A stretch of 64,000 nucleotides of DNA from Halpernia frigidisoli (GTDB taxonomy: Bacteria > Bacteroidota > Bacteroidia > Flavobacteriales > Weeksellaceae): NCBI RefSeq assembly GCF_900113805.1, contig NZ_FOQT01000004.1, forward strand, positions 124,001-188,000. The letters are read 5' to 3'. The notes beneath the pieces are model-generated. The model saw only the letters and a program-made list of their open reading frames with translations. It was not told where the DNA came from and did no database searches. Below, one piece after another: positions 1 to 64,000 of this stretch. The translations under genes were made by a program, and so were the position numbers. The first letter of the stretch is position 1, and every line of letters starts with the position of its first letter.

Positions 1-1
1 A

Positions 2-448
2 ATAACTGTTCCCCTGTTGAATATATCTTATGAAAGGCTTCTGAATGACAAATCCGGGATTGGTATCAACGGGATTTTCTATCTGGGTAATAATTCAAAC
101 AATAACGATAACTATGACAATAATAATTTAACCCAAATATCTCCCTATTATCGCATGTATTTTGGGAGAAAATACGCCGCAGGTTTTTTTGTTGAGGCAT
201 TCACGCCTATTACGACAACTAATCAGTCCACCTATAACTTTCAATATAACCAATCGGGTTACAGCCAATCGTTTTATACTTATGAAAAAAAGACGACCAT
301 CGGCGCCGGTATTGGTTTCGGAGGTAAATGGTTGGTGCGTAGTAATATCCTTTTTGAAGCCAGTGCCGGTGTCGCAAGAAGATTTGGAGAAGGCAATTAC
401 GATCAAGTTACAGGAAAAGGAATGCTCGGGATCGGTTATAGATTTTAG
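2..448 (+). CDS. Outer membrane beta-barrel protein, C-terminal part (5' end outside window)
   Basis: The reading frame is open from the first bases of the window to a TAG at 446-448, so this is the 3' part of a longer gene. The only nearby start-like codon is a TTG at 17, and there is no leader there. The visible ~148 residues alternate short polar turns with amphipathic strands (GFFVEAFTPI, IGAGIGFGGKWLV) and end in the terminal aromatic signature GIGYRF, as expected of the last strand of an outer membrane barrel. The Asn-rich stretch near residues 25-40 would be an extracellular loop. The pattern resembles DUF3575-type barrels. The exact family is an inference because the N-terminus is missing. 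Confidence 0.7.
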   Translation: MTVPLLNISYERLLNDKSGIGINGIFYLGNNSNNNDNYDNNNLTQISPYYRMYFGRKYAAGFFVEAFTPITTTNQSTYNFQYNQSGYSQSFYTYEKKTTIGAGIGFGGKWLVRSNILFEASAGVARRFGEGNYDQVTGKGMLGIGYRF

Positions 449-470
449 AATTTTTTAAGATATTTAGATA

Positions 471-500
471 AAAGGTTTAGTTTTGCACTGAACCTTTTTT
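471..500 (+). terminator. Rho-independent terminator after the barrel gene
   Basis: An AAAGGTTTAG arm and a CTGAACCTTT arm form a hairpin with a short loop, followed by a T run. It lies 22 bases after the stop of the outer membrane gene. Confidence 0.65.
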
Positions 501-524
501 ATTTTAAAAAACCAATAAAATTCT

Positions 525-956
525 ATGTTTACTGATGAATACTTTATGAAAATGGCTCTTCAGGAAGCACAAAATGCTTTCGATGAAGACGAAATTCCTG
601 TTGGCTGTGTCATCGTTTCTAACGACAGAATTATCGCAAAAGCCCATAATCTCACAGAAACTTTAAATGATGTAACGGCACATGCAGAAATGCAAGCAAT
701 TACTTCCGCTGCCAATTTTCTTGGAGGTAAATATTTGATCAACTGCACACTTTACGTTACTTTAGAACCTTGCGTGATGTGTTGCGGCGCTCTAAACTGG
801 GCGCAAATTTCTAAAGTAGTAATTGGTGCAAGAGATGAGAAACGTGGATTTATTTCTAAAAATCTCACACTTCATCCGAAAACAGAGATTGTAACAGGCA
901 TTTTAGAAAATGAATGTGGAGAAATTGTGAAGGAATTTTTTAAGAATAAACGATAA
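525..956 (+). CDS. tadA: tRNA-specific adenosine-34 deaminase TadA
   Basis: This cytoplasmic zinc deaminase converts A34 to inosine in tRNA-Arg(ACG). The 143-residue protein has the usual length and the two diagnostic motifs: HAEMQAI (His53 zinc ligand, Glu55 proton shuttle) and EPCVMC (Cys83 and Cys86 zinc ligands). The ATG at 525 begins MFTDEYFMKMALQEA, matching the family N-terminus. It faces coaX tail to tail with only 4 bases between the stops. The related guanine/cytosine deaminases share the fold, but the PCVMCCGAL context fits TadA. Confidence 0.95.
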   Translation: MFTDEYFMKMALQEAQNAFDEDEIPVGCVIVSNDRIIAKAHNLTETLNDVTAHAEMQAITSAANFLGGKYLINCTLYVTLEPCVMCCGALNWAQISKVVIGARDEKRGFISKNLTLHPKTEIVTGILENECGEIVKEFFKNKR

Positions 957-960
957 TTAA

Positions 961-1719
961 CTAAAGATCTTTTCCTAAAAAATACAATCCTTTCAAAGTA
1001 TGCAGCCGATCTGCAACCTGAATTTTCTCTGTTAAAGGTTTGTAAACGTGTGAAACGCCACCTGTTGCGATCACAAAACAATCGTCTTTTACTTCTGCAT
1101 TAATTCTATCAATAAATCCTTCTACCATTCCTAAATAGCCGTAGACCATGCCGCTTTGCATGCAGGAAACAGTATCTAAACCAAGAACAGATTTTGGTTT
1201 GATCAACTCAATTTCTGGTAGTTGCGCGGTGTCGTGAATTAAAGAATTCAAAGCGGTAATTATCCCTGGCGCAATAATCACGCCTAAAGTTTCGCCGTTT
1301 TCATCCACGCAACTCGCAGTAAGCGCTGTCCCAAAATCAAAGATAATTTTCTTTTTTTTTGGGTAAAGATGATGCGCTGCTACCAAATTGGCGTAGATAT
1401 CCGTTCCCATTTGTTTGGATTTTGCCTCCACTTCTGAAGGTGTATTTCTGTCGACAATAACTGGTTTTTTACCATGAATTCTTGAAATAGCGCGCGAAAT
1501 GTCATAAGTCAGTTGCGGGACTACAGAACCGATAATTACTTTTTCAATCGTTTTTACATCAACATGGTATGCCTGATAAATATTTAAAAACTGAATATAT
1601 AATTCGTCTTGTGAACGATAAGGTTTGGTATTGATCACCCAACTTACATCGCAGTTTTCACCTTCAAAGATGCCGAAACGAATGTTGGTATTGCCGATGT
1701 TTATTACAATTGAATTCAT
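961..1719 (-). CDS. coaX: Type III pantothenate kinase
   Basis: It phosphorylates pantothenate in the first step of coenzyme A synthesis. The 252 residues belong to the ASKHA-fold CoaX family: NIGNTNIRFGIF at the N-terminus is the phosphate-1 motif (family DxGNT, here with Asn for Asp), FDFGTALTASCVD is the phosphate-2 motif, and GIITALNSL and the SGMVYGYLGM segment are also typical. There is no sign of a PanK-I or PanK-II form nearby. The ATG start is preceded by an AT-rich 100-base gap from the M1 peptidase gene. Confidence 0.93.
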   Translation of the reverse strand: MNSIVINIGNTNIRFGIFEGENCDVSWVINTKPYRSQDELYIQFLNIYQAYHVDVKTIEKVIIGSVVPQLTYDISRAISRIHGKKPVIVDRNTPSEVEAKSKQMGTDIYANLVAAHHLYPKKKKIIFDFGTALTASCVDENGETLGVIIAPGIITALNSLIHDTAQLPEIELIKPKSVLGLDTVSCMQSGMVYGYLGMVEGFIDRINAEVKDDCFVIATGGVSHVYKPLTEKIQVADRLHTLKGLYFLGKDL

Positions 1720-1823
1720 TTAATTAAAATAAATTATGCTTTCTAATTTTAAAGCGACCTATTAGTATTTACCACGAATACACAATTTTTAAATTTTTGA
1801 ATTCGTCGCGAAAGTATTTTAAA

Positions 1824-3668
1824 TTATTTTACTTCTACAATATTATCGGCTTGATTTACATCTGCCAGTCTTTGAGAAAAATCGATTCCTAAAACTGCCA
1901 GTTGATCTTTTGTGTAAGGAATTGTAAAAGTATATTCCCTTTGCGTCCACTGCCAGATGGCTAAACTTTTGAAATCACCATTGATATCTTTTGTCTTAAA
2001 GGTGCGGGTTAAGTTTAAGGGAATTTGATAATTGACAATCGTTTTATCTTTTAATAAAACATTAAAATCTATCGGCATCGGAACCTGACTGTTATTAGCT
2101 AAAGTGATTGTGGTAGAAGTCATATCGTACTGCACGTTTTTTATACCGTAATCTATAGTTTTAGTAGTATTGATCCAATAATGGTGAAACCATTTTAGAT
2201 CCATCCCGGATACTTTTTGTGCAATATGAATGAAATCACGATCCGTTGGGTGCTTTTGATGCCATTGGTTGTAATATTCTTTCATGGTTTTTTGTAGATT
2301 TTCTTCGCCCATAATATAGCCGAGTTCCACTAAAAAAGTTTCACCTTTTACGTATGTCGAGTAGGTGTAAGCCGTTCCGTTATCATGGTGATCACCAAGC
2401 CAGACTGCGGGCTCTTCCAAACCTGATTTCGTAAATTTTTCGTAAGCATGTAACGAATTAATAAATGGATTTGGCTTCGCCTCTTTCGGCGGAAAGATCT
2501 GATACATCACATAATCTTCTGCATAACTTGTAAAACCCTCGTCCATCCACGGATACATTGGTTCATTTGTAGCCATCATTTGCTGAAACCAGGAATGAGA
2601 ACCTTCGTGAAACATCAAGCCACAAAGACTTTCTACAGATTTTGCTTCACCTAAAACCATAGTGCACATCCCGTATTCCATGCCGCCATCACCACCCTGA
2701 ATAAAAGCATAAGATGGATAAACATAATCCCCAAAAGCAGCATTCATCAACTGGTAATATTTTGTGATGTAAGGTTTTAATTCACTCCAGGCTTTTGTTT
2801 TTTCACTTTTTTGATAAACTAAATAAACCTTTGGGCCATTAAGAACAGAAAAAGATTCGACGCTGTAATCTCTGTCAGCAGCCCAGGCAAAATCAAGCAT
2901 GTTTTTCGCCGTCCAGTGCCAGTTGACTTTATCATTTTTATCGGCTTTAATGCTTGGCGAATCTGTATAACCTTTTACATCAGATGGATTTTCTAAGGTT
3001 CCGCCAGCACCGATCACGTAGTTTTTATCAATTTTAATATTTACATCAAAATCTGCAAAAGGCGCATGAAATTCTCTTCCCACATAATCAAACGCTGCCC
3101 AACCGTCATAATCATATTCTGCAATTTTTGGGTACCATTGTGTTACTGTCATATCAATTCCTTCGCGGTTATTTCTACCGCTTCTTCTTATTTGCATTGG
3201 AATATTTGCGTCCCATTCCATCGTAAATTTTGTGGAGGAATTAGATTTCATCGGTTGATCCAGATAAACTTTCATGATTGTTTCCTGAATTTCAAACTTC
3301 AATAATTTTCCATTTTGTTTGATCCAATGAATATTTTGCGCACCTTCCTGATCTTTTGGAATTGATGCCAGGCGGGAAATTCCGTTGACATTTAACCTTG
3401 AATCTCCGGTTTTTCCTTGAAACTGAACCCGTTGATCCATCATAGAACCCGGTTTAAAAGCATTCCAATAAAGATTAAAATAAACAACATTCAATTCATC
3501 AGGCGAATTATTAGTGTAATCAATAGATTGTTTTCCCTGAAAAGTATAATTTGCAGCATCGACATCGATGTCCATTTTGTATTTCGCAAACTGCTGGTAA
3601 TAAGCGTTTTGTTGTGCTGAAAATAATCCGCAAATTAGAGTGATGAATAAAAGAAAGTGTTTGGTCAT
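1824..3668 (-). CDS. Secreted M1-family zinc metallopeptidase (aminopeptidase N-like)
   Basis: The 614-residue protein starts with a signal peptide (MTKHFLLFITLICGLFSAQQ) and continues with the M1 N-terminal beta domain. The catalytic part shows GGMEYG near 328-333 in place of the GAMEN exopeptidase motif, HEGSHSW at 354-360 (zinc ligands His354 and His358, catalytic Glu355) and the third zinc ligand Glu377 in MDEGFTSYAE. It is therefore probably an active periplasmic or surface aminopeptidase. There is no C-terminal type IX sorting domain. It is divergent from the toxin-antitoxin pair to its right. Confidence 0.9.
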   Translation of the reverse strand: MTKHFLLFITLICGLFSAQQNAYYQQFAKYKMDIDVDAANYTFQGKQSIDYTNNSPDELNVVYFNLYWNAFKPGSMMDQRVQFQGKTGDSRLNVNGISRLASIPKDQEGAQNIHWIKQNGKLLKFEIQETIMKVYLDQPMKSNSSTKFTMEWDANIPMQIRRSGRNNREGIDMTVTQWYPKIAEYDYDGWAAFDYVGREFHAPFADFDVNIKIDKNYVIGAGGTLENPSDVKGYTDSPSIKADKNDKVNWHWTAKNMLDFAWAADRDYSVESFSVLNGPKVYLVYQKSEKTKAWSELKPYITKYYQLMNAAFGDYVYPSYAFIQGGDGGMEYGMCTMVLGEAKSVESLCGLMFHEGSHSWFQQMMATNEPMYPWMDEGFTSYAEDYVMYQIFPPKEAKPNPFINSLHAYEKFTKSGLEEPAVWLGDHHDNGTAYTYSTYVKGETFLVELGYIMGEENLQKTMKEYYNQWHQKHPTDRDFIHIAQKVSGMDLKWFHHYWINTTKTIDYGIKNVQYDMTSTTITLANNSQVPMPIDFNVLLKDKTIVNYQIPLNLTRTFKTKDINGDFKSLAIWQWTQREYTFTIPYTKDQLAVLGIDFSQRLADVNQADNIVEVK

Positions 3669-3678
3669 TTTTTTAAAT

Positions 3679-3714
3679 TTTGAAATGGAAAGATAAGAAA
3701 ATTGGCTAACTTTG
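3679..3714 (+). promoter_or_regulatory. Candidate promoter of the toxin-antitoxin operon
   Basis: TAACTTTG at 3707-3714 fits the Bacteroidota -7 element TAnnTTTG. A TTTG lies at 3679-3682 with a rather long 24-base spacer. The antitoxin ATG follows 23 bases downstream. Confidence 0.4.
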
Positions 3715-3736
3715 ATTTAATAATTAGTTTTAAAAA

Positions 3737-3982
3737 ATGACTTTACAATATATACTTGATACAAAAGGAAATAAAACCGGTGTTTTTATTCCAATAGACG
3801 AATGGGAATCTTTGACAGAGAAATACAATGTTTCCTTTGAAGATGAAATCCTGGATTTCAAAATTCCCGAATGGCATAAAAGAATCCTTGACGAACGTTT
3901 GGAAGATTATTACAAGAATCCTCAGAATGTGAAAAAGTTTGATGATTTGCTAAAAAGCAAGGGAGAAAAATATAAATTATGA
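3737..3982 (+). CDS. Antitoxin of a RelE/ParE-type toxin-antitoxin pair
   Basis: This is an 81-residue acidic protein. The N-terminus (LQYILDTKGNKTGVFIPIDEWESL) resembles the beta-hairpin and helix of Phd/YefM/RelB-like antitoxins, and the charged C-terminal half would wrap the toxin. Its stop overlaps the toxin start by 4 bases (ATGA), the usual translational coupling of such pairs. The predicted role is neutralising the downstream toxin and autorepressing the operon. The exact antitoxin family is not certain from sequence alone. Confidence 0.75.
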   Translation: MTLQYILDTKGNKTGVFIPIDEWESLTEKYNVSFEDEILDFKIPEWHKRILDERLEDYYKNPQNVKKFDDLLKSKGEKYKL

Positions 3983-4272
3983 TTTATGAATTTTTCTATG
4001 AAGATCGTGTAGATTATGATATTGATGAAGCATTAGATTATTATTCACCGATAAATCCTGACCTTGCTGATGAATTTTTAATTAGATTAGAAGAAGCGAA
4101 AACCCATATATTAAACTCTCCAAAAGGTTTTGAAGTCAGGCAAAAAACTATCAGAACTTTTCTTCTTAAACAATTTCCATATCATATTCACTACATTATT
4201 GATAATCACAGAATTATTATTTTAGCAATTCTTCATGCTGAAAGCGGACCAGAAAAAATCGGTAAAGTTTAA
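3979..4272 (+). CDS. RelE/ParE-superfamily toxin
   Basis: The 97-residue protein ends with the typical core of the superfamily: RTFLLKQFPYHIHYIIDNHRIIILAILHAESGPEK, which corresponds to the last strands and the ILAIxH segment. The N-terminal part (DIDEALDYYSPINPDLADEFLIRLEEA) matches the helical hairpin of plasmid-stabilisation RelE/ParE toxins. It probably acts as a ribosome-dependent mRNase or a gyrase poison; the two cannot be told apart here. It overlaps the antitoxin by 4 bases, so the operon is complete and looks intact. Confidence 0.85.
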   Translation: MIYEFFYEDRVDYDIDEALDYYSPINPDLADEFLIRLEEAKTHILNSPKGFEVRQKTIRTFLLKQFPYHIHYIIDNHRIIILAILHAESGPEKIGKV

Positions 4273-4334
4273 CTAAATATGTTGTTAAAATAATCGTATA
4301 ATGCTTTGAAATTATTTAATTTACAACTTCACTT

Positions 4335-4811
4335 ATGGAAAAACTTAAACTAGAGCGAAAACTTAAAAAGAAGCTAAAAAAAGGATTTTGGCTCTATTCG
4401 CCAGATGAAAAGGGAAATAGTCTAATGGCGAGACCACACCAGAATGAAAAAGATTATGAAGCGTATAAAAATGGGGAAGTAAGAGATTTATTTTCGGAAG
4501 AATCTAGAAAAGAAAGGCACGCCAGTAAGCAAAAATTAGATGTACCAATTGAAGTTTCAGATGAAGTTTTGAAGGAATATGTAAACAAAATTTTTTCAAA
4601 AGAATATAGAAATTCTTCTTACCAATTTTTATTAGATGCGAAGAAATTCAGAGATACAAAAGTGGCTTATTATCATTTTCTAAATGCTTACAAAGTTCAA
4701 GAAAATGGCGATGATTCAATGTCAAACGTTTGCTGCTTAGCTGCAGATTATGCTAGAGATTTGCTAAAAATTAGAAAAAAAAGAAGAAAGAATAACAAAA
4801 AAAGAAAGTAA
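4335..4811 (+). CDS. Hypothetical lysine-rich protein
   Basis: I do not recognise this 158-residue protein. It is strongly basic at both ends (KLERKLKKKLKKGFW near the start and KIRKKRRKNNKKRK at the end), with an acidic centre and a helical stretch with two adjacent cysteines (VCCLAADYARDLL). There is no signal peptide or membrane segment. The basic tails suggest binding to nucleic acid or to a phage- or toxin-like partner, but that is only inference. It lies 62 bases after the toxin gene in the same direction, so it could be cotranscribed, and it ends at a strong bidirectional hairpin. Confidence 0.6.
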   Translation: MEKLKLERKLKKKLKKGFWLYSPDEKGNSLMARPHQNEKDYEAYKNGEVRDLFSEESRKERHASKQKLDVPIEVSDEVLKEYVNKIFSKEYRNSSYQFLLDAKKFRDTKVAYYHFLNAYKVQENGDDSMSNVCCLAADYARDLLKIRKKRRKNNKKRK

Positions 4812-4813
4812 AA

Positions 4814-4843
4814 AACCCTCGAAATTTTTAATGTTTCGAGGGT
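4814..4843. terminator. Bidirectional terminator
   Basis: AACCCTCGAAA and TTTCGAGGGTT form an 11-base-pair stem with a short loop. It is flanked by A and T runs and lies between two convergent genes, so it can serve both strands. Confidence 0.85.
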
Positions 4844-4859
4844 TGATTTTTTAAAATAT

Positions 4860-6527
4860 TTATTTCGTCTTAAAAATATGTTCTAAAATTCTCAGCGTAA
4901 TCAAATAAGTTGGCTTCACGCCAGTCAATCCCAAACCGCCGGAAGATAGGGTAGAACCCGTTTCGAGAGGATTATCTGAAGCGTAATAGGCGTAAGAAAC
5001 TGTCACATCTTCAGAAATGTGTTTCCTGATTTTACTTGCCACCTGTATCGCTTTTTGATAATGCGCGCCTTCCATTTCCAGACCGATCGCTTTCCAGGAA
5101 GTAGTCATAAAGTACGTCAGAATATCTTTGTTTTGAAGCGAAGTTCCTAAAACCGTGATCATCGGACCTTCAAAAGCCTTCAAATCTTCATCAACAAAAT
5201 CTTCAAGTTTTAAGGCATTGTCGAAAATATAGTTGTCGGCAGTTCCTTCAAAAATATGGGAAGTTGGGATCATAATATCACCTTTTCCGCCCGTTAAAAT
5301 GCCGGCTTTCCCCATAATGTGAATGGATTTCACTTTCATGGTGTAAACTTCAGAGTTGTAATTATAAGGACGCAAAAGTTCATCCATTACTTCAAAAGCC
5401 TGTTCACCAAAAGCGTAATCAAACACTAAAATAACATCTTCGCCGGTATAATTTGTATTGGCAAAAGGTGAATTTTTTAAATCAATTTTAGATAAATCTA
5501 TGATCTGAACGTCAATATTACTTCCACTTTGATCGTCGATATAAATAAGACCTTGTTGTTGAGAATGTTCTAAAATTTTATCCTGAAGCGATTTTTTGTT
5601 GCTGATTTCCTCATATAATTTGTAATCAACTTCGCCTTTTTGTTTTTTTAAAAGTGCATCATTAGCAAAAAGCATATTTTTAACGGAATGCATATTTGCG
5701 GAAATAATGTGCAACGGTCGCATGTGTAAGTCGTTTTGTGCTAAAACTTCTTTTACTTTGTGCGCCCATTTTTCTCCAAAATAATGGTGACCAACTCTTT
5801 CGCGTAAAATTGCTGAAAAGTGAATTTCACGTTCTCTTTTTTCCTGAACGTCATCCAGACTTCCTTTACCTAAATAATAAATAATTTTAAATAAACGATC
5901 CGGATTTTCATCAGAACCAAAATCATTATAAGCGTTCAAAGTTTCGTCAAAAGTTCTTCCTATTAAAGAAGACAAATGAATTAATGCGACTTCTTTTTCC
6001 TTACGGCTAAATTTTTTCTCGCCTAAAGCCACTTCTTCAATAATTCTCCAGGTGCGTTTTGGTCGTGCGCCGTCGTCCATTAAGAAAGCAAGATTCCTGA
6101 TTTTATCTGCTTCTATATATAAAAAGGTTAAATGCGTTAAAATATCGTAGATCTCAGAACGACCGAGAAGAACTTCAATATTCATCTGATGTTCATCAAT
6201 TCTGTAACAAACGCGGCGTCTTTTTTTGGGGATAATTGGCTCAAAACTACCTTTGTCAAAACCTTCATCTGAGGTTAAATGTACAAACGCCGTTTCTTCA
6301 ATACCTTCCGGAAGCCGATCTAAAACATAAAGTAATCCATCGAGTTCAATTTTGTTGGAAACGCCCATCGTTCCGTAGATTTCCGGGTTAATGTTTAAAA
6401 GTAAACTTCTGAGAGATTCGCCGGAAACACCGCTTGGTTTATAAAAACCTCTGTAAAATAAATGTCGTAAAGTGACATACAAACGTTCGATAGATTCCGT
6501 CGTTTCTCTTGCTCTGGATTTTGCCAT
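4860..6527 (-). CDS. DUF6909-like conserved Bacteroidota protein with a nucleosidase-like motif
   Basis: The 555-residue protein has no signal peptide. I recall the family as DUF6909, of unknown function. The C-terminal part contains GAILTGGKGD-like and GLEMEGAHYQKAIQVA segments. The latter resembles the MEGA-x(5)-A signature of PNP/UDP-type nucleoside phosphorylases and AMP nucleosidase, where the Glu binds ribose. The ATG at 6527 is preferred: a TTG 18 bases upstream lies inside a perfect TATCTTTG promoter element and would not be in the transcript. It ends at the bidirectional hairpin. A nucleoside-related role is inference. Confidence 0.7.
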   Translation of the reverse strand: MAKSRARETTESIERLYVTLRHLFYRGFYKPSGVSGESLRSLLLNINPEIYGTMGVSNKIELDGLLYVLDRLPEGIEETAFVHLTSDEGFDKGSFEPIIPKKRRRVCYRIDEHQMNIEVLLGRSEIYDILTHLTFLYIEADKIRNLAFLMDDGARPKRTWRIIEEVALGEKKFSRKEKEVALIHLSSLIGRTFDETLNAYNDFGSDENPDRLFKIIYYLGKGSLDDVQEKREREIHFSAILRERVGHHYFGEKWAHKVKEVLAQNDLHMRPLHIISANMHSVKNMLFANDALLKKQKGEVDYKLYEEISNKKSLQDKILEHSQQQGLIYIDDQSGSNIDVQIIDLSKIDLKNSPFANTNYTGEDVILVFDYAFGEQAFEVMDELLRPYNYNSEVYTMKVKSIHIMGKAGILTGGKGDIMIPTSHIFEGTADNYIFDNALKLEDFVDEDLKAFEGPMITVLGTSLQNKDILTYFMTTSWKAIGLEMEGAHYQKAIQVASKIRKHISEDVTVSYAYYASDNPLETGSTLSSGGLGLTGVKPTYLITLRILEHIFKTK

Positions 6528-6542
6528 AAATAAAATTTCACG

Positions 6543-6550
6543 CAAAGATA
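6543..6550 (-). promoter_or_regulatory. Promoter -7 element of the DUF6909-like gene
   Basis: TATCTTTG on the minus strand exactly fits TAnnTTTG and is followed by GC, the commonest flavobacterial form. Only a T-rich stretch stands at the -33 position. It sits 15 bases before the ATG at 6527 and decides that start. Confidence 0.55.
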
Positions 6551-6636
6551 AGCATATTAAAAAAATTAAAAAATAATTCTCGTGTTAACGAATATTTAAT
6601 TAACTATGTTTAATGTAATCATCTTTTAAATAAATT

Positions 6637-7749
6637 TTAATACAGTTTTTCTAAATTTCTTACTTCTTTTTCTATTTCTTTTAAATCAATTTTTTCGAGA
6701 CTTTTTATCAGTTTTCCGTTTTTGTAGAGCTGTAATTTATAATTATTATCTGGTAAATTATCGATCAAAACACCGTCAGTTGGTTTGCCGGAAGAATTAA
6801 TTCTTACTGCGCTTAAAACATTTCTGTCGTTCTCATCATCCAACAAATTTTTGTTGCTGATATTTTGTGCCAATTTTACGAATATTTCCTGAGTTGTTAT
6901 AAAATCAGCGTTTATGGAGGCATAAACCTTATATATTAAATCAGAAATACCATCAATGTCCATTTGTTGATCGGGTAAATCCATAGTTTTAGCAATTATT
7001 TTTTCATCTTCTATTGAGTAGAGAATAACTTTTCCGGAATTTTCTTTTGTTAAATTTTTGTCTAAAGAGTAAGTTTTTGTGTCAGTAATTTTTCCGTCCA
7101 TTACTAAGTTTTTTGTCAAAGTGTTATTTGCTGTTATGATTTTAATAACGGCTGTTTTTTTCTCCCGAAGATCATTAATTTCGATAGCATCGTTTTTTAA
7201 TTCAAAGTGAATTCTGTTAAAATAATTTTCAGCAAATAAATCCCAGTCGAAGTTTTGAAGTTCACCGTTTTTCCAGTATTTTAAAATTAATTGCTTGTTA
7301 TTATTCACAAATTCTACACCGTCAAAAATTTTTCCGTCTTTAAAAGTTGATTTTATGTTGTAAGATTGATGAGCATAATTATCCATATTCTCCAAATAAT
7401 CATTTGAATACTGAAATTTTGGAACGCCATTTTCAAAAAAATTGATTACCTTAAATTCGCTGTCTTCATCAGAAACAAAATAGCCAGAATAGGGTTTCCC
7501 ATGTTTGTAAATTCCCTCGTAAACTGTTTGCGGATTTTCTGCGATTGAAAACGACTGATCTAATATTGTACTGATGATTCCATTTTCATAATTTTTTTTC
7601 TTTTTAAAACTATTTTCATCGCGGGTTAAATTTTCACTATAAAACGTTTCTGAAATCAGTTTTCCATTTTTAAAAACACTGGATTCTTTGTCACCGATCA
7701 AAATACCGTCGAAAGGTTCATCATTTTTATAATCTAAAGTTCCGAGCAA
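6637..7749 (-). CDS. C-terminal fragment of the frameshifted MORN/YwqK-repeat protein
   Basis: The frame is open well upstream of the TTG at 7749, back to the A7 run at 8081-8087, so that TTG is not a credible native start. The fragment holds further degenerate repeats (YKNDEPFDGIL, FENGVPKF, KHGKPYSGYF, LYKNGKLIKSL) and ends in a charged helix. It lacks a signal peptide of its own and would not be exported without fusion to the upstream part. Confidence 0.55.
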   Translation of the reverse strand: MLGTLDYKNDEPFDGILIGDKESSVFKNGKLISETFYSENLTRDENSFKKKKNYENGIISTILDQSFSIAENPQTVYEGIYKHGKPYSGYFVSDEDSEFKVINFFENGVPKFQYSNDYLENMDNYAHQSYNIKSTFKDGKIFDGVEFVNNNKQLILKYWKNGELQNFDWDLFAENYFNRIHFELKNDAIEINDLREKKTAVIKIITANNTLTKNLVMDGKITDTKTYSLDKNLTKENSGKVILYSIEDEKIIAKTMDLPDQQMDIDGISDLIYKVYASINADFITTQEIFVKLAQNISNKNLLDDENDRNVLSAVRINSSGKPTDGVLIDNLPDNNYKLQLYKNGKLIKSLEKIDLKEIEKEVRNLEKLY

Positions 7750-8036
7750 TTTACCATTGTCGTAGAAAGTTGTGGTGCCGTTTAACTGGTCGTTTTTGAC
7801 GGTGTAAGTTTTTTCAGGATTTTCCAGACTATAACTAAATTCTTTCTGAATACCTGTTTTTTTAAAATCGACAACATTTATTAGTTCATAACCGCGGTCA
7901 TTTTCTAATTCTCTGATAAAAGTGCCGTTAAATGGTTTGCCGTTTTTATAAAAACCTTTTGCAACTACTTTATTGTCTTTATCTTTTGCAATTGTTTCTC
8001 CCTCTTTTTCACCTTTGGTATAGTTTACGGTAATAT

Positions 8037-9080
8037 TTAAATCACAAGCTGTTTCATCAAAATTTCCTTCAAATGCTTCATTTTTTTAAAAATTCTTTTC
8101 GCTGTGATAGTTCCATTTTTAGCAAATAAAATTTCTTCCCCATCTTTTAATCCATTTTTATAAGGCGTTTCAGAAAAAACTTCACCTGAAGGAAAATAAG
8201 AAATTGATTTTCCCTCCATTTCTCCATTTAAAAAAGTGGTGACAGACTTAATTTCCGTTGCAAAATTATTGTGAAGGTAATATTGAAATTCTTTGCCGTT
8301 AATAATATTTTTGCTGTATTCCTGAAACTGATTTTCAGAAATTGTCTGGATCAATTTTCCCGTTTTATCATAATTTTTTTGCTCAACCGGAAAATTGGTA
8401 TAGACGTCGATTCTGTACACAGTTTCCTGCGCTGGTTTATTGGTATTTGCCCAAAATATTTTTTGCGAAACTGTTTTTGTGGAAGTCTTTTTAGATGGTT
8501 TTGAAGTTAGTGTTGTGATATTTCCATCGGAGGAATCAGTCATTACTTCAGTGGTCTGTGGTGTGTTTTGCAGTTCAGAATAGTTAGTTTCATATTCATC
8601 TGACAATGTTTCAAAATCACCACTTACTGGTTTTCCTTTGGCGTAAATTCCTTTCATTAAAACAGCGCCTTTTTTATCAAAAATGGTCGTTTCACCGTCT
8701 TTAAAACCGTTTTTATAGTGGACGGCTTTGCGTATTTTTCCGTCGTTTTGATAATAATTTAGGCTAGTAATTTTGGAGTCATTTTTATATTGCCGAAAAG
8801 AATCATCATTTCCGTTTTCATCGTACCATATGATGTCGCCAACGTATTTGTTTTCATCATTTTCTAAAGTATAACCTTCAAACTGCGGCTTTCCATCAAT
8901 GTAAAAATCTTTGATTAAAACTAAATTGCCGACTTTTTTTAAAGGAATTTTTCGGTAAAACGCGGCATTTTCTTTCGTCGTTTCTTTCCATTCTTTATCG
9001 TAATAGATAAAATCAGAATTTTGCGAAAATACTGTTTGAAAAAATAGAAACGCAGCGAAAAAGAGTGTTTTTTTGATCAC
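8037..9080 (-). CDS. N-terminal fragment of the frameshifted MORN/YwqK-repeat protein
   Basis: These 347 codons carry the signal peptide and about half of the repeats: KNGFKDGETTIFDKKG, KNGLKDGEEILFAKNG and similar units of about 20-25 residues. A Thr/Ser/Lys-rich low-complexity linker lies near residues 175-205. The last ~13 residues after the A7 run (MKHLKEILMKQLVI) do not resemble a repeat and are out-of-frame tail. Such repeat proteins in Bacteroidota are often named YwqK-family antitoxins, but nothing here shows a toxin partner. Confidence 0.6.
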   Translation of the reverse strand: MIKKTLFFAAFLFFQTVFSQNSDFIYYDKEWKETTKENAAFYRKIPLKKVGNLVLIKDFYIDGKPQFEGYTLENDENKYVGDIIWYDENGNDDSFRQYKNDSKITSLNYYQNDGKIRKAVHYKNGFKDGETTIFDKKGAVLMKGIYAKGKPVSGDFETLSDEYETNYSELQNTPQTTEVMTDSSDGNITTLTSKPSKKTSTKTVSQKIFWANTNKPAQETVYRIDVYTNFPVEQKNYDKTGKLIQTISENQFQEYSKNIINGKEFQYYLHNNFATEIKSVTTFLNGEMEGKSISYFPSGEVFSETPYKNGLKDGEEILFAKNGTITAKRIFKKMKHLKEILMKQLVI

Positions 9081-9182
9081 AAAAATTTAGTTATTAATTC
9101 AAAATTAATCATTTTAACCTTGATTAAAAACTAAAGTTTGCTTGTTCTTTGAAGTAGATTTTAATATTCTGATAATTTAATA

Positions 9183-10916
9183 TCAAATTTTACCATTATT
9201 TAAAACAAATGAAAATTCACTTCCTGCCCCAAACTCACTTTTCACAGTAATGCTTCCGCCCTGCGCTTCAATAAATTCTTTACTGATGCTTAAACCCAAA
9301 CCATTTCCTTCTTTTTTATTGCCGGGAATACGAAAATAACGGTCAAAAACCCGCTCGGTGTAAGCCGGATCGATACCTTGTCCGGTGTCGATCACGGAAA
9401 ATTTTATAGAATTATCTTGCTTTTTTATATTTATTTCAATGCTTGAATTTTCGTAAGAATAACGCACCGCATTAGATAAAAGATTATTTAAAACCCACGA
9501 TGTTTTATCTTTATCGGCATAAACTGAATTTAATTCTGCGTCTTTTTTAACGAAAACCTGAATGTTTTTTTGATCCGCAGCAGATTTATTGGCGTCCATC
9601 GCATAATCTATAATATCCTGAATTTCCGTATTTTGCATATTTAATTTCATAGAACCACTTTCAACCTGTGCAATATTGAGTAATTCGCTGGTAATTTTTA
9701 AAAGACGGTCTGCGTCGTCCTGAACGCCGGAAATCAGATTTTTTTGTTCTTCATTTAAAGTCCCGATTTTCTCATTTCCTAAAAGTTGAATTCCCATTTT
9801 AATGGACGAAATTGGCGTTTTAAATTCGTGAGAAACTGTTCCCATAAAATTGGTTTTTGCCAGGTCAAGTTCCTTAAAAGGCGTGATATTCCGCAACATA
9901 ATGACCTGGCCAATAAACGAACTTTCTGCTTCGCCGGTTGGGATAACGTTGATATCCACTATTTCCTTTTCAAAATAACTTTCTTTGCCATTCGCAAAGA
10001 TTTTCATCGGATCTTTCAGGGATTTACTTTCTTGTTTATTGATGATTTCACGAATAATCGTGCGCACCAGATCATTGCTAACTGCAACGTCCTGAATGAG
10101 TTGTCCGACAAAATTGCGTCGTTCCAAACCTGTAATTTTTAAGGCTTCATCATTTACAAAAAGCACTTTTTTATTTTCATCAATGCCAATTACGGGATCG
10201 TGAAGATTGTCAATTAAAGTTTCCATCCGTTTTTTCCCTTTAATGATCTTGTCGAGTTTACTTTCAGAAAATTCCTGAAGTTTTTCCGCCATCGTATTAA
10301 ACGATCTTGAAAGTTCTGAAAATTCACTATTTCCCTCAAAATCAATTCTTTGCTTATAATTTTGATTGGCAATTTCCTTAATACTTTGGGTTAAAACTTT
10401 GATGGGATTTGCAATATTAGACGGCAAATTCACGAGTAAAATAAAAGCGACCAAAAAACAAAATGTCCCCGCAATTGAGATCACGGTAATTGCGCCACCT
10501 GCGGTCGTATTTGCAATACTGCTTTTATGCTCTATCGCGCTCATATTCAGTTGCATAACTTCTGCAATATCTTTCCGTATTGAAGATTGTAGTTCGGTAT
10601 TTTTCGGGTCTGATTTTAAGGCATTAAAGTGAACTGCAATTTTTTCCGTGGCTTCGCCTTCGCCCGGTTCGGTGACGTTCGCCCGCTGTTTTTCTAAATG
10701 TTTTGAAAATAAATCAAATGCTAAAGGATCAGTTTGCATATCTTCCAGCGCCAAAAGCATATTTCTGGAATACTGCAACGTGTTATAATTAGCCGCCAAA
10801 ATATTGTTGGTGTCTTTTTTAAGCAGATTAATATACCAGCCGCTTAAAACGGAAAGGCCTATGATCATTATAAAAAGCAGACCAACGCCCGCGTTAAGTT
10901 TCGTTTTTATTTTCAC
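9183..10916 (-). CDS. Membrane sensor histidine kinase of the kdp locus
   Basis: In the 577 residues the order is: transmembrane helix ~11-31, periplasmic helical sensor ~32-140, transmembrane helix ~141-163, HAMP ~165-220, PAS ~228-350, HisKA with VSHEFKTPISS (phosphorylated His363), and HATPase_c with N box NNLLSNAVRYS, G1 DTGQGI and G2 GNGLGLSISKEF. It lies last in the kdp cluster, 136 bases after the free KdpD sensor domain. It probably phosphorylates the sigma-54 response regulator at the other end of the locus. This is the kinase half that in proteobacteria is fused to KdpD, but its four-helix periplasmic sensor is different from the KdpD transmembrane region. Confidence 0.88.
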   Translation of the reverse strand: MKIKTKLNAGVGLLFIMIIGLSVLSGWYINLLKKDTNNILAANYNTLQYSRNMLLALEDMQTDPLAFDLFSKHLEKQRANVTEPGEGEATEKIAVHFNALKSDPKNTELQSSIRKDIAEVMQLNMSAIEHKSSIANTTAGGAITVISIAGTFCFLVAFILLVNLPSNIANPIKVLTQSIKEIANQNYKQRIDFEGNSEFSELSRSFNTMAEKLQEFSESKLDKIIKGKKRMETLIDNLHDPVIGIDENKKVLFVNDEALKITGLERRNFVGQLIQDVAVSNDLVRTIIREIINKQESKSLKDPMKIFANGKESYFEKEIVDINVIPTGEAESSFIGQVIMLRNITPFKELDLAKTNFMGTVSHEFKTPISSIKMGIQLLGNEKIGTLNEEQKNLISGVQDDADRLLKITSELLNIAQVESGSMKLNMQNTEIQDIIDYAMDANKSAADQKNIQVFVKKDAELNSVYADKDKTSWVLNNLLSNAVRYSYENSSIEINIKKQDNSIKFSVIDTGQGIDPAYTERVFDRYFRIPGNKKEGNGLGLSISKEFIEAQGGSITVKSEFGAGSEFSFVLNNGKI

Positions 10917-11052
10917 TTTTAAGTTTAATTTTCTAAAGTGTTTTTTTTAATTTTAGAGTGTTTTAAAAAATTTATAAAAATTATTCCCCCGACCCTAAAG
11001 GGAGTAATTTTAACAAATTATTAATTTGTAAAATTAAGACAAGTTGCAGGAT

Positions 11053-12165
11053 TTAACTCAAAATCACAAGATCAATATTTTCTTTCGCTAATTTATTGAG
11101 TAATGACCGCAACGTATTTGTTCCCGTTAAAAATTTCCACAAATTGAGATGCGGTTTTCCGATGCAAACTGTCGTTATTTTTCGCTCTTCACATTGTGCG
11201 ATGATGGCTTCTGTAACACTATTACTTTGAATTTTAATAATTTCCGCGCCTAATTCTGTGGCTAATTTAAAATTATTAATGAGAAATCTTTGCTTGTCTA
11301 AAGCAATTTTATCCGCGCTTTCTTTCGGGATCTGAACGTATAATAAATACCACGAACTATTGTAATAATTTGCCAGACGCGCTGCCTTTCGGATGACTTT
11401 TTTCGCAGTCATTTCGTTTGAACTGATGCACGCGAGTATTTTTTCTTTTCTTAAATTTTTAATAACTGAAACTTCAGTTTCCACTTTCCGTTGGACTTGC
11501 GAGGCAACTTCTTTTAAAGCCAGTTCCCGCAACTGAAGGATTTGTTCGCTTTTAAAAAAATTATTTAAAGCCGTTTGAATTTTAGATTGATCATAAATTT
11601 TTCCTGCTTTTAAACGATCAATTAATTCTTCCGCCGTTAAATCAATATTCACCACCTCATCGGCTCTTTTCAAAACGCTGTCCGGAATTCTTTCCTGAAC
11701 TTCAATGCCGGTAATGCTTTTTACGGCTTCGTTTAAACTTTCAATATGCTGAATATTCACCGCGCTGATAACGTTGATTCCAGCGTCCAAAATATCCAAA
11801 ACATCCTGCCAGCGTTTTTGATTTTTACTCCCTTCAATATTGGTATGCGCCAATTCATCCACGATAACAACTTCCGGACGCAGATTGATGACCGCCTGAA
11901 AATCCAGTTCTTCCAATTCTTTTCCTTTGTAAAATAATTTCCGCCGTGGAATAAGTGGCAAACCATCAAGCAACGCAACGGTTTCCTTTCTGTTGTGCGT
12001 CTCGATATAGCCAATTTTTACATCAATGCCGTTGCTCAAAAGCGAATGGGCTTCCTGCAACATTCTGTAAGATTTCCCCACACCAGCGCTCATACCAATG
12101 TAAATTTTAAATTTACCGCGTTTTGAACGTTGGATAAGATCAAGAAAATGTTCTGGTGAAGACAT
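11053..12165 (-). CDS. kdpD: Stand-alone KdpD sensor domain (KdpD N-terminal plus USP domain)
   Basis: The 370 residues correspond to the cytoplasmic N-terminal half of KdpD only. Residues ~16-225 are the KdpD domain, with the Walker A GMSAGVGKS at 24-32 and EVVIVDELAHTNIEGS as Walker B and neighbourhood. Residues ~240-370 are a universal stress protein-like domain with ILACISSNE at its start and the TTVCIGKPHLN segment near the end. In other bacteria this domain senses K+ status and binds c-di-AMP. No kinase or membrane segment is attached; the kinase is encoded next to it. It starts at an ATG preceded by a repeat-bearing gap after the porin. Confidence 0.9.
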   Translation of the reverse strand: MSSPEHFLDLIQRSKRGKFKIYIGMSAGVGKSYRMLQEAHSLLSNGIDVKIGYIETHNRKETVALLDGLPLIPRRKLFYKGKELEELDFQAVINLRPEVVIVDELAHTNIEGSKNQKRWQDVLDILDAGINVISAVNIQHIESLNEAVKSITGIEVQERIPDSVLKRADEVVNIDLTAEELIDRLKAGKIYDQSKIQTALNNFFKSEQILQLRELALKEVASQVQRKVETEVSVIKNLRKEKILACISSNEMTAKKVIRKAARLANYYNSSWYLLYVQIPKESADKIALDKQRFLINNFKLATELGAEIIKIQSNSVTEAIIAQCEERKITTVCIGKPHLNLWKFLTGTNTLRSLLNKLAKENIDLVILS

Positions 12166-12197
12166 GAATTTTTAAGTTTAATTACGAGAGAATTTTT

Positions 12198-12310
12198 AAC
12201 CACAAAGTCATAAGGTTTTATTTAAATCTGATACACAGAGGACACAAAGTTTTAAAAGCAAATTAATTCCAAGATCATTCTTCGTGAAATTTCTTTGTGC
12301 CTTTGTGGTT
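12198..12310. repeat. Intergenic inverted-repeat element (CCACAAAG type)
   Basis: AACCACAAAG at 12198-12207 and CTTTGTGGTT at 12301-12310 are perfect inverted ends, with a second nested CACAAAG/CTTTGTG pair at about 12243 and 12293. It fills the gap between the porin and kdpD. Sequences of this CACAAAG-rich kind are scattered in many bacterial genomes; this window shows only this copy. Confidence 0.5.
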
Positions 12311-12322
12311 TGTATTCCAGTT

Positions 12323-13405
12323 TCAAAACCAAGCAGAAAGACTAGTTGTAATAGAAAAATTGGTACTTTGTGGCAAATTATCTTTAGTAAAAATAGCATC
12401 TTTTGCAGAAAATCCACGCACTTCTGTTCGCCACGAAAGATTTTTTTGTATCTGATGATCGAAATTTAAAGAATAACCAAAAGTTTGAAAACCGTTTGGT
12501 GTGGCAGACCTAATAATCACGCCGTTTTTATCATTGTAATACTCAACTCTTCCGCCAATTTTATCTTTATCTGTAATTGCATAACTCAACAATAAATTCG
12601 GAGAATACCACGCACTATATTGCTCGCTACCTTTTGCTTTTTGCTCGGCACCAATATCAAAACCGGCAATTCCTGACCATTTTTCACCAAGATTAAAATT
12701 GGCATAAAGATCATGAAAGTAGCGCATTCTTTTGTCTTCCGTCGGCTTATCATTACCAACAAATGAACTGCTGTTTACGCTAAAATTATCGGAAAATTTA
12801 TAAGTTAATTGATGTCCAAAAGCCAAAGTTTGGTTGCCTTCCGGACGTGCAATCCTTTGCCAGCCATTTAAAACCAAGCCACTCAAAAAGAATTTCCCGT
12901 TATCTGAAGTGTAAGAAATTTTTGCGCCCGTTTCAAAATAAGGTGAATTTTCTGCGGCTAAACTTCTTGTTAAAGTTAAATTATCTTTTCCAACCGCACT
13001 TTCCCAGCCGATGTGTGACGGCAAAATTCCCGCGTCGATCCAGAGATTTTTATTTTTTGAGATCTTAAAACCAATATTTGCTTCATTCACATATTTTAAA
13101 GAGTTTTGTTCCGCTGCTAAATTATCCTGCACGTAAGTTCCCGCCATTAAAGCAAGATTTGCGCGGATATTTTCAGAAGAATAATTGGCTTTTACCAAAC
13201 CTAAATTAAGATTAACCTCGTTGTGACGGTTGTATGTGTAAAGAAAAGGCTGTCTGATGTGATTTCCCGGCTGATTAAAATCGTAGGAATAAAAGAGTTC
13301 CAGATTACCGGAAAATGTTAGTTTTGGTGGCACTACTTCAGTGTTTTCCTGAGCGCTAAATATTCCAAAAACCAATACTGAGATTGATAAGACTAATTTT
13401 TTCAT
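12323..13405 (-). CDS. Outer membrane porin of the kdp operon (OmpL/BBP2-like)
   Basis: The 360 residues start with a signal peptide (MKKLVLSISVLVFGIFSAQE). They then alternate beta strands such as NLELFYSYDF, NEVNLNLGLVKANY and KIGGRVEYY, and end with the aromatic SLSAWF expected of an outer membrane barrel. The features resemble the beta-barrel porin-2 (OmpL-like) family. It lies 60 bases downstream of kdpC and upstream of the KdpD sensor domain on the same strand, which suggests that it helps K+ cross the outer membrane under K+ limitation. That role is inferred from position only. Confidence 0.8.
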   Translation of the reverse strand: MKKLVLSISVLVFGIFSAQENTEVVPPKLTFSGNLELFYSYDFNQPGNHIRQPFLYTYNRHNEVNLNLGLVKANYSSENIRANLALMAGTYVQDNLAAEQNSLKYVNEANIGFKISKNKNLWIDAGILPSHIGWESAVGKDNLTLTRSLAAENSPYFETGAKISYTSDNGKFFLSGLVLNGWQRIARPEGNQTLAFGHQLTYKFSDNFSVNSSSFVGNDKPTEDKRMRYFHDLYANFNLGEKWSGIAGFDIGAEQKAKGSEQYSAWYSPNLLLSYAITDKDKIGGRVEYYNDKNGVIIRSATPNGFQTFGYSLNFDHQIQKNLSWRTEVRGFSAKDAIFTKDNLPQSTNFSITTSLSAWF

Positions 13406-13465
13406 TTTTGAAAAAGGCTATAATTTATTTTAATATTCTGTAAAAATTTCACTTGAAATTTTTGA

Positions 13466-14023
13466 CTATTTAAGATTGTCTAAAGCGATATTTAATTTCA
13501 ACACATTTACTTTTTGTGGTGCGAAGACGATCACGTTTTCTTCTTCGCAATTTTTCGCGATCAGATCCTGTATTTGTCCTTCAGTGATATTTCTGACTTT
13601 TGCAATTCTTTTGATCTGATATTCCGCAGATTGTACAGAAATATTTGGATCCAAACCACTACCACTCGCCGTAATTAGATCGACCGGGATTTCTACATTT
13701 TTCATTGCCGGATTTTCTGTTCTTAAAGTGTCAATTCTTTTTTGAACGTCCGCTAAATACTCCGGATTGTTCGGTCCTTTATTACTTGCGCCACTTCCCG
13801 CCGCGTTGTAATTAACGGCCGATGGACGACCGTGGAAATATTGTGGCAGTTTAAATTCCTGACCGATATTTGCGTATTGTCTTTTTCCGTTAATGGTAAT
13901 TTGATCTCCCAATCCTCTATTTGGAACTACTTTTCCGATCCCAAAAACTATTGTTGTGTAAACTATGACTAATGCAGCGATTCCCAAGGTGAGAACGAGT
14001 GCAGGTCTGATATAATTTTTCAT
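13466..14023 (-). CDS. kdpC: K+-transporting ATPase subunit KdpC
   Basis: The 185-residue protein has one N-terminal membrane helix (ALVLTLGIAALVIVYTTIVFGIG) and the conserved periplasmic body: GRPSAVNYNAAGSGASNKGPNNPEYL, then VPVDLITASGSGLDPNIS-like text (here IPVDLITASGSGLDPNIS). KdpC is the periplasmic-facing subunit that stabilises the KdpFABC complex. It lies 21 bases after kdpB and its length is normal. Confidence 0.97.
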   Translation of the reverse strand: MKNYIRPALVLTLGIAALVIVYTTIVFGIGKVVPNRGLGDQITINGKRQYANIGQEFKLPQYFHGRPSAVNYNAAGSGASNKGPNNPEYLADVQKRIDTLRTENPAMKNVEIPVDLITASGSGLDPNISVQSAEYQIKRIAKVRNITEGQIQDLIAKNCEEENVIVFAPQKVNVLKLNIALDNLK

Positions 14024-14044
14024 TTTTCTAAATTTTAATATTAT

Positions 14045-16087
14045 TTACATAAAAAGCGTCACTGCCAAATCGATCACTTTAATACCTAGAAATGGAATGA
14101 TAATCCCGCCTAGCCCATAGATCAAAAGATTTCTTCGTAATAAAGCACTTGCCCCGATTGGTTTATATTCCACACCTTTTAATGCTAAAGGAATTAAAAA
14201 AGGAATCACGATCGCGTTAAAAATAACCGCTGATAAAATCGCACTTTGCGGACTGTGCAAATTCATAATATTTAAAGATTGCAGCGCCGGAATAAACGTG
14301 ATAAATAAGGCTGGAATGATGGCAAAATACTTCGCGACGTCGTTGGCAATTGAGAAAGTAGTCAAAGTTCCGCGCGTCATTAATAATTGTTTCCCAATCT
14401 CTACGATCTCGATCAATTTGGTTGGATCATTATCCAGATCCACCATATTTCCGGCTTCTTTTGCGGCTTGAGTTCCGCTGTTCATTGCAACACCAACATC
14501 GGCTTGAGCCAATGCAGGCGCGTCATTTGTTCCGTCGCCCATCATCGCGACTAATTTCCCGGCTTCCTGTTCGCGTTTGATGTAATTCATTTTATCTTCC
14601 GGTTTTGCTTCCGCAATAAAATCATCAACACCTGCTTTTTCTGCAATAAATTTTGCCGTTAAAGGATTATCGCCGGTAACCATTACGGTTTTAATTCCCA
14701 TTTTTCGCAAACGTTCAAAACGTTCCTGAATGCCGGTTTTAATGATATCCTGCAATTCTACAACGCCCAGAATTTTCTCATTTTGAGAAACGACCAAAGG
14801 TGTTCCACCGTTTTGAGAAATTGCTCGCACATTTTCTTGTGCATCAGCAGGGAAAATATTTCCGGCAGTTTCTGCAATATTTTTTATCGCATCAGATGCA
14901 CCTTTTCGGATTCTTGTGGTTCCAAAATTAATCCCTGAACTTCTGGTTTCAGCAGAAAAATTAATGAAAGTCGGCTCTTCAATGTGATAATTTAAAGGAT
15001 CAACGCCCGCCAGATCGATAATTGATTTTCCTTCCGGCGTTTCATCAGCCATAGAACTCAACACAACTGCTTTAATAAAATCACTTTCTTCAACTCCTGC
15101 TACTGGATAAAATTTGGTTGCTTTTCTATTTCCAATGGTGATTGTTCCGGTTTTATCTAAAAGTAAAACGTCAACGTCGCCCGCAGTTTCTACGGCTTTT
15201 CCACTTTTGGTAATAACATTTGCTCGCAATGCTCTGTCCATTCCCGCAATTCCGATGGCTGAAAGTAATCCGCCAATTGTGGTTGGAATTAAACAAACAA
15301 AAAGAGAAATAAAAGCCGCGATTGTGATCGGTGTTTTAGAATAATCTGCGAAGGGTTTTAAAGTCACCGTTACGATGATGAAAACCAAAGTAAAACCTGC
15401 CAGTAAAATCGTTAAAGCAATTTCATTTGGTGTTTTTTGTCTGGAAGCACCTTCTACCAAAGCGATCATTTTATCTAAAAAACTTTCGCCGGGTTTGGTA
15501 TTTACTTTTACTTTAATTCTGTCAGAAAGGACTTTCGTACCGCCAGTTACAGAAGATTTATCACCACCAGATTCACGAATTACAGGCGCGCTTTCACCAG
15601 TGATCGCGCTTTCATCGATGGTTGCTAAACCTTCGATAATCTCACCATCCATCGGGATTTGATCGCCTGCAATACATAAAAAAATGTCACCCAATTGCAT
15701 TTGCGCAGACATTTTTAGTTCCGTTTCTACATCAAACCCAATTTTATTGTTTTTAATTAATTTAGCCGGCGTTTCTTCTCTCGTTTTTCTTAAAGAATCG
15801 GCTTGCGCTTTTCCACGTGCTTCTGCGATTGCCTCAGCGAAATTGGCGAACAAAACCGTAAGAAAAAGTGTGAAGAAAATCGTGAAATTATAGCCGAAAC
15901 TTCCCTGGCTTTTTTCGCCCATTAATGTCCAAAGAGAAACAACAAGCATAACTACCGTTCCAACTTCTACCAAAAACATGATCGGATTTTTTATCATCAC
16001 GCGTGGATCCAGTTTTATAAAAGACTGTTTTAGCGCTTCATTTACTAAATCTTTTTGAAAAAGACTTTGTGTATTATTTGTATTCAT
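14045..16087 (-). CDS. kdpB: K+-transporting P-type ATPase subunit KdpB
   Basis: The 680 residues form the catalytic subunit of KdpFABC. The TGES loop is at 163-166, the phosphorylated Asp311 lies in [27 protein letters not shown] is in the P domain and [18 protein letters not shown] is the hinge motif. The order of membrane helices is that of the P1A ATPases. Start [15 protein letters not shown]. It is separated from kdpA by 18 bases and from kdpC by 21, so the subunits are cotranscribed. Confidence 0.98.
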
Positions 16088-16105
16088 TGTTTAATTTTCA
16101 AAAAA

Positions 16106-17800
16106 TTATTTGGTGATTGAAGTAAGATATTCCGCAATCGGACCTAATGTTAAAGCGGGAAAGAATGCTAACGCAGCGATCAATAAGATCACGCCTAATG
16201 TCATTAAACCAAAAGTTGGCGTGTCTGTTTTTAAAGTTCCGGCACTTTCAGGAATGTATTTTTTCTGGGCTAAAAATCCTGCAATTGCAACTGGACCGAT
16301 GATCGGTAGAAATCTTGAAAGTATCAAAACAATTCCCGTAGAAATATTCCACCAAGGTGTATTATCGCCCAAACCTTCGAAACCTGAACCGTTATTTGCC
16401 GAGGCAGAAGTGAATTCATAAAGCATTTCACTAAAACCATGGAAGGAAGGATTATTTAAAGTGGCCGTTCCAAACTGTGGCAAATACGCCGTCAAAGCCG
16501 TTCCAGCCAAAATCAACAGCGGATGAAAAAGTGCGACCATCATGGCAATTTTCATTTCTTTGGCTTCAATTTTTTTACCTAAAAATTCCGGCGTTCTTCC
16601 CACCATTAAACCACTTATAAAAACAGCGAGAATTATAAAAATTAAATAATTTAAAATCCCAACGCCAACGCCGCCGTAAAAACAGTTAATCATCATTGCA
16701 AGTAAATGATTCATCCCCGAAAGCGGCATAAAACTATCGTGCATAGAATTAACAGAACCCGTTGAAATCACAGTCGTAGCAACACTCCAGTAAGCGGAAG
16801 CGGACGACCCAAAACGGATTTCTTTTCCTTCCATATTTCCGAGAGAAATGTTGGCGCCCATTTGGTGAATTGCAGGATTTCCGGCATTTTCAAATGCCAC
16901 ATTCATGACCATTAATGAAAGAAAACCGATCGACATGACGGCAAAAATGGTCCAACTTAGTTTTCTTCTTTTAATAAAATAACCAAACGCAAAAACGAGT
17001 GCGAAAGGAATTAACATTTGTGATACAATTTCAACAAAATTTGAAACGTAACTTGGATTTTCCAAAGGATGTGCGGAATTAGTTCCGAAAAAACCACCGC
17101 CATTAGTTCCTAAATGTTTAATTGCCACAAAAGCAGCAACCGAACCTGTCGCAACAGAAACCGTTTTTCCTTCCATTGTCGTGATGTTATCTTTACCGTG
17201 AAAAGTCATCGGACTTCCGGTAAACAATAGCATAACGCCCATTACAACGCAAAGCGGCATTAATATTCTGGTAATTGATTTTATTAAAAAGACAAAAAAG
17301 TTACCTAAATTTTCGGTTGTTTTTTCTTTAAACGCTACGAAAACGTGCGCAACAGCAGCCATTCCGGTTGCAGCAGAAACAAATTGAAGGAACATTAAAT
17401 ACATTTGCCCAAAATAACTCAACCCAGTTTCGCCGGAATAATGCTGTAAATTACAATTGACGATAAACGAAATACTTGTATTAAAAGCAAGATCTGCGCT
17501 CATTCCAGGATTATTATCCGGATTTAATGGCAACCAACCCTGGTTCATTAAAATAAACATTCCGAGTAAAAACCAGACAAAATTGATAGCAATTAAAGCC
17601 GTCATATTTTGTTTCCAGTTCCACCCGATTTTTGGGTCAATGCCAGAAATTTTAAAAAATAAGCGTTCTATTGGATCAAAAATAAAATCCAAAAATGTTT
17701 TTTCATGCCCGTAAACTTTTGCAATATATTTCCCAAGCGGGATCGCCAAAAGTAAAGTGACCACGAACATGAGGACGAGTCCCAGTAATTCTATATTCAT
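16106..17800 (-). CDS. kdpA: K+-transporting ATPase channel subunit KdpA
   Basis: The 564-residue polytopic membrane protein forms the K+ channel-like subunit. Selectivity-filter-like segments are visible: NCNLQHYSGE, LGTNGGGFFGTNSAHPLENP, TGSVNSMHDSF and SANNGSGFEGLG, the four GxG-type loops of the SKT superfamily. The N-terminus MNIELLGLVLMFVVTLLLAIPLGKY is standard. It begins 12 bases after kdpF. Confidence 0.98.
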   Translation of the reverse strand: MNIELLGLVLMFVVTLLLAIPLGKYIAKVYGHEKTFLDFIFDPIERLFFKISGIDPKIGWNWKQNMTALIAINFVWFLLGMFILMNQGWLPLNPDNNPGMSADLAFNTSISFIVNCNLQHYSGETGLSYFGQMYLMFLQFVSAATGMAAVAHVFVAFKEKTTENLGNFFVFLIKSITRILMPLCVVMGVMLLFTGSPMTFHGKDNITTMEGKTVSVATGSVAAFVAIKHLGTNGGGFFGTNSAHPLENPSYVSNFVEIVSQMLIPFALVFAFGYFIKRRKLSWTIFAVMSIGFLSLMVMNVAFENAGNPAIHQMGANISLGNMEGKEIRFGSSASAYWSVATTVISTGSVNSMHDSFMPLSGMNHLLAMMINCFYGGVGVGILNYLIFIILAVFISGLMVGRTPEFLGKKIEAKEMKIAMMVALFHPLLILAGTALTAYLPQFGTATLNNPSFHGFSEMLYEFTSASANNGSGFEGLGDNTPWWNISTGIVLILSRFLPIIGPVAIAGFLAQKKYIPESAGTLKTDTPTFGLMTLGVILLIAALAFFPALTLGPIAEYLTSITK

Positions 17801-17812
17801 TTTAGTTTAATT

Positions 17813-17890
17813 TTAAAATTTTTCCGGTTTGATTAAAACGTAGCAGATGTAGCCAAATGCCGCGAGAGAAAGGATAAATAAAGTCCACAT
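17813..17890 (-). CDS. kdpF: KdpF small subunit of the Kdp ATPase
   Basis: The 25-residue ORF begins MWTLFILSLAAFGYICYVL and ends KPEKF. It has one hydrophobic helix followed by the LxKPEKF tail, which is the signature of KdpF. KdpF sits between KdpA and KdpB and stabilises the complex. It lies directly before kdpA (12 bases), as in other bacteria. It is easily missed because of its length. Confidence 0.9.
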   Translation of the reverse strand: MWTLFILSLAAFGYICYVLIKPEKF

Positions 17891-17894
17891 AGGT

Positions 17895-17978
17895 TTAAAT
17901 TTTATCAAAAAAGTTAATAGATTTAGCCAAAACGAAGAATATTAAAATCCCAAGGGCTACTAAGATAATTGTCATCAT
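17895..17978 (-). CDS. Small single-helix membrane protein upstream of kdpF
   Basis: The 27-codon ORF starts with two ATGs (MMTIILVALGILIFFVLAKS) and ends INFFDKI. It has one strongly hydrophobic helix and a short basic/polar tail, and it ends 4 bases before kdpF starts. I do not know a named family. Size, topology and tight packing suggest an additional small subunit or a KdpF paralogue. Coding is supported by position and hydrophobicity only. Confidence 0.6.
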   Translation of the reverse strand: MMTIILVALGILIFFVLAKSINFFDKI

Positions 17979-17980
17979 AA

Positions 17981-18094
17981 TTAAAGTATTATTAGTCTGT
18001 ATGTTGTCCCTATTATAGAAATCAAGGCGAAAAAGGCGGCAAGCAAATGCCAGGATTTCAGGTTTTTTTCTATTTTGATTTTGAGGTGTGCCAT
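17981..18094 (-). CDS. Small membrane protein, first gene of the kdp transport operon
   Basis: The 37-codon ORF begins MAHLKIKIEKNLKSWHLLAA, continues with one hydrophobic helix (FFALISIIGTTY) and ends RLIIL. It ends 2 bases before the next small ORF, so the two small ORFs and kdpF form a compact chain ahead of kdpA. The amphipathic basic N-terminus and single helix suggest a membrane-associated regulator or subunit. I do not recognise the family. Confidence 0.55.
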   Translation of the reverse strand: MAHLKIKIEKNLKSWHLLAAFFALISIIGTTYRLIIL

Positions 18095-18207
18095 GAATTT
18101 ATTTTTAAGTTGTGCCACGACTTACTCAATTTCAGAACCGAAGAATTGATATTAGTCGTAAAGTCTTAATTGAAGGAGCTTTACATAGATTTTGAAAAAA
18201 CGCCACA

Positions 18208-18239
18208 AAAAAAACCCTATCGTTTTGAAAGGGTTTTTT
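18208..18239 (-). terminator. Terminator downstream of the kdp response regulator
   Basis: On the minus strand AAAACCCTTTC and GATAGGGTTTTTTTT form a hairpin with an ACGAT-like loop and a long T run, 26 bases after the regulator stop. It separates the regulator transcript from the kdp structural operon, which therefore needs its own promoter in 18095-18207. Confidence 0.75.
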
Positions 18240-18264
18240 ACTTAATTACTATCGTTTTGAAAGT

Positions 18265-19602
18265 CTAACTAATTTTATATTCGTCGATTTTCCGATAAAG
18301 TGTCGTCAATGCAATATTTAAAAGTTTGGCAGTTTCGGTTTTATTGCCGTTTGTATAATTTAAAACACGCTGAATATGAATTTTTTCAGCACTTGACAAT
18401 TCAAAAGCCGACATTATTTTTACCTCAGAATTTTGAATTTTAAAATCCGAAGGCAAAGTGTTGGTGTTTAATGTTTCGCCGTCCGCCAAAATCACACTTC
18501 TTTCGATCACATTTCGCAGTTCACGGATATTGCCTTTCCAGGAATGTTGTTTTAAAGAATTAAGATAATCTTCCGAAAATGAAGTGATCTTTCGTGAAGA
18601 TTTAGCACTGAAAAATCTCAAAAAATAATCTGCCAAAATCTCAATATCGGAAATCCGATCGCGTAAAGCAGGTAAAATAATATTAAAAATATTGATTCTG
18701 TAATACAAATCTTCTCTAAAATTTCCTGCTTTAATTTCACTTGGCAAATCACGATTTGTAGCGGCAATAATTCTGACGTCCACTTTTGTAGGCTTGCTGT
18801 CACCTACTTTTAAAAACTCGCCAGATTCTAAAACCCGTAATAATTTAGCCTGTAAATCGAGCGGCATTTCACCCAATTCATCCAGAAAAACAGTACCATT
18901 ATTGGCTTCCTCAAAAATACCTTTTGAATCTTTCACTGCGCCCGTAAATGCGCCCGCTTTGTGACCAAACAATTCATTTTCTAATAATTCTTTGCTAAAA
19001 GCGGAACAGTTTATGGCGATAAAATTTTGTTTAGACCTTGAACTTGAGTTATGAATTGCTTGTGCAAAAACCTCTTTTCCCGTCCCTGTTTCGCCCGTTA
19101 AAAGAACAGTTGCATCAGTATTTGCGACTTTTTCAGCATCTTCAATTGCGGCTTTTAAAATCTTTGATTTTCCAATAATAGAATCGAACGAAAATCGATT
19201 TCCCAATTGTTTTTCTAAATTAAAAATGCGCTTATTAAGTTTTACTTTTTCAAGTGCTTTATAAATTAGCGGAATGATTTTATTATTGTCATCACCTTTC
19301 GTGATATAATCAAAAGCGCCGTTTTTAATGGCTTGTACGCCATCGGGAATATTTCCAAACGCCGTGAGCATAATGGTTTCTGTGGCTGGATGCTTTTCTT
19401 TTAATATTTTAGAAAAATCAACGCCGCTTCCGTCCGGTAATTTTACATCGCAAACGATCACGTCAATTTCCGTGCGCTCTAATTTCTTTAAAGCACTTTT
19501 CAAATCTCCCACTTGAAAAACTTCAAAGCCTTCCAAACTTAAAATTCTTGAAAGCAGACCGCGGATTTTTTCCTCGTCGTCGATGATTAAAATGGTGTTC
19601 AA
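18265..19602 (-). CDS. Sigma-54-dependent response regulator (NtrC/ZraR type) of the kdp locus
   Basis: The 445 residues contain a receiver domain (acidic pocket DDEE at 8-11, phosphorylated Asp52 in VCDVKLPDGSG), an AAA+ domain (Walker A GETGTGKE at 170-177, sigma-54 contact loop GAFTGA at 217-222, Walker B VFLDELGE) and a Fis-type helix-turn-helix at the end (NKTETAKLLNIALTTLYRKIDEY). It lies upstream of kdpFABC in the same direction, and the kinase lies at the far end, so the pair brackets the operon. It takes the place of the OmpR-type KdpE of proteobacteria. No clear -24/-12 promoter was found before the small ORFs. Confidence 0.92.
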   Translation of the reverse strand: MNTILIIDDEEKIRGLLSRILSLEGFEVFQVGDLKSALKKLERTEIDVIVCDVKLPDGSGVDFSKILKEKHPATETIMLTAFGNIPDGVQAIKNGAFDYITKGDDNNKIIPLIYKALEKVKLNKRIFNLEKQLGNRFSFDSIIGKSKILKAAIEDAEKVANTDATVLLTGETGTGKEVFAQAIHNSSSRSKQNFIAINCSAFSKELLENELFGHKAGAFTGAVKDSKGIFEEANNGTVFLDELGEMPLDLQAKLLRVLESGEFLKVGDSKPTKVDVRIIAATNRDLPSEIKAGNFREDLYYRINIFNIILPALRDRISDIEILADYFLRFFSAKSSRKITSFSEDYLNSLKQHSWKGNIRELRNVIERSVILADGETLNTNTLPSDFKIQNSEVKIMSAFELSSAEKIHIQRVLNYTNGNKTETAKLLNIALTTLYRKIDEYKIS

Positions 19603-19647
19603 AATAATAGTTTAGCCTACAAATTTAAAATTTTTCCTGAGCTTCAC

Positions 19648-21075
19648 TTATTTAAAAGTCTTTTTTAAAAAATTTTTATTTTTATTCAAAGTGTAGATTT
19701 GCGAAAAAAGAGTGTTTAGCGATTCTGAATAAGTTGGATGTGCGAAAATACCTGTCGGAAAATAATCTGCCGGGATTTTTCCTAACATTGCCATTTGCAG
19801 AACGGTCGCAATCTCGCCACCTTCCGTACAAACGATCGAAGCGCCTAAAATCTGACCGGATTTATTGTCAATAACAGCTTTCCAGGGACCTTGTGTTTGC
19901 GCTGTTTCTTTACCTCGTGTAATTCTTTCGCCTGCGATTTTTATCACAGAATAATCCAGTTTTTGCTTTTTTGCCTGATTTTCAGAAAGTCCAACGCGAC
20001 CAACTTGTGGATCTGTAAACATTGTGTAAGGAACAATTCTGCCTTTTGTAGTGCGTTTTCCTTTATGTAAAATATTTTCCGTCATGATCACAAAATCGTT
20101 GTAGGAAATATGCGTAAACTGCGGTCCGCCGTTAATATCGCCCATCGCAAAAATATTTTTTACATTGGTTTCCAGTTTTGAATTCACTTTTATAAAGCCT
20201 TTTTCATCCAGTTTAATTCCGGCTGCTTTTGTATTTAAAGTGTCGGCATTTGAAATTCTTCCTGTCACAACTAATAAATGTGAACCGGTAATTGAATGTT
20301 CTTTTCCTTTAATTTTATAAGTTACGCTTACATTTTTGCCATTTTCTGACACTTTTTCAACGAATGAATTTAAAATAAAATTCATTCCTTCTTTTTCCAA
20401 AATTTCCTGCAACGGTTTGGTTACGTCTTCATCTTCGTGCGACATTATTGTTGATGAATTATCTAAAATTGTTACTTTGCTGCCAAATCTGCTATACATT
20501 TGTCCAAGTTCCAAACCAATATATCCGCCGCCGACCACGATCAGTTTCTTTGGAATTTCCTTTAATTCAAGGATTCCAGTTGAATCGTAATATTTTATTT
20601 TATCTAAATTTTTGATTTTTGGAATGGCCGGTCTTGCGCCTGCGTCAATGAAAATATACGGCGCCGAAAATTCTTTTTCTTTTCCGTTTTCCATTTTTAC
20701 GATGACTGTATTTTTATCTTTAAAGGAACCTTTTCCGTAAACAATTTCTAAATTTTTTACTTCGCCCATTCTTTTGATCATGCCTTTTTTTCCTTCTTCA
20801 ACAATAGCATCTTTTCGTTGTTGTGTTTTTTTAAAGTTAATGTCCAGATCAGAAACTGAGATACCGTGTTTTCCGGCAACTTTTATATCATGCATTACTT
20901 TTGCAGAAGCGATAAGCGTTTTTGTTGGTGTACATCCGACATTTAAACAAACGCCGCCTAATTTTTCCACTGATTTTTCTATCATAACTATTTTCCATCC
21001 TGCTTCTGATAATTTTTTTGCAAAGGGAACATTGGCTTGTCCGGAACCTATTAAAATGGCGTCTTTTTTTATCAT
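19648..21075 (-). CDS. FAD-dependent pyridine nucleotide-disulfide oxidoreductase (dihydrolipoamide dehydrogenase/mercuric reductase-like)
   Basis: The 475 residues show an FAD-binding GSGQANVPFA near the N-terminus, the redox-active pair Cys43-Cys48 in GGVCLNVGCTPTK, an NAD(P)-binding GGGYIGLELGQ, and the C-terminal dimerisation domain with FAHPTYSESLNTL. The usual HPxxxE base of lipoamide dehydrogenases is thus present. The first FAD glycine motif is GSGQAN rather than GxGxxG. It is not adjacent to 2-oxoacid dehydrogenase genes, so its substrate is unknown. The response regulator gene follows after 45 bases and may share its transcript. Confidence 0.85.
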   Translation of the reverse strand: MIKKDAILIGSGQANVPFAKKLSEAGWKIVMIEKSVEKLGGVCLNVGCTPTKTLIASAKVMHDIKVAGKHGISVSDLDINFKKTQQRKDAIVEEGKKGMIKRMGEVKNLEIVYGKGSFKDKNTVIVKMENGKEKEFSAPYIFIDAGARPAIPKIKNLDKIKYYDSTGILELKEIPKKLIVVGGGYIGLELGQMYSRFGSKVTILDNSSTIMSHEDEDVTKPLQEILEKEGMNFILNSFVEKVSENGKNVSVTYKIKGKEHSITGSHLLVVTGRISNADTLNTKAAGIKLDEKGFIKVNSKLETNVKNIFAMGDINGGPQFTHISYNDFVIMTENILHKGKRTTKGRIVPYTMFTDPQVGRVGLSENQAKKQKLDYSVIKIAGERITRGKETAQTQGPWKAVIDNKSGQILGASIVCTEGGEIATVLQMAMLGKIPADYFPTGIFAHPTYSESLNTLFSQIYTLNKNKNFLKKTFK

Positions 21076-21256
21076 TTGTAATTTTTTGGTTTAAATTTTA
21101 AATATCAAATTTCATGTGCAACATTAAGACCATTGAGAATTATTAAAAATGTTGAAAATCGTAATTTTATTTAATAACATAAAATATAAATTAGTTATTA
21201 AAATATTTTTCGAATGATTTAATATTAACCCCTTAAAAAAATGGGGGTAAAATAAA

Positions 21257-21283
21257 TTTCTAACTAAAAAAAACATAAATTTG
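21257..21283 (+). promoter_or_regulatory. Candidate glnN promoter
   Basis: TAAATTTG at 21276-21283 fits TAnnTTTG and is followed by C. The -33 position shows only TTTC (21257-21260), with a short spacer. The ATG follows 19 bases later. Confidence 0.35.
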
Positions 21284-21302
21284 CAAAAAAAATCAAATCA
21301 AA

Positions 21303-23498
21303 ATGTCAACACTAAGATTTAAAGCTTTAGAAACGCTTGCATTTAAAAGTTACAGAAATGATAATGCGGTAGAAATTCCGTCAAAACTTTCTGAGTTATT
21401 TTGCAAAAATGTCTTTTCCGAAGATACAATGCGCGAATATTTAACGAAAGAAGCCTTCACGTCTATTATGGATGCGATAAAAAAAGGCAGTAAAATGCCG
21501 CGTCCAATTGCAGATCAGGTTGCTGTGGCGATGAAAGACTGGGCAATGGCTAAAGGCGTGACGCATTACACGCACTGGTTTCAGCCATTAACAGGCGCAA
21601 CTGCTGAAAAGCATGATTCTTTTTTTACGCCTATCGAAAATGGAAAAGCAATTGAGAGATTCTCCGGAAATTTATTAATTCAGCAGGAACCGGACGCTTC
21701 ATCTTTTCCAAATGGTGGCATTAGAAATACTTTTGAAGCTAGAGGTTACACGGCTTGGGATCCAACTTCGCCGGCTTTTATTATGGGAACTACGCTTTGT
21801 ATTCCTTCGATTTTTATTTCCTATACTGGCGAAACTTTAGATTATAAAGCACCACTTTTAAGATCACTTCAATCTGTGGATAAAGCGGCAACGGATGTGA
21901 TGCAGTATTTTGATAAAAATGTGACGAAAGTAACACCAACTTTGGGTTGGGAACAGGAATATTTTTTAGTTGATTCAGCACTTTATCAATCAAGACCTGA
22001 TTTGGTTTTAACAGGAAAAACTTTGCTTGGACATTCACCAGCGAAAGGTCAACAGCTTGATGATCACTATTTTGGCTCAATCCCGACAAGGGTGATGAAC
22101 TTCATGAAAGAGCTGGAAATTGAATGTATGAAACTGGGAATTCCTGTAACTACACGTCATAATGAAGTGGCGCCAAATCAGTTTGAAATGGCACCAATGT
22201 TTGAAGAAGCGAATGTTGCCGTTGATCACAATTCGCTTTTGATGGATGTAATGGCGAGAATTGCGCACAAACATCATTTCCATGTTTTGCTTCACGAAAA
22301 ACCTTTCGCAGGCGTGAACGGAAGTGGCAAACACAATAACTGGTCTTTAAGCACAGATACTGGCGAAAATCTTTTAAGTCCAGGGAAAAATCCAAAGAAA
22401 AATTTACAGTTTTTGACGTTTTTCATTAACACGATAAAAGCAGTAAATGAATATGCTGATCTTTTGAGAGCAGGAATTGCGTCGGCAAATAATGACCACA
22501 GATTGGGCGCCAATGAAGCGCCGCCGGCAATTATTTCGGTTTTTATTGGTTCGCAATTATATTCAGTATTGTCTGAACTTGAAAAAGTAACGGAAGGAAA
22601 ATTATCACCGGATGAAAAAACAGATTTGAAATTAAACGTTGTTGGTAAAATTCCTGAGATTTTACTTGATAATACGGATAGAAACAGAACGTCGCCTTTT
22701 GCTTTTACCGGAAATAAATTTGAGATCCGCGCGGTTGGTTCTTCCGCAAATTGTGCAGAAACAATGACGATCATGAACGCAATTGCTGCGAAACAGTTAC
22801 GTGATTTTAAAGCTGAAGTTGATGCTTTGGTTGAAACTGGTCTTAAAAAAGATGAAGCGATATTTAATGTTTTAAGAGAATACATTAAACAGTCGAAAAA
22901 TATTATGTTTGAAGGCGATGGTTATTCTGAGGACTGGGCAATAGAAGCTGAAAAAAGAGGTTTAAGTAATCTTAAAACAACTCCGGAAGCTTTAAAACGT
23001 GAAATGGATAAAAAATTCACAGATCTATATGAAGAGCTTGAAATTTTCACGCATAGAGAAATTGAAGCTAGAAATGAGATTAAACTGGAAAAATATTCTA
23101 CGACAATTGATATTGAAGCAAGAGTTTTAGCGGATATTGCAAGAAATCACATTATTCCAAGTGCGTTGAATTATCAAAACAGATTGATAGAAAATGTAAA
23201 AGGCTTGAAGGAAATTTTTGGTGAAACTGAATTTAAAGAACTTGCAAAAGAGCAAATGCATTTGATAAAGAATATTTCCGGGAATGTTTCTGCTATTAAA
23301 TTGGGTGTTGAAGCCTTATTAGAAGCGAGAGAAACCGCACATGCGATTGAAAACGGTCAGGAACGCGCGACTTATTTCTGTGAGAAAGTTAAAACTTTAT
23401 TTGAAGTAATTCGTACACCTTCCGACGATTTGGAAATGATGGTTGATGATGAACTTTGGCCTTTGACAAAATACAGAGAATTGCTTTTCACGAGATAA
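21303..23498 (+). CDS. glnN: Glutamine synthetase type III
   Basis: The 731 residues match the long GSIII class of Bacteroidota, which makes glutamine from glutamate, ammonia and ATP. Visible landmarks are HYTHWFQPLTGATAEKHD (class III nucleotide-site region), GWEQEYFLVD (metal-binding Glu residues), EVAPNQFEMAP, GVNGSGKHNNWSL and NDHRLGANEAPPAI, followed by the C-terminal helical extension specific to GSIII. No glnB or amtB lies nearby. The gene stands alone, divergent from the flavoprotein gene, and ends at a strong terminator. Confidence 0.97.
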   Translation: MSTLRFKALETLAFKSYRNDNAVEIPSKLSELFCKNVFSEDTMREYLTKEAFTSIMDAIKKGSKMPRPIADQVAVAMKDWAMAKGVTHYTHWFQPLTGATAEKHDSFFTPIENGKAIERFSGNLLIQQEPDASSFPNGGIRNTFEARGYTAWDPTSPAFIMGTTLCIPSIFISYTGETLDYKAPLLRSLQSVDKAATDVMQYFDKNVTKVTPTLGWEQEYFLVDSALYQSRPDLVLTGKTLLGHSPAKGQQLDDHYFGSIPTRVMNFMKELEIECMKLGIPVTTRHNEVAPNQFEMAPMFEEANVAVDHNSLLMDVMARIAHKHHFHVLLHEKPFAGVNGSGKHNNWSLSTDTGENLLSPGKNPKKNLQFLTFFINTIKAVNEYADLLRAGIASANNDHRLGANEAPPAIISVFIGSQLYSVLSELEKVTEGKLSPDEKTDLKLNVVGKIPEILLDNTDRNRTSPFAFTGNKFEIRAVGSSANCAETMTIMNAIAAKQLRDFKAEVDALVETGLKKDEAIFNVLREYIKQSKNIMFEGDGYSEDWAIEAEKRGLSNLKTTPEALKREMDKKFTDLYEELEIFTHREIEARNEIKLEKYSTTIDIEARVLADIARNHIIPSALNYQNRLIENVKGLKEIFGETEFKELAKEQMHLIKNISGNVSAIKLGVEALLEARETAHAIENGQERATYFCEKVKTLFEVIRTPSDDLEMMVDDELWPLTKYRELLFTR

Positions 23499-23524
23499 TT
23501 TAAATCTAATATCAGCAAAATAAA

Positions 23525-23556
23525 AAACCGTCCTGAAATAATTTCAGGACGGTTTT
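23525..23556 (+). terminator. glnN terminator
   Basis: AAACCGTCCTGAAAT and ATTTCAGGACGGTTT form a long perfect stem, followed by TTCTTTT, 27 bases after the glnN stop. Confidence 0.9.
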
Positions 23557-23600
23557 CTTTTGGAATTTAGTTAAAACGGGTCTGTTTTTTTGTGAAATTT

Positions 23601-23709
23601 AAATAGCCCAGATAGGAACGGCATCCTTTTTTTGCGGCTGGAAATTACGCGGAATGAATATAAGAAAGGGCAAAAAAAAAGATATAGTGGATAGCTGGAA
23701 ATAGCTCCT
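23601..23709 (+). repeat. Structured intergenic element, copy A (possible ncRNA)
   Basis: The sequence starts AAATAGCCCAGATAGGAACG, continues GCATCCTTTTTTTGC, then a variable loop, then GCAAAAAAAAAGATATAGTGG and ATAGCTGGAAATAGCTCC. The TTTTTTTGC and GCAAAAAAA arms pair, and the flanks are the same as in a second copy at 35523-35630. It lies between the convergent glnN and DUF5686 genes. I recall similar sequences throughout flavobacterial genomes; it may be the Flavo-1 RNA motif, which I could not check. Confidence 0.65.
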
Positions 23710-23716
23710 GAAAAAA

Positions 23717-26239
23717 TTAAAAATTGACTTGAAAACCTGCTTTTATGCCGAATTTTGAAATATTTGGACGGTCAAGATAATTGCCGCGCCAGTTAAAATC
23801 TACACGAAGAATTCTCAAATTACCAAAACCGATATTTTCTATACCGAAACCATATTCATAATAAACGTGATCTGATGGCGCAGAATATTGGACGGCGCTT
23901 CGATTAATTCCTTTTGAAGCATCACTCAAAGTTCCATATGCAGCACGAAATAGTGCCACTTCACGGAGTTTTAGTTTTTTAATTAAAGGAATATACGACA
24001 GAATTTTGCCATTAAAATGATGTTCAATATTTAAAGTTGTATAATTATCTGCGACAAATTCATAGTAATTTAATAGCGCAAAAGTATTGGGAATTAAGCT
24101 ATAAGACTGATTTCCTGGAATTACATTTTGTAAGGCCAAAGGAAGTGTTTCGAAGGTTTTACCGGCTTCAAAATTAAGAATAGATTTGCCCCAAACGCCC
24201 GTTAATATCGGCTGAGTGTAGAGAAACTGAAGTTTGTTGTAATTAAAATCTGCATTAAAAAGACCTTTTACGCCTCGTGTGTATTTTAAAACAAAGCTTG
24301 GTGCTAAAGTCGTGTGTGAATAACGATCGATGCCTGTTTCAGAAAATTTTGCGCCGGGATTTGCGATTAAACTTAGTACAAAATGAGAATCATTAACGGT
24401 TTTTCTGATCTCGTTGCCATAGTTGTAAGTCAAGTCAAAAAGTTCATTATTTCCCGATTTAATGCTGCGTAAAGTCCCGTCTAATCTGATCTGAAAGTTT
24501 TTAATTGGCTCGATGGAAGTGTAGATGCTTTCCTGTGTGCTTGAACTCAAGGAAGTATTATCGCCACTTGCAAAAACGGTGGAAGAGGCGAAAGATCTTG
24601 ACATAATGCCGTCATCACCGGTTAAAGCAACGCCTAATTGTAAAATATCGCGTCGCGCGCCTGCACCAATTTGAAAACGGTTTGTTTTATTGAACATGTA
24701 TTTTCCTTCGATGCCGTATTTAAACTGTTTGTCTTTAAAACCATAAGCGCCGTAACCCTGAATTCTCCAGTCGTCATTCGGCGAAAAATAAGTTTTTCCG
24801 CCTAATCTAATGCGGTCACCTTCAATAACGTTGCTGCCATAGACTGAATAAATATCTCCAATATCAAAAGCGTGACCCACGTTGAAATAGCCTGAGGAAG
24901 CGGTTTCATAAATCTTTATAAATCTTTTGAATTTTGGAATCTGCTGAAGTTGAGAAAGCATTTTATAAACGCCAGCTTCTTCTACATTTAAAGAATCTGA
25001 ACGGTTTTGTTCCCAAAAATCGTCAGTTTTAGTTATTTCCTGTGTTGTTTTTGGAGTTTCATTTTGGAAAACAGTCGGGTTGATTTCTTTGTTAAATTCA
25101 TAATCGCTGTAATCGACTGTGCGTCTTGCCAACATGCCGTTCGAGTCTTTATTTTTACTTATTAAAGAAAGGTCGAATTCTGTGGTATTTTTTAAAGGAA
25201 TAAAAGTTTTTTCGTCCGGATTATCAAATTCAAGTTCGGTGAAAACGCCATTGACGAAATTGACGTTCATATTTTTAGAAGATTTTAAAGACACTTTTAC
25301 GACAGCATATGCATCTTTTGAAATATAAAGATCACCTATGAAAGCTAAAACATCTGTTCTTCTGGGGAAATATTTGATGTGGTAACAATCTTCTCCGCGA
25401 ACTGAAATTGTATCAATTAAATTATAATCATAAGTACTAAAACCGTCTGTAGAAACCGGACTTTGAAAACCAATATTAAAAAAGTTAAGCGTGTTGTCGT
25501 AGATATTAATTTCTTTATATAAATTTTTAACCGTCGTAGCCATAATTTGGTTGTCCTGAAAACCGGACGTTTTCTGCGCTACAAGATCTTTCTTTTCTTT
25601 TTTAGCGGGTTGATTTTCCCCATAAATATTATACACCGATTCATTCAAAAACATAGGAAGCGACAACTTTCCATTTGCAGCAGAATCAGCATATTTAAAG
25701 ATAAAATCAACTTTATTAAATATCTTGCGCTTCATAAAAGCACTGTCGATGTTGCTTAAGTTGAACTGGATCTTCTCATATTCTTTGTACTGATAACTTT
25801 TATAATTATCTAAACCATTTTTCCTTTTATTTGCCCAAACTCGCTGCATAATTGCATAAGCGGGATTATCCTTCTTGTTTTTGTATTTTATTGCAGTTCC
25901 CTGTATCACGACACCTTCAATATTTTCCACAGAATCCTGGCTTAAAATAACTTTTAAAACCACCGGACTTTTCTGCGTAATATTTACAGTTTTTAGATCA
26001 AAACCTTTCTTCTGAAAACGCAGTTTATAAATGATGGAATCAGATGAGATCTTAAAACTGCCAGTTGAAACCAGAGTTGCTGAGACATTATCGTTTATAA
26101 AAATAGAAACGCCGGAAAGAGGTTTTTTCTGTAAAGAATCTGCAACTGTGCCACTTACCAGAAACTGGCAGTGAAAAAAGGAAATTGAGAATAAAAATAT
26201 TAGGCTATATAAAGACTTCGTCTGAAGATTTTGAGGCAT
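23717..26239 (-). CDS. DUF5686 outer membrane protein with carboxypeptidase-like regulatory domain
   Basis: The 840 residues begin with a signal peptide (MPQNLQTKSLYSLIFLFSISFFHCQF), followed by a CarboxypepD_reg-like beta-sandwich at ~28-110 (VSGTVADSLQKKPLSGVSIFIND) and then the DUF5686 region. The latter has many transmembrane strands and ends FGIKAGFQVNF, typical of an outer membrane barrel closing strand. Its molecular role is unknown; the domain pairing is characteristic of Bacteroidota and resembles the front of SusC-like proteins without a TonB plug. The gene stands alone. Confidence 0.85.
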   Translation of the reverse strand: MPQNLQTKSLYSLIFLFSISFFHCQFLVSGTVADSLQKKPLSGVSIFINDNVSATLVSTGSFKISSDSIIYKLRFQKKGFDLKTVNITQKSPVVLKVILSQDSVENIEGVVIQGTAIKYKNKKDNPAYAIMQRVWANKRKNGLDNYKSYQYKEYEKIQFNLSNIDSAFMKRKIFNKVDFIFKYADSAANGKLSLPMFLNESVYNIYGENQPAKKEKKDLVAQKTSGFQDNQIMATTVKNLYKEINIYDNTLNFFNIGFQSPVSTDGFSTYDYNLIDTISVRGEDCYHIKYFPRRTDVLAFIGDLYISKDAYAVVKVSLKSSKNMNVNFVNGVFTELEFDNPDEKTFIPLKNTTEFDLSLISKNKDSNGMLARRTVDYSDYEFNKEINPTVFQNETPKTTQEITKTDDFWEQNRSDSLNVEEAGVYKMLSQLQQIPKFKRFIKIYETASSGYFNVGHAFDIGDIYSVYGSNVIEGDRIRLGGKTYFSPNDDWRIQGYGAYGFKDKQFKYGIEGKYMFNKTNRFQIGAGARRDILQLGVALTGDDGIMSRSFASSTVFASGDNTSLSSSTQESIYTSIEPIKNFQIRLDGTLRSIKSGNNELFDLTYNYGNEIRKTVNDSHFVLSLIANPGAKFSETGIDRYSHTTLAPSFVLKYTRGVKGLFNADFNYNKLQFLYTQPILTGVWGKSILNFEAGKTFETLPLALQNVIPGNQSYSLIPNTFALLNYYEFVADNYTTLNIEHHFNGKILSYIPLIKKLKLREVALFRAAYGTLSDASKGINRSAVQYSAPSDHVYYEYGFGIENIGFGNLRILRVDFNWRGNYLDRPNISKFGIKAGFQVNF

Positions 26240-26652
26240 TTTCCGGTACTATTTTGCAAATTTAATGGAAATAGTTAGCTATGCGTTACTTTTAGCAAAG
26301 ATTAACTATATTTTCATACTTCAATATAAAATAATGCCATAAAATATGTTTAAGTAATTTTTTGAAATTTTTTATGATTTTTAAATCTCCTTTAATTTAA
26401 CTTTAGCAAGATATTATTTTATAAGTAGAATCAAAAATAGCAGGAAATTGACCAAATTTAAAAAAGTAAATTTTTAATAAATTTTTAAATGTGGTTGTAG
26501 TTCTTTTAAAAATAATTATTTTTAAGAATATGCTTTTTATATTATGACGATTTTGAATAAATATTTTAACTAAAAATTAACTAAAATGCGAGTTTTAAGT
26601 AATAATATTTTAATTTATAAAGCGTTTTTATATTAATTCAGAATTTTAATTT
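26240..26652. other. Long AT-rich intergenic gap
   Basis: The 413 bases are extremely AT-rich with many A and T runs. I see no credible ORF, hairpin terminator or repeat in it. It probably carries the promoters of the divergent DUF5686 gene and of the small ORF at 26653. Confidence 0.4.
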
Positions 26653-27033
26653 GTGAAAAATTTCGTGTTTTATATGATTTTTGGGTTCATCTTTATTTCT
26701 AGTAATAAAGAGGGTAGTTCTGTGAATATTTTTAATTCACCGACTTGTTTTAATATGGTTAAAAATGAGATCTGTGGACAAACGCAAAATCACTTTTCAA
26801 AAAACGACCTTCAAAATAAAAAAGGTAGATCAGATCATAAAACACATCGAAAAAGCCATCCTGTTATTCATATGAATCACATTGGTTTTAATATAATTTT
26901 AAATTCCGCATATCATTTTAAAAAAATAAACCATGTATTTTTTGTAAAATCTGATATCATTAAGAATAGAAGAAATTTATATTCCAATTGCCTTTTAGGC
27001 TCAATATGGCATCCGCCTAAAATTTTATCTTAA
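26653..27033 (+). CDS. Small secreted protein with a C-terminal W-x-PPK motif
   Basis: The 126-codon frame starts at a GTG and has a hydrophobic N-terminus (FVFYMIFGFIFISS) that could be a signal peptide. The body is rich in Lys, His and Asn with scattered Cys, and it ends LLGSIWHPPKILS. Small Bacteroidota proteins ending in a W/F-x-PPK motif often precede genes for metal handling or TonB-linked receptors; I recall this from related families (DUF6660, HYC_CC_PP) and cannot assign one. It lies 130 bases before the thioredoxin-like gene in the same direction. Coding is likely but not certain. Confidence 0.5.
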   Translation: MKNFVFYMIFGFIFISSNKEGSSVNIFNSPTCFNMVKNEICGQTQNHFSKNDLQNKKGRSDHKTHRKSHPVIHMNHIGFNIILNSAYHFKKINHVFFVKSDIIKNRRNLYSNCLLGSIWHPPKILS

Positions 27034-27163
27034 AGAAATTTACTTCTTTAAAACGATTTTAAATATCGGAATTTTAAAGAATTTTCAAAAAATCGACTTC
27101 TTTAATTATTGATTTTCAGATATATATTATCTGAAAAACTATTACAATTACATTTTACCTTAA

Positions 27164-27604
27164 ATGAAAACAATCTTCACAGCCATTTTTCTGGCTTTAT
27201 TCTCTGTTTCTATAAGTGCACAGAACTCTTTTGATATGGCAAAAAAAAATGCCGCAGAAAAAAATGAATTAATTGTCTTAAATTTTTCCGGCTCAGACTG
27301 GTGTATTCCGTGTATCAAACTGCACAAAAATATTATTGAATCAGAAGATTTTAAAAAACTTTCGACGGATAATGTACTTATTTATTTAAATGCAGATTTT
27401 CCAAGAAGTAAAAAAAATCAACCGTCGGCAGAAATTAAAAAAGAAAATGCGCTTTTGGCGGATAAATACAATCCAAATGGTTTATTTCCATTGACGCTAC
27501 TTCTTAATTGCGAGGGTAAAATCTTGAAAACCTGGGAAGGTTTGCCGTCTGAAAATTCGAAAAATTTTTCTGAAGAAATTTTGGCTTTTTACCAAAAGAA
27601 GTAA
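27164..27604 (+). CDS. Secreted thioredoxin-family protein
   Basis: The 146 residues begin with a signal peptide (MKTIFTAIFLALFSVSISAQ) and have a thioredoxin fold with the redox motif CIPC in NFSGSDWCIPCIKLHKNI and a cis-Pro region NGLFPLTLLLN. It belongs to the thioredoxin_7/DsbDgamma-like secreted group. It is the first certain gene of a block with apbE, DUF4266 and DUF3570, and it stops 7 bases before the likely apbE ATG. It probably keeps cysteines of a partner such as the Cys-rich DUF4266 protein reduced; that is inference from position. Confidence 0.88.
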   Translation: MKTIFTAIFLALFSVSISAQNSFDMAKKNAAEKNELIVLNFSGSDWCIPCIKLHKNIIESEDFKKLSTDNVLIYLNADFPRSKKNQPSAEIKKENALLADKYNPNGLFPLTLLLNCEGKILKTWEGLPSENSKNFSEEILAFYQKK

Positions 27605-27611
27605 GTTGAAA

Positions 27612-28538
27612 ATGCTAAAAGAATTTCGAAAAGCCCAGAAATTAATGGGTAATATTTTTGAGATCACCGTCGTAAATGATGATGAAAACTTGGCTTTTAG
27701 ACAAATTGAATCGGCAATTTCGGAAATTCAAAGGATTGAGAAACTATTGACGACTTATAACGAAGAAAGTCAGACGAATTTGATCAATCAAAATGCGGGA
27801 ATTAAACCTGTAAAAGTTGATCCAGAAGTTTTTGAACTCATCGAAAGAAGTTTAAGGATCAGCGAAATTACAGACGGCTATTTTGATATTTCTTATGGCG
27901 GAATTGATAAAACCTTCTGGAACTTTGACAAAGAAATGATTCGACTTCCTGATCCTGAAATCATTAAAGAACATTTAAAACTCGTCAATTATAAACACAT
28001 TCTTTTAGATAAAGAAAATAAAACAGTGTTTTTAGAAGAAGCGGGAATGAGAATCGGTTTTGGCGGTATTGGTAAAGGTTATGCAGCAGAAATGGCTAAA
28101 AAAGTTTTAATCCAAAATGGAATTTCTTGCGGCGTTGTTAATGCTGCCGGGGATTTAACAACCTGGGGAACTCAAGCCGATGGAAAACCCTGGACGATCG
28201 GAATTGCCGATCCTGATAATGCAAAACTTCCTTTTTCTTACATGAATATTACAAATACTTCCGTCGCGACATCCGGTAATTATGAAAAGTTTGTAATAAT
28301 TGACGGTAAAAAATATTCTCATACGATCAACCCAAAAACGGGAATGCCGGTTTCCGGAATTAAAAGCGTCACCATGATTTGTCCCAATGCAGAAATTGCC
28401 GATGCAATGGCGACGCCGGTTGGAATTATGGAAATTCCTGACGCGCTCAATCTCGTTAATCAAATTCATCAATTAGAATGCATCATCATTGATGATAACA
28501 ACAAAATTTATTCTTCACAAAACATAAATTTCAAATGA
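27612..28538 (+). CDS. apbE: FAD:protein FMN transferase (ApbE family)
   Basis: ApbE attaches FMN covalently to a Ser/Thr of exported redox proteins. The protein shows KLMGNIFEITVV at the start of the fold, GGIGKGYAAEMAKKVL, NAAGDLTTWG, SVATSGNYEKF, HTINPKTGMPV and ADAMATPVGIM, all family landmarks. The ATG at 27612 is preferred over a TTG at 27606. The mature-like sequence starts at once, so unlike most family members it has no signal peptide or lipobox. Its stop overlaps the DUF4266 start by 4 bases (ATGA), a sign of coupled translation. Confidence 0.92.
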   Translation: MLKEFRKAQKLMGNIFEITVVNDDENLAFRQIESAISEIQRIEKLLTTYNEESQTNLINQNAGIKPVKVDPEVFELIERSLRISEITDGYFDISYGGIDKTFWNFDKEMIRLPDPEIIKEHLKLVNYKHILLDKENKTVFLEEAGMRIGFGGIGKGYAAEMAKKVLIQNGISCGVVNAAGDLTTWGTQADGKPWTIGIADPDNAKLPFSYMNITNTSVATSGNYEKFVIIDGKKYSHTINPKTGMPVSGIKSVTMICPNAEIADAMATPVGIMEIPDALNLVNQIHQLECIIIDDNNKIYSSQNINFK

Positions 28539-28765
28539 AAAAAACAACAATAAAAGCAGTATTATTTTTTTCTGCGCTGATTTCTTTTAGCACAATGCAT
28601 TCCTGCACGGTTGTAAAAGAATACGATAAAAATAAATTGAATGATGCCGAAATGGTTCTCGGAAACCGAACAATAGAAAAGACGGAACTCAATTTTCAAT
28701 CTTATCGCGAAGGTTCCTCCGGCGCAAATGCGGGTAAAGTTGGTGGTGGTTGTGGTTGCAATTAA
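28535..28765 (+). CDS. DUF4266 small lipoprotein, probable flavinylation partner
   Basis: The 76 residues carry a lipoprotein signal with Cys24 in MHSCTVV. Near the end comes YREGSSGAN followed by GKVGGGCGCN, a Gly/Cys-rich tail. EGSSGAN resembles the DGxSGAT flavin attachment motif of ApbE substrates, but the final Thr is replaced by Asn, so the attached residue, if any, would be one of the serines. It overlaps apbE by 4 bases and is followed after 30 bases by the DUF3570 gene. The combination is conserved in Bacteroidota. A role as substrate is inference. Confidence 0.8.
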   Translation: MKKTTIKAVLFFSALISFSTMHSCTVVKEYDKNKLNDAEMVLGNRTIEKTELNFQSYREGSSGANAGKVGGGCGCN

Positions 28766-28795
28766 TTAAGGATACCTAATTTTTAAATTAATAAA

Positions 28796-29434
28796 ATGAA
28801 AAAAATAATCATTAGTATTCTCTCACTTTTTGCAATTTTTAGTGCTCAGGCACAGGAAACTTCGGCAAGTGAACCTTCAAAAAAACTGAAACTGGATGAG
28901 ATCAATCTGGTTTCCAGTTACTATAAACAGGATGGGAATAATTCAGCCGTAACTGGTGGAATTGGATCGGAAAAACTGGATGATATTTCAAATTCCATCA
29001 ATGTTACGTTGGTTAATTATGATAAAAAATTACGAAAAAATAAATATACTTTGGATGTTGCGGTAGATCATTACAGTTCCGCGTCGTCTGATCAAATCGA
29101 TTTAAAAGCGAATTCTTCTGCATCCAGCGCAGATACAAGATTTTATCCAAGTCTTGAATGGAGTAGAGAAAATGAGAAAACAGGAACTACGCTTTTCGGC
29201 GGTGTTTCTTTTTCCACAGAATTTGATTACCAGTCGATTGGTGCAAATGTCGGAATTTCCCAAAAGACAAAGAATAAAATGGGCGAATTGACTGCGAAAT
29301 TTCAGGCTTATGTCGATCAGGTTACTTTAATTAAACCCATAGAATTGCGAACTGGAAATTCTGGTGGTGGAGATCACGAAAACTACGGAACAAGCGGCAG
29401 AAATACTTACGCTGTCTCTTTGTCGTATTCTTAA
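28796..29434 (+). CDS. N-terminal fragment of the DUF3570 protein
   Basis: These 212 codons hold the signal peptide, the LKLDEINLVSSYYKQDGNNSAV segment typical of DUF3570 N-termini and about half of the barrel strands. A truncated barrel of this size would not be expected to fold in the outer membrane. Confidence 0.6.
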   Translation: MKKIIISILSLFAIFSAQAQETSASEPSKKLKLDEINLVSSYYKQDGNNSAVTGGIGSEKLDDISNSINVTLVNYDKKLRKNKYTLDVAVDHYSSASSDQIDLKANSSASSADTRFYPSLEWSRENEKTGTTLFGGVSFSTEFDYQSIGANVGISQKTKNKMGELTAKFQAYVDQVTLIKPIELRTGNSGGGDHENYGTSGRNTYAVSLSYS

Positions 29435-29476
29435 ATCATTAATAAAAACTTTCAGATAGAATTAATTGGCGATGCA

Positions 29477-29986
29477 GTGCAGCAGACCGGATATTTAAGT
29501 TTGCCATTTCACCGTGTTTATTTTAATGATAATTCTGTGCATCAGGAAAATTTACCAGACAAAAGATTTAAAATTCCTTTGGGAATCAGAGCCAATTATT
29601 TTTTTGGTGATAAATTTATTTTAAGAAGTTATTATCGTTATTACACCGACAGTTGGGGTTTAAGATCAAATACTTTTAATATAGAAACGCCGGTAAAAAT
29701 TTCGCCTTTTGTATCTGTGGCGCCTTTTTACAGATTTTATTCTCAAACAGGAACGAAATATTTTGCGCCTTATCAGCAACATACGGCTTTTGATGATTTT
29801 TACACCAGCAATTATGATGTTTCTACTTTTAACAGTAATTTTTACGGCGCAGGAATTCGCATCAGTCCAAAAAATGGATTATTTGGAGTTGAACGTTTGA
29901 ATATGCTTGAAGTGAGATACGGCCATTACACGAAATCTATCGGGATGAAATCGGATATTATTTCATTGAATTTAAGATTTAAGTAA
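29477..29986 (+). CDS. C-terminal fragment of the DUF3570 protein
   Basis: The first start-like codon after the internal stop is a GTG at 29477, but the frame is open from 29435. It encodes LPFHRVYFNDN and the remaining strands to the end. It has no signal peptide, so separate export is unlikely. Confidence 0.55.
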   Translation: MQQTGYLSLPFHRVYFNDNSVHQENLPDKRFKIPLGIRANYFFGDKFILRSYYRYYTDSWGLRSNTFNIETPVKISPFVSVAPFYRFYSQTGTKYFAPYQQHTAFDDFYTSNYDVSTFNSNFYGAGIRISPKNGLFGVERLNMLEVRYGHYTKSIGMKSDIISLNLRFK

Positions 29987-30231
29987 AATTATTAATTAGT
30001 TGGAAGTTAGGATTTACTCAAGTATTTAAATTTAATCTTATTCTAACGCATTAAATTCACATTTTTTAAAGACTTACTTCACTTCTCTTTATTAGAAATT
30101 AAAAATATAGATTTTAAGATTTAAAAAAGTTTAAAAATGAAAATTTAGAAATTGGGATATTTGTAGTTTGAGATTTCTGCTTTATAACGGAACTTTTAAA
30201 AAAAATAAATACCGGAAACGATTAAATTTTT

Positions 30232-30270
30232 AAAAAGCAATCAATTAAATTGATTGCTTTTTAGTTTTTT
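30232..30270. terminator. Terminator hairpin in the gap before the tRNA
   Basis: AAAAAGCAATCAATT and AATTGATTGCTTTTT form a perfect stem, flanked by A and T runs. It lies about 240 bases after the DUF3570 stop and works in either direction. The rest of 29987-30290 is AT-rich without other visible structure. Confidence 0.75.
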
Positions 30271-30297
30271 CTTGAAGATTTATTAGCTATTAAACAC

Positions 30298-30329
30298 AAA
30301 AAAACCACCTACAAAAATGTAAGTGGTTG
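30298..30329 (-). terminator. Terminator of the tRNA-Asn transcript
   Basis: On the minus strand AACCACTTAC and GTAGGTGGTT form a stem with an ATTTTT loop, followed by seven T residues. It begins 10 bases after the tRNA 3' end. Confidence 0.75.
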
Positions 30330-30339
30330 ATTACCTTCG

Positions 30340-30413
30340 CTCCTCTTCTTGGGCTCGAACCAAGGACCCTCTGATTAACAGTCAGATGCTCTAACCAACT
30401 GAGCTAAAGAGGA
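30340..30413 (-). tRNA. tRNA-Asn (GTT)
   Basis: The minus strand gives a full cloverleaf of 74 bases. The acceptor TCCTCTT pairs with AAGAGGA, the D arm is AGCTCAGTTGGTTAGAGC, and the anticodon stem TCTGA/TCAGA holds the loop CTGTTAA with anticodon GTT. The T arm is CTTGG-TTCGAGC-CCAAG and the discriminator is G. CCA is not encoded, as usual in this phylum. Confidence 0.97.
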
Positions 30414-30438
30414 AGGTTACGTCGTTTTTAACGTGGTG

Positions 30439-30446
30439 CAAATATA
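30439..30446 (-). promoter_or_regulatory. Promoter -7 element of the tRNA-Asn gene
   Basis: TATATTTG on the minus strand, followed by C, matches TAnnTTTG and lies 25 bases before the tRNA 5' end. A well-spaced -33 TTTG is not evident; one at 30477-30480 is 30 bases away. Confidence 0.4.
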
Positions 30447-30486
30447 AAACGTTTTATAATAAACACCAAATATTTTTAAAATATTT

Positions 30487-31806
30487 TTAAAATTTTCCTG
30501 TGATCCATTTTACGATGTCACTTCCGAAGATCAGCGCCATTAAAGCGATCAAAAATATCACGCCGATCATTTGGGCATTTTCCAAAACTTTCTGCGGTAC
30601 AGGCTTTCCTGTGATCATTTCCCAAAGCGTAAAAACAACATGTCCACCATCTAAACCAGGAATAGGAATTAAATTAAGAAATGCGAGCCAAACGGAGAAC
30701 ATTGCCGTAAAACTCCAAAAACGTACCCAATCAAACTTCGTAGGCATCATCTTGATTATGCCAATCGGACCAGAAACTTTTTTATAACCCTGTACTTTTT
30801 TGTTAAAAATGAGTTTAAACTGTTTCACCTGATAAGTTAAACTTTCAATACTTCTATTAAAACCTCTTCCGACGGCTTGTGGAATGGTAAAATGTTTAGT
30901 TTCTACAAAATTTTGTAGAAATTTGTATGATGCAATACCTAATGTTCCATCTTTTGACACAGGCAATATAAGTTGAATTGGTCGTCCATTTCTCAGAACT
31001 TCGGCATTCACGTTTTTTCCTGCATTTTTTGAAATATTATTTTGAAGCTGATCGTAAAATTCTATTTTTTCATTATTAAAAGAAATGAATTGGTCGTTTA
31101 CTCTTAAACCAGAAGCACTTGCTTTAGGATTTATAATAGTATCTACAATTGCAGGTTGTCTCGGTGAAAGAAAACCTCGCGGATTTTCTTCTGCTAATGC
31201 CAAAGCTTTTCCATCATCATTGGTATTAAATGTGAAATTTTGTCCAGATCTCAAAACAGTAATCTTATCACTTAATAAAATATCCAAAGAGAGTTTATCC
31301 AAATCAGTTTGAGATTTTCCGTCAACAGCTATTATTTTATCACCATCTTTAAATCCCATAGCTTTTGCAGATGCAGAATAATTCATCGGGGCTTTTATCT
31401 TGGTGGTATCAAATGATGTTTCACCATTAAAATAACTTAGTGAGCCATAAATAGTCCAAGCCAATAAAAAATTGATAGTAACACCACCAAGCATAATAAT
31501 CAATCTCTGCCACGCCGGTTTACTGCGAAATTCCCATGGCTGCGGTGGAAGTGCAAGTTGCTCTTTATCCATACTTTCATCTACCATTCCGGCAATTTTT
31601 ACATAGCCACCAAGAGGTAGCCAGCCGATGCCATATTCAGTTTCGCCAATTTTCTTTTTTAAAATTGAAAAACCAGGATCAAAAAAGAGATAAAATTTTT
31701 CTACTTTACATTTAAACCATTTGGCAGGCAGAAAATGCCCTAATTCGTGTAAAATAACAAGTATTGAAATACTGAGAATAAACTGAAAAAGTTGTATTAA
31801 AGTCAT
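30487..31806 (-). CDS. rseP: RIP site-2 metalloprotease RseP
   Basis: The 439-residue inner membrane zinc protease has HELGH (His20, Glu21, His24) in the first helix, two PDZ-like regions in the middle (DGDKIIAVDGKSQ and VNDQFISFNNEKIEF) and NLIPIPGLDGGHVVFTLWE with the third zinc ligand Asp in the C-terminal helices. It cleaves membrane-embedded segments such as anti-sigma factors and remnant signal peptides. There is no dxr or cdsA next to it, unlike in E. coli. It stands alone behind an excellent promoter, and tRNA-Asn follows. Confidence 0.95.
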   Translation of the reverse strand: MTLIQLFQFILSISILVILHELGHFLPAKWFKCKVEKFYLFFDPGFSILKKKIGETEYGIGWLPLGGYVKIAGMVDESMDKEQLALPPQPWEFRSKPAWQRLIIMLGGVTINFLLAWTIYGSLSYFNGETSFDTTKIKAPMNYSASAKAMGFKDGDKIIAVDGKSQTDLDKLSLDILLSDKITVLRSGQNFTFNTNDDGKALALAEENPRGFLSPRQPAIVDTIINPKASASGLRVNDQFISFNNEKIEFYDQLQNNISKNAGKNVNAEVLRNGRPIQLILPVSKDGTLGIASYKFLQNFVETKHFTIPQAVGRGFNRSIESLTYQVKQFKLIFNKKVQGYKKVSGPIGIIKMMPTKFDWVRFWSFTAMFSVWLAFLNLIPIPGLDGGHVVFTLWEMITGKPVPQKVLENAQMIGVIFLIALMALIFGSDIVKWITGKF

Positions 31807-31826
31807 TGATTTTTATAATAAGATTG

Positions 31827-31857
31827 CAAATATAAGCATTCTGCGAAGGTTGCCAAA
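31827..31857 (-). promoter_or_regulatory. rseP promoter (TTTG-N19-TATATTTG)
   Basis: On the minus strand TTTG lies at 31857-31854, exactly 19 bases follow, and then TATATTTG at 31834-31827. Both elements and the spacing fit the Bacteroidota consensus perfectly. The rseP ATG lies 20 bases downstream. Confidence 0.7.
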
Positions 31858-31888
31858 CAAAAAAAGACCTTCAAAATGAAGGTCTTTA
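31858..31888 (-). terminator. Terminator of the 147-residue outer membrane protein gene
   Basis: AAAGACCTTCA and TGAAGGTCTTT form a stem with a short T loop, followed by a T run on the minus strand. It directly abuts the rseP promoter. Confidence 0.8.
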
Positions 31889-31907
31889 ATATTTTGATTT
31901 TTAAATC

Positions 31908-32351
31908 TTACAGGTTGAAAGAAACACCAATGCTTCCGTTATTTCCTGCTTCAAGATAAATACCGATGTTTTGGTTGAAGTAATATCTTGCACCAATGTG
32001 AGCACCGATATATGTACCGTTTTTACCTAAAACTCCTAAATCGATACCAGGATAAATGTCCCATTTAGACGGCAAGCCTAATGGTTGCTGCAAGTGAAAA
32101 TTTAAACGTCCAAAAACTGCGAAATCGTCATCTTGGTATTTATTATTATTATGATCAAAGAAAATGTTTGCACCAACACCAAGTGAAATGATTTTCGACA
32201 AGCCGTAATCGTAAGTCCCAACAACCCCTGTTCCGTAGCCTAAACCACTTAAACCAACCTGGATTTTTTGATCTCCCTTACCGCTCCACGCTTGAGCATT
32301 TGCCATTGATGCTGCAAAGAAAAGTGTGCAGACTAAAATTAATTTTTTCAT
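31908..32351 (-). CDS. Small outer membrane barrel protein (DUF6646-like)
   Basis: The 147 residues start with a signal peptide (MKKLILVCTLFFAASMANAQ), then AWSGKGDQKIQVGLSG, alternating strands, and an ending GNNGSIGVSFNL with a terminal Phe-x-Leu like other eight-stranded barrels. I recall the family as DUF6646, of unknown function. Its stand-alone transcription unit has its own terminator. It is divergent from the amidase gene, and a palindrome lies between them. Confidence 0.8.
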   Translation of the reverse strand: MKKLILVCTLFFAASMANAQAWSGKGDQKIQVGLSGLGYGTGVVGTYDYGLSKIISLGVGANIFFDHNNNKYQDDDFAVFGRLNFHLQQPLGLPSKWDIYPGIDLGVLGKNGTYIGAHIGARYYFNQNIGIYLEAGNNGSIGVSFNL

Positions 32352-32397
32352 AATTAAAACTTTTATAAATGTTATTATTTTTCATCATTAGCAAAAA

Positions 32398-32413
32398 TTA
32401 GTCCAAAGACTAA
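32398..32413. promoter_or_regulatory. Perfect palindrome between divergent genes
   Basis: TTAGTC-CAAA-GACTAA has 6-base arms around 4 bases and lies in the 111-base gap between the barrel gene and the amidase gene. It could be an operator for either gene. Only one such palindrome was seen, so the call is tentative. Confidence 0.3.
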
Positions 32414-32462
32414 TAATTTGTTAAAATTGTTAATATTTTATTAACTTTAATTATATTTACAG

Positions 32463-33227
32463 ATGAATAATTTGAAAATAAAAGCATTGGAATTTGACAT
32501 TAGCTGGAAGGATAAAGAAGCAAATTTTCATCAAATAGAAAAACTTTTAGAAAATGAAAATGCAGATCTTTTTCTTTTACCAGAGATGTTTTCCACGGGG
32601 TTTTGTATGGACGCTGAAGAAATTGCAGATCAAAGTGACCAATCCTTAAATTGGTTAAAAAACATCGCCAATAAGAAGGAGGCAGCATTTTCTGGCAGTG
32701 CTTCCGTTCAAGAAAATGGGAAATTTTATAATAGAATGTACTTTGTAAAACCAAACGGCGAAGTTGATTTTTATGATAAAAGACATTTATTTTCTTATTC
32801 TGGTGAGGATAAAATTTACTCAAAAGGTGATTCCCGAAAAATTATAAATTTTAAGGGTTTCAGGATTTTACTTCAGGTTTGTTACGATTTAAGATTTCCT
32901 GTTTTTTCCCGAAATAAGAATGATTTTGATTTAATTTTATATGTGTCAAACTGGCCGGAATCCAGAATTTCTGCTTGGGAAACTTTACTAAAAGCACGCG
33001 CTATTGAAAACCAATCTTTTGTTTTTGGCTTAAACAGAATTGGAATAGATGGAAATAATTTAAAATATCCCGAAAGTTCTTCTTATTGTTTTGATGCAGA
33101 AGGTAAAATAATTTCTAATGTTTTAAATCAAATTATTTCTGTTGATTTAGATTTAAATGATCTTCAGAATTTTAGACAAAAATTTCCATTTTTAAAAGAT
33201 GGTGATGATTTTGAGCTTAAGTTTTAA
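32463..33227 (+). CDS. Nitrilase-superfamily omega-amidase (YafV-like)
   Basis: The 254 residues carry the full catalytic triad of carbon-nitrogen hydrolases: Glu41 in LPEMFSTGF, Lys106 in FYDKRHLF and Cys140 in LLQVCYDLRFPVF. FSTGFCM after the Glu and YDLRFPVFSRN after the Cys are typical of the YafV/NIT2 omega-amidase branch, which removes ammonia from 2-oxoglutaramate as metabolite repair. The final WETLLKARAIENQSFVFGLNRIG segment is also standard. It converges with a small membrane ORF, overlapping at the stops by 4 bases. Confidence 0.92.
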   Translation: MNNLKIKALEFDISWKDKEANFHQIEKLLENENADLFLLPEMFSTGFCMDAEEIADQSDQSLNWLKNIANKKEAAFSGSASVQENGKFYNRMYFVKPNGEVDFYDKRHLFSYSGEDKIYSKGDSRKIINFKGFRILLQVCYDLRFPVFSRNKNDFDLILYVSNWPESRISAWETLLKARAIENQSFVFGLNRIGIDGNNLKYPESSSYCFDAEGKIISNVLNQIISVDLDLNDLQNFRQKFPFLKDGDDFELKF

Positions 33228-33352
33228 TTTTTTTTACTTTTAATCAAATATTTAAATAATCTAAAACAAAAATAGATTGCTGTAATAAGAATAAGAAAGG
33301 AAATAGTTTGAATTACAAATAGACCAGGAGAGAAAGCTTCAGTTGATTCCAT
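33224..33352 (-). CDS. Small single-helix membrane protein upstream region of guaB reverse complement gap
   Basis: The 42-codon ORF begins MESTEAFSPGLFVIQTISFL, continues ILITAIYFCF and ends with a basic tail RLFKYLIKSKKN. The short acidic N-terminus, one hydrophobic helix and Lys-rich C-terminus follow the positive-inside rule for an N-out helix. It lies 32 bases downstream of guaB on the same strand, so it could be cotranscribed. Its stop overlaps that of the amidase. I do not recognise a family. Confidence 0.55.
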   Translation of the reverse strand: MESTEAFSPGLFVIQTISFLILITAIYFCFRLFKYLIKSKKN

Positions 33353-33383
33353 ATTTTTAAGTTAGTTAAGGTTATTCAATTTT

Positions 33384-34844
33384 TTACAAAGAATAGTTCG
33401 GCGCTTCTTGAGTGATAATTACATCATGCGGATGAGATTCTTTCAAACCATTTCCGGTTATTTGTACCATTTTAGAATCATTTTGTAAACTTTCAATATT
33501 TTTTGTTCCGCAATAACCCATTCCTGCACGCAAACCGCCGGTTAATTGAAAGATAACTTCCTGTAATTTGCCTTTGTGCGGCACGCGTCCTTCGATACCT
33601 TCAGGTACAAATTTTTTGGCTTCACTTTGAAAATAGCGTTCTTTTCCGCCTCGTTTCATTGCTGCCAAACTTCCCATTCCCTGGTAAGATTTGAATTTTC
33701 TCCCTTGTAATAAAATCTCTTCACCCGGTGCTTCGTCAGTTCCGGCTAATAGCGAACCGAGCATCACAGCATTTGCGCCACTTGCAATAGCTTTTACAAT
33801 ATCACCCGATAATTTTATTCCGCCATCTGCAATTACTGCAACGTTATATTCTTTGGCTTTTTCATAAACATTGTAAATAGCAGAAAGTTGTGGAACTCCA
33901 ACTCCGGCAACAACTCTAGTCGTGCAAATAGAGCCCGGACCAACGCCTACTTTTAAAATATTTGCCCCTGCTTTTATTAAATCTTCTGCGGCTTCTGCAG
34001 TCACGATATTACCACCGACAATATCTAAATCTGGGAAAGTAGCGCGAATTTCTTTTACTTTATTTAAAACTCCAATTGAATGTCCATGAGCAGAATCTAC
34101 CGCGATAATATCAACACCAACATTAACTAATGCCTGAACTCTTTCAATGGTATCGTCACCAATTCCCACGCCTGCGCCGACAATCAATCTTCCTTTTTCA
34201 TCTTTATTCGCATCAGGATACTCTAATTGGTTATCAATATCTTTTATGGTAATTAAACCAACTAATTTATTTTCAGCATCTACAATTGGTAATTTTTCTA
34301 TTCTGTTTTCCAGTAAAATTTGTTTGGCAGTTTCTAAAGTAGCATGTTTATCAGAAGTAATAATATGATCTTTCGTCATTAACTCTTCTACTTTCATACC
34401 GAGGTTTTCCTGATATTTAACATCTCGGTTGGTAATGATGCCAATTAATTTATTGTCAGAATCCACGACAGGTAAACCGGAAATTTTAAAATTTTCCATT
34501 AATTCCTTCGCATCTTTCAAGGTATGGTCTTTTGATAAAGTAACTGGATCGGAAATCATTCCGTTTTCAGATCGCTTCACGCGGTTTACTTCCGCCGCCT
34601 GTTCCTCGATGGTCATGTTTTTATGAATAAATCCCAAACCACCAACTCTTGCCAAAGCAATTGCCATTTCTGCTTCGGTGACTGTGTCCATTGCTGCGGA
34701 AACTATGGGCACATTAAGCGTAATTTTATCGGAAAGTCGTGATTTTAAGGAAACTTGTGAAGGTAAAACTTCAGAAAATGATGGAATAAGAAGGACGTCA
34801 TCAAAAGTGATGGCTGTCTCTACGATTTTGCTGTGAATAGACAT
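33384..34844 (-). CDS. guaB: Inosine-5'-monophosphate dehydrogenase
   Basis: The enzyme oxidises IMP to XMP with NAD+, the committed step to GMP. The 486 residues have the barrel interrupted by two CBS domains (~95-145 and ~155-205), the catalytic Cys307 in GPGSICTTR, and the flap region with RGGKERYFQ and [19 protein letters not shown] and GNIVTAEAA are other landmarks. The length is the usual bacterial one. The CBS pair binds adenine or guanine nucleotides for allosteric control in this family. Confidence 0.98.
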
Positions 34845-34965
34845 CTTTACTTTCTGACAAAATTAAAGTATTTTAAAAGAATACGAAAATGTTTTTTCAA
34901 ATAATGTTTTTTTACCCTTATTTCAGGTAGTTAAAAGCAATAAATAATTTAATTTAAATTTTATA

Positions 34966-35430
34966 CTAATTTGTCCAAAACGTTTCGAGCGTTTGGTTTA
35001 ATTTTTCGATTTTTTTAAAATTTTCTTTATCCTGATCGCCGTTGATAATAGAATCAGACGTGTTTGCTGTTGTTATTTTAATTTTTGTGTCGGTGCCGTC
35101 AAATGCCATATTGCTGCTTCCACTTTTTACTTTTTTAAAATCTTCTAAGCGAAAAGAGTTGCTGATATTCTGCCAGTCTCCTTTTGAAATTTTTTTGCCT
35201 GTTTTTGTTACTTTATCACTTTTCGTTCCGACTAAAACAGTTTGAATAATACTGTCTTTTGTAAATTTTAAAGTACCGAAATATCCCAATTGTCCACCAT
35301 ATCTGGAAAGTTCGATTGCAGTTATTTCTTCTTTTTTTGGCGAAGTTTGTTGTTTGTTTGATGACATTTTTTGGCAACTGATCATTAGACAGGTTATGAA
35401 GGCTGCGAGATAAAGTTTTTTTAAAATCAT
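34966..35430 (-). CDS. Hypothetical lipoprotein
   Basis: The 154 residues begin with a lipoprotein signal and Cys19 in LMISCQKMS, followed by a Ser/Lys/Gln-rich linker and then a compact domain (ELSRYGGQLGYFGTLKFTKDSIIQTVLVG). I do not recognise the family with certainty; small flavobacterial lipoproteins of this kind have no known function. It is a single gene with no partner on its strand. Confidence 0.7.
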   Translation of the reverse strand: MILKKLYLAAFITCLMISCQKMSSNKQQTSPKKEEITAIELSRYGGQLGYFGTLKFTKDSIIQTVLVGTKSDKVTKTGKKISKGDWQNISNSFRLEDFKKVKSGSSNMAFDGTDTKIKITTANTSDSIINGDQDKENFKKIEKLNQTLETFWTN

Positions 35431-35522
35431 TGTTTTTTAAATTTTTGTTAGTGTTGAAGATTCAAATGTGAAATCGGAATTTTAAATTTAAAAAATAAAT
35501 TTCAATTTTGAGACCCTTTTTA

Positions 35523-35630
35523 AAAATAGCCCTGATAGAAGCGGCATCCTTTTTTTGCTAGGGGGAAATTTCTAATTACTGTTCTAAGCGTCGGCAAAAA
35601 AAGATATAGCGGATAGCAGGAAATAGCTTC
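35523..35630 (+). repeat. Structured intergenic element, copy B (possible ncRNA)
   Basis: This second copy of the element at 23601-23709 begins AAATAGCCCTGATAGAAGCG, continues GCATCCTTTTTTTGC, has an unrelated loop of about 40 bases, and closes with GCAAAAAAAGATATAGCGG and ATAGCAGGAAATAGCTTC. Arms are conserved while the loop differs completely, which suggests selection on structure. It lies upstream of the gene at 35701 and far from copy A. Confidence 0.65.
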
Positions 35631-35700
35631 AAAAAACTTTAAAATAAATTATCTTCTTGCTTGGAATAGACTTTGCTCTTTCAAAAAAAATATAACTATT

Positions 35701-36048
35701 ATGGAAAAGCCAAAACCGATGTTGACACTGAGTCAGGTGATGAATAAATTAGCGCAAAAAGGCGTGGTGAAAGAGTACAGAATGAATGATGAAGGTGAAA
35801 TGCGCCTGACGAATTCTGATAAAAATTATGAACCTTCTGAACTTACGATCTTAAGAAGTTACCGTTTCGAAGGAGACAGTAATCCAGATGATAATGCAGT
35901 ATTGTATGTTGCTGTAGATCATGAAGATAACCGCGGAATGATCATTGATTCTTATGGCGCAGAAAGCAATTATCCAGGAGATAAATTTGATGAATTTCTA
36001 AGGAATATTTCAATAAATGAAAGTGATGAATATAATTTTCAAGAGTAA
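35701..36048 (+). CDS. Conserved small protein often misnamed phosphoribosylpyrophosphate synthetase
   Basis: The 115 acidic residues contain ILRSYRFEGDSNPDDNAVLYVAVD and GMIIDSYGAESNYPGD. This YRFEGxSNPDDxxVLY/DxYG pattern belongs to a ~100-residue Bacteroidota family that carries the database name phosphoribosylpyrophosphate synthetase, although it has neither the length nor the PRPP motif of that enzyme. Its function is unknown. It is a soluble cytoplasmic protein without signal peptide. It converges with msrA at a bidirectional terminator. Confidence 0.75.
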   Translation: MEKPKPMLTLSQVMNKLAQKGVVKEYRMNDEGEMRLTNSDKNYEPSELTILRSYRFEGDSNPDDNAVLYVAVDHEDNRGMIIDSYGAESNYPGDKFDEFLRNISINESDEYNFQE

Positions 36049-36068
36049 AATTTTTTTAAATTTTAGAT

Positions 36069-36101
36069 AAAAAAAGAGACTTCAAAATGAAGTCTCTTTT
36101 T
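36069..36101. terminator. Bidirectional terminator
   Basis: AAAAAGAGACTTC and GAAGTCTCTTTTT form a 13-base-pair stem with an AAAAT loop, between the convergent gene at 35701 and msrA. Confidence 0.85.
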
Positions 36102-36106
36102 CGTTT

Positions 36107-36757
36107 TTAAGAATTAGGTTTTAGCCAGCCTAATTTTCCGTAATGTTCTTTAAATCTTGCGATTTCCGGTCCAACAACTGCGCTGCAATAAGGTTGAGTT
36201 GGATTTTGATTGTAATAATCCTGGTGATAAGTTTCTGCCGGCCAGAATTTTTCAAAAGGAACAACCTGAGTTACATATTTACCTTTCCATCTTCCGGAAG
36301 CTTCGGAAACTTTTTCTGCCGCCAAGGTTTCTTTTTTCTGAGCTTCATCTTTGTAAAAAACCACAGATCTGTATTGGGTTCCGACATCATTTCCTTGACG
36401 GTTAAGTTGGGTAGGATCATGAAGGAAGAAAAATACGTCCATTAATTTTTGATAAGAAATAATTTTTGGATCGAAACCAATTCTCACTGTTTCGGCGTGA
36501 CCTGTATCGCCGCTGGAAACTTCTTCATAAGTTGGATTAGCTTTAAAACCTCCGGAATAACCAGAAACCACTGAATCCACGCCTTTTAGCATTTGAAAAG
36601 TTGTTTGCACGCACCAGAAGCAACCGCCGCCGATTGTAACATATTCTAAATTAGATTTGTCTATTTTTTCTACCGCCATCTTAGAAGCGGCTTCTTTTCC
36701 CTGACCGTTGCAGGATACCAGGAGAAAAGCCATTACGATCGTAAGGAATTTTTTCAT
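36107..36757 (-). CDS. msrA: Peptide-methionine (S)-S-oxide reductase MsrA, lipoprotein form
   Basis: It reduces methionine-S-sulfoxide. The 216 residues have the catalytic Cys46 in GGGCFWCVQ, GYSGG, and HAETVRIGFDP. The protein carries a lipoprotein signal (FLLVSCNGQG, Cys16), so it acts in the periplasm or on the outer membrane rather than in the cytoplasm. Near the end the resolving region QPYCSAVVGPEIARF contains one Cys. No msrB domain is fused or adjacent. Confidence 0.93.
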   Translation of the reverse strand: MKKFLTIVMAFLLVSCNGQGKEAASKMAVEKIDKSNLEYVTIGGGCFWCVQTTFQMLKGVDSVVSGYSGGFKANPTYEEVSSGDTGHAETVRIGFDPKIISYQKLMDVFFFLHDPTQLNRQGNDVGTQYRSVVFYKDEAQKKETLAAEKVSEASGRWKGKYVTQVVPFEKFWPAETYHQDYYNQNPTQPYCSAVVGPEIARFKEHYGKLGWLKPNS

Positions 36758-36863
36758 CTTAAATTTTAATTATTAATACTGTTATTTACGACTTTTTAGA
36801 GTAAAAAGTTTGAGCTTAGTCGTTAAACAAGTATTGTGCTAATAGAAATTTAAGTGTTAAAAA

Positions 36864-37862
36864 TCAGGTATTTATTTTTGACATTTGTACAGAACTGTTT
36901 TCCCATACCAAAGCACTCGCGCCTAAGATGGCAGCATCAGCTTCGTCAAGTTCACTGAAAACAAGTTTTACTTTTCCGCGGAAAATAGGCAGAAGATTGT
37001 GTTCCATGTGGCGCTTCGTTGGTTTTAAAATAAAATCACCAGCCTTTATCACGCCGCCAAAAAGTAAAATAGCTTCCGGTGAAGAAAACATCACGAAATT
37101 TGCCAAAGCTTCACCTAATTTTTGTCCAGTATATCTAAAAACCTCGATTGCAGTTGGGTCACCTTTTATCGCACATTCATGAACTGTTTTAGAATTTATT
37201 TTTTCTTCAGGATATTCGTTAAGCATAGAATCCGGAAATTCTGCACGAAATTTTTTCGCCGTGATTGCGATTCCGGTTGCAGATGCGTAAGCTTCCAAAG
37301 AGCCTTCTGAGCCAGTGCTCCAATGTTTTCTGCCGTTTGGTTTGATGATAGTATGTCCCAATTCGCCAGCAAAGCCATCATGACCATAGATTAAATTACC
37401 ACCACAGACAATGCCGCTACCTACGCCGGTTCCCAAAGTCATCATGATAAAATCTTTCATACCGCGTGCTGCGCCATACATCATTTCACCGAGTGCCGCG
37501 GCATTTGCATCATTGGTGATTTTACATTGAACACCGAATTTTTTTGACATGATTTCTGAGAAAGGAACAACGCCTTTCCACCGTAAATTAGGTGCCTGCT
37601 CAATCGTACCTTTATAATAATTAGCATTTGGTGCGCCGACACCAATTCCGTAAAATTCCCCGTCTAAGCAATATTTATCTAAATGGGGTTTCACAATTTT
37701 GTGCAGTTCCTCAATAAAATCTTCTACATGTTCAAATTTATCTGTTTTAAGATAACCGCGTTCGAGAATTTCACCACGGTGATTGACAAGACCAAATTTA
37801 GTATTGGTGCCGCCAATATCAATTCCCAAAGCGATCTGTTTAGATAAGTTTACTAATGACAT
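36864..37862 (-). CDS. ROK-family sugar kinase (glucokinase-like)
   Basis: The 332 residues have the ATP-binding DIGGTNTKFGLV, the sugar-binding GIGVGAPN and ITNDANAAALGE with the catalytic Asp, and GTGVGSGIV. After GHTII the family zinc-binding motif CxCGxxGCxE is replaced by HWSTGSEGSLE, so the three cysteine ligands are lost while the final Glu is kept. It is probably a cytoplasmic glucose or amino-sugar kinase. The substrate cannot be fixed from sequence. It stands alone. Confidence 0.87.
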   Translation of the reverse strand: MSLVNLSKQIALGIDIGGTNTKFGLVNHRGEILERGYLKTDKFEHVEDFIEELHKIVKPHLDKYCLDGEFYGIGVGAPNANYYKGTIEQAPNLRWKGVVPFSEIMSKKFGVQCKITNDANAAALGEMMYGAARGMKDFIMMTLGTGVGSGIVCGGNLIYGHDGFAGELGHTIIKPNGRKHWSTGSEGSLEAYASATGIAITAKKFRAEFPDSMLNEYPEEKINSKTVHECAIKGDPTAIEVFRYTGQKLGEALANFVMFSSPEAILLFGGVIKAGDFILKPTKRHMEHNLLPIFRGKVKLVFSELDEADAAILGASALVWENSSVQMSKINT

Positions 37863-37946
37863 GTGTTTATTTTAAAGAGCTAAATTTAATGAAAATTTAA
37901 TATTAAAATAATAATACCACAGATTTTTTTAAATTTTATATTCTTC

Positions 37947-39194
37947 TTAACAATCTTTTTCTAAAAATGATTTTCTGTGATAATGGAGAACGTTTTTATT
38001 TTTAGATTTTTTTCTTTTCCCACACCAAATTAGAAATCCTGTGACGGGCAAAGATGCGATCATCAAGCTTCCTATAAATGCTATAATTTTTGTTGGTAAA
38101 CCTAAAATTGCGCCGACGTGAATATCGTAATTTGCGGCAACCGTTTTTTCACCAAAATTTTTATCAATGTCATCATATTTGTGTAAAAGTTTTCCGGAAT
38201 TTTCGTCGAAAATTAAACTGCTGTTTTTATGGTAAGAGTAGGAAAGGTGCTGCACAAATACGGAATAATTTGGATGTTCGTGATCATCAATATGCGGATG
38301 TCCGAGATCTAAACTGTAGGCGTAGGAATTGGGATAAAGTTTTTGAATTGTATTTGAAATTTTATCAATTGTAAATGGTGTTTTCTCTGTAATGCGCGCT
38401 GTCGTGGTGATTTTAGAAAAATCCGGATAAACAGTTTTTCCTCCGGAAAACGTAAAATAGATGAAAGCCTGAATGACGAAAAATGCGTAAAACAAACCTG
38501 TAATGCTCATTATTAAACCAAAAATTGATGCGTAAAACCCTAAAATATTATGAAGATCGTAGTTTTTTCTTTTCCACGATGTTACATTTTTCCAGTTGAA
38601 TTTGAAGCGCTGTTTTCGGGCGGCTTTGTTTTTTGGCCACCAAAGAATTATTCCTGAAATTGACATGAAAATAAAAATTATTACCGGAATTCCTGTGAGA
38701 TATTTTCCCCAACTTTCCTTTAAAAGATAACTCCAGTGGATCATTTTAACGATATTAAAAAAGCCATTTTTAATATCATATGTTCCTAAAACTTTTCCCG
38801 TGTAAGGATTGACGTAAGCAGATTTGTAAACAGGGTATTCCTGAAAATAATTCCAGGCTTTTTCATTGTGTTCGTACCAAAAAAACTGGTAAGATCTGGT
38901 TTTGTCTAAAGGAACATTTACCCAGTGAATTGGATACTTTTCGTTGGTTTGACCGTTAATTTTCTTTTCTAAAACACTTAAAGGCAATACTTTTTTCTGA
39001 TTAATATTTTGCTCATGGTGGTAAATTATTTCCTTTAAAGTATAGTTTTCTATCTCATCTTTAAAAACATAAAGCGAACCGGTAATTGAAATAATAAAAA
39101 TAAGAAAACCGATCCCAAGACCAAACCAAAGATGTAGTTTTCCGATCCATTTTTTGAATTCTGATTTTTTAGTAATTTTCTTTATTTTGGTCAT
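37947..39194 (-). CDS. PepSY-associated membrane protein (siderophore-iron reductase-like)
   Basis: The 415 residues have four membrane helices: ~22-45 in KLHLWFGLGIGFLIFIISITGSLYVF, ~165-190, ~215-240, and a last one before the Lys-rich end. Between them are PepSY-type periplasmic regions such as PYTGKVLGTYD and FDENSGKLLHKYD. The conserved H-x-W of the first helix and further helix histidines could hold heme. Such proteins act as inner membrane reductases for siderophore-bound iron. The siderophore receptor lies upstream on the same strand, which supports that role. Confidence 0.85.
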   Translation of the reverse strand: MTKIKKITKKSEFKKWIGKLHLWFGLGIGFLIFIISITGSLYVFKDEIENYTLKEIIYHHEQNINQKKVLPLSVLEKKINGQTNEKYPIHWVNVPLDKTRSYQFFWYEHNEKAWNYFQEYPVYKSAYVNPYTGKVLGTYDIKNGFFNIVKMIHWSYLLKESWGKYLTGIPVIIFIFMSISGIILWWPKNKAARKQRFKFNWKNVTSWKRKNYDLHNILGFYASIFGLIMSITGLFYAFFVIQAFIYFTFSGGKTVYPDFSKITTTARITEKTPFTIDKISNTIQKLYPNSYAYSLDLGHPHIDDHEHPNYSVFVQHLSYSYHKNSSLIFDENSGKLLHKYDDIDKNFGEKTVAANYDIHVGAILGLPTKIIAFIGSLMIASLPVTGFLIWCGKRKKSKNKNVLHYHRKSFLEKDC

Positions 39195-39238
39195 TATTTA
39201 TACTTTTATTGATGAATAATATTTTATGATATGCAAAC

Positions 39239-39420
39239 TTTCGCAGCCCGACTTGAGTGGAACTCCTTTTTTTTGCATTTAAAAAAAAAAATTGATTCTA
39301 TTTTTTTATTTATTTTTATTTGAATCATCGAAACTCGTTCCTCGTTTTGGGAACGGAAGGCGGAAATGTCTGCCATAAAAAAATAATAGTTTAATATTCG
39401 ACGAAGTCAAATTGCTGCCC
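39239..39420 (+). repeat. Dispersed intergenic repeat, copy C
   Basis: The repeat starts TTCGCAGCCCGACTTGAGTG, then GGAACTCCTTTTTTTTGC, a short AT-rich loop, ATTGATTC, then ATCGAAACTCGTTCCTCGTT, GGAACGGAAGGCGGAAATG, TCTGCCATAAAAAAATAAT, and ends near TCAAATTGCTGCCCAG. The same order is found in inverse orientation at 60291-60515. It fills the gap between the siderophore receptor and the PepSY gene. Confidence 0.75.
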
Positions 39421-39503
39421 AGATAAAATAATTATTTTAATTTTAAAAAGTTGGCAAGTGTAAAACCGACCAACTTTAATGAAAAATCTAATATCAATTA
39501 TCT

Positions 39504-41660
39504 CTAAAATTTATAAGCAAAAGTTCCGGTTACGTTTATTAATTGTTGCGGATTTGCCGTTGTAAAGCCCGTCCAGTAATGTTCATTGGTGAAATTGTCA
39601 ACCTTTGCGCCGATTCTGAATTTTTTGGAATCATAAAAAGCATTGGCGTTTAAAACCACAAATTTTGGAAGGAAAAAATCTCCGGTCACATTATTTTCAC
39701 TCGCTGTATTTCCGCCAACGCCAAAACCTAAACCTTTTAAACTGCCATCAAGAAACTGGTAACTTGCATTAAAATTGGTCAGCCATTTTGAGCCGGAATT
39801 CACAGGTCTTAGTCCTGTGCTTAAATCTTTTGAATCGTTATAAGCGATGCCGCCAATTACTGAAAATCCTTTTACTAAATAAGCATTGACTTCCAGTTCT
39901 ACACCTTTACTTTCAATTTTTCCCGCCTGTGTTTGAACTGATTGAAAAGATGAGGTGAATTGGCCTGTTCCCTGTAAACTGTTTTTTACTTTAATATCGT
40001 AATAACTTACCGTTGCGTTTACTTTTCCGTTAATTAAATTTGTTTTAAAACCACCTTCAAACTGATTTGCTCTTTCGGGATCTGACAACGCGATGTTTCC
40101 CGCAACATTTGTCGTGTAATAACCGTTGCTTTTAAAACTATTTTGATAATTTCCGAAAACTGAAAACTTATCTTTTACGATCTCATAAACGATTCCTGCT
40201 TTTGGGGAAAATGCAGATTGATTGTAAGGTTTTGTTTCCTGAAAAAATACGGAGCCACCTTTAAAATCATTGCTTTCGTAACGCGCACCAAGAACTAAAT
40301 TTAAACCTGCAACCGGCGTGAAAACATTAGAAATATAACCGCTGTAAGTATTTGTGTCTGCGTCAACATTATAAATCCCCGTATTTCCCGGGATATTATA
40401 AGCAGCAGCCAGAGTTGTTCCGTTAAAATTTGAGTAGTTATCACCACGAACTGCGGGCGAAACCAATTCAAAAGGATTATTTAAGTAAACGTAACGCTGT
40501 CTTAATTGTGTCTGAAGAAAATCAAAACCGGCAACAGTTCTGTTTCTCATGCCGTTCGCGAAATTGTAATCAAAATTAAAATTCTGCTGAACCTGAAAAT
40601 AGGAACTTTTACTTCCTCTCGTGCTTTGATCAAATCTTGAAACTCTGTATAAATGACTTGCATTATTATAATTAACGGAAAAATAAGGACTTGCGCCGTC
40701 AGAATAACTTTTAGAATTATTAATATTAGTTGAAGATTTTATATGATCGTTTATTTTGTAATTGATTTGACCGAAAATATTATTAACTCTTGCAGTCGTG
40801 TATAAATTGTTGCCGGTGTAAGATTCTTTATAATTTAAACCTGCTTTTTCCAGATCTCTCATATTATTGATCCCGTTTAAAGTCGTTGGAGAAAGATAAA
40901 AGAAAAACTGTTCACCAATTGCTCGCGTATCATATCTTTCATATTCTAAATTGAACTGAAGTTTATCGCTCGCGTTATAAGTTAAAGATGGCGTAAAAGC
41001 AGTGTACGTATTTTTAGAATTTGTTTTTTGAAACGTTCCAGTGTTTGTGTAAGCGGTGTTTACTCTAAAAAGAAGTTTTTTATCTTTAGTAATTGGTGCA
41101 TTTACATCAGCTTGAACTCTGTAGAAATTATAACTTCCACCAATTAGACTTGCTTCTCCGGCAAAACTTTGGAAAGGTTTTTTTGTGATCCTGTTGATAA
41201 TTCCGCCATACGAAGCGACATTACTTCCGTAAAGTGTTCCGGAAGGTCCTTTTAAAACTTCAAGTTTTTCTATGTTGATCGCATCAATAGTAGTTGTCAC
41301 CGGTGAAACCAAACCGTTTCGTAAAGAATTATTAGAACTGAATCCTCTCAAAACAACAAATGAACCACCGTCGCCCGCTCTGCTTGTAGCTGTCCACATT
41401 TTTTGCAAGCCAGTTACATTTCTATAAGCATCATCAACTGTGAAAATAGATTGATTTTGCAAAACCGTTTTACTTACGGAAGATAGAACCTGCGGATCTT
41501 CAATGGTTTTTAAAGGCATTTTATTGGAATAATCGCTGTCTTTTTTTATGACAGAATTGATGATTACTTCATCTATGTTACTTGATTTTAATGTATCAGT
41601 TTTTTGTGCGTAGATTAAAATTCCCGCTAAAAGAGCGATTGAGATTGATGTCTTCTTCAT
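39504..41660 (-). CDS. TonB-dependent siderophore receptor
   Basis: The 718 residues begin with a signal peptide (MKKTSISIALLAGILIYAQ), followed by the plug domain (DDAYRNVTGLQKMW, FVVLRGFSSNN, LEVLKGPSGTLYGSNVASYGGIINRITKKP) and a 22-strand barrel ending TGTFAYKF. The plug motifs fit the TonB-siderophore class (ferrichrome/coprogen-like), not the SusC class. It takes up ferric siderophore with energy from TonB-ExbBD encoded elsewhere. A palindrome overlaps its promoter. The PepSY reductase-like gene lies downstream. Confidence 0.93.
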   Translation of the reverse strand: MKKTSISIALLAGILIYAQKTDTLKSSNIDEVIINSVIKKDSDYSNKMPLKTIEDPQVLSSVSKTVLQNQSIFTVDDAYRNVTGLQKMWTATSRAGDGGSFVVLRGFSSNNSLRNGLVSPVTTTIDAINIEKLEVLKGPSGTLYGSNVASYGGIINRITKKPFQSFAGEASLIGGSYNFYRVQADVNAPITKDKKLLFRVNTAYTNTGTFQKTNSKNTYTAFTPSLTYNASDKLQFNLEYERYDTRAIGEQFFFYLSPTTLNGINNMRDLEKAGLNYKESYTGNNLYTTARVNNIFGQINYKINDHIKSSTNINNSKSYSDGASPYFSVNYNNASHLYRVSRFDQSTRGSKSSYFQVQQNFNFDYNFANGMRNRTVAGFDFLQTQLRQRYVYLNNPFELVSPAVRGDNYSNFNGTTLAAAYNIPGNTGIYNVDADTNTYSGYISNVFTPVAGLNLVLGARYESNDFKGGSVFFQETKPYNQSAFSPKAGIVYEIVKDKFSVFGNYQNSFKSNGYYTTNVAGNIALSDPERANQFEGGFKTNLINGKVNATVSYYDIKVKNSLQGTGQFTSSFQSVQTQAGKIESKGVELEVNAYLVKGFSVIGGIAYNDSKDLSTGLRPVNSGSKWLTNFNASYQFLDGSLKGLGFGVGGNTASENNVTGDFFLPKFVVLNANAFYDSKKFRIGAKVDNFTNEHYWTGFTTANPQQLINVTGTFAYKF

Positions 41661-41679
41661 GTTTAGTTTAATTATTCAA

Positions 41680-41717
41680 CAAAAGTATGTTATTTTTAAT
41701 TATTCTAAATAAGAATA
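41680..41717 (-). promoter_or_regulatory. Siderophore receptor promoter with overlapping palindromic operator
   Basis: TACTTTTG on the minus strand (41687-41680) fits the -7 consensus. A perfect palindrome TATTCT-AAATA-AGAATA lies at 41701-41717, over the expected -33 position. A repressor bound there would block transcription; iron control by a Fur-like protein is the natural guess for this gene but is inference. Confidence 0.5.
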
Positions 41718-41741
41718 TGATAAATTTCATAGAATTTTCAC

Positions 41742-41773
41742 ATAAAAAAAAACCGGCTAAAGAAAGCCGGTTT
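41742..41773 (-). terminator. secA terminator
   Basis: On the minus strand AAACCGGCTTT and AAGCCGGTTT-type arms enclose a short loop and are followed by nine T residues, 25 bases after the secA stop. Confidence 0.85.
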
Positions 41774-41797
41774 ATTATTTAAATCAAGTGTAATCTT

Positions 41798-44700
41798 TTA
41801 CGCAGGAATTTCACCTTTATATAAGAAAGAAATAATTTCCTTATTCACATTTTCTACCATTTCGCTGAAAAGATGGAAAGATTCCTGTTTGTAAATTACC
41901 AAAGGATCTTTTTGCTCGTAAACCGCGCCCTGAGCAGAACGACGAAGATCATCCATTTCTCTTAAATGCAATTTCCAGTTTTCATCGATAATGGAAAGTG
42001 AGATGTTTTTCTCAAAATCATTAATCAAAGTATCACAGTTTGTATCGTGTGCTTCTTTAAGATCCGTCACAATGGTCATCGTTTTAATACCATCCGTAAA
42101 AGGAACCTGAATCATTTTAAACATTGAACCTTGTGTTTTAAACACATTTTCAATAATCGGGAATGATTTTTCCTTCAAAAGCTGAAGCCTTTGATCGTAA
42201 TCTTTTTGTGCTGCATCAAATAAAATATTTGTCAATTCCGGGATTTGTTTTCCTTTAAATTCATCCTCAGAAACAGGCGATTCCATCGTGAAATATTTAA
42301 TTATTTCAAACTCAAAATCTTTGAAGTTATTTGTATTTTTCCCTTTTGTAACAATACTTTGAGACACGTCAAAGATCATATTTGAAATATCATACTTTAA
42401 GTGATCACCAAACAAGGCGTTTTTACGACGTTTGTAAATAACGTCACGTTGTTTGTTCATGACATCATCGTATTCCAGCAATCTTTTACGGATACCGAAA
42501 TTGTTTTCCTCAACTTTTTTCTGCGCTCTTTCAATAGATTTTGAGATCATTGAATGTTGAATCACTTCACCTTCTTTATGACCCATTCTGTCCATCATTT
42601 TGGCGATTCTTTCCGAACCAAAAAGACGCATCAAGTTATCTTCCAAAGACACGTAAAACTGGGAACTTCCCGGATCACCTTGTCTTCCGGCACGACCACG
42701 AAGTTGTCTGTCAACACGACGGGAATCGTGACGCTCAGTTCCAACAATTGCCAAACCGCCGTTTGCTTTCACTTCGCCTTGTAATTTAATGTCAGTTCCA
42801 CGTCCTGCCATATTTGTCGCAATCGTCACAACACCAGGTCCACCTGCCATTGCTACGATTTCCGCTTCTCTAGCGTGAAGTTTTGCATTTAAAACATTGT
42901 GTTGAATTTTTCTTAATTGCAATGCTTTTGACAATAACTGCGAAATTTCAACAGAAGTTGTTCCCACCAAAATTGGTCTTCCAGCAGAACTTAATCTTTC
43001 TATTTCTTCAATAACTGCTGCATATTTCTCACGGTTGGTTTTGTAAACGAGATCTTGTCTGTCATCACGAACAATTGGTCTGTTAGTAGGAATTACAACC
43101 ACATCCAATTTATAAATTTCCCAAAGTTCGCCGGCCTCAGTTTCCGCCGTTCCAGTCATTCCCGCCAGTTTATTATACATACGGAAATAATTCTGTAGTG
43201 TAACTGTAGCGAAAGTTTGGGTTGCTGCTTCAATTTTTACATTTTCTTTAGCCTCGATCGCCTGGTGAAGTCCGTCAGAATAACGTCTTCCTTCCATGAT
43301 ACGGCCTGTAGATTCATCTACAATTTTCACTTCGCCGTCAATTACAACATATTCATCATCTTTTTCAAATAATGTGTAGGCTTTTAATAATTGGTTTAAA
43401 GTATGGATTCTTTCAGATTTAATTCCAAATTCACGGAACAATTCTTCTTTGGCTTCGAATTCTTCGTCTTTGCTTAAATTTTTATTTTCAAGATCTGCTA
43501 ATTCAGTTGCAATATCATTTAAAACGAAGAAATTATGATCTTCATTTCCAGCAGACATATATTCTACACCTTTATCGGTTAGATCGATCTGGTTATTTTT
43601 TTCGTCGATTACGAAATATAAATCCTGGTCAACAATCGGCATATCGCGATTGTTATCCTGCATATATTGTGCTTCAGTTTTTTGTAAAAGTGCTCTATGA
43701 CCACTTTCTGAAAGATATTTAATTAAAGGACGTGTTTTAGGTAAACCTCTGTATGCCTGTAATAATTTGAAACCGCCTTCTTTAGTTTTACCGTTGTCAA
43801 TTAATTTTTTCGCTTCTGCAAATAACGCTGAAACTGTTTTCTTCTGAATGCCAACAATTCTATCAACACTCGGTTTTAGCATATCAAATTCCTGGCGATC
43901 ACCTTGTGGAACCGGTCCGGAGATTATTAACGGCGTTCTTGCATCATCAACTAAAACGGAATCAACCTCATCCACAATTGCAAAATTTAATTCACCTTGA
44001 ACCAATTCTCCTGGTGAAGTCACCATATTATCTCTCAAATAATCAAAACCAAATTCGTTATTTGTACCATACGTAATGCTGGAACCATAAGCTTTTCTGC
44101 GCGAATCTGAATTTGGCTGATGATTATCAATACAATCGATTGACATACCGTGGAATTCATAAATTGGACCCATCCACGCGCTGTCACGTCTTGCCAAATA
44201 ATCATTGACCGTCACAACGTGAACACCTCTTTCAGTAAGGGCATTTAAATAAATAGGTAAAGTTCCAACTAAAGTTTTTCCTTCACCAGTTGCCATTTCA
44301 GCAATTTTTCCGGAGTGCAGAACAATACCACCTATAAATTGTACATCGTAATGCACCATATCCCATTTAATCGGCGTTCCCGCAGCGTCCCATTCGTTTA
44401 ACCAAACCGCTTGATCGCCTTCAATTCGAACGAAATCTTTTATTGCTGCCAATTCTTTATCACGGTCATTTGCCGTCACGCGTATTTCGCTGTTTTGAGC
44501 TAATCTTCGTGATGTTTCTTTTATAACTACAAAAGCTTCAGGTAAAATCTCTCCTAAAACTTTTTCTTCTACTTCGTAAGATTCTTTTTTAAGATTTTCA
44601 ATTTTGGTGTAAAAAGCTTCTTTTTCATCTACATTCGTAGTACTTTTTATAAGTTCTTTTGTAGCATCTATCTGGGAAGTAAACTGCGCTGTCGCCGCTT

Positions 44701-44869
44701 TAATTTTTTCTTTAAACTCAGCTGTTTTTGCACGAATACCATCATCAGAGAGTTCCTGAATTTCCGGCTCAACCGATTTTATTTTCTTTAAAACTTTTCT
44801 TACTTCCTTAAGATCTTTGGCATTTTTATCGCCCAAAAAACTTTTCAGAACCTTACTTAAAACATCCAT
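41798..44869 (-). CDS. secA: Preprotein translocase ATPase SecA
   Basis: The 1023 residues drive protein export through SecYEG. Walker [10 protein letters not shown] lies at 192-200, and other landmarks are [23 protein letters not shown], the helicase segments GRGTDIKL and [23 protein letters not shown], and the C-terminal helical scaffold. The protein is longer than E. coli SecA (901) through Bacteroidota-type insertions, for example around residues 340-440. It ends FLYKGEIPA without the Cys-rich zinc motif that binds SecB in many bacteria; no SecB gene is seen in the window either. Confidence 0.98.
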
Positions 44870-44971
44870 ATTTTATAAATCTTGAAACCAAAAAAATAAT
44901 TTTAATTGGTTATTAATTGCTTTTAAAGTAAAACGCAAAAGCAGAAAGCAGGCTGCAGAATGCGTCTGATC

Positions 44972-45193
44972 TTAGTACTCGTCTTCGTTCCAGAGAAAAT
45001 CATCGTCTGTTGGGTAATCTGCCCAAACTTCTTCGATACTTTCGTAGATCTCACCTTCGTCTTCGATAGCCTGAAGGTTTTCTACAACTTCCATAGGCGC
45101 TCCGGTGCGGATCGCGTAATCTATCAGTTCAGCTTTGGTCATCGGCCAAGGAGCGTCGCTTAAATATGAGGCCAATTCTAATGTCCAATACAT
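44972..45193 (-). CDS. DUF2795-type small acidic protein
   Basis: The 73 residues begin MYWTLELASYLSDAPWPMTK and contain AELIDYAIRTGAPMEVVENLQ and an acidic end DEGEIYESIEEVWADYPTDDDFLW. The AELIDYAxRxGAPxxVxxxL pattern is that of DUF2795. The upstream extension to 45283 is unlikely, because a TATTTTTG promoter element lies at 45210-45217 and the ATG at 45193 matches the conserved start. The protein is highly conserved in the phylum but of unknown function. Confidence 0.85.
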   Translation of the reverse strand: MYWTLELASYLSDAPWPMTKAELIDYAIRTGAPMEVVENLQAIEDEGEIYESIEEVWADYPTDDDFLWNEDEY

Positions 45194-45209
45194 AATATAT
45201 AATTTTTTG

Positions 45210-45217
45210 CAAAAATA
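45210..45217 (-). promoter_or_regulatory. Promoter -7 element of the DUF2795 gene
   Basis: TATTTTTG followed by C on the minus strand fits TAnnTTTG, 16 bases before the chosen ATG. It supports the shorter form of the protein. Confidence 0.45.
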
Positions 45218-45299
45218 GAAAATTAGACGACATAAAAAAGTTTTTTGTGCCTGATTTTCAATAAACTTTGAGTTTAAAATCAAATTATTTCCTTTAAAA

Positions 45300-46328
45300 T
45301 CAAGAGCGATTTCTCAAAAACCATTCCACGAAGATTTTTATGCCATTTTGGAAGTTAGTCTGTGGCTCGTACCCCAAAAGTTTCCTGGCTTTGGCTATAT
45401 CAGCATTTGTTCTTTGTACATCGCCCTGCTGCATAGGAAGTTTATTTATTTTTGCTTTTAAATTTAAAGCATTTTCTAAAGTGGCGATCATTTCCTCTAA
45501 TGTAATGACTTCACTTTCACCTAGATTGATAATTTCGTAAACGTTTTCATTTACCTCTAAATATTGAATTGATTTTAAAACGCCGTCAATAATATCGTCA
45601 ATAAAAGTATAATCTCTCGCCGTAGAACCATCGCCAAAAAAAGGAATTTCCTCATTATTTGCCATCAATTTACAAAACTTATGAATCGCCAGATCTGGTC
45701 TTTGTCGCGGTCCGTAAACCGTGAAAAACCGCAACTGAATCATATCAATATTGTACAAAGAATGATAAGCGTGACCGATTATTTCACCGCATTTTTTCGT
45801 TGCCGCGTAAGGTGAAATCGGATTATCTACATTATCAGTTTCTGAGAAAGGAATTTTCTTATTATTTCCGTAAACACTGGAAGAGGAAGCGCAGACGAAC
45901 TTTTTAATATTATATTTATTACAAAGTTCAAAAAGATTTTGCGTTCCTTTAATATTAACTTCCTGGTATTCTAAAGGCTTTTCAATTGAAGGTCGAACGC
46001 CAGCTAAAGCGGCAAGGTGTATGATAAAATCAATTTTATTTGATTTAAATATTTTTTCCAAACCTTCATAATCTCTAATATCCTGAAAATGAAGTTGATA
46101 TTTATCGGAATTTACTTCAGATTGAAGTTTTTGAATATCAGAAAGTTTATCGGAAAAATCGAAATCTACAGATTTACCGACCGATTCTAAAGTATTTTTT
46201 ACTTTAATTTGATAGTTATAAAAATCATCAAAATTGTCAATGTTAATGACATAATGTCCTTTTTTAAGTAGGTTTTCTATTAAATGAGAACCGATAAAAC
46301 CGCTGCCGCCTGTTACGAGATAATTCAT
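45300..46328 (-). CDS. NAD-dependent nucleotide-sugar epimerase (UDP-glucuronate 4-epimerase-like)
   Basis: The 342 residues form an extended SDR with GGSGFIGSHLIENL at the NAD site, the DIRD strand, HLAALAGVRPSIEKP, and the catalytic pair in SPYAATKKCGE (Tyr and Lys, with SSSSVYG providing the Ser). RFFTVYGPRQRPDLAIHKF is typical of the UDP-glucuronate/galacturonate epimerase branch. It would supply uronic acids for surface polysaccharide. Its ATG directly abuts the vapC stop with no gap, so it probably shares the vapBC transcript. Confidence 0.9.
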   Translation of the reverse strand: MNYLVTGGSGFIGSHLIENLLKKGHYVINIDNFDDFYNYQIKVKNTLESVGKSVDFDFSDKLSDIQKLQSEVNSDKYQLHFQDIRDYEGLEKIFKSNKIDFIIHLAALAGVRPSIEKPLEYQEVNIKGTQNLFELCNKYNIKKFVCASSSSVYGNNKKIPFSETDNVDNPISPYAATKKCGEIIGHAYHSLYNIDMIQLRFFTVYGPRQRPDLAIHKFCKLMANNEEIPFFGDGSTARDYTFIDDIIDGVLKSIQYLEVNENVYEIINLGESEVITLEEMIATLENALNLKAKINKLPMQQGDVQRTNADIAKARKLLGYEPQTNFQNGIKIFVEWFLRNRS

Positions 46329-46703
46329 TTAAAAATTAAATAATTTTAAATTTTCGATATATTTGAAATCTTTTTTATTCAAAGTAAATAATTCAAAATC
46401 AAAATGCAGAGTTGTTGCAGCGATATAAGAATCACCTAGTGAAAGTTTATGAGAAAGTGAAAATTTATGAGCTAAATCGACCGCTTTTTTAGGAATTTGT
46501 TCATTTACTGAATAGTGTTGAAATTTCTGTAAATCTTTTTGAATAAAATTGAGTTCTTTAGAATTTCTTGCGCCAAAATATAACTCGGATACTGTAATGT
46601 CTGAAATACAAATACGATCAAAATCTAATTTTTCTACAGTTGAAATAATTTCTTCATTCCGTTTATAAATCTCAATAATTATATTGGTGTCAATGATTAT
46701 CAT
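46329..46703 (-). CDS. vapC: VapC-type PIN-domain toxin
   Basis: The 124-residue PIN domain has the acidic nuclease residues in MIIIDTNIIIEIYKR (first Asp), ISDITVSELYFGA (Glu) and LSLGDSYIAATTLHF (Asp near the centre of the third motif). It probably cleaves tRNA or rRNA. The ATG at 46703 overlaps the antitoxin stop by 4 bases and is preferred to a GTG at 46715. The length is that of VapC. The epimerase gene follows with no space. Confidence 0.87.
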   Translation of the reverse strand: MIIIDTNIIIEIYKRNEEIISTVEKLDFDRICISDITVSELYFGARNSKELNFIQKDLQKFQHYSVNEQIPKKAVDLAHKFSLSHKLSLGDSYIAATTLHFDFELFTLNKKDFKYIENLKLFNF

Positions 46704-46903
46704 TTTCTCGTCCACGACTTTTCTCTTAATTCTTTTCCGGTAATGTCATAATCTTCCCAAATTCCTATTGTGAAAGGAAATTTTTTGATATTCTTTTTTT
46801 TACTTTCTTTAATTTCTACCGTAACATCAAATGTTTTTAAGAAATTCAAAAGCGCGTCAAGTTTACTTTTTGGCAGATTACTCTTTAAAATTATTTCTGT
46901 CAT
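46700..46903 (-). CDS. vapB: VapB-like antitoxin
   Basis: The 67 residues have a short N-terminal region with DALLNFLKTFDVTVEIKESK, a basic linker, and WEDYDITGKELREKSWTRK, the toxin-neutralising tail with Trp and Arg residues that inserts into the PIN groove in such pairs. The 4-base overlap with vapC implies coupled translation. I cannot fix the DNA-binding family of the N-terminus. The operon has a good promoter upstream. Confidence 0.75.
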   Translation of the reverse strand: MTEIILKSNLPKSKLDALLNFLKTFDVTVEIKESKKKNIKKFPFTIGIWEDYDITGKELREKSWTRK

Positions 46904-46919
46904 TTTACGAATATTTACA

Positions 46920-46952
46920 CAAATATAGCGCTTTTCATTAGATATTTACAAA
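46920..46952 (-). promoter_or_regulatory. vapBC promoter (TTTG-N21-TATATTTG)
   Basis: On the minus strand TTTG lies at 46952-46949, 21 bases follow, then TATATTTG at 46927-46920. The antitoxin ATG lies 17 bases downstream. Elements and spacing fit the consensus well. Confidence 0.6.
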
Positions 46953-47009
46953 GACTTGATTTGCTTTCAAAGCAATAAATTATTCCTTATTTTTACAAAA
47001 ATTATTCAA

Positions 47010-47804
47010 ATGCAATTCTCCGGGCAAATCTTAAAAATGATCACTGAAAATGGAAAACCCATTCAATATTACCTCAATCTTTCTGGCGATATAATTCACA
47101 TGAATCAGTTATTTAATAAAAAAATCAGCCTGAAACATATTGGATATTCCTGCGTGAATTGTGGGAAGAATCAAAAAGTTTACCGCATGGGATTTTGCAA
47201 AAACTGTTTTTTTGAATCACCATTTGCAAGTGACACAATTATCCGTCCAGAACTTTCCACTGCACATTTAGGAATTGGCGAACGTGATTTAGCCGTTGAA
47301 GAAAGCATTCAATTAAAACCGCACGTTGTTTATCTGGCTTACACGGGCGATGTAAAAGTGGGGGTTACGCGGGAATCTCAAATCCCGACAAGATGGATCG
47401 ATCAGGGCGCCACTTTCGCTTTGGAAATTGCACGTACAGAAAACCGTTACGAAGCCGGAATGATAGAAGTCGCGATGAAGGAACATTTTGCAGATAAAAC
47501 CAACTGGCGAAAAATGCTGCAGGACGATTTTGAAGACGACTTGGATTTAAAAGATTTCAGAGAAAGAGTAAAGGAATATTTCCCTGAAGATTTTAAAAAT
47601 TTTTATTTTGACGAAGGCCACGTTGAGCGCTTGGATTTCCCTTACGAAGCGCCGGAAAAAATCACATCATTTACTTTAGATAAAAACCCGGAATTTGAAG
47701 GGGTTTTAAAAGGCATAAAAGGGCAATATCTTTATTTTGAGGGTGGAAATTTTATCAATGTGAGAGGACATGAAGGTTATGTTGTGGAAATGGAGGTGGA
47801 GTAA
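47010..47804 (+). CDS. DUF2797 protein with a zinc ribbon
   Basis: The 264 residues, starting at MQFSGQILKM, have a Cys4 site CVNC...CKNC (SCVNCGKNQKVYRMGFCKNC), then the GIGERDLAVEES segment, VYLAYTGDVKVGVTRESQIPTRWIDQGA and an acidic region. This matches DUF2797, a conserved Bacteroidota/archaeal family without known function. The TGDVKVGVTR portion resembles a GIY-YIG-like half (YLAYTG...VGVTR), but the catalytic pattern is not complete. The ATG at 47010 is preferred over an upstream ATG at 46956, because the intervening residues are not family-like. Confidence 0.85.
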   Translation: MQFSGQILKMITENGKPIQYYLNLSGDIIHMNQLFNKKISLKHIGYSCVNCGKNQKVYRMGFCKNCFFESPFASDTIIRPELSTAHLGIGERDLAVEESIQLKPHVVYLAYTGDVKVGVTRESQIPTRWIDQGATFALEIARTENRYEAGMIEVAMKEHFADKTNWRKMLQDDFEDDLDLKDFRERVKEYFPEDFKNFYFDEGHVERLDFPYEAPEKITSFTLDKNPEFEGVLKGIKGQYLYFEGGNFINVRGHEGYVVEMEVE

Positions 47805-47823
47805 TAAAATTAAATTTTAATAG

Positions 47824-48123
47824 TTACATAAACTTCTCTAAAACTCCCGTCAACCGATTCACATCATGCACGCCACTTTCTTTATACAATAATTCCCCAT
47901 TTTTAAAAACCGCTAAAGTCGGAACACCACGAACGCCATATTGCGCGGCAATAGAGGGATATTGATCAATATCAATCTTTATTATTCTGGCTTTTTCGCC
48001 AATATTTTCTTTCACAGTATTTAAAACTGAAGACTGCACTTTGCACGGACCGCACCAAACGGCGAAAAAGTCAATTAAAACCGGACGTTCAGATTGTATA
48101 AGTTCTTGAAATTTTGCTGACAT
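47824..48123 (-). CDS. Thioredoxin of the sulfur operon
   Basis: The 99-residue protein has the thioredoxin fold with VLIDFFAVWCGPCKVQSSVL (redox WCGPC) and the cis-proline GVRGVPTLAVFKNGE. The start MSAKFQELIQ at 48123 matches family length; the longer reading back to 48177 adds 18 unrelated residues. It is the last of four tightly packed genes with the MBL-rhodanese, rhodanese and DUF2892 genes, and probably reduces the persulfide or disulfide products of these enzymes. Confidence 0.9.
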   Translation of the reverse strand: MSAKFQELIQSERPVLIDFFAVWCGPCKVQSSVLNTVKENIGEKARIIKIDIDQYPSIAAQYGVRGVPTLAVFKNGELLYKESGVHDVNRLTGVLEKFM

Positions 48124-48177
48124 TTTGATATATATTTTAGATAATAGACGAATAGAGGATAGATTTTCTGGAAACAA

Positions 48178-48372
48178 TTATTTCTTTGCAGATAATGGAA
48201 TCGCACAGTTTCCCGAAGCGCAACCGAGTTTGAAAACTGCCATTCCGGCGTAATATAAACCGATTAAACCCATCCACCAAACCTGATCTTTCACGGCTAA
48301 AAGAATGAAAAATAAACCGCCAACAAAGTAAACGATCCGGCGCAGATCCCAAGAAATTAAATATTTTTTCAT
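48178..48372 (-). CDS. DUF2892-type two-helix membrane protein
   Basis: The 64 residues start at MKKYLISWDLRRIVYFVGG and have two membrane helices (VYFVGGLFFILLAV and WWMGLIGLYYAGMAVFKLG) with a Cys-containing end FKLGCASGNCAIPL. This fits the inner membrane proteins of the DUF2892/YgaP family that commonly accompany rhodanese genes. The ATG at 48372 follows the rhodanese stop by 4 bases. A longer frame upstream is in another frame of the rhodanese gene. The CxxxxxC pair could carry sulfane sulfur. Confidence 0.8.
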   Translation of the reverse strand: MKKYLISWDLRRIVYFVGGLFFILLAVKDQVWWMGLIGLYYAGMAVFKLGCASGNCAIPLSAKK

Positions 48373-48376
48373 CTTT

Positions 48377-48691
48377 TTATTGAAATATTTTCTGTTCCAA
48401 ACTTTTCCAGCCACCGCCATTATGAACATCCATAAAACCGTTTTTCTCAAGTATCGATTTTGCAGAAGCACTTCGCATGCCGCTTGCACAACAAGTGATA
48501 ATTGTTTTGCTTTTATTTAGTTTATTCAAATTTTGAGATAAATTCTGAAGCGGAATATTTGTAGAGTTCTTTATATGTCCACCACTAAATTCGGCTTCTG
48601 TACGAACATCAATAATTTGCGCGCCGCTTTTCATTAAATCCGAAAAGATGACTTTATTATTGCCAAAAAGATTTTCAAAAAAGTCTAACAT
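48377..48691 (-). CDS. Single-domain rhodanese
   Basis: The 104 residues have VFSDLMKSGAQIIDVRTEAEFSGGHI and the active-site loop CASGMRS with Cys68 (directly preceded by Cys67). Cys68 carries the persulfide in sulfur transfer. There is no signal peptide. It lies 6 bases after the MBL-rhodanese gene and 4 before the DUF2892 gene. The predicted role is moving sulfane sulfur within this operon. Confidence 0.9.
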   Translation of the reverse strand: MLDFFENLFGNNKVIFSDLMKSGAQIIDVRTEAEFSGGHIKNSTNIPLQNLSQNLNKLNKSKTIITCCASGMRSASAKSILEKNGFMDVHNGGGWKSLEQKIFQ

Positions 48692-48697
48692 AGTTTT

Positions 48698-50107
48698 TTA
48701 GTTTAGAGTTTTTGACTGGCAAACAAAATCACTTTGCGGAATTGAAGTCTCCACTATTTTACCGAAACCGCCTTCAATTTCTGAAAAATTTCGAATGCCG
48801 TGAGATTGCAAAATACTCGCCGCGATCATACTTCTGTAGCCGCCCGCGCAATGGATAAAAAAATGCTCGTCTTTGTCTACGTTATTGATCCAGTCGCTGA
48901 TCTCAGCAAGCGGTCTGCTGAATGCTTCCGCAACGTGTGACGCTTGATATTCACCCGGTTTTCTGACATCAATTACTTTTGAATTTTCATTAAATTTTTC
49001 GTGAAAATCTTCAGCAGAAATTCTATTCACTTCGTCTGTTTCTTTCCCTGAATTTTTCCAGGCTTCAAAACCGCCTTTTAAATAGCCGATCACATTATCA
49101 AAACCAACTCTTGATAATCTTGTAATCACTTCTTCTTCAGAATTTTCATCAGAAATTAATAAAATTGGTTGCTTTACATCAACGATCATTGAACCAACCC
49201 ACGGCGCAAAATCACCTTTAATACCAATAATAATGGCGTTTGGAACAAATCCTTTTGAAAAATCTTCCGCAGTTCTTGTATCTAAAATCAAAGCGCCGGT
49301 TTCTTCTGCAACCAATTCAAAATCTTCAACAGAAATTGGATTTTTACCTTTTTTCATGACGCTTTCAAAACTTTCATAACCGCCTTTGTTCATTGCGACA
49401 TTCATACCGAAATATTTCGGTGGCGCAGATAAACCGTCTAAAACTTCCGCAATAAAACTTTCTTTATTGGGTTGATTTAAAGCATAATTGGTTCTTTTTT
49501 GATTTCCTAAAGTATCCACAGTTTCCTTCTGCATGTTTTTTCCACACGCCGAGCCTGCACCATGAGCAGGATAAACGATAATGTCGTCAGCTAAAGGTTT
49601 TATCTTGGTTTCCAAACTATCATAAAGCATTCCCGCCAGATCTTCAGAAGTCATACTTCCAATTTTCTGCGCTAAATCTGGACGTCCAACATCACCTAAA
49701 AATAAAGTATCGCCTGAAAAAATAGCCGATTCTTTTCCTTTTTCATCAATCACTAAATAAGTGCAACTTTCCAAGGTGTGACCCGGCGTATGAAGCACTT
49801 TTATTTTAATTTTTCCAATGTTAAAAATCTGTTCGTCTTCTGCCACAATTACTTCAAAATCAGGTTTTGCAGTTGGCCCATAAACGATTTGTGCGCCAGT
49901 TGCTTTTGCCAGATCAACGTGACCGGAAACGAAGTCAGCATGGAAATGCGTTTCAAAAATATATTTTAAAGTCACCTTGTCTTTTTTCAGTCTATCTAAA
50001 TAGGGTTGAATTTCCCGTAAAGGATCTACAATTGCGGCTTCATTTTCAGAAACTATATAATAAGCACCTTGCGCGAGACATCCAGTGTAAATTTGTTCTA
50101 TTGTCAT
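48698..50107 (-). CDS. MBL-fold persulfide dioxygenase-like protein fused to two rhodanese domains
   Basis: In the 469 residues, ~1-240 form an MBL-fold ETHE1-like domain with THFHADFVSGH (His54, His56, Asp58, His63), HTPGHTLESC and SGDTLFLGDVGR. Two rhodanese domains follow: ~255-350 lacks an active-site Cys (LISDENSEEE in the loop position), and ~365-460 has Cys420 in HCAGGYRS. This is the arrangement of CstB/BlrB-type proteins, which oxidise persulfide to sulfite and thiosulfate. Asp58 is followed by Phe where ETHE1 has His, a common variant here. Confidence 0.9.
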   Translation of the reverse strand: MTIEQIYTGCLAQGAYYIVSENEAAIVDPLREIQPYLDRLKKDKVTLKYIFETHFHADFVSGHVDLAKATGAQIVYGPTAKPDFEVIVAEDEQIFNIGKIKIKVLHTPGHTLESCTYLVIDEKGKESAIFSGDTLFLGDVGRPDLAQKIGSMTSEDLAGMLYDSLETKIKPLADDIIVYPAHGAGSACGKNMQKETVDTLGNQKRTNYALNQPNKESFIAEVLDGLSAPPKYFGMNVAMNKGGYESFESVMKKGKNPISVEDFELVAEETGALILDTRTAEDFSKGFVPNAIIIGIKGDFAPWVGSMIVDVKQPILLISDENSEEEVITRLSRVGFDNVIGYLKGGFEAWKNSGKETDEVNRISAEDFHEKFNENSKVIDVRKPGEYQASHVAEAFSRPLAEISDWINNVDKDEHFFIHCAGGYRSMIAASILQSHGIRNFSEIEGGFGKIVETSIPQSDFVCQSKTLN

Positions 50108-50142
50108 TTTTAAAATTAATTCAACAGTTTAATAAAAAACTA

Positions 50143-50586
50143 TTATTTAATATCTAAAATCTTATAATCGGTGTCACCCATTTTAAATTCATCGCCTGCT
50201 TTTTTACCTTGCATTTCTTTAAAAATTGGCGCTTCTTCTGAAACAGAAATGACTTGTTTACCATTGAGATCAAATGAAGGCACAGAGATTCCGACAAAGA
50301 AAAAGAAGTTTTCTGTTTCTATCAAACTTCCATTTTCAATCTCTTCATAACTATTTTCTTTTTCTGACTCTAAAAGATTTAAGTTATTTTTTGCTTCAGA
50401 ATGCAACTGTTCAAATCTCAACTGCATATCTTTCGCTTCAGTTTGATGGGAAAGTTCATCCGGATCAGACGCGCTGTTTTCCTCAAGATCAGATGCTGTT
50501 TTGTAACGGTCTACAGATTCCTGAAGGTTTTCAATAACAGATTGCTGCTCTTTTATGATGCTTTCTAAAACTTCTTTTTTATTCAT
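50143..50586 (-). CDS. GreA/GreB-domain-like protein
   Basis: The 147 residues consist of an N-terminal coiled coil (~8-75, with EQQSVIENLQESVDRYKTASDLEENSASDPDE) and a C-terminal FKBP-like domain (GKQVISVSEEAPIFKEMQGKKAGDEF). The acidic coiled-coil tip has DEL and surroundings, as in Gre factors, but the sequence is short and divergent. It may modulate RNA polymerase by entering its secondary channel. I place it as a GreA-like relative and not as the main GreA. Confidence 0.8.
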   Translation of the reverse strand: MNKKEVLESIIKEQQSVIENLQESVDRYKTASDLEENSASDPDELSHQTEAKDMQLRFEQLHSEAKNNLNLLESEKENSYEEIENGSLIETENFFFFVGISVPSFDLNGKQVISVSEEAPIFKEMQGKKAGDEFKMGDTDYKILDIK

Positions 50587-50634
50587 TTTAATATTTTGAT
50601 GTACAAAAATACGGAAATTTTAAACGTGTTTTTT

Positions 50635-52662
50635 TTAAAACTGATAAGAGAAATTAACGACAAAATTTCTTCCCGGATTTAAAATCCTCTGCATTTTATC
50701 TAATGACAATGTTCTGTTGAGATATTCTGCATAAGCGCGGTTAAAAACATTATTTACCTCAAAATTAATTTGAGCATTTTTAAAAATATCCATTTTCGCC
50801 GAAACATCCATAAGTGAAAAATCCGGTGTTTTAAATTCGCCAAACTCAGGGTTAATGCGGTTTTGAGTATTTACAAATCTATATTTTGCAGCAAAAACAA
50901 AAGGCGCAATGTCGTACTGAATCTTCCATCTTAAATCTAAAGGCGCAATTTCCGGCAAAGGATTTTTAGTTGAAATTTCTTCCGCGTAAGTGTAAGCGAT
51001 TGCCATTTCTGAAGTTAATTTCGGTAAAAAATTCCAGTTTATACGGCTTTCAAATCCTGTTTTGTACGCGTCACCGAGATTTTGAAGTTGTCGCGTTCCT
51101 GGCGACATCATATTTAAAGGTTTTAAAGGAATAATTTTACCGGAAATAGAATTTTGCAAATAGGAATAAAAAACATCGGCCTGGAAAAATAGTTTTTCTG
51201 TTTTAAAAGTGTAAATTAAATCGGTTTGATTGTTCGTTTCTGCTTTTAAATTAGGATTTCCGACCAATTCATAAGCGTCAATTCCACCAGGATATCGGTT
51301 TATAAATCGCTCGGTTAAACTTCCGCTTCGTTGCGCACGACCAATTAATAGAGACAATTTATTTTTCGCATTTAATTCCTGGGAATAAGCCAGACTCAAA
51401 CTGTTGTTAATTTGATTGGTATTCGCTGTTCCGTACAAAGTTTGAAATAATTTAGACAAATCTTTTGCATCGGCCTGATTGTAATCTAACCGGTAAGAAG
51501 CGGTCAATTTTCCATTTCCAAAATCGTGGTTAAATTCATTAAACCAGCCAATTTGATTGTCATAAGAATTTTGCCAACTCGTTCCGTCCTGAATCATCGG
51601 CATCATCATTCCGCCCATCATCATCATTGACATTTTTGAACTGATATTTTTTGCTTCCTCGTGTTTAAAATCTAAACCAGAATAAAATACATTATTTCCC
51701 CAAGCCAGTTTTGCTTCACCTCTTTCGCCATAAGTATTGGTTCCGACGTTTGAAATCATACTTTTATCCGGCGTTCCCATAGAATGTTTTACAAACGAAG
51801 CGTACGAATTGAAATCCAGATTTTTTACGATAGAATTATCAATTTTTACGGTGTGTCGCGCTTGCAACATCCAGGTTTTATCATACAATAAATCCATTGA
51901 AAGCGCTGCAAATTCTACGTTTCGCGCTTGGTTTGTATTTAAATGAAAAGTCGTGACATTATTTTCGTTCCATCTATAACTCGCTTTTGTGCCTAAATTG
52001 TAACGCAGAAAAGACGATGGTACTTTATTGCCGTTTCCATCTTTATAATCATCACCTTTTTGGTACGAACCATACAAATCCCAAACGATTTTTTTTGAAG
52101 AAAGACTGGTGAAAAGTTCGTCTCTTAAAACGTTGCCGTTGCTTTCGTAACCCGTTGTTAATCTTCCTTTAAGTGAAAGCGAATCCGTAAAAGTTGGCTG
52201 GATTGTGACGAAATTAATCGTTCCGCCAAAAGACGCACCTTGCCGAAAATGATAAGGACCTTTATAAATTTCCGCTTCTTTCACAATATTCATCGGAACC
52301 TGGCTCGTTGCAGGATCCATTCTACTTGGACAGGCATTTATAGCGCTTGCAACGCCGTCAATAATGATATTAAGTTGCTCATATTTAAAACCTCGTAAAA
52401 CAGGATCAGTTGCGTAATTTCCAGCTTTTTTAATTCCTGAAAATTCCGGTAAAACTTCTAAAAATTTCCCCGCATCGTGGTTTATTAAATCAGAATTATT
52501 GGTTTCTAAATTTTTTTTATTGTTTAAGAATTGTCTTGTGATTTTTACGACTTCGATGTCTTTTGAAAGACTGTCTTTTGCGGTTTGCGCGTTTAAAATT
52601 TGTGGCAAAGAAAAACCAAAGCACACCGAAATATAGGTTAAACCTTTAAAGTTTAATTTCAT
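50635..52662 (-). CDS. TonB-dependent receptor, OprC/NosA-like copper type
   Basis: The 675 residues begin with a signal peptide (MKLNFKGLTYISVCFGFSLPQILNAQ), followed by a plug domain with DPVLRGFKYEQLNIIIDGV and EIYKGPYHFRQGASFGGTINFV, and then a barrel ending RNFVVNFSYQF. Cys111 and Met115 form CPSRM and His293-Ser-Met295 forms an HxM, the pair of motifs (CxxxM and HxM) that binds copper in Pseudomonas OprC. In addition residues 344-356 are unusually Met-rich (MSMMMMGGMMMPM). The motifs suggest copper import. A small Cys-rich secreted protein lies upstream. Confidence 0.87.
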   Translation of the reverse strand: MKLNFKGLTYISVCFGFSLPQILNAQTAKDSLSKDIEVVKITRQFLNNKKNLETNNSDLINHDAGKFLEVLPEFSGIKKAGNYATDPVLRGFKYEQLNIIIDGVASAINACPSRMDPATSQVPMNIVKEAEIYKGPYHFRQGASFGGTINFVTIQPTFTDSLSLKGRLTTGYESNGNVLRDELFTSLSSKKIVWDLYGSYQKGDDYKDGNGNKVPSSFLRYNLGTKASYRWNENNVTTFHLNTNQARNVEFAALSMDLLYDKTWMLQARHTVKIDNSIVKNLDFNSYASFVKHSMGTPDKSMISNVGTNTYGERGEAKLAWGNNVFYSGLDFKHEEAKNISSKMSMMMMGGMMMPMIQDGTSWQNSYDNQIGWFNEFNHDFGNGKLTASYRLDYNQADAKDLSKLFQTLYGTANTNQINNSLSLAYSQELNAKNKLSLLIGRAQRSGSLTERFINRYPGGIDAYELVGNPNLKAETNNQTDLIYTFKTEKLFFQADVFYSYLQNSISGKIIPLKPLNMMSPGTRQLQNLGDAYKTGFESRINWNFLPKLTSEMAIAYTYAEEISTKNPLPEIAPLDLRWKIQYDIAPFVFAAKYRFVNTQNRINPEFGEFKTPDFSLMDVSAKMDIFKNAQINFEVNNVFNRAYAEYLNRTLSLDKMQRILNPGRNFVVNFSYQF

Positions 52663-52725
52663 TTTTTTATTTATTTAAAATTGGACGTAATTATTTCTCT
52701 GAATCTCAGAAAAGGTCAGTTTTAT

Positions 52726-53127
52726 TTAAATAAATGTTTGGGGCGGGTAAGGTTTTAAAGTTAAATAGCCAGTTTGCAGATCTGCATTCCAGTGGGAAAA
52801 AGCCCGGTTTTTTTCTTGAAACAGACTTTGTGTTTTAAAGACGAAACGTTCTACCTTTTGAAAAGTTAAAGTGAAATCAAAACCAGTTTTAAAAGTTTTT
52901 TGATTAGAATTTGATTGATTTGCTTCTTTTCGCATTTCACATTTTCCGTTGCAAAGCATTTCGGGTTTATCTTTATTTACGCAAAGCGCTTCGTAATAAT
53001 CCTGATTAATATTATAATCTATCACAAAAAACAAACTTTGAAAACTTGCTAAAGTAATCATAAGCGTCAACAGATATGAAATCAAAATTTTCACTTCGCC
53101 AAAGTTAATTAGAAAATCACCGCACAT
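52726..53127 (-). CDS. Small Cys-containing membrane/secreted protein upstream of the copper receptor
   Basis: The 133-codon frame has a hydrophobic segment (ILISYLLTLMITLASFQSLFFVI), then YYEALCVNKDKPEMLCNGKCEMRK with a conserved triple Cys, and ends LTLKPYPPQTFI. The CVNKDKPxxxCNGKC pattern and the C-terminal PP are typical of small Bacteroidota proteins preceding metal-related TonB receptor genes. It lies 63 bases before the OprC-like gene and is likely cotranscribed. It may bind copper. The start is uncertain: ATG at 53127, or a GTG at the VKIL residues. Confidence 0.7.
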   Translation of the reverse strand: MCGDFLINFGEVKILISYLLTLMITLASFQSLFFVIDYNINQDYYEALCVNKDKPEMLCNGKCEMRKEANQSNSNQKTFKTGFDFTLTFQKVERFVFKTQSLFQEKNRAFSHWNADLQTGYLTLKPYPPQTFI

Positions 53128-53207
53128 AAAATGACTTTACTCATAAATCAAATTAATCGGGGATTTATTTGAATTTTGTTTAAATTTAAACTTTTAAAAC
53201 TCACAAA

Positions 53208-54743
53208 ATGGCAGACAAAGGAAAATTCATCTCGGAACTTCAGGCAAAATATACATCAAAAGGTGAATTTATCACTTTAGGAAAAGGAATGTTTAACGGC
53301 GAAGTGGTGCAGGAAGTTGATGTCAATATTCCTTTAAAAACCATTAACAGACACGGTTTGATCGCCGGCGCAACTGGAACGGGAAAAACAAAAACGTTGC
53401 AGGTTTTCGCTGAACAACTTTCTCATAAAGGAATTCCAAGTTTGGTTTTGGACGTAAAAGGTGATTTTTCCGGGATTGCAGAAGCTGGAACGGACAACGC
53501 CATTATTAAAGATAGATATTCAAAAACAGGTTTAAATTATCAGGCGCAAAGTTTTCCGGTAGAATTAATGACGATTTCCGGGGAAAAAGGTGTGAAACTT
53601 CGCGCAACCGTGACGGAATTTGGGCCGTTGCTTTTAAGTAAAATTTTGGACTTAAATGACACGCAAAGCAGCATTATGTCAATCGTTTTTAAATATTCTG
53701 ACGATAAAGGTTTACCTTTAATAGATTTAGAGGATTTAAAAAAATTACTGCAATACCTTACAGATGACGACGGTGGAAAAGCAGATTTAAAAGCGAATTA
53801 TGGTGCAATTTCACCGGCTTCTTTGGGTGCAATTTTACGGTCAATCGTTTCTTTGGAACAGCAGGGCGCGACCAAATTTTTTGGTGAACCAAGTTTTGAT
53901 GTCCACGATCTACTTCAAACCCGCGACGGAAAAGGCGTTGTCAATATTTTAAGGGTTCAAAATATTCAAAGTCAGCCACAACTTTTTTCAACTTTTATGT
54001 TGTCATTATTTGCAGAAATTTACATGACTTTTCCAGAAGAAGGCGATTCCGGGAAACCAAAATTTGTTTTATTTATTGATGAAGCGCATTTAATTTTTAA
54101 TGAAGCCTCAAAAACTTTATTGGCGCAAATTGAAAATATGGTAAAATTAATTCGCTCAAAAGGCGTGGGAATTTATTTTATAACACAAGTTCCGGGCGAT
54201 GTTCCTGAAAATGTTTTAAGCCAATTAGGAATGAAAATCCAGCATGCTTTGCGTGGTTTTACGGCAAACGATAGAAAAGAAATTAATAAAGCGGTAGAAA
54301 ATTATCCAATTACGGAATATTATGATGCAGGACAATTAATTCAAAATTTAGGAATTGGTGAAGCATTTATAACGGCATTAGATGAAAAAGGAATTCCAAC
54401 ACCTTTGGTTCAGACTTATTTAATTTCGCCGGAAAGCAGAATGGATATTTTATCTGACGCAGAAGTTTCAGAATTGACTGGTAAATCTGCTTTAGTTCAA
54501 AAATATGAGCAATCTGTGAACAAAGATTCTGCGTACGAAATGCTCACGACAAGAATGGAACAAGCTGTGCAGGCCGCTGCGCCCGAAGTTAAAGCAAAAA
54601 TTTCAAAAACTGCGGTACCAAAAGAGCAACCAAGCGTTTTTCAGGAAGTTATTGGAAGTCGCGCAGGTCAAAATTTTATGTCAACTTTAGCAAGAGAAGG
54701 CGCAAAATTTGTTTTGGGAATGTTGACAGGAAAAAGAAGATAA
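53208..54743 (+). CDS. HerA-like ATPase (DUF853 family)
   Basis: The 511 residues have Walker A in LIAGATGTGKTKT (residues 54-61 GATGTGKT), Walker B in KFVLFIDEAHLIF, and further LVLDVKGDFSGIAE and AFTANDRKEINKAVENY segments that define DUF853. It belongs to the HerA/FtsK DNA-pumping ATPases. It has no nuclease partner such as NurA next to it. The C-terminal part is a Lys/Ala/Gln-rich linker and a helix with GRAGQNFMSTLAREGAK. The cellular role is not established; conserved single copies occur widely. Confidence 0.9.
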   Translation: MADKGKFISELQAKYTSKGEFITLGKGMFNGEVVQEVDVNIPLKTINRHGLIAGATGTGKTKTLQVFAEQLSHKGIPSLVLDVKGDFSGIAEAGTDNAIIKDRYSKTGLNYQAQSFPVELMTISGEKGVKLRATVTEFGPLLLSKILDLNDTQSSIMSIVFKYSDDKGLPLIDLEDLKKLLQYLTDDDGGKADLKANYGAISPASLGAILRSIVSLEQQGATKFFGEPSFDVHDLLQTRDGKGVVNILRVQNIQSQPQLFSTFMLSLFAEIYMTFPEEGDSGKPKFVLFIDEAHLIFNEASKTLLAQIENMVKLIRSKGVGIYFITQVPGDVPENVLSQLGMKIQHALRGFTANDRKEINKAVENYPITEYYDAGQLIQNLGIGEAFITALDEKGIPTPLVQTYLISPESRMDILSDAEVSELTGKSALVQKYEQSVNKDSAYEMLTTRMEQAVQAAAPEVKAKISKTAVPKEQPSVFQEVIGSRAGQNFMSTLAREGAKFVLGMLTGKRR

Positions 54744-54764
54744 AATTTAAACAAAAAATAGTTT

Positions 54765-54798
54765 ACCTGAATTAGATTCTAACATTTTCAGGTTTTTT
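54765..54798 (+). terminator. Terminator of the HerA-like gene
   Basis: ACCTGAA and TTCAGGT pair around a loop that itself contains TTAGATTCTAA, followed by TTTTTTTA, 21 bases after the stop. Confidence 0.75.
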
Positions 54799-54809
54799 TA
54801 AAGATATTA

Positions 54810-56024
54810 ATGTATTCAATTATAGACATAGAGAGCAATGGCGCAGCTTTTCGGGAAGAACAGATTACCGAGATCGCCATTTATAAATTCGATGGACATC
54901 AGATTTTAGATCAGTTTATTTCGATGGTAAATCCTCTAAGTGAGATTACGCCTTTCGTTCAAAAACTCACAGGAATTACTCCCAACATGGTGCGAACGGC
55001 GCCGAAATTCTTTGAAATTGCAAAGAGAATTGTAGAAATCACTGAAAATACGACCGTTGTTGGTCATAATGTTGATTTTGATTACAGAATGTTGCGCCAG
55101 TCATTTGGAGCCTTAGGTTTTGAATTTGAGCGCGAAACAATCGATACAATTCCATTGGCACGTAAATTAATTCCTGACGAAAAAAGTTATTCTTTAAGCA
55201 AACTTTGCAAATCAATCGGCATTCCTTTAACGGAAAAACACCGCGCAGGCGGCGATGCGAGAGCCACTTTAGACTTGTTTAAATTATTAATGCTAAAAGA
55301 CCAATCCGCAGAAATTATCCAGAAACAACAGGAAGAAGCGCGATCAAAAACGTTTTTAAATAAGATAAGAAAATTGACGGAAAATCTGCCTTCAAAAAAA
55401 GGTTTGGTGTATTTTCAAGACGAAAATGGAAAATTGCTTTATCTGGATTTCGTTACAGACTTATACAGAATTTCTAAAAACGTTCTAAATTCCAAAGCCA
55501 AAAAATGGTATCATATTCAGCAATTAACAGAGCAAATAAATTACGAATTGGTTGGAAACGAAGTTCTTGCGAGAATTATGATGCTTAATAAAAAAATCAC
55601 GAAAGATGAACGTGCGCTTTTTGGTTTGTTTTTTATTAATGAAAAATTTAGCATAAAGAGGTTGACCTCCGTAAAAAAGATAAAACCTTTAGTAAAATTA
55701 AAAACATTTTCTCAGTCTTCAAAAGTGTTAAAATACGCGGAAGAATTTAGTGATTTTGAAACTTTTAATTCTATAATTAATTTAGAAGACAGAAATGAAC
55801 TTTGGATTTCTGAAGGCAGAACTTTAGGCGAAAAATCTTTTATCATAATTGAAAACGGAATTTTAAGCGGTTTTGGTTTTTACGAATTATACCATCAAAT
55901 AAAATCGTGGGAAATGATAAAGAAATTAAAAATTGATATTTCTTTTGAACCAAAATTGTTAGAGAATTATTTGAAATTAGCACTTCTAAAAAACTATTTT
56001 GAAATAATTTCAATTCCGAAATAA
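54810..56024 (+). CDS. DnaQ-like 3'-5' exonuclease with a decayed GIY-YIG-like C-terminal domain
   Basis: The 404 residues start with a DEDDh exonuclease: Asp6 and Glu8 in IIDIESNG, Asp89 in GHNVDFDY, His144 and Asp149 in HRAGGDARAT. After ~residue 190 comes SKKGLVYFQDENGKLLYLDFV with YELVGNEVLARIM further on. This aligns with the GIY-YIG fold of UvrC/Cho (PGVYYF...VIYIGKS), but GIY is GLV, YIG is YLD and the arginine context is lost, so nuclease activity of that domain is unlikely. Such DnaQ-UvrC-like fusions occur in Bacteroidota. It probably acts in repair. Confidence 0.85.
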   Translation: MYSIIDIESNGAAFREEQITEIAIYKFDGHQILDQFISMVNPLSEITPFVQKLTGITPNMVRTAPKFFEIAKRIVEITENTTVVGHNVDFDYRMLRQSFGALGFEFERETIDTIPLARKLIPDEKSYSLSKLCKSIGIPLTEKHRAGGDARATLDLFKLLMLKDQSAEIIQKQQEEARSKTFLNKIRKLTENLPSKKGLVYFQDENGKLLYLDFVTDLYRISKNVLNSKAKKWYHIQQLTEQINYELVGNEVLARIMMLNKKITKDERALFGLFFINEKFSIKRLTSVKKIKPLVKLKTFSQSSKVLKYAEEFSDFETFNSIINLEDRNELWISEGRTLGEKSFIIIENGILSGFGFYELYHQIKSWEMIKKLKIDISFEPKLLENYLKLALLKNYFEIISIPK

Positions 56025-56098
56025 CCGAAAATCTTTAAAGATTTACAAAATCCTTTAACAAAAAAGAAACAATTCAGCAATTAAATTCAATACAAAAA

Positions 56099-56129
56099 TT
56101 GCGAGATTTACAGATAAATTCTAATTTTG
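56099..56129 (+). promoter_or_regulatory. Promoter of the lysA leader transcript (TTG-N20-TAATTTTG)
   Basis: TTG at 56099-56101, 20 bases, then TAATTTTG at 56122-56129 and GC. Both elements and the spacing fit the Bacteroidota consensus. Transcription would start near 56135, 15 bases before the leader ORF. Confidence 0.6.
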
Positions 56130-56149
56130 CCGAAAATTTAAAACAAGCA

Positions 56150-56221
56150 ATGCAAATTATTAAACAAAATAAAATCGGTAAAAAGGGAGCTGTAAAGTTC
56201 TCTAAGGTTTGGAATGTCTAA
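56150..56221 (+). CDS. Putative Lys-rich leader peptide upstream of lysA
   Basis: The 23-codon ORF reads MQIIKQNKIGKKGAVK and ends FSKVWNV. Six of its 23 residues are Lys (positions 5, 8, 11, 12, 16, 19). It lies between a consensus promoter and a strong intrinsic terminator, and the diaminopimelate decarboxylase gene follows. The plan is that of an amino acid attenuator in which ribosome stalling at Lys codons would prevent terminator formation. Translation has not been shown; the Lys codons are dispersed, not in one run, so this is a proposal. Confidence 0.55.
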   Translation: MQIIKQNKIGKKGAVKFSKVWNV

Positions 56222-56250
56222 TGAGTTGTATGCATAAAATATTAATCCGC

Positions 56251-56285
56251 GGCAGACTCTTTTCGAAGAATCTGCCTTTTTATTT
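56251..56285 (+). terminator. Attenuator-type terminator before lysA (UUCG tetraloop)
   Basis: GGCAGA and TCTGCC form the outer stem, and CTT-TTCG-AAG gives the inner stem with a stable UUCG loop, followed by TTTTTATTT. It lies after the promoter and leader ORF and 15 bases before lysA, with no other gene between, so it would end the lysA transcript prematurely unless disrupted. A competing pairing GAGTTG (56222-56227) with CAGACTC (56253-56259, one bulge) is possible but weak. Confidence 0.8.
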
Positions 56286-56299
56286 AAAAAAATATAAAA

Positions 56300-57499
56300 A
56301 TGACCGATAAAAATTTACTAAAAATCGCACAGGAATTTGGAACGCCAACCTACGTTTACGAAGCAGAATCCATCAAAACTCAGTATCAAAAACTGACGGA
56401 TTCTTTTACGAAAAACACCCGTTTTTTCTATGCTGCAAAGTCTTTAACGAACATTAATATTTTAAAATATATAAAAAGTTTAGGCGCGTCCTTAGATTGC
56501 GTTTCTATAAATGAAGTGAAATTAGGTTTGAGAGCCGGTTTTACTGTAGATCGTATTTTATTCACTCCAAACTGCGTAGATTTTTCTGAAATTGAAGAAG
56601 CTGTCGCGCTAAAAGTTCATGTGAATATTGATAATATTTCCATTTTGGAGCAATTTGGGACAAAATATGGCAATTCTTATCCAATTTTTGTTCGTATTAA
56701 TCCGCACATTTTTGCGGGTGGAAATTATAAAATCTCAACCGGACATATTGATTCTAAATTTGGGATTTCCATTCATCAACTTCGTCATATCGAACGTGTA
56801 ATGAAATCTACAAACCTTTGCGTGAACGGCCTTCATATGCACACGGGAAGTGAAATAAAAGATGTTGATGTTTTCGTGCAGGGTTTAGAAATTTTATTTG
56901 AAATATCAGAACATTTTCCATATTTAAAATATTTAGACATGGGAAGTGGTTTTAAAGTGCCTTATCAAGACGGCGATCTGGAAACGGACGTGAAATCTTT
57001 AGGTAAAAAAGTAGAAAAAGTATTGTCTGATTTCGAAAAAGAATCTGGCAGAAATCTCGAACTTTGGTTTGAACCGGGTAAGTTTTTGGTAAGTGAAAGT
57101 GGTCATTTTATTGTGAATTCAAATGTCATTAAACCAACAACTGCAACAACATTTGTCGGAATAAATTCTGGTTTCAATCATTTAATTCGTCCCATGTTTT
57201 ACGATTCTTACCATAAAATCGAAAACTTATCAAATCCAAAAGGTGCGGAAAGAATTTATACTGTCGTAGGAAATATCTGTGAAACCGATACTTTTGCCTG
57301 GGACAGAAAATTAAATGAAGTACGCGAAGGTGATGTTTTGGTTTTTCGAAATGCAGGCGCTTATGGATTTGAAATGAGTTCAAATTTTAATTCACGCCTA
57401 AAACCGGCGGAAGTTCTTTGGCTAGACGGAAAAGCGCATTTAATTAGAAGAAGAGATGAGTTTGAGGATTTGCTGAGAAATCAGATAGAGGTTTTATAG
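56300..57499 (+). CDS. lysA: Diaminopimelate decarboxylase
   Basis: The enzyme forms L-lysine from meso-diaminopimelate with PLP. The 399 residues show the PLP-binding Lys47 in FFYAAKSLTN, LHMHTGSEI, the glycine-rich MGSGFKVPY, EPGKFLVSESG and the NICETDTFAWDRK segment with the substrate-binding Cys-Glu from the partner subunit. The order is that of the fold-type III family and the length fits Bacteroidota LysA. It follows an apparent leader/terminator. Other Lys pathway genes are not nearby. Confidence 0.96.
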   Translation: MTDKNLLKIAQEFGTPTYVYEAESIKTQYQKLTDSFTKNTRFFYAAKSLTNINILKYIKSLGASLDCVSINEVKLGLRAGFTVDRILFTPNCVDFSEIEEAVALKVHVNIDNISILEQFGTKYGNSYPIFVRINPHIFAGGNYKISTGHIDSKFGISIHQLRHIERVMKSTNLCVNGLHMHTGSEIKDVDVFVQGLEILFEISEHFPYLKYLDMGSGFKVPYQDGDLETDVKSLGKKVEKVLSDFEKESGRNLELWFEPGKFLVSESGHFIVNSNVIKPTTATTFVGINSGFNHLIRPMFYDSYHKIENLSNPKGAERIYTVVGNICETDTFAWDRKLNEVREGDVLVFRNAGAYGFEMSSNFNSRLKPAEVLWLDGKAHLIRRRDEFEDLLRNQIEVL

Positions 57500-57535
57500 A
57501 ATTATTGTAGATTTACTTGAATTAAATTAAAAACA

Positions 57536-57961
57536 ATGAAAAAGATATTTGTAATTATTTTTTCTTTTGCTTTAACAATTGTTTTTGCACAAGAAAATAA
57601 AACAACAGTAAGTTATGAAGGCGGAAATGAAAAAATGGCCAAGGATTTAAGAGGTAATTTTGAAAGCGTTCTGAAACAATATAATTTTAACGGAAATGTA
57701 AATATTAGTTTTGTTATCGATGAAAATGGTAAAATTAAAGGTGAGGTCTTAGAACCAAAGAGTGAGGATAACGAATTCAAAGTAGAAATATTTCGGGCTT
57801 TGGAAAGAACAGGAAAAAACTGGATCGCTGCAACAAAAGACGGTAAAAATGTTGCGACGAAAGTTACAATTCCTTTGAACTACAATGTGGACGTAAGGCC
57901 GACAGATGAGCGAACGCGTTTCTCATCAGATAATTTAAATAATCGAGCTTTGTCAAGATAA
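57536..57961 (+). CDS. Secreted protein with a TonB C-terminal-like domain
   Basis: The 141 residues start with a signal peptide (MKKIFVIIFSFALTIVFAQ). A single domain follows (GNVNISFVIDENGKIKGEVLEPKSEDNEFKVEIFRALERTGKNWIAA), which matches the TonB_C fold pattern of Bacteroidota (xxGKVxxSFVVDxxGxI...A...xxxWxPA). There is no transmembrane anchor or Pro-rich spacer, so it is not a working TonB and more likely a periplasmic adaptor. The next gene encodes two copies of the same domain. Function unknown. Confidence 0.75.
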   Translation: MKKIFVIIFSFALTIVFAQENKTTVSYEGGNEKMAKDLRGNFESVLKQYNFNGNVNISFVIDENGKIKGEVLEPKSEDNEFKVEIFRALERTGKNWIAATKDGKNVATKVTIPLNYNVDVRPTDERTRFSSDNLNNRALSR

Positions 57962-57972
57962 AAAAATCAAGA

Positions 57973-58003
57973 AAAACTTTGTAAGAAATTGCAAAGTTTT
58001 TTT
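57973..58003 (+). terminator. Terminator between the two TonB_C-type genes
   Basis: AAAACTTTG and CAAAGTTTT pair around TAAGAAATTG and are followed by TTT, about 12 bases after the stop of the first gene. It could reduce expression of the second. Confidence 0.6.
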
Positions 58004-58033
58004 ATGAAAATTAATGATTTTATGAAGATAAAT

Positions 58034-58753
58034 ATGAGAAAATGGATTTTGGTGATACTCTTTTTTCCTTTGATTTTTAAAGCTCAAATTTTAGATCAAT
58101 ATCCACGCGGACAGAATTTCTATGAAGGCGGAATTACGAAAGTTTACAACGATCTCCATCAAATAATTGTTGATCAAAAACTTAAAAAATGTGCTGATCC
58201 AAAGGAATTATACCGGTTAAATTTACTTTTAACTAAAGAAGGCGATATAAAATTTGTGAAAGATTTTGATACTTTGAATATTGCTAAAAATCAATGCGCT
58301 TATGATTTGTCTAAAACTTTGGCAATTAATTTAAAGGGTAAAAAATGGCTTCCTGCTGAAGTAAAAGGTCAAAAATTTTCTTCTTTGGTTTACTTAATGA
58401 TTTTCCCTAATGATTTGTTTGAAAAGTACCAATCAGATTATAACCCATCAAGATATTTCAAAGGTTCTGTTTTTAAAGACGGCCAAGAAAATTTAACTAA
58501 AGAAATCCGAAATACATTTAAAAGTTTATTTTCTGATTACAATGTGAGAGGAAAATTTTATCTGGATTTTTATGTTGATGCAAACGGTGAAATTGTCTCG
58601 CCAAGCGTAAAGCCGGAAATTGAAAATCAAGATTTTAAAAGAGAAGTTTTTAGAACACTTCAAAGGATGAACCAAAAATGGATTCCGGCAACTTTTCATG
58701 AAATTCCGGTAAAAAGTAAATTTTCGGTTCCACTTATTTTCACGCAAGAATAA
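58034..58753 (+). CDS. Secreted protein with two TonB C-terminal-like domains
   Basis: With the start at MRKWILVILFFPLIFKAQ (58034) the product has a normal signal peptide and 239 residues; upstream in-frame ATGs lack one. Two related domains follow: ~35-130 (LLLTKEGDIKFVKDFD ... GKKWLPAEVKGQKFSSLVYLMIF) and ~150-239 (FYVDANGEIVSPSVKPE ... NQKWIPATFHEIPVKSKFSVPLIF). The repeats KKW[LI]PA and the closing strand are shared with the preceding gene. It has no membrane anchor. The gene pair arose by duplication; function unknown. Confidence 0.72.
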   Translation: MRKWILVILFFPLIFKAQILDQYPRGQNFYEGGITKVYNDLHQIIVDQKLKKCADPKELYRLNLLLTKEGDIKFVKDFDTLNIAKNQCAYDLSKTLAINLKGKKWLPAEVKGQKFSSLVYLMIFPNDLFEKYQSDYNPSRYFKGSVFKDGQENLTKEIRNTFKSLFSDYNVRGKFYLDFYVDANGEIVSPSVKPEIENQDFKREVFRTLQRMNQKWIPATFHEIPVKSKFSVPLIFTQE

Positions 58754-58787
58754 TCTCGTAATTTCTGCCATTCTGTCCTAATTTTTC

Positions 58788-58795
58788 TATCTTTG
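58788..58795 (+). promoter_or_regulatory. Promoter -7 element of miaB
   Basis: TATCTTTG followed by CAC fits TAnnTTTG exactly. The -33 region has TTCTG rather than TTTG. It lies 50 bases before the GTG start. Confidence 0.45.
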
Positions 58796-58845
58796 CACCT
58801 TGAATTTCATTTAAAATCTAAAATTCAAAATCTAAAATTTACAAA

Positions 58846-60279
58846 GTGCAGGAAAAATATATAGACGAAACAAAACAAGGCGAAGCCTACGCAATTGCAG
58901 AAAAACCAACTAATTCTAAAAAATTATTTTTGGAAAGCTACGGTTGTCAGATGAATTTCTCAGATTCAGAAATTGTCGCTTCCATTTTAAATGAACAAGG
59001 GTACAACACCACTTTAGATGTTAATGAGGCAGATTTAATTTTATTAAATACCTGTTCGATCCGAGAAAAAGCCGAGCAAACCGTGAGAATGCGTTTAGCG
59101 CAATTCAAAAATTTAAAAAAGGAAAAACCGAGCATCACCGTTGGCGTTTTGGGTTGTATGGCAGAACGCTTGAAAACCAAGTTTCTAGAAGAAGAACAAT
59201 TGGTAGATCTGGTCGTCGGTCCCGATGCTTACAGAGATTTGCCGAATTTATTAAAGGAGACTGAAGACGGAAGAGACGCGATAAACGTGATTCTTTCCAA
59301 AGAGGAAACTTACGCAGATATCAATCCCGTTCGTTTGGGCGGAAATGGCGTGACTTCATTTGTAACGATCACACGAGGTTGCGATAATATGTGTACTTTT
59401 TGTGTCGTTCCTTTTACCAGAGGTCGCGAGAGAAGTCGTGATCCGCATTCTATTTTGGAAGAATGTAAAAATTTGGCCGAAAATGGTTATAAGGAGATAA
59501 CGCTTTTAGGTCAGAATGTAGATTCCTATTTATGGTTTGGCGGAGGTCCGAAAAAAGATTTCCTTAAAGCCAGTGAAATGCAGCAATTAACAGCCGTTAA
59601 TTTCGCGCAATTGCTTGGAATGGTTGCACTTGCAGTTCCAAATTTACGTATTAGATTTTCCACTTCCAATCCGCACGATATGTCGGAAGACGTTTTTCAC
59701 ACGATCGCAAAACACGATAATATTTGCAATTACGTTCACCTTCCCGTTCAAAGTGGAAGTGACCGAATTCTTCAGTTGATGAACCGTCAACACACTCGCG
59801 AACAATATTTACATTTAATAAAAAGAGCGAAAGAAATTATTCCGGATGTCTCTTTTTCACAAGATATGATGGTTGGTTTTTGCACGGAAACTGAAGAGGA
59901 TCACCAGGAAACTTTAAGTTTGATGCGCGAAGTAGAATTCGATTACGGTTATATGTTTTCCTATTCAGAACGTCCCGGAACGCCGGCTCACAAAAAAATG
60001 GAAGATGATATTCCTGCACTTGAAAAACAGCGAAGACTCGCCGAAGTGATTGCTTTACAAGGCGAATTATCCCGAAAAAGAATGGAAGGTTATTCCGGGA
60101 AAGTGCATCAGGTTTTAATTGAAGGGATTTCCAAGAAAAATAAAAACCAATGGAAAGGCCGTATTTCTCAAAATGCCGTTTGCGTTTTTGATATGCTGGA
60201 AGGTCAGAAATTAGGTGATTTCGTAGACGTTTTTGTCCACGGAAATACGCAGGGAACGCTTTTAGGGGAAACGGTTTAA
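58846..60279 (+). CDS. miaB: tRNA-2-methylthio-N6-dimethylallyladenosine synthase MiaB
   Basis: The radical SAM methylthiotransferase modifies A37 of tRNAs reading UNN codons. In the 477 residues, Cys34, Cys70 and Cys104 ([22 protein letters not shown]) bind the auxiliary 4Fe-4S cluster; Cys179, Cys183 and Cys186 in CDNMCTFC bind the radical SAM cluster. A TRAM domain forms the end ([13 protein letters not shown]). The start is a GTG at 58846; no ATG fits. In many Bacteroidota the sigma-54 activator gene follows miaB directly; here a repeat and a DUF1016 gene intervene. Confidence 0.96.
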
Positions 60280-60290
60280 GTTATTGCGAG

Positions 60291-60515
60291 GAACGAAGCA
60301 ATCTAAAGTTTGGGCAGACATTTGACTTTGTCGAATATCAACTTATTATTTTTTTATGGCAGACATTTCCGCCTTCCGTTCTCAAAACGAGGAACGAGTT
60401 TCGATGAAACAAATTAAAAAAATATAAAATTTGAATCAATCTTTTTGCTTCGAAATTCGTTTTTCGATAGAAAATGTTTCGCAAGCAAAAAGGATTTCCA
60501 CTCAAGTCGGGCTGC
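60291..60515 (-). repeat. Dispersed intergenic repeat, copy D
   Basis: Read on the minus strand it begins GCAGCCCGACTTGAGTGGAA, then ATCCTTTTTGC, a longer loop with its own hairpin, GCAAAAAGATTGATTC, ATCGAAACTCGTTCCTCGTT, GAGAACGGAAGGCGGAAATG, TCTGCCATAAAAAAATAAT, and ends CAAATGTCTGCCCA. The order is the same as at 39239-39420 on the opposite strand. Beyond it lies another common string, GATTGCTTCGTTCCTCGC. It occupies the gap between miaB and the DUF1016 gene. Confidence 0.75.
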
Positions 60516-60548
60516 AATTTTCGCCAGAAATTTAGTTAGTTTTTTAAA

Positions 60549-61754
60549 ATGAAAGATTTACAAAACACACAACTCATCAATAGTATTTCCGCATTATTAG
60601 AAAATGCCCGGAAAAAAGTGGTTGTTGCGGTAAATCAAACCATCGTTCTCACCTATTTTGAAATCGGTAGAATGATCGTTGAAGACGAACAAAACGGGGA
60701 AAACCGTGCAGAATATGGAAAAAATGTATTGAAAGATTTGTCTGTTCATTTGACAGCGCGGTTTGGAAAGGGTTTTTCTATTTCAAACTTAAAGCAGATT
60801 CGACAGTTTTATATGATTTATTCAATTGGACAAACACCGTCTGTCCAATTCAAAATAAGCCAAACACCGTCTGTCCAATTGGAAGATAACATTTTTGCGA
60901 CATTTTCTGAGAATTTGCAAAAACGAATTTCACAGACATTGTCTGTGAAATCTGAAAATGACATTTCAGAGACAGCGTTTAGGAAACCTGAAAAAGGACA
61001 GACAGTATCTGCCGAATTAGAAAATTCGTCAACGTCGATGACTAAATCTCAAAAAACTTTCACTTTAAGTTGGTCCCATTATTTAAAATTAATGCGGATA
61101 AAAGACATCAACGAAAGAAATTTCTACGAAATAGAAAGTTTCAAAAACAACTGGAGTTTACGGGAATTGCAAAGACAATATGACTCTGCACTTTACAACA
61201 GATTAACTTTAAGTAAAAGCCCGGAAGAAATTTTACAATTAGCAGAAAAAGGACAAATCATTGAAACTGCAAAAGATGCTATAAAAGACCCTTATATTTT
61301 AGAGTTTTTAGGTTTGCAGGAAAATTCTAATTATTCCGAAAGCGATTTAGAACAGATTTTAATAGATAAATTAGAACACTTTTTACTTGAATTGGGAACA
61401 GGTTTTACCTTCGTTTCCCGCCAGCAAAGAATTAGTTTTGATGAAAAACATTTTCGTGTAGATCTGGTTTTTTACAATAGAATTTTGAAAAGTTTTGTAT
61501 TAATTGATTTAAAAATCGGTGAACTAAAACATCAAGACATTGGTCAAATGCAGATGTATGTCAATTATTACGACAGAGAAGTAAAATTAAATGAAGAGAA
61601 TAAAACCGTCGGTATTATTCTTTGTCAGGACAAAAATGAATCTTTGGTAAAATATACTTTACCGGAAGATAACGAACAGATTTTCGCCAGTAAATATTTA
61701 ACAATTCTTCCTTCAAAAGAGGATTTTAAAAAATTACTGGAGGAAAATATTTAA
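60549..61754 (+). CDS. DUF1016 (YhcG-type) PD-(D/E)xK nuclease with a repeat-rich insertion
   Basis: In the 401 residues, ~1-95 form the N-terminal DUF1016 domain (VVVAVNQTIVLTYFEIGRMIVEDEQ, LSVHLTARFGKGFSISNLKQIRQFY). Residues ~97-175 are a low-complexity insertion with degenerate GQTPSVQ-like repeats. Residues ~175-401 form the nuclease domain with FRVDLVFYNRILKSFVLIDLKIGELKHQDIGQM (catalytic Asp, then Asp-x-Lys). The family is mobile and is often found near restriction or defence genes; here it stands alone between miaB and the sigma-54 activator, next to a dispersed repeat. Confidence 0.9.
   Translation: MKDLQNTQLINSISALLENARKKVVVAVNQTIVLTYFEIGRMIVEDEQNGENRAEYGKNVLKDLSVHLTARFGKGFSISNLKQIRQFYMIYSIGQTPSVQFKISQTPSVQLEDNIFATFSENLQKRISQTLSVKSENDISETAFRKPEKGQTVSAELENSSTSMTKSQKTFTLSWSHYLKLMRIKDINERNFYEIESFKNNWSLRELQRQYDSALYNRLTLSKSPEEILQLAEKGQIIETAKDAIKDPYILEFLGLQENSNYSESDLEQILIDKLEHFLLELGTGFTFVSRQQRISFDEKHFRVDLVFYNRILKSFVLIDLKIGELKHQDIGQMQMYVNYYDREVKLNEENKTVGIILCQDKNESLVKYTLPEDNEQIFASKYLTILPSKEDFKKLLEENI
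60827..61016 (+). repeat. Degenerate palindromic repeats inside the DUF1016 gene
   Basis: At least five units share the core ACAnACnnTnTCTGTCC: GGACAAACACCGTCTGTCC, CCAAACACCGTCTGTCCAAT, TCACAGACATTGTCTGTGAA, TCAGAGACAGCGTTT and GGACAGACAGTATCTGCC. Most are near-perfect inverted repeats. They encode Q-T-x-S-V/A-Q/K-type heptads and are all in frame, so the open frame is kept. Confidence 0.7.
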
Positions 61755-61793
61755 AAATTACATTGTACTTTTTACATTATACAAATTAAAAAA

Positions 61794-63077
61794 ATGACAG
61801 ATTTACAATCCATAAAAACGCGTTTCGGCATAATCGGGAATTTTCCTGCGCTCAATCGTGCCTTAGAAAAAGCCGTGCAAGTTGCGCCCACAGATATTTC
61901 TGTTTTAGTAATGGGAGAATCTGGCGTTGGAAAAGAATTTATTCCAAAAATTATTCATGGAGAATCTCGCAGAAAACACCAACCTTACATCGTCGTAAAT
62001 TGTGGTGCAATTCCCGAAGGAACGATTGATTCTGAACTTTTTGGTCATGAAAAAGGCGCTTTTACGGGTGCAACTTCCACCAGAAAAGGCTATTTCGAAG
62101 TCGCAGATGGCGGAACAATTTTTCTCGATGAGGTTGGGGAATTGCCTTTGCAAACGCAAGTTCGTCTTTTGAGAGTTTTGGAAAGTGGCGAATTTTTTAA
62201 AGTAGGTTCTTCATTGGTTCAAAAAACGAATGTGAGAATTGTTGCTGCAACAAACGTGAATATGATGAGCGCGATTCAAAATAATCGTTTTCGTGAGGAT
62301 CTTTATTACCGTTTAAATACCGTTCAAATTGACATGCCTGCTTTGCGCGAAAGAAAAGGCGATATTCATCTACTTTTTAGAAAATTCGCTATTGATTTTG
62401 CGGAAAAATACAGAATGCCGGAATTAAAATTGACAGACGACGCAGTCAATTATCTTGAAAATTATCCATTTCCGGGAAATATTCGTCAACTGAGAAATTT
62501 AGTGGAACAAGTAACTGTTGTAGAACAAAATAGAGAAATAAACGCCGTTAAATTAGCAGAATATATTCCTGTTCAAAATCAACTTCCGGCGGTAATTCAA
62601 AAAAATAATTCGGGAAACGCTTCTTCCTCTTCTGAGTTTAATAATGAGAGGGATATTATGTATAAGATCTTGTTTGATATGCGATCAGATTTAAATGATT
62701 TAAAATCTTTAACTTCGGAACTCATTAAAAATAAAGACCAAACAGATTTTAGCAACCATGAAAAAAACTTAATTAATAGAATTTATACCTCGGAAGCGCC
62801 GTCACAAAGCTCTAATTCTTTGCTTTATTTTGAAAATAATAATCAAAATTTTAAAAAACAAAGTGTGCAGGAAGATGATGAAGATTATCACGAAGTGGAA
62901 GATATCGAAATTGAAGAACCAAAAACAGATTCACTTTCTTTGCAAAATAATGAACGCGAACTGATTGTAAAAGCTTTAGAAAAACACAAAGGAAGACGAA
63001 ATAAAGCAGCAAATGAACTTGGAATTTCACAGCGAACTTTGTACAGAAAAATAAAACAGTATAATTTAGAAGAATGA
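61794..63077 (+). CDS. Sigma-54-dependent transcriptional activator without receiver domain
   Basis: The 427 residues start directly with the AAA+ domain: Walker A GESGVGKE at 41-48, the sigma-54 loop GAFTGA at 88-93, GTIFLDEVGELPL, and ENYPFPGNIRQLRNLVEQV. A low-complexity acidic linker (~270-375) follows, then the Fis-type helix-turn-helix at the end (GRRNKAANELGISQRTLYRKIKQY). Absence of a receiver means control by other means, or constitutive activity. Its stop overlaps the lptE start by 4 bases. The link of such a regulator with lptE is conserved in the phylum. Confidence 0.92.
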   Translation: MTDLQSIKTRFGIIGNFPALNRALEKAVQVAPTDISVLVMGESGVGKEFIPKIIHGESRRKHQPYIVVNCGAIPEGTIDSELFGHEKGAFTGATSTRKGYFEVADGGTIFLDEVGELPLQTQVRLLRVLESGEFFKVGSSLVQKTNVRIVAATNVNMMSAIQNNRFREDLYYRLNTVQIDMPALRERKGDIHLLFRKFAIDFAEKYRMPELKLTDDAVNYLENYPFPGNIRQLRNLVEQVTVVEQNREINAVKLAEYIPVQNQLPAVIQKNNSGNASSSSEFNNERDIMYKILFDMRSDLNDLKSLTSELIKNKDQTDFSNHEKNLINRIYTSEAPSQSSNSLLYFENNNQNFKKQSVQEDDEDYHEVEDIEIEEPKTDSLSLQNNERELIVKALEKHKGRRNKAANELGISQRTLYRKIKQYNLEE

Positions 63078-63628
63078 TAATTAAAAATTTAAAAAATGCA
63101 GGAAAAAGCAGGCTGAAAATCTTTTGCCTTTTGCCTTTTTACTTGTTACTTCAAAGTTGTTATTCATTCACAGGTTCTTCTTTAAGTCCTGAAACGAAAA
63201 CAGTTCAGATCAATACTTTTCCTAATAATGCGCCTTTGGTCAATCCAAATTTATCGCAGCAGTTTTCTATTGATCTGCAAAACAGATTTTTACAGAGAAC
63301 AACTTTAAAGGGAACAAAGACCAGTCCTGATATTTTAATTGAAGGTTCTATCACCAATTACAGTATTTCGCCAACCACAATCTCTACTTCCGTGGATGCG
63401 CCGGGTGGGATTTTACAGGCGGCACAAAATAAGCTTACAATAACTGTTCAGGTTCACTATGAAAATCATGTGAAAGATGAAGAGACAAAAAGTTTTGACC
63501 GTCAATATTCCGATGAAGCCGTTTTTAGCAGTGATCTGGATATTAATCAGATAGAAACTACACAGGTAAAGCTTGTGAATGAGAGAATTATCAATAAAAT
63601 TTTTAACGACATTGTAGCCAATTGGTAA
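63074..63628 (+). CDS. lptE: LPS-assembly lipoprotein LptE
   Basis: The 184 residues begin with a signal peptide and lipobox ending at Cys29 (YLLLQSCYSF), then TKTVQINTFPNNAPLVNPNLSQQFSIDLQNRFLQRTTL, which fits the Bacteroidota LptE family that plugs LptD for lipopolysaccharide export to the cell surface. It overlaps the sigma-54 activator by 4 bases and its stop shares one base with the start of the next gene, so it is part of an operon. Confidence 0.9.
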   Translation: MIIKNLKNAGKSRLKIFCLLPFYLLLQSCYSFTGSSLSPETKTVQINTFPNNAPLVNPNLSQQFSIDLQNRFLQRTTLKGTKTSPDILIEGSITNYSISPTTISTSVDAPGGILQAAQNKLTITVQVHYENHVKDEETKSFDRQYSDEAVFSSDLDINQIETTQVKLVNERIINKIFNDIVANW

Positions 63629-64000
63629 TGAATAACAGAATTTTAGAAATTGTAAAAAACACAGAACTGTTAAACGTGGATGATATTGAAATTTTAGAAA
63701 AAGAAATTTCAAAATATCCTTTCATACAGAGCTTTCGCGCGGTTCAGCTTCTTGCAACGCATCGTTTTCAGGATCAAAATTATACAGGTAAATTATCTCA
63801 AACTGCAGCTTTTACGACAGATAAAAAGATTTTATACCAACTGATTCATCAGAAAGAAATTAAAAAAGAAAAGGTTGCAATTAGTGAAGAAGTTAAAAAT
63901 AAGACGATTACAGAGGAAATTTCTCCCGTTTCAAAAGTTGAAAAGCTAAACGAGACATCTAAGTCAAAATATCAGGAAATTGAAATAGAGCAGGTTGATT
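63628..64000 (+). CDS. Conserved protein downstream of lptE, N-terminal part (3' end outside window)
   Basis: The ATG at 63628 shares a base with the lptE stop. The 124 visible codons begin MNNRILEIVKNTELLNVDDI, then LEKEISKYPFIQSFRAVQLLATH, then a Lys/Glu/Ser-rich stretch. A protein with this helical start and long low-complexity middle commonly lies between lptE and secG in flavobacteria. Function unknown. The frame is open to the last base of the window. Confidence 0.75.
   Translation, partial: MNNRILEIVKNTELLNVDDIEILEKEISKYPFIQSFRAVQLLATHRFQDQNYTGKLSQTAAFTTDKKILYQLIHQKEIKKEKVAISEEVKNKTITEEISPVSKVEKLNETSKSKYQEIEIEQVD

Follow-up and report, generated by a model that had tools for sequence, protein, structure and literature searches.

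A putative leader-peptide attenuator sensing lysine supply upstream of lysA in one family of flavobacteria

What lies upstream of lysA in a flavobacterium that could adjust its expression to the supply of lysine? Lysine genes are known to be controlled by riboswitches and T-boxes, and leader-peptide attenuators serve other amino acids; to our knowledge, amino acid regulation has been little studied in flavobacteria. The question is raised by a 64,000-nucleotide stretch of Halpernia frigidisoli DNA (contig NZ_FOQT01000004.1, positions 124,001 to 188,000; contig 2 of genome G000 in the set analyzed), called the window below. It contains a gene for diaminopimelate decarboxylase, lysA (56300-57499, forward strand, as are all parts of the leader; TIGR01048, E = 2.2e-110, 369 bits against a cut-off of 297.9), whose product is 91% identical to the LysA of Halpernia humi. 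Control at this gene would be sensible: the cell wall requires meso-diaminopimelate, the substrate of LysA, and throttling would thus be confined to the last step to lysine. Here, we describe a leader that, judged from comparative genomics and folding models, is very probably a ribosome-mediated transcription attenuator of lysA, of the trp/his type and sensing the supply of Lys-tRNA.

Between an exonuclease-type gene on the same strand, which ends at 56024, and lysA lie, in this order, a promoter-like pair of elements, a small Lys-rich ORF and a stem-loop with a T-run, all placed correctly by the first-pass annotation of this DNA. The putative promoter (56099-56129) consists of a TTG in the -33 region (56099-56101), a 20 nt spacer and TAATTTTG (56122-56129), which fits TAnnTTTG, presumably the flavobacterial -7 box consensus. 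The leader ORF (56150-56221) encodes the peptide MQIIKQNKIGKKGAVKFSKVWNV in 23 codons, six of them Lys (positions 5, 8, 11, 12, 16 and 19), and contains a predicted structure (56172-56210) in which an outer stem (56172-56176/56206-56210) surrounds a core hairpin (56184-56191/56196-56203). The predicted intrinsic terminator (56251-56285) comprises a stem-loop of 10 pairs with one C/A mismatch and a UUCG loop (56251-56276), followed by the T-run TTTTTATTT (56277-56285), and its stem is separated from the lysA ATG by 23 nt, T-run included. The predicted folding energy of this stem-loop is -12.6 kcal/mol, compared to -3.9 +/- 1.9 in shuffled sequences; that of the leader as a whole (56137-56299) is -35.1 kcal/mol (shuffles, -23.0 +/- 3.4), a value reached by none of 200 shuffles. 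A plain pattern scan of the DNA reported no terminators and missed the promoter; its promoter rule is for sigma-70, not for flavobacteria, and it missed the terminator presumably because its stem rule cannot bridge the mismatch.

In the 40 window ORFs that encode 150 aa or more, 8.3% of residues are Lys, which gives p = 0.0076 for six or more Lys among 22 residues. Lys-rich small ORFs nevertheless lie upstream of 4 of 40 gene starts in the window, lysA included, and the presence of such an ORF alone was therefore rejected as evidence; since these ORFs are not unusual here, conservation carries the case.

Conservation was assessed in the best 80 of 547 loci with LysA relatives, in titled records from isolates and MAGs. 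A matching leader ORF precedes lysA in 57 of these 80 closest records, and all 57 have a terminator, defined as a hairpin of -7 kcal/mol or lower with a T-run, at most 75 nt from lysA. Among the remaining 23 loci, L021 is on a contig that ends inside the leader and retains the terminator; the other 22 have neither the ORF nor a terminator that good (best hairpin, -4.5 kcal/mol in L029). With both parts in 57 of 57 loci and neither in 22 of 22, the cut contig aside, the ORF and the terminator come and go together; the check for conservation of ORF and hairpin in relatives, proposed in the first-pass annotation, was passed. Two chance ORFs that had slipped past a loose first filter (L034, L070) were dropped, lowering the tally from 61 to 59 of 82 loci, and because an enlarged set of 85 loci includes some genomes recorded under two names, subsequent tallies are of distinct sequences (69, then 82).

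The TAnnTTTG box is found within 60 nt upstream of the leader ATG, at 24-37 nt, in 81 of the 82 distinct leaders, and a TTG 15-26 nt further upstream in only 28 of 81; the promoter proposed in the first-pass annotation is thus present in the window, but its TTG is far less conserved than its -7 box. The position of this box matters for the possibility that the stem-loop merely terminates transcription of the exonuclease-type gene, with lysA served by a promoter of its own. That gene does end upstream on the same strand, and intergenic terminators are common; among 20 lysA regions sampled outside the family, two (L149, L151) have a strong terminator without a comparable Lys ORF. Against such a role, the box intervenes between gene and stem-loop, the stem-loop lies only those 23 nt from the ATG, and the ORF-less relatives, save the cut contig, lack a qualifying hairpin with T-run, so that we consider this explanation extremely improbable.

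The 82 distinct leaders comprise 62 of type C (peptide MQNFKQIKTGKKGAVKFSKVWNI and variants), 15 of type K (MNVLNSIKKVAAKGKKFFSKANSVD and variants) and five divergent ones. The ORF, which starts with ATG throughout, is 72 nt long in 62/62 type C and 78 nt in 15/15 type K leaders, with no indels within either type, and the stop is likewise kept in every type C leader. An eight-codon core, K-G-x-x-x-x-x-K, is shared by all 82, except that its first K is A in L184. Lys makes up 26-27% of leader residues in frame, compared to 10-19% in the two other frames. The six dispersed Lys codons reported earlier are confirmed in the window, where they form no run, but they are not all fixed among relatives: 22 of the 62 type C leaders have Arg at codon 16, and the divergent leader L184 has only 4 Lys among 25 residues. 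In seven type C leaders, Lys 8 is replaced by Gln, together with a change of codon 7 to Lys. In another divergent leader, L194 (G273), the ORF runs on and an antiterminator-like strand, AAGAGCTGC, lies inside its end.

These data also bear on whether the leader is a lysine-binding riboswitch, or another aptamer RNA, in which the ORF is accidental. Such an RNA would account for a stable structure and for the conservation of type C even at synonymous sites (GTT in 62/62; AAG at codons 12 and 19, both in 62/62). It is harder to reconcile with the retention of the ATG and of ORF length within each type, and with the finding that the frame, the Lys codons and the position of the hairpin are common to types C and K, which share little other sequence. 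Furthermore, no Rfam family matches the leader at its gathering score, and relaxing the search of 55950-56400 to E 10 yielded only eight weak, unrelated matches, none of them a lysine riboswitch. An aptamer is, accordingly, very unlikely in our judgment. Elsewhere in the window lie two Flavo-1 RNAs (RF01705; 23601-23705 and 35524-35627), members of a family for which we know of no function.

Covariance models of the type C leader (R1, built from 34 leaders) and the type K leader (R2, from 13) were searched against 246 genomes of the family. R1 matched 103 genomes, 100 of them strongly, the other three being two divergent leaders (G304, G314) and one noise match (G340); R2 matched 66, 25 of them strongly. 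Strong matches occur once per genome for both models (100/246 and 25/246). Wherever the place of lysA was listed for a genome with a strong match, inspection by eye put the match directly upstream of it (27/27; 24 type C, 3 type K). No second leader upstream of another gene was seen among the R1 matches in 103 genomes, in a search with strict filters and 13 candidates scored per genome that returned one match in each and could lose weak copies. Twenty places of weak or divergent matches, 19 from R2 or both models plus the weak R1 match in G340, were inspected individually: five adjoin lysA and are the divergent leaders L176, L177, L184, L194 and L195 (L195 being a strong R2 match), and the other 15, gene ends with terminators or ambiguous places, were treated as noise.

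By title, the leader was seen in records of Chryseobacterium, Epilithonimonas, Kaistella and Halpernia; it is missing from some sampled Kaistella and Chryseobacterium and from the sampled Cloacibacterium, Riemerella and Soonwooa loci. In 20 regions upstream of lysA, sampled from three further families in the order, a script search found no core ORF; one region (L148) has a different Lys-rich ORF. From its presence in genomes of the family and its absence from these 20 regions, the leader is, on sequence comparison, a lysA element of one family. In leaderless Chryseobacterium loci (L025, L047, L055, L056, L074 and similar), the 5' region of lysA is short and carries, in place of the leader, a TTTTAAATTATAAACAATTTC..TACCTTTG-like promoter block common to these loci.

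The core hairpin inside the ORF (56184-56203) folds at -9.7 kcal/mol versus -4.3 +/- 1.8. In a gapless alignment of 35 distinct cores, 92.9% of 280 cells are paired compared to 83.6 +/- 1.4% in shuffles, sliding the pairing by one to three columns leaves at most 68.2% of cells paired, and cells changed on both sides number 22 against 8.2 in shuffles, by statistics that, like all those on hairpin and antiterminator pairing and covariation given here, ignore relatedness. The number of pairs with double-sided changes (3 vs 2.7) and that of further pair types (12 vs 10.8) show no excess over shuffles. Judged from this alignment, the eight-codon core encodes a covarying hairpin. The outer stem is 100% paired in 34/34 type C leaders, with one-sided changes only, such that shuffles cannot tell its pairing from chance. 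In the terminator, all aligned cells are paired; of the UUCG-capped terminator with T-run described in the first-pass annotation, the stem and T-run recur among relatives and the UUCG loop is not conserved.

The same alignments speak to a third possibility, namely, that the conserved peptide itself acts, as an arrest-inducing nascent chain or as a small basic protein made from an RNA of about 150 nt, in response to a signal other than Lys-tRNA. In its favor, residues V20, W21 and N22, none of them Lys, are kept in 62/62 type C leaders, and G and, in many cases, F-S recur in the core. Conservation is, however, found largely where the RNA pairs, the C-terminal part of the peptide differs between the types, and the strong matches adjoin lysA in all the genomes in which this was checked. 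Neither leader peptide matched an NCBIfam family, as peptides this short rarely can. Taken together, we assign an acting peptide only a slight probability.

A further element of such an attenuator, absent from the first-pass description, is a strand immediately downstream of the ORF. Four RNA segments would compete: segment 1 at the ORF start (56152-56160), segment 2 at and after the stop codon (56220-56235), and segments 3 (56251-56261) and 4, the two arms of the terminator. In duplex and folding computations, segment 2 can pair either with segment 1, forming a protector, or with segment 3, forming an antiterminator, so that the 1:2, 2:3 and 3:4 pairings can form in the layout of the trp attenuator. 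Helix 1, between the ORF start and the post-stop strand (columns 3-11/74-81 of alignment A1), has 95.8% of cells paired across 34 leaders. Over 56 type C leaders, the antiterminator duplex has a mean z of -2.48 (-2.47 in a repeat with 1000 shuffles), and over 13 of type K one of -1.58 (-1.64 in the repeat); it reaches p <= 0.05 individually in 45/56 type C but only 3/13 type K leaders. Over 41 distinct combinations, a leader's own arms pair at -10.3 kcal/mol compared to -9.3 +/- 0.2 for permuted arms (0/5000 permutations), and within type C own arms barely surpass those of other type C leaders (-11.25 vs -10.94). The type C antiterminator columns hardly vary (91.5% paired vs 90.8% in shuffles, 16/500), and a register slid by -3 has the higher covariation score (0.156 vs 0.091). 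Individual substitutions include a two-sided change in L032 and a variable post-stop position at which C is faced by G in the opposite arm in 10/10 type C leaders, compared to 12/50 where the post-stop base is G. The window's own antiterminator is weak (-7.8 kcal/mol). The weak points are thus thin covariation for the antiterminator and its pairing in type K, which is weak leader by leader.

The choice between these pairings was modeled by folding each of the 82 leaders with 30 nt masked as the ribosome footprint, at a first stage with the 5' arm and loop of the terminator made and at a second with the leader complete. The core position of the ribosome was taken as the first match to the core, which is Ala in L184 and, in L177, a Lys earlier than the aligned one. 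At the first stage, the mean antiterminator probability for type C was 0.99 for a ribosome with its A site at the first core codon, 0.97 at the last Lys, 0.92 with no ribosome and 0.26 at the stop, with 10.7 expected antiterminator pairs for a ribosome at the core start versus 0.7 at the stop. In the same order, the values were 0.84, 0.49, 0.71 and 0.27 for type K, and 0.43, 0.40, 0.27 and 0.01 for the divergent leaders. For the window, they were 0.98, 0.34, 0.02 and 0.02, the predicted textbook behavior: off when untranslated, off with the ribosome at the stop, on with a stall at the core and partially on at the last Lys. In these folding models, antiterminator and terminator are mutually exclusive, and a ribosome on the stop codon blocks the former. 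At equilibrium, the complete leader is predominantly in the terminator fold whatever the ribosome state tested (lowest mean, 0.75); the choice must, in this model, be kinetic and made during RNA synthesis, as in classical attenuation. With no-ribosome values of 0.92 and 0.71 for types C and K, the average relative would have no firm off state by default; a clear one is predicted only for a subset of leaders, that of the window included.

We propose that, when Lys-tRNA is plentiful, the leading ribosome would reach the stop codon and cover segment 2, so that 3:4 would form and transcription would terminate ahead of lysA. With charged Lys-tRNA in short supply, the ribosome would wait at the Lys codons and open the hairpin inside the ORF, leaving segment 2 free to pair with segment 3, and polymerase would read into lysA. 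If the leader is not translated, 1:2 would form in the window's leader and leave segment 3 to segment 4, making termination the default. Under this scheme, the leader would be transcribed and translated, ribosomes would stall at its Lys codons and lysA expression would follow lysine; the parts, their conservation and the pairings possible at each ribosome position come directly from the computations. Leader-peptide attenuation, as the first-pass annotation had already read this locus, gains support from the conserved frame, the putative covarying hairpin and the predicted post-stop antiterminator strand. An in-frame conserved ORF rich in codons for the end product was found, with an intrinsic terminator between it and the gene, both hallmarks of an attenuator. 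The dispersion of the Lys codons, the frequent Arg at codon 16 and the many relatives without the leader count against it.

Codon usage also speaks for the attenuator. AAG accounts for 236 of 481 Lys codons in the leaders, compared to 131 of 1384 in the window genes, an enrichment that is partly forced by pairing in the hairpin, although in type K codon 16, in the hairpin loop, is AAG in 14/15. Two genes for tRNA-Lys(UUU) provide the sole tRNA-Lys among the 35 tRNA matches listed, all of them identified, in a survey that scored 150 of 286 first-look candidates in a genome 99.5% complete.

Promoter, leader and lysA identities were also compared in 17 chosen loci. The window promoter is 0.80-0.88 identical to those of the Epilithonimonas type, versus 0.58-0.72 for other Chryseobacterium and 0.60 for H. 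humi, and the window leader is 0.83-0.86 identical to both type C groups versus 0.59 to H. humi, which has a type K leader; lysA of the window, in contrast, is nearest to that of H. humi (0.83 vs 0.75-0.78 for the Epilithonimonas type). This combination of an Epilithonimonas-like promoter, a Halpernia-like lysA and the other leader type in H. humi suggests that the control region (56090-56285; compared with L001 and L024/L031) may have been exchanged as a module. A compound proposal, which we advance tentatively and consider rather less than probable, is that lysine would be sensed without a run of its codons. The sensor would be formed jointly by a conserved hairpin in the ORF, which would slow the ribosome or pause polymerase, and by a small number of spaced AAG codons, locally rare, decoded solely by tRNA-Lys(UUU) and placed at its foot, on its loop side and at its exit; the Halpernia promoter and leader would have been exchanged as one module independently of lysA.

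The host genome itself appears, from sequence, to use leader-peptide attenuation for other amino acids. On contig 7 of G000, by eye, a leader peptide with four consecutive His residues (MKVTTVLNHHHHLTKKAS; L228) and a stem-loop with T-run precede a HisG-family gene, and a leader peptide with three consecutive Trp residues (MKNLNKNWWWHFNSSRV; L229) and a stem-loop with T-run precede a TrpE-family gene; neither leader has an Rfam match at gathering. An HMGL-type gene of the same genome (L230), perhaps not leuA, has no leader. The his and trp leaders raise the prior for a lysine leader. They also weaken the alternative, left open in the first-pass annotation, of an RNA- or protein-based mechanism acting on the same terminator, as does the comparison of types C and K, in which the Lys ORF, the core hairpin and the terminator layout recur with little other sequence in common.

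No lysine leader peptide was found in the literature searched; an earlier prediction is possible in a comparative study of bacterial attenuation from 2010 (PubMed 20198868), which is cited in PMC4833913. We consider it highly probable that the lysA leader adds lysine, as a new amino acid, to a known kind of leader-peptide attenuator. If true, a flavobacterial lysine attenuator would fill a gap among leader-peptide attenuators; its presence or absence among close relatives provides a clean all-or-none evolutionary series, and the leader offers a testable switch in flavobacteria.

Among known systems, the L-box lysine riboswitch, whose features are given here from general knowledge, likewise controls lysine genes and may use a terminator, but the lysA leader has a conserved Lys ORF in place of an aptamer that Rfam would match. 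The his and trp leaders of the same genome have, by eye, the same order of leader ORF, stem-loop with T-run and biosynthetic gene, and differ in having codon runs, of four His in one and three Trp in the other. Known trp and his attenuators include the E. coli type and, in Bacteroidetes, the Bacteroid-trp motif. The lysA leader would share with them a short ORF rich in the amino acid of the pathway, competing protector, antiterminator and terminator pairings, and a stop codon close enough to the antiterminator strand for a ribosome on it to mask that strand. It would differ from them in that its effector is lysine and its gene lysA, and in that its control codons are dispersed, in part locally rare AAG, and accompanied by a conserved hairpin inside the ORF.
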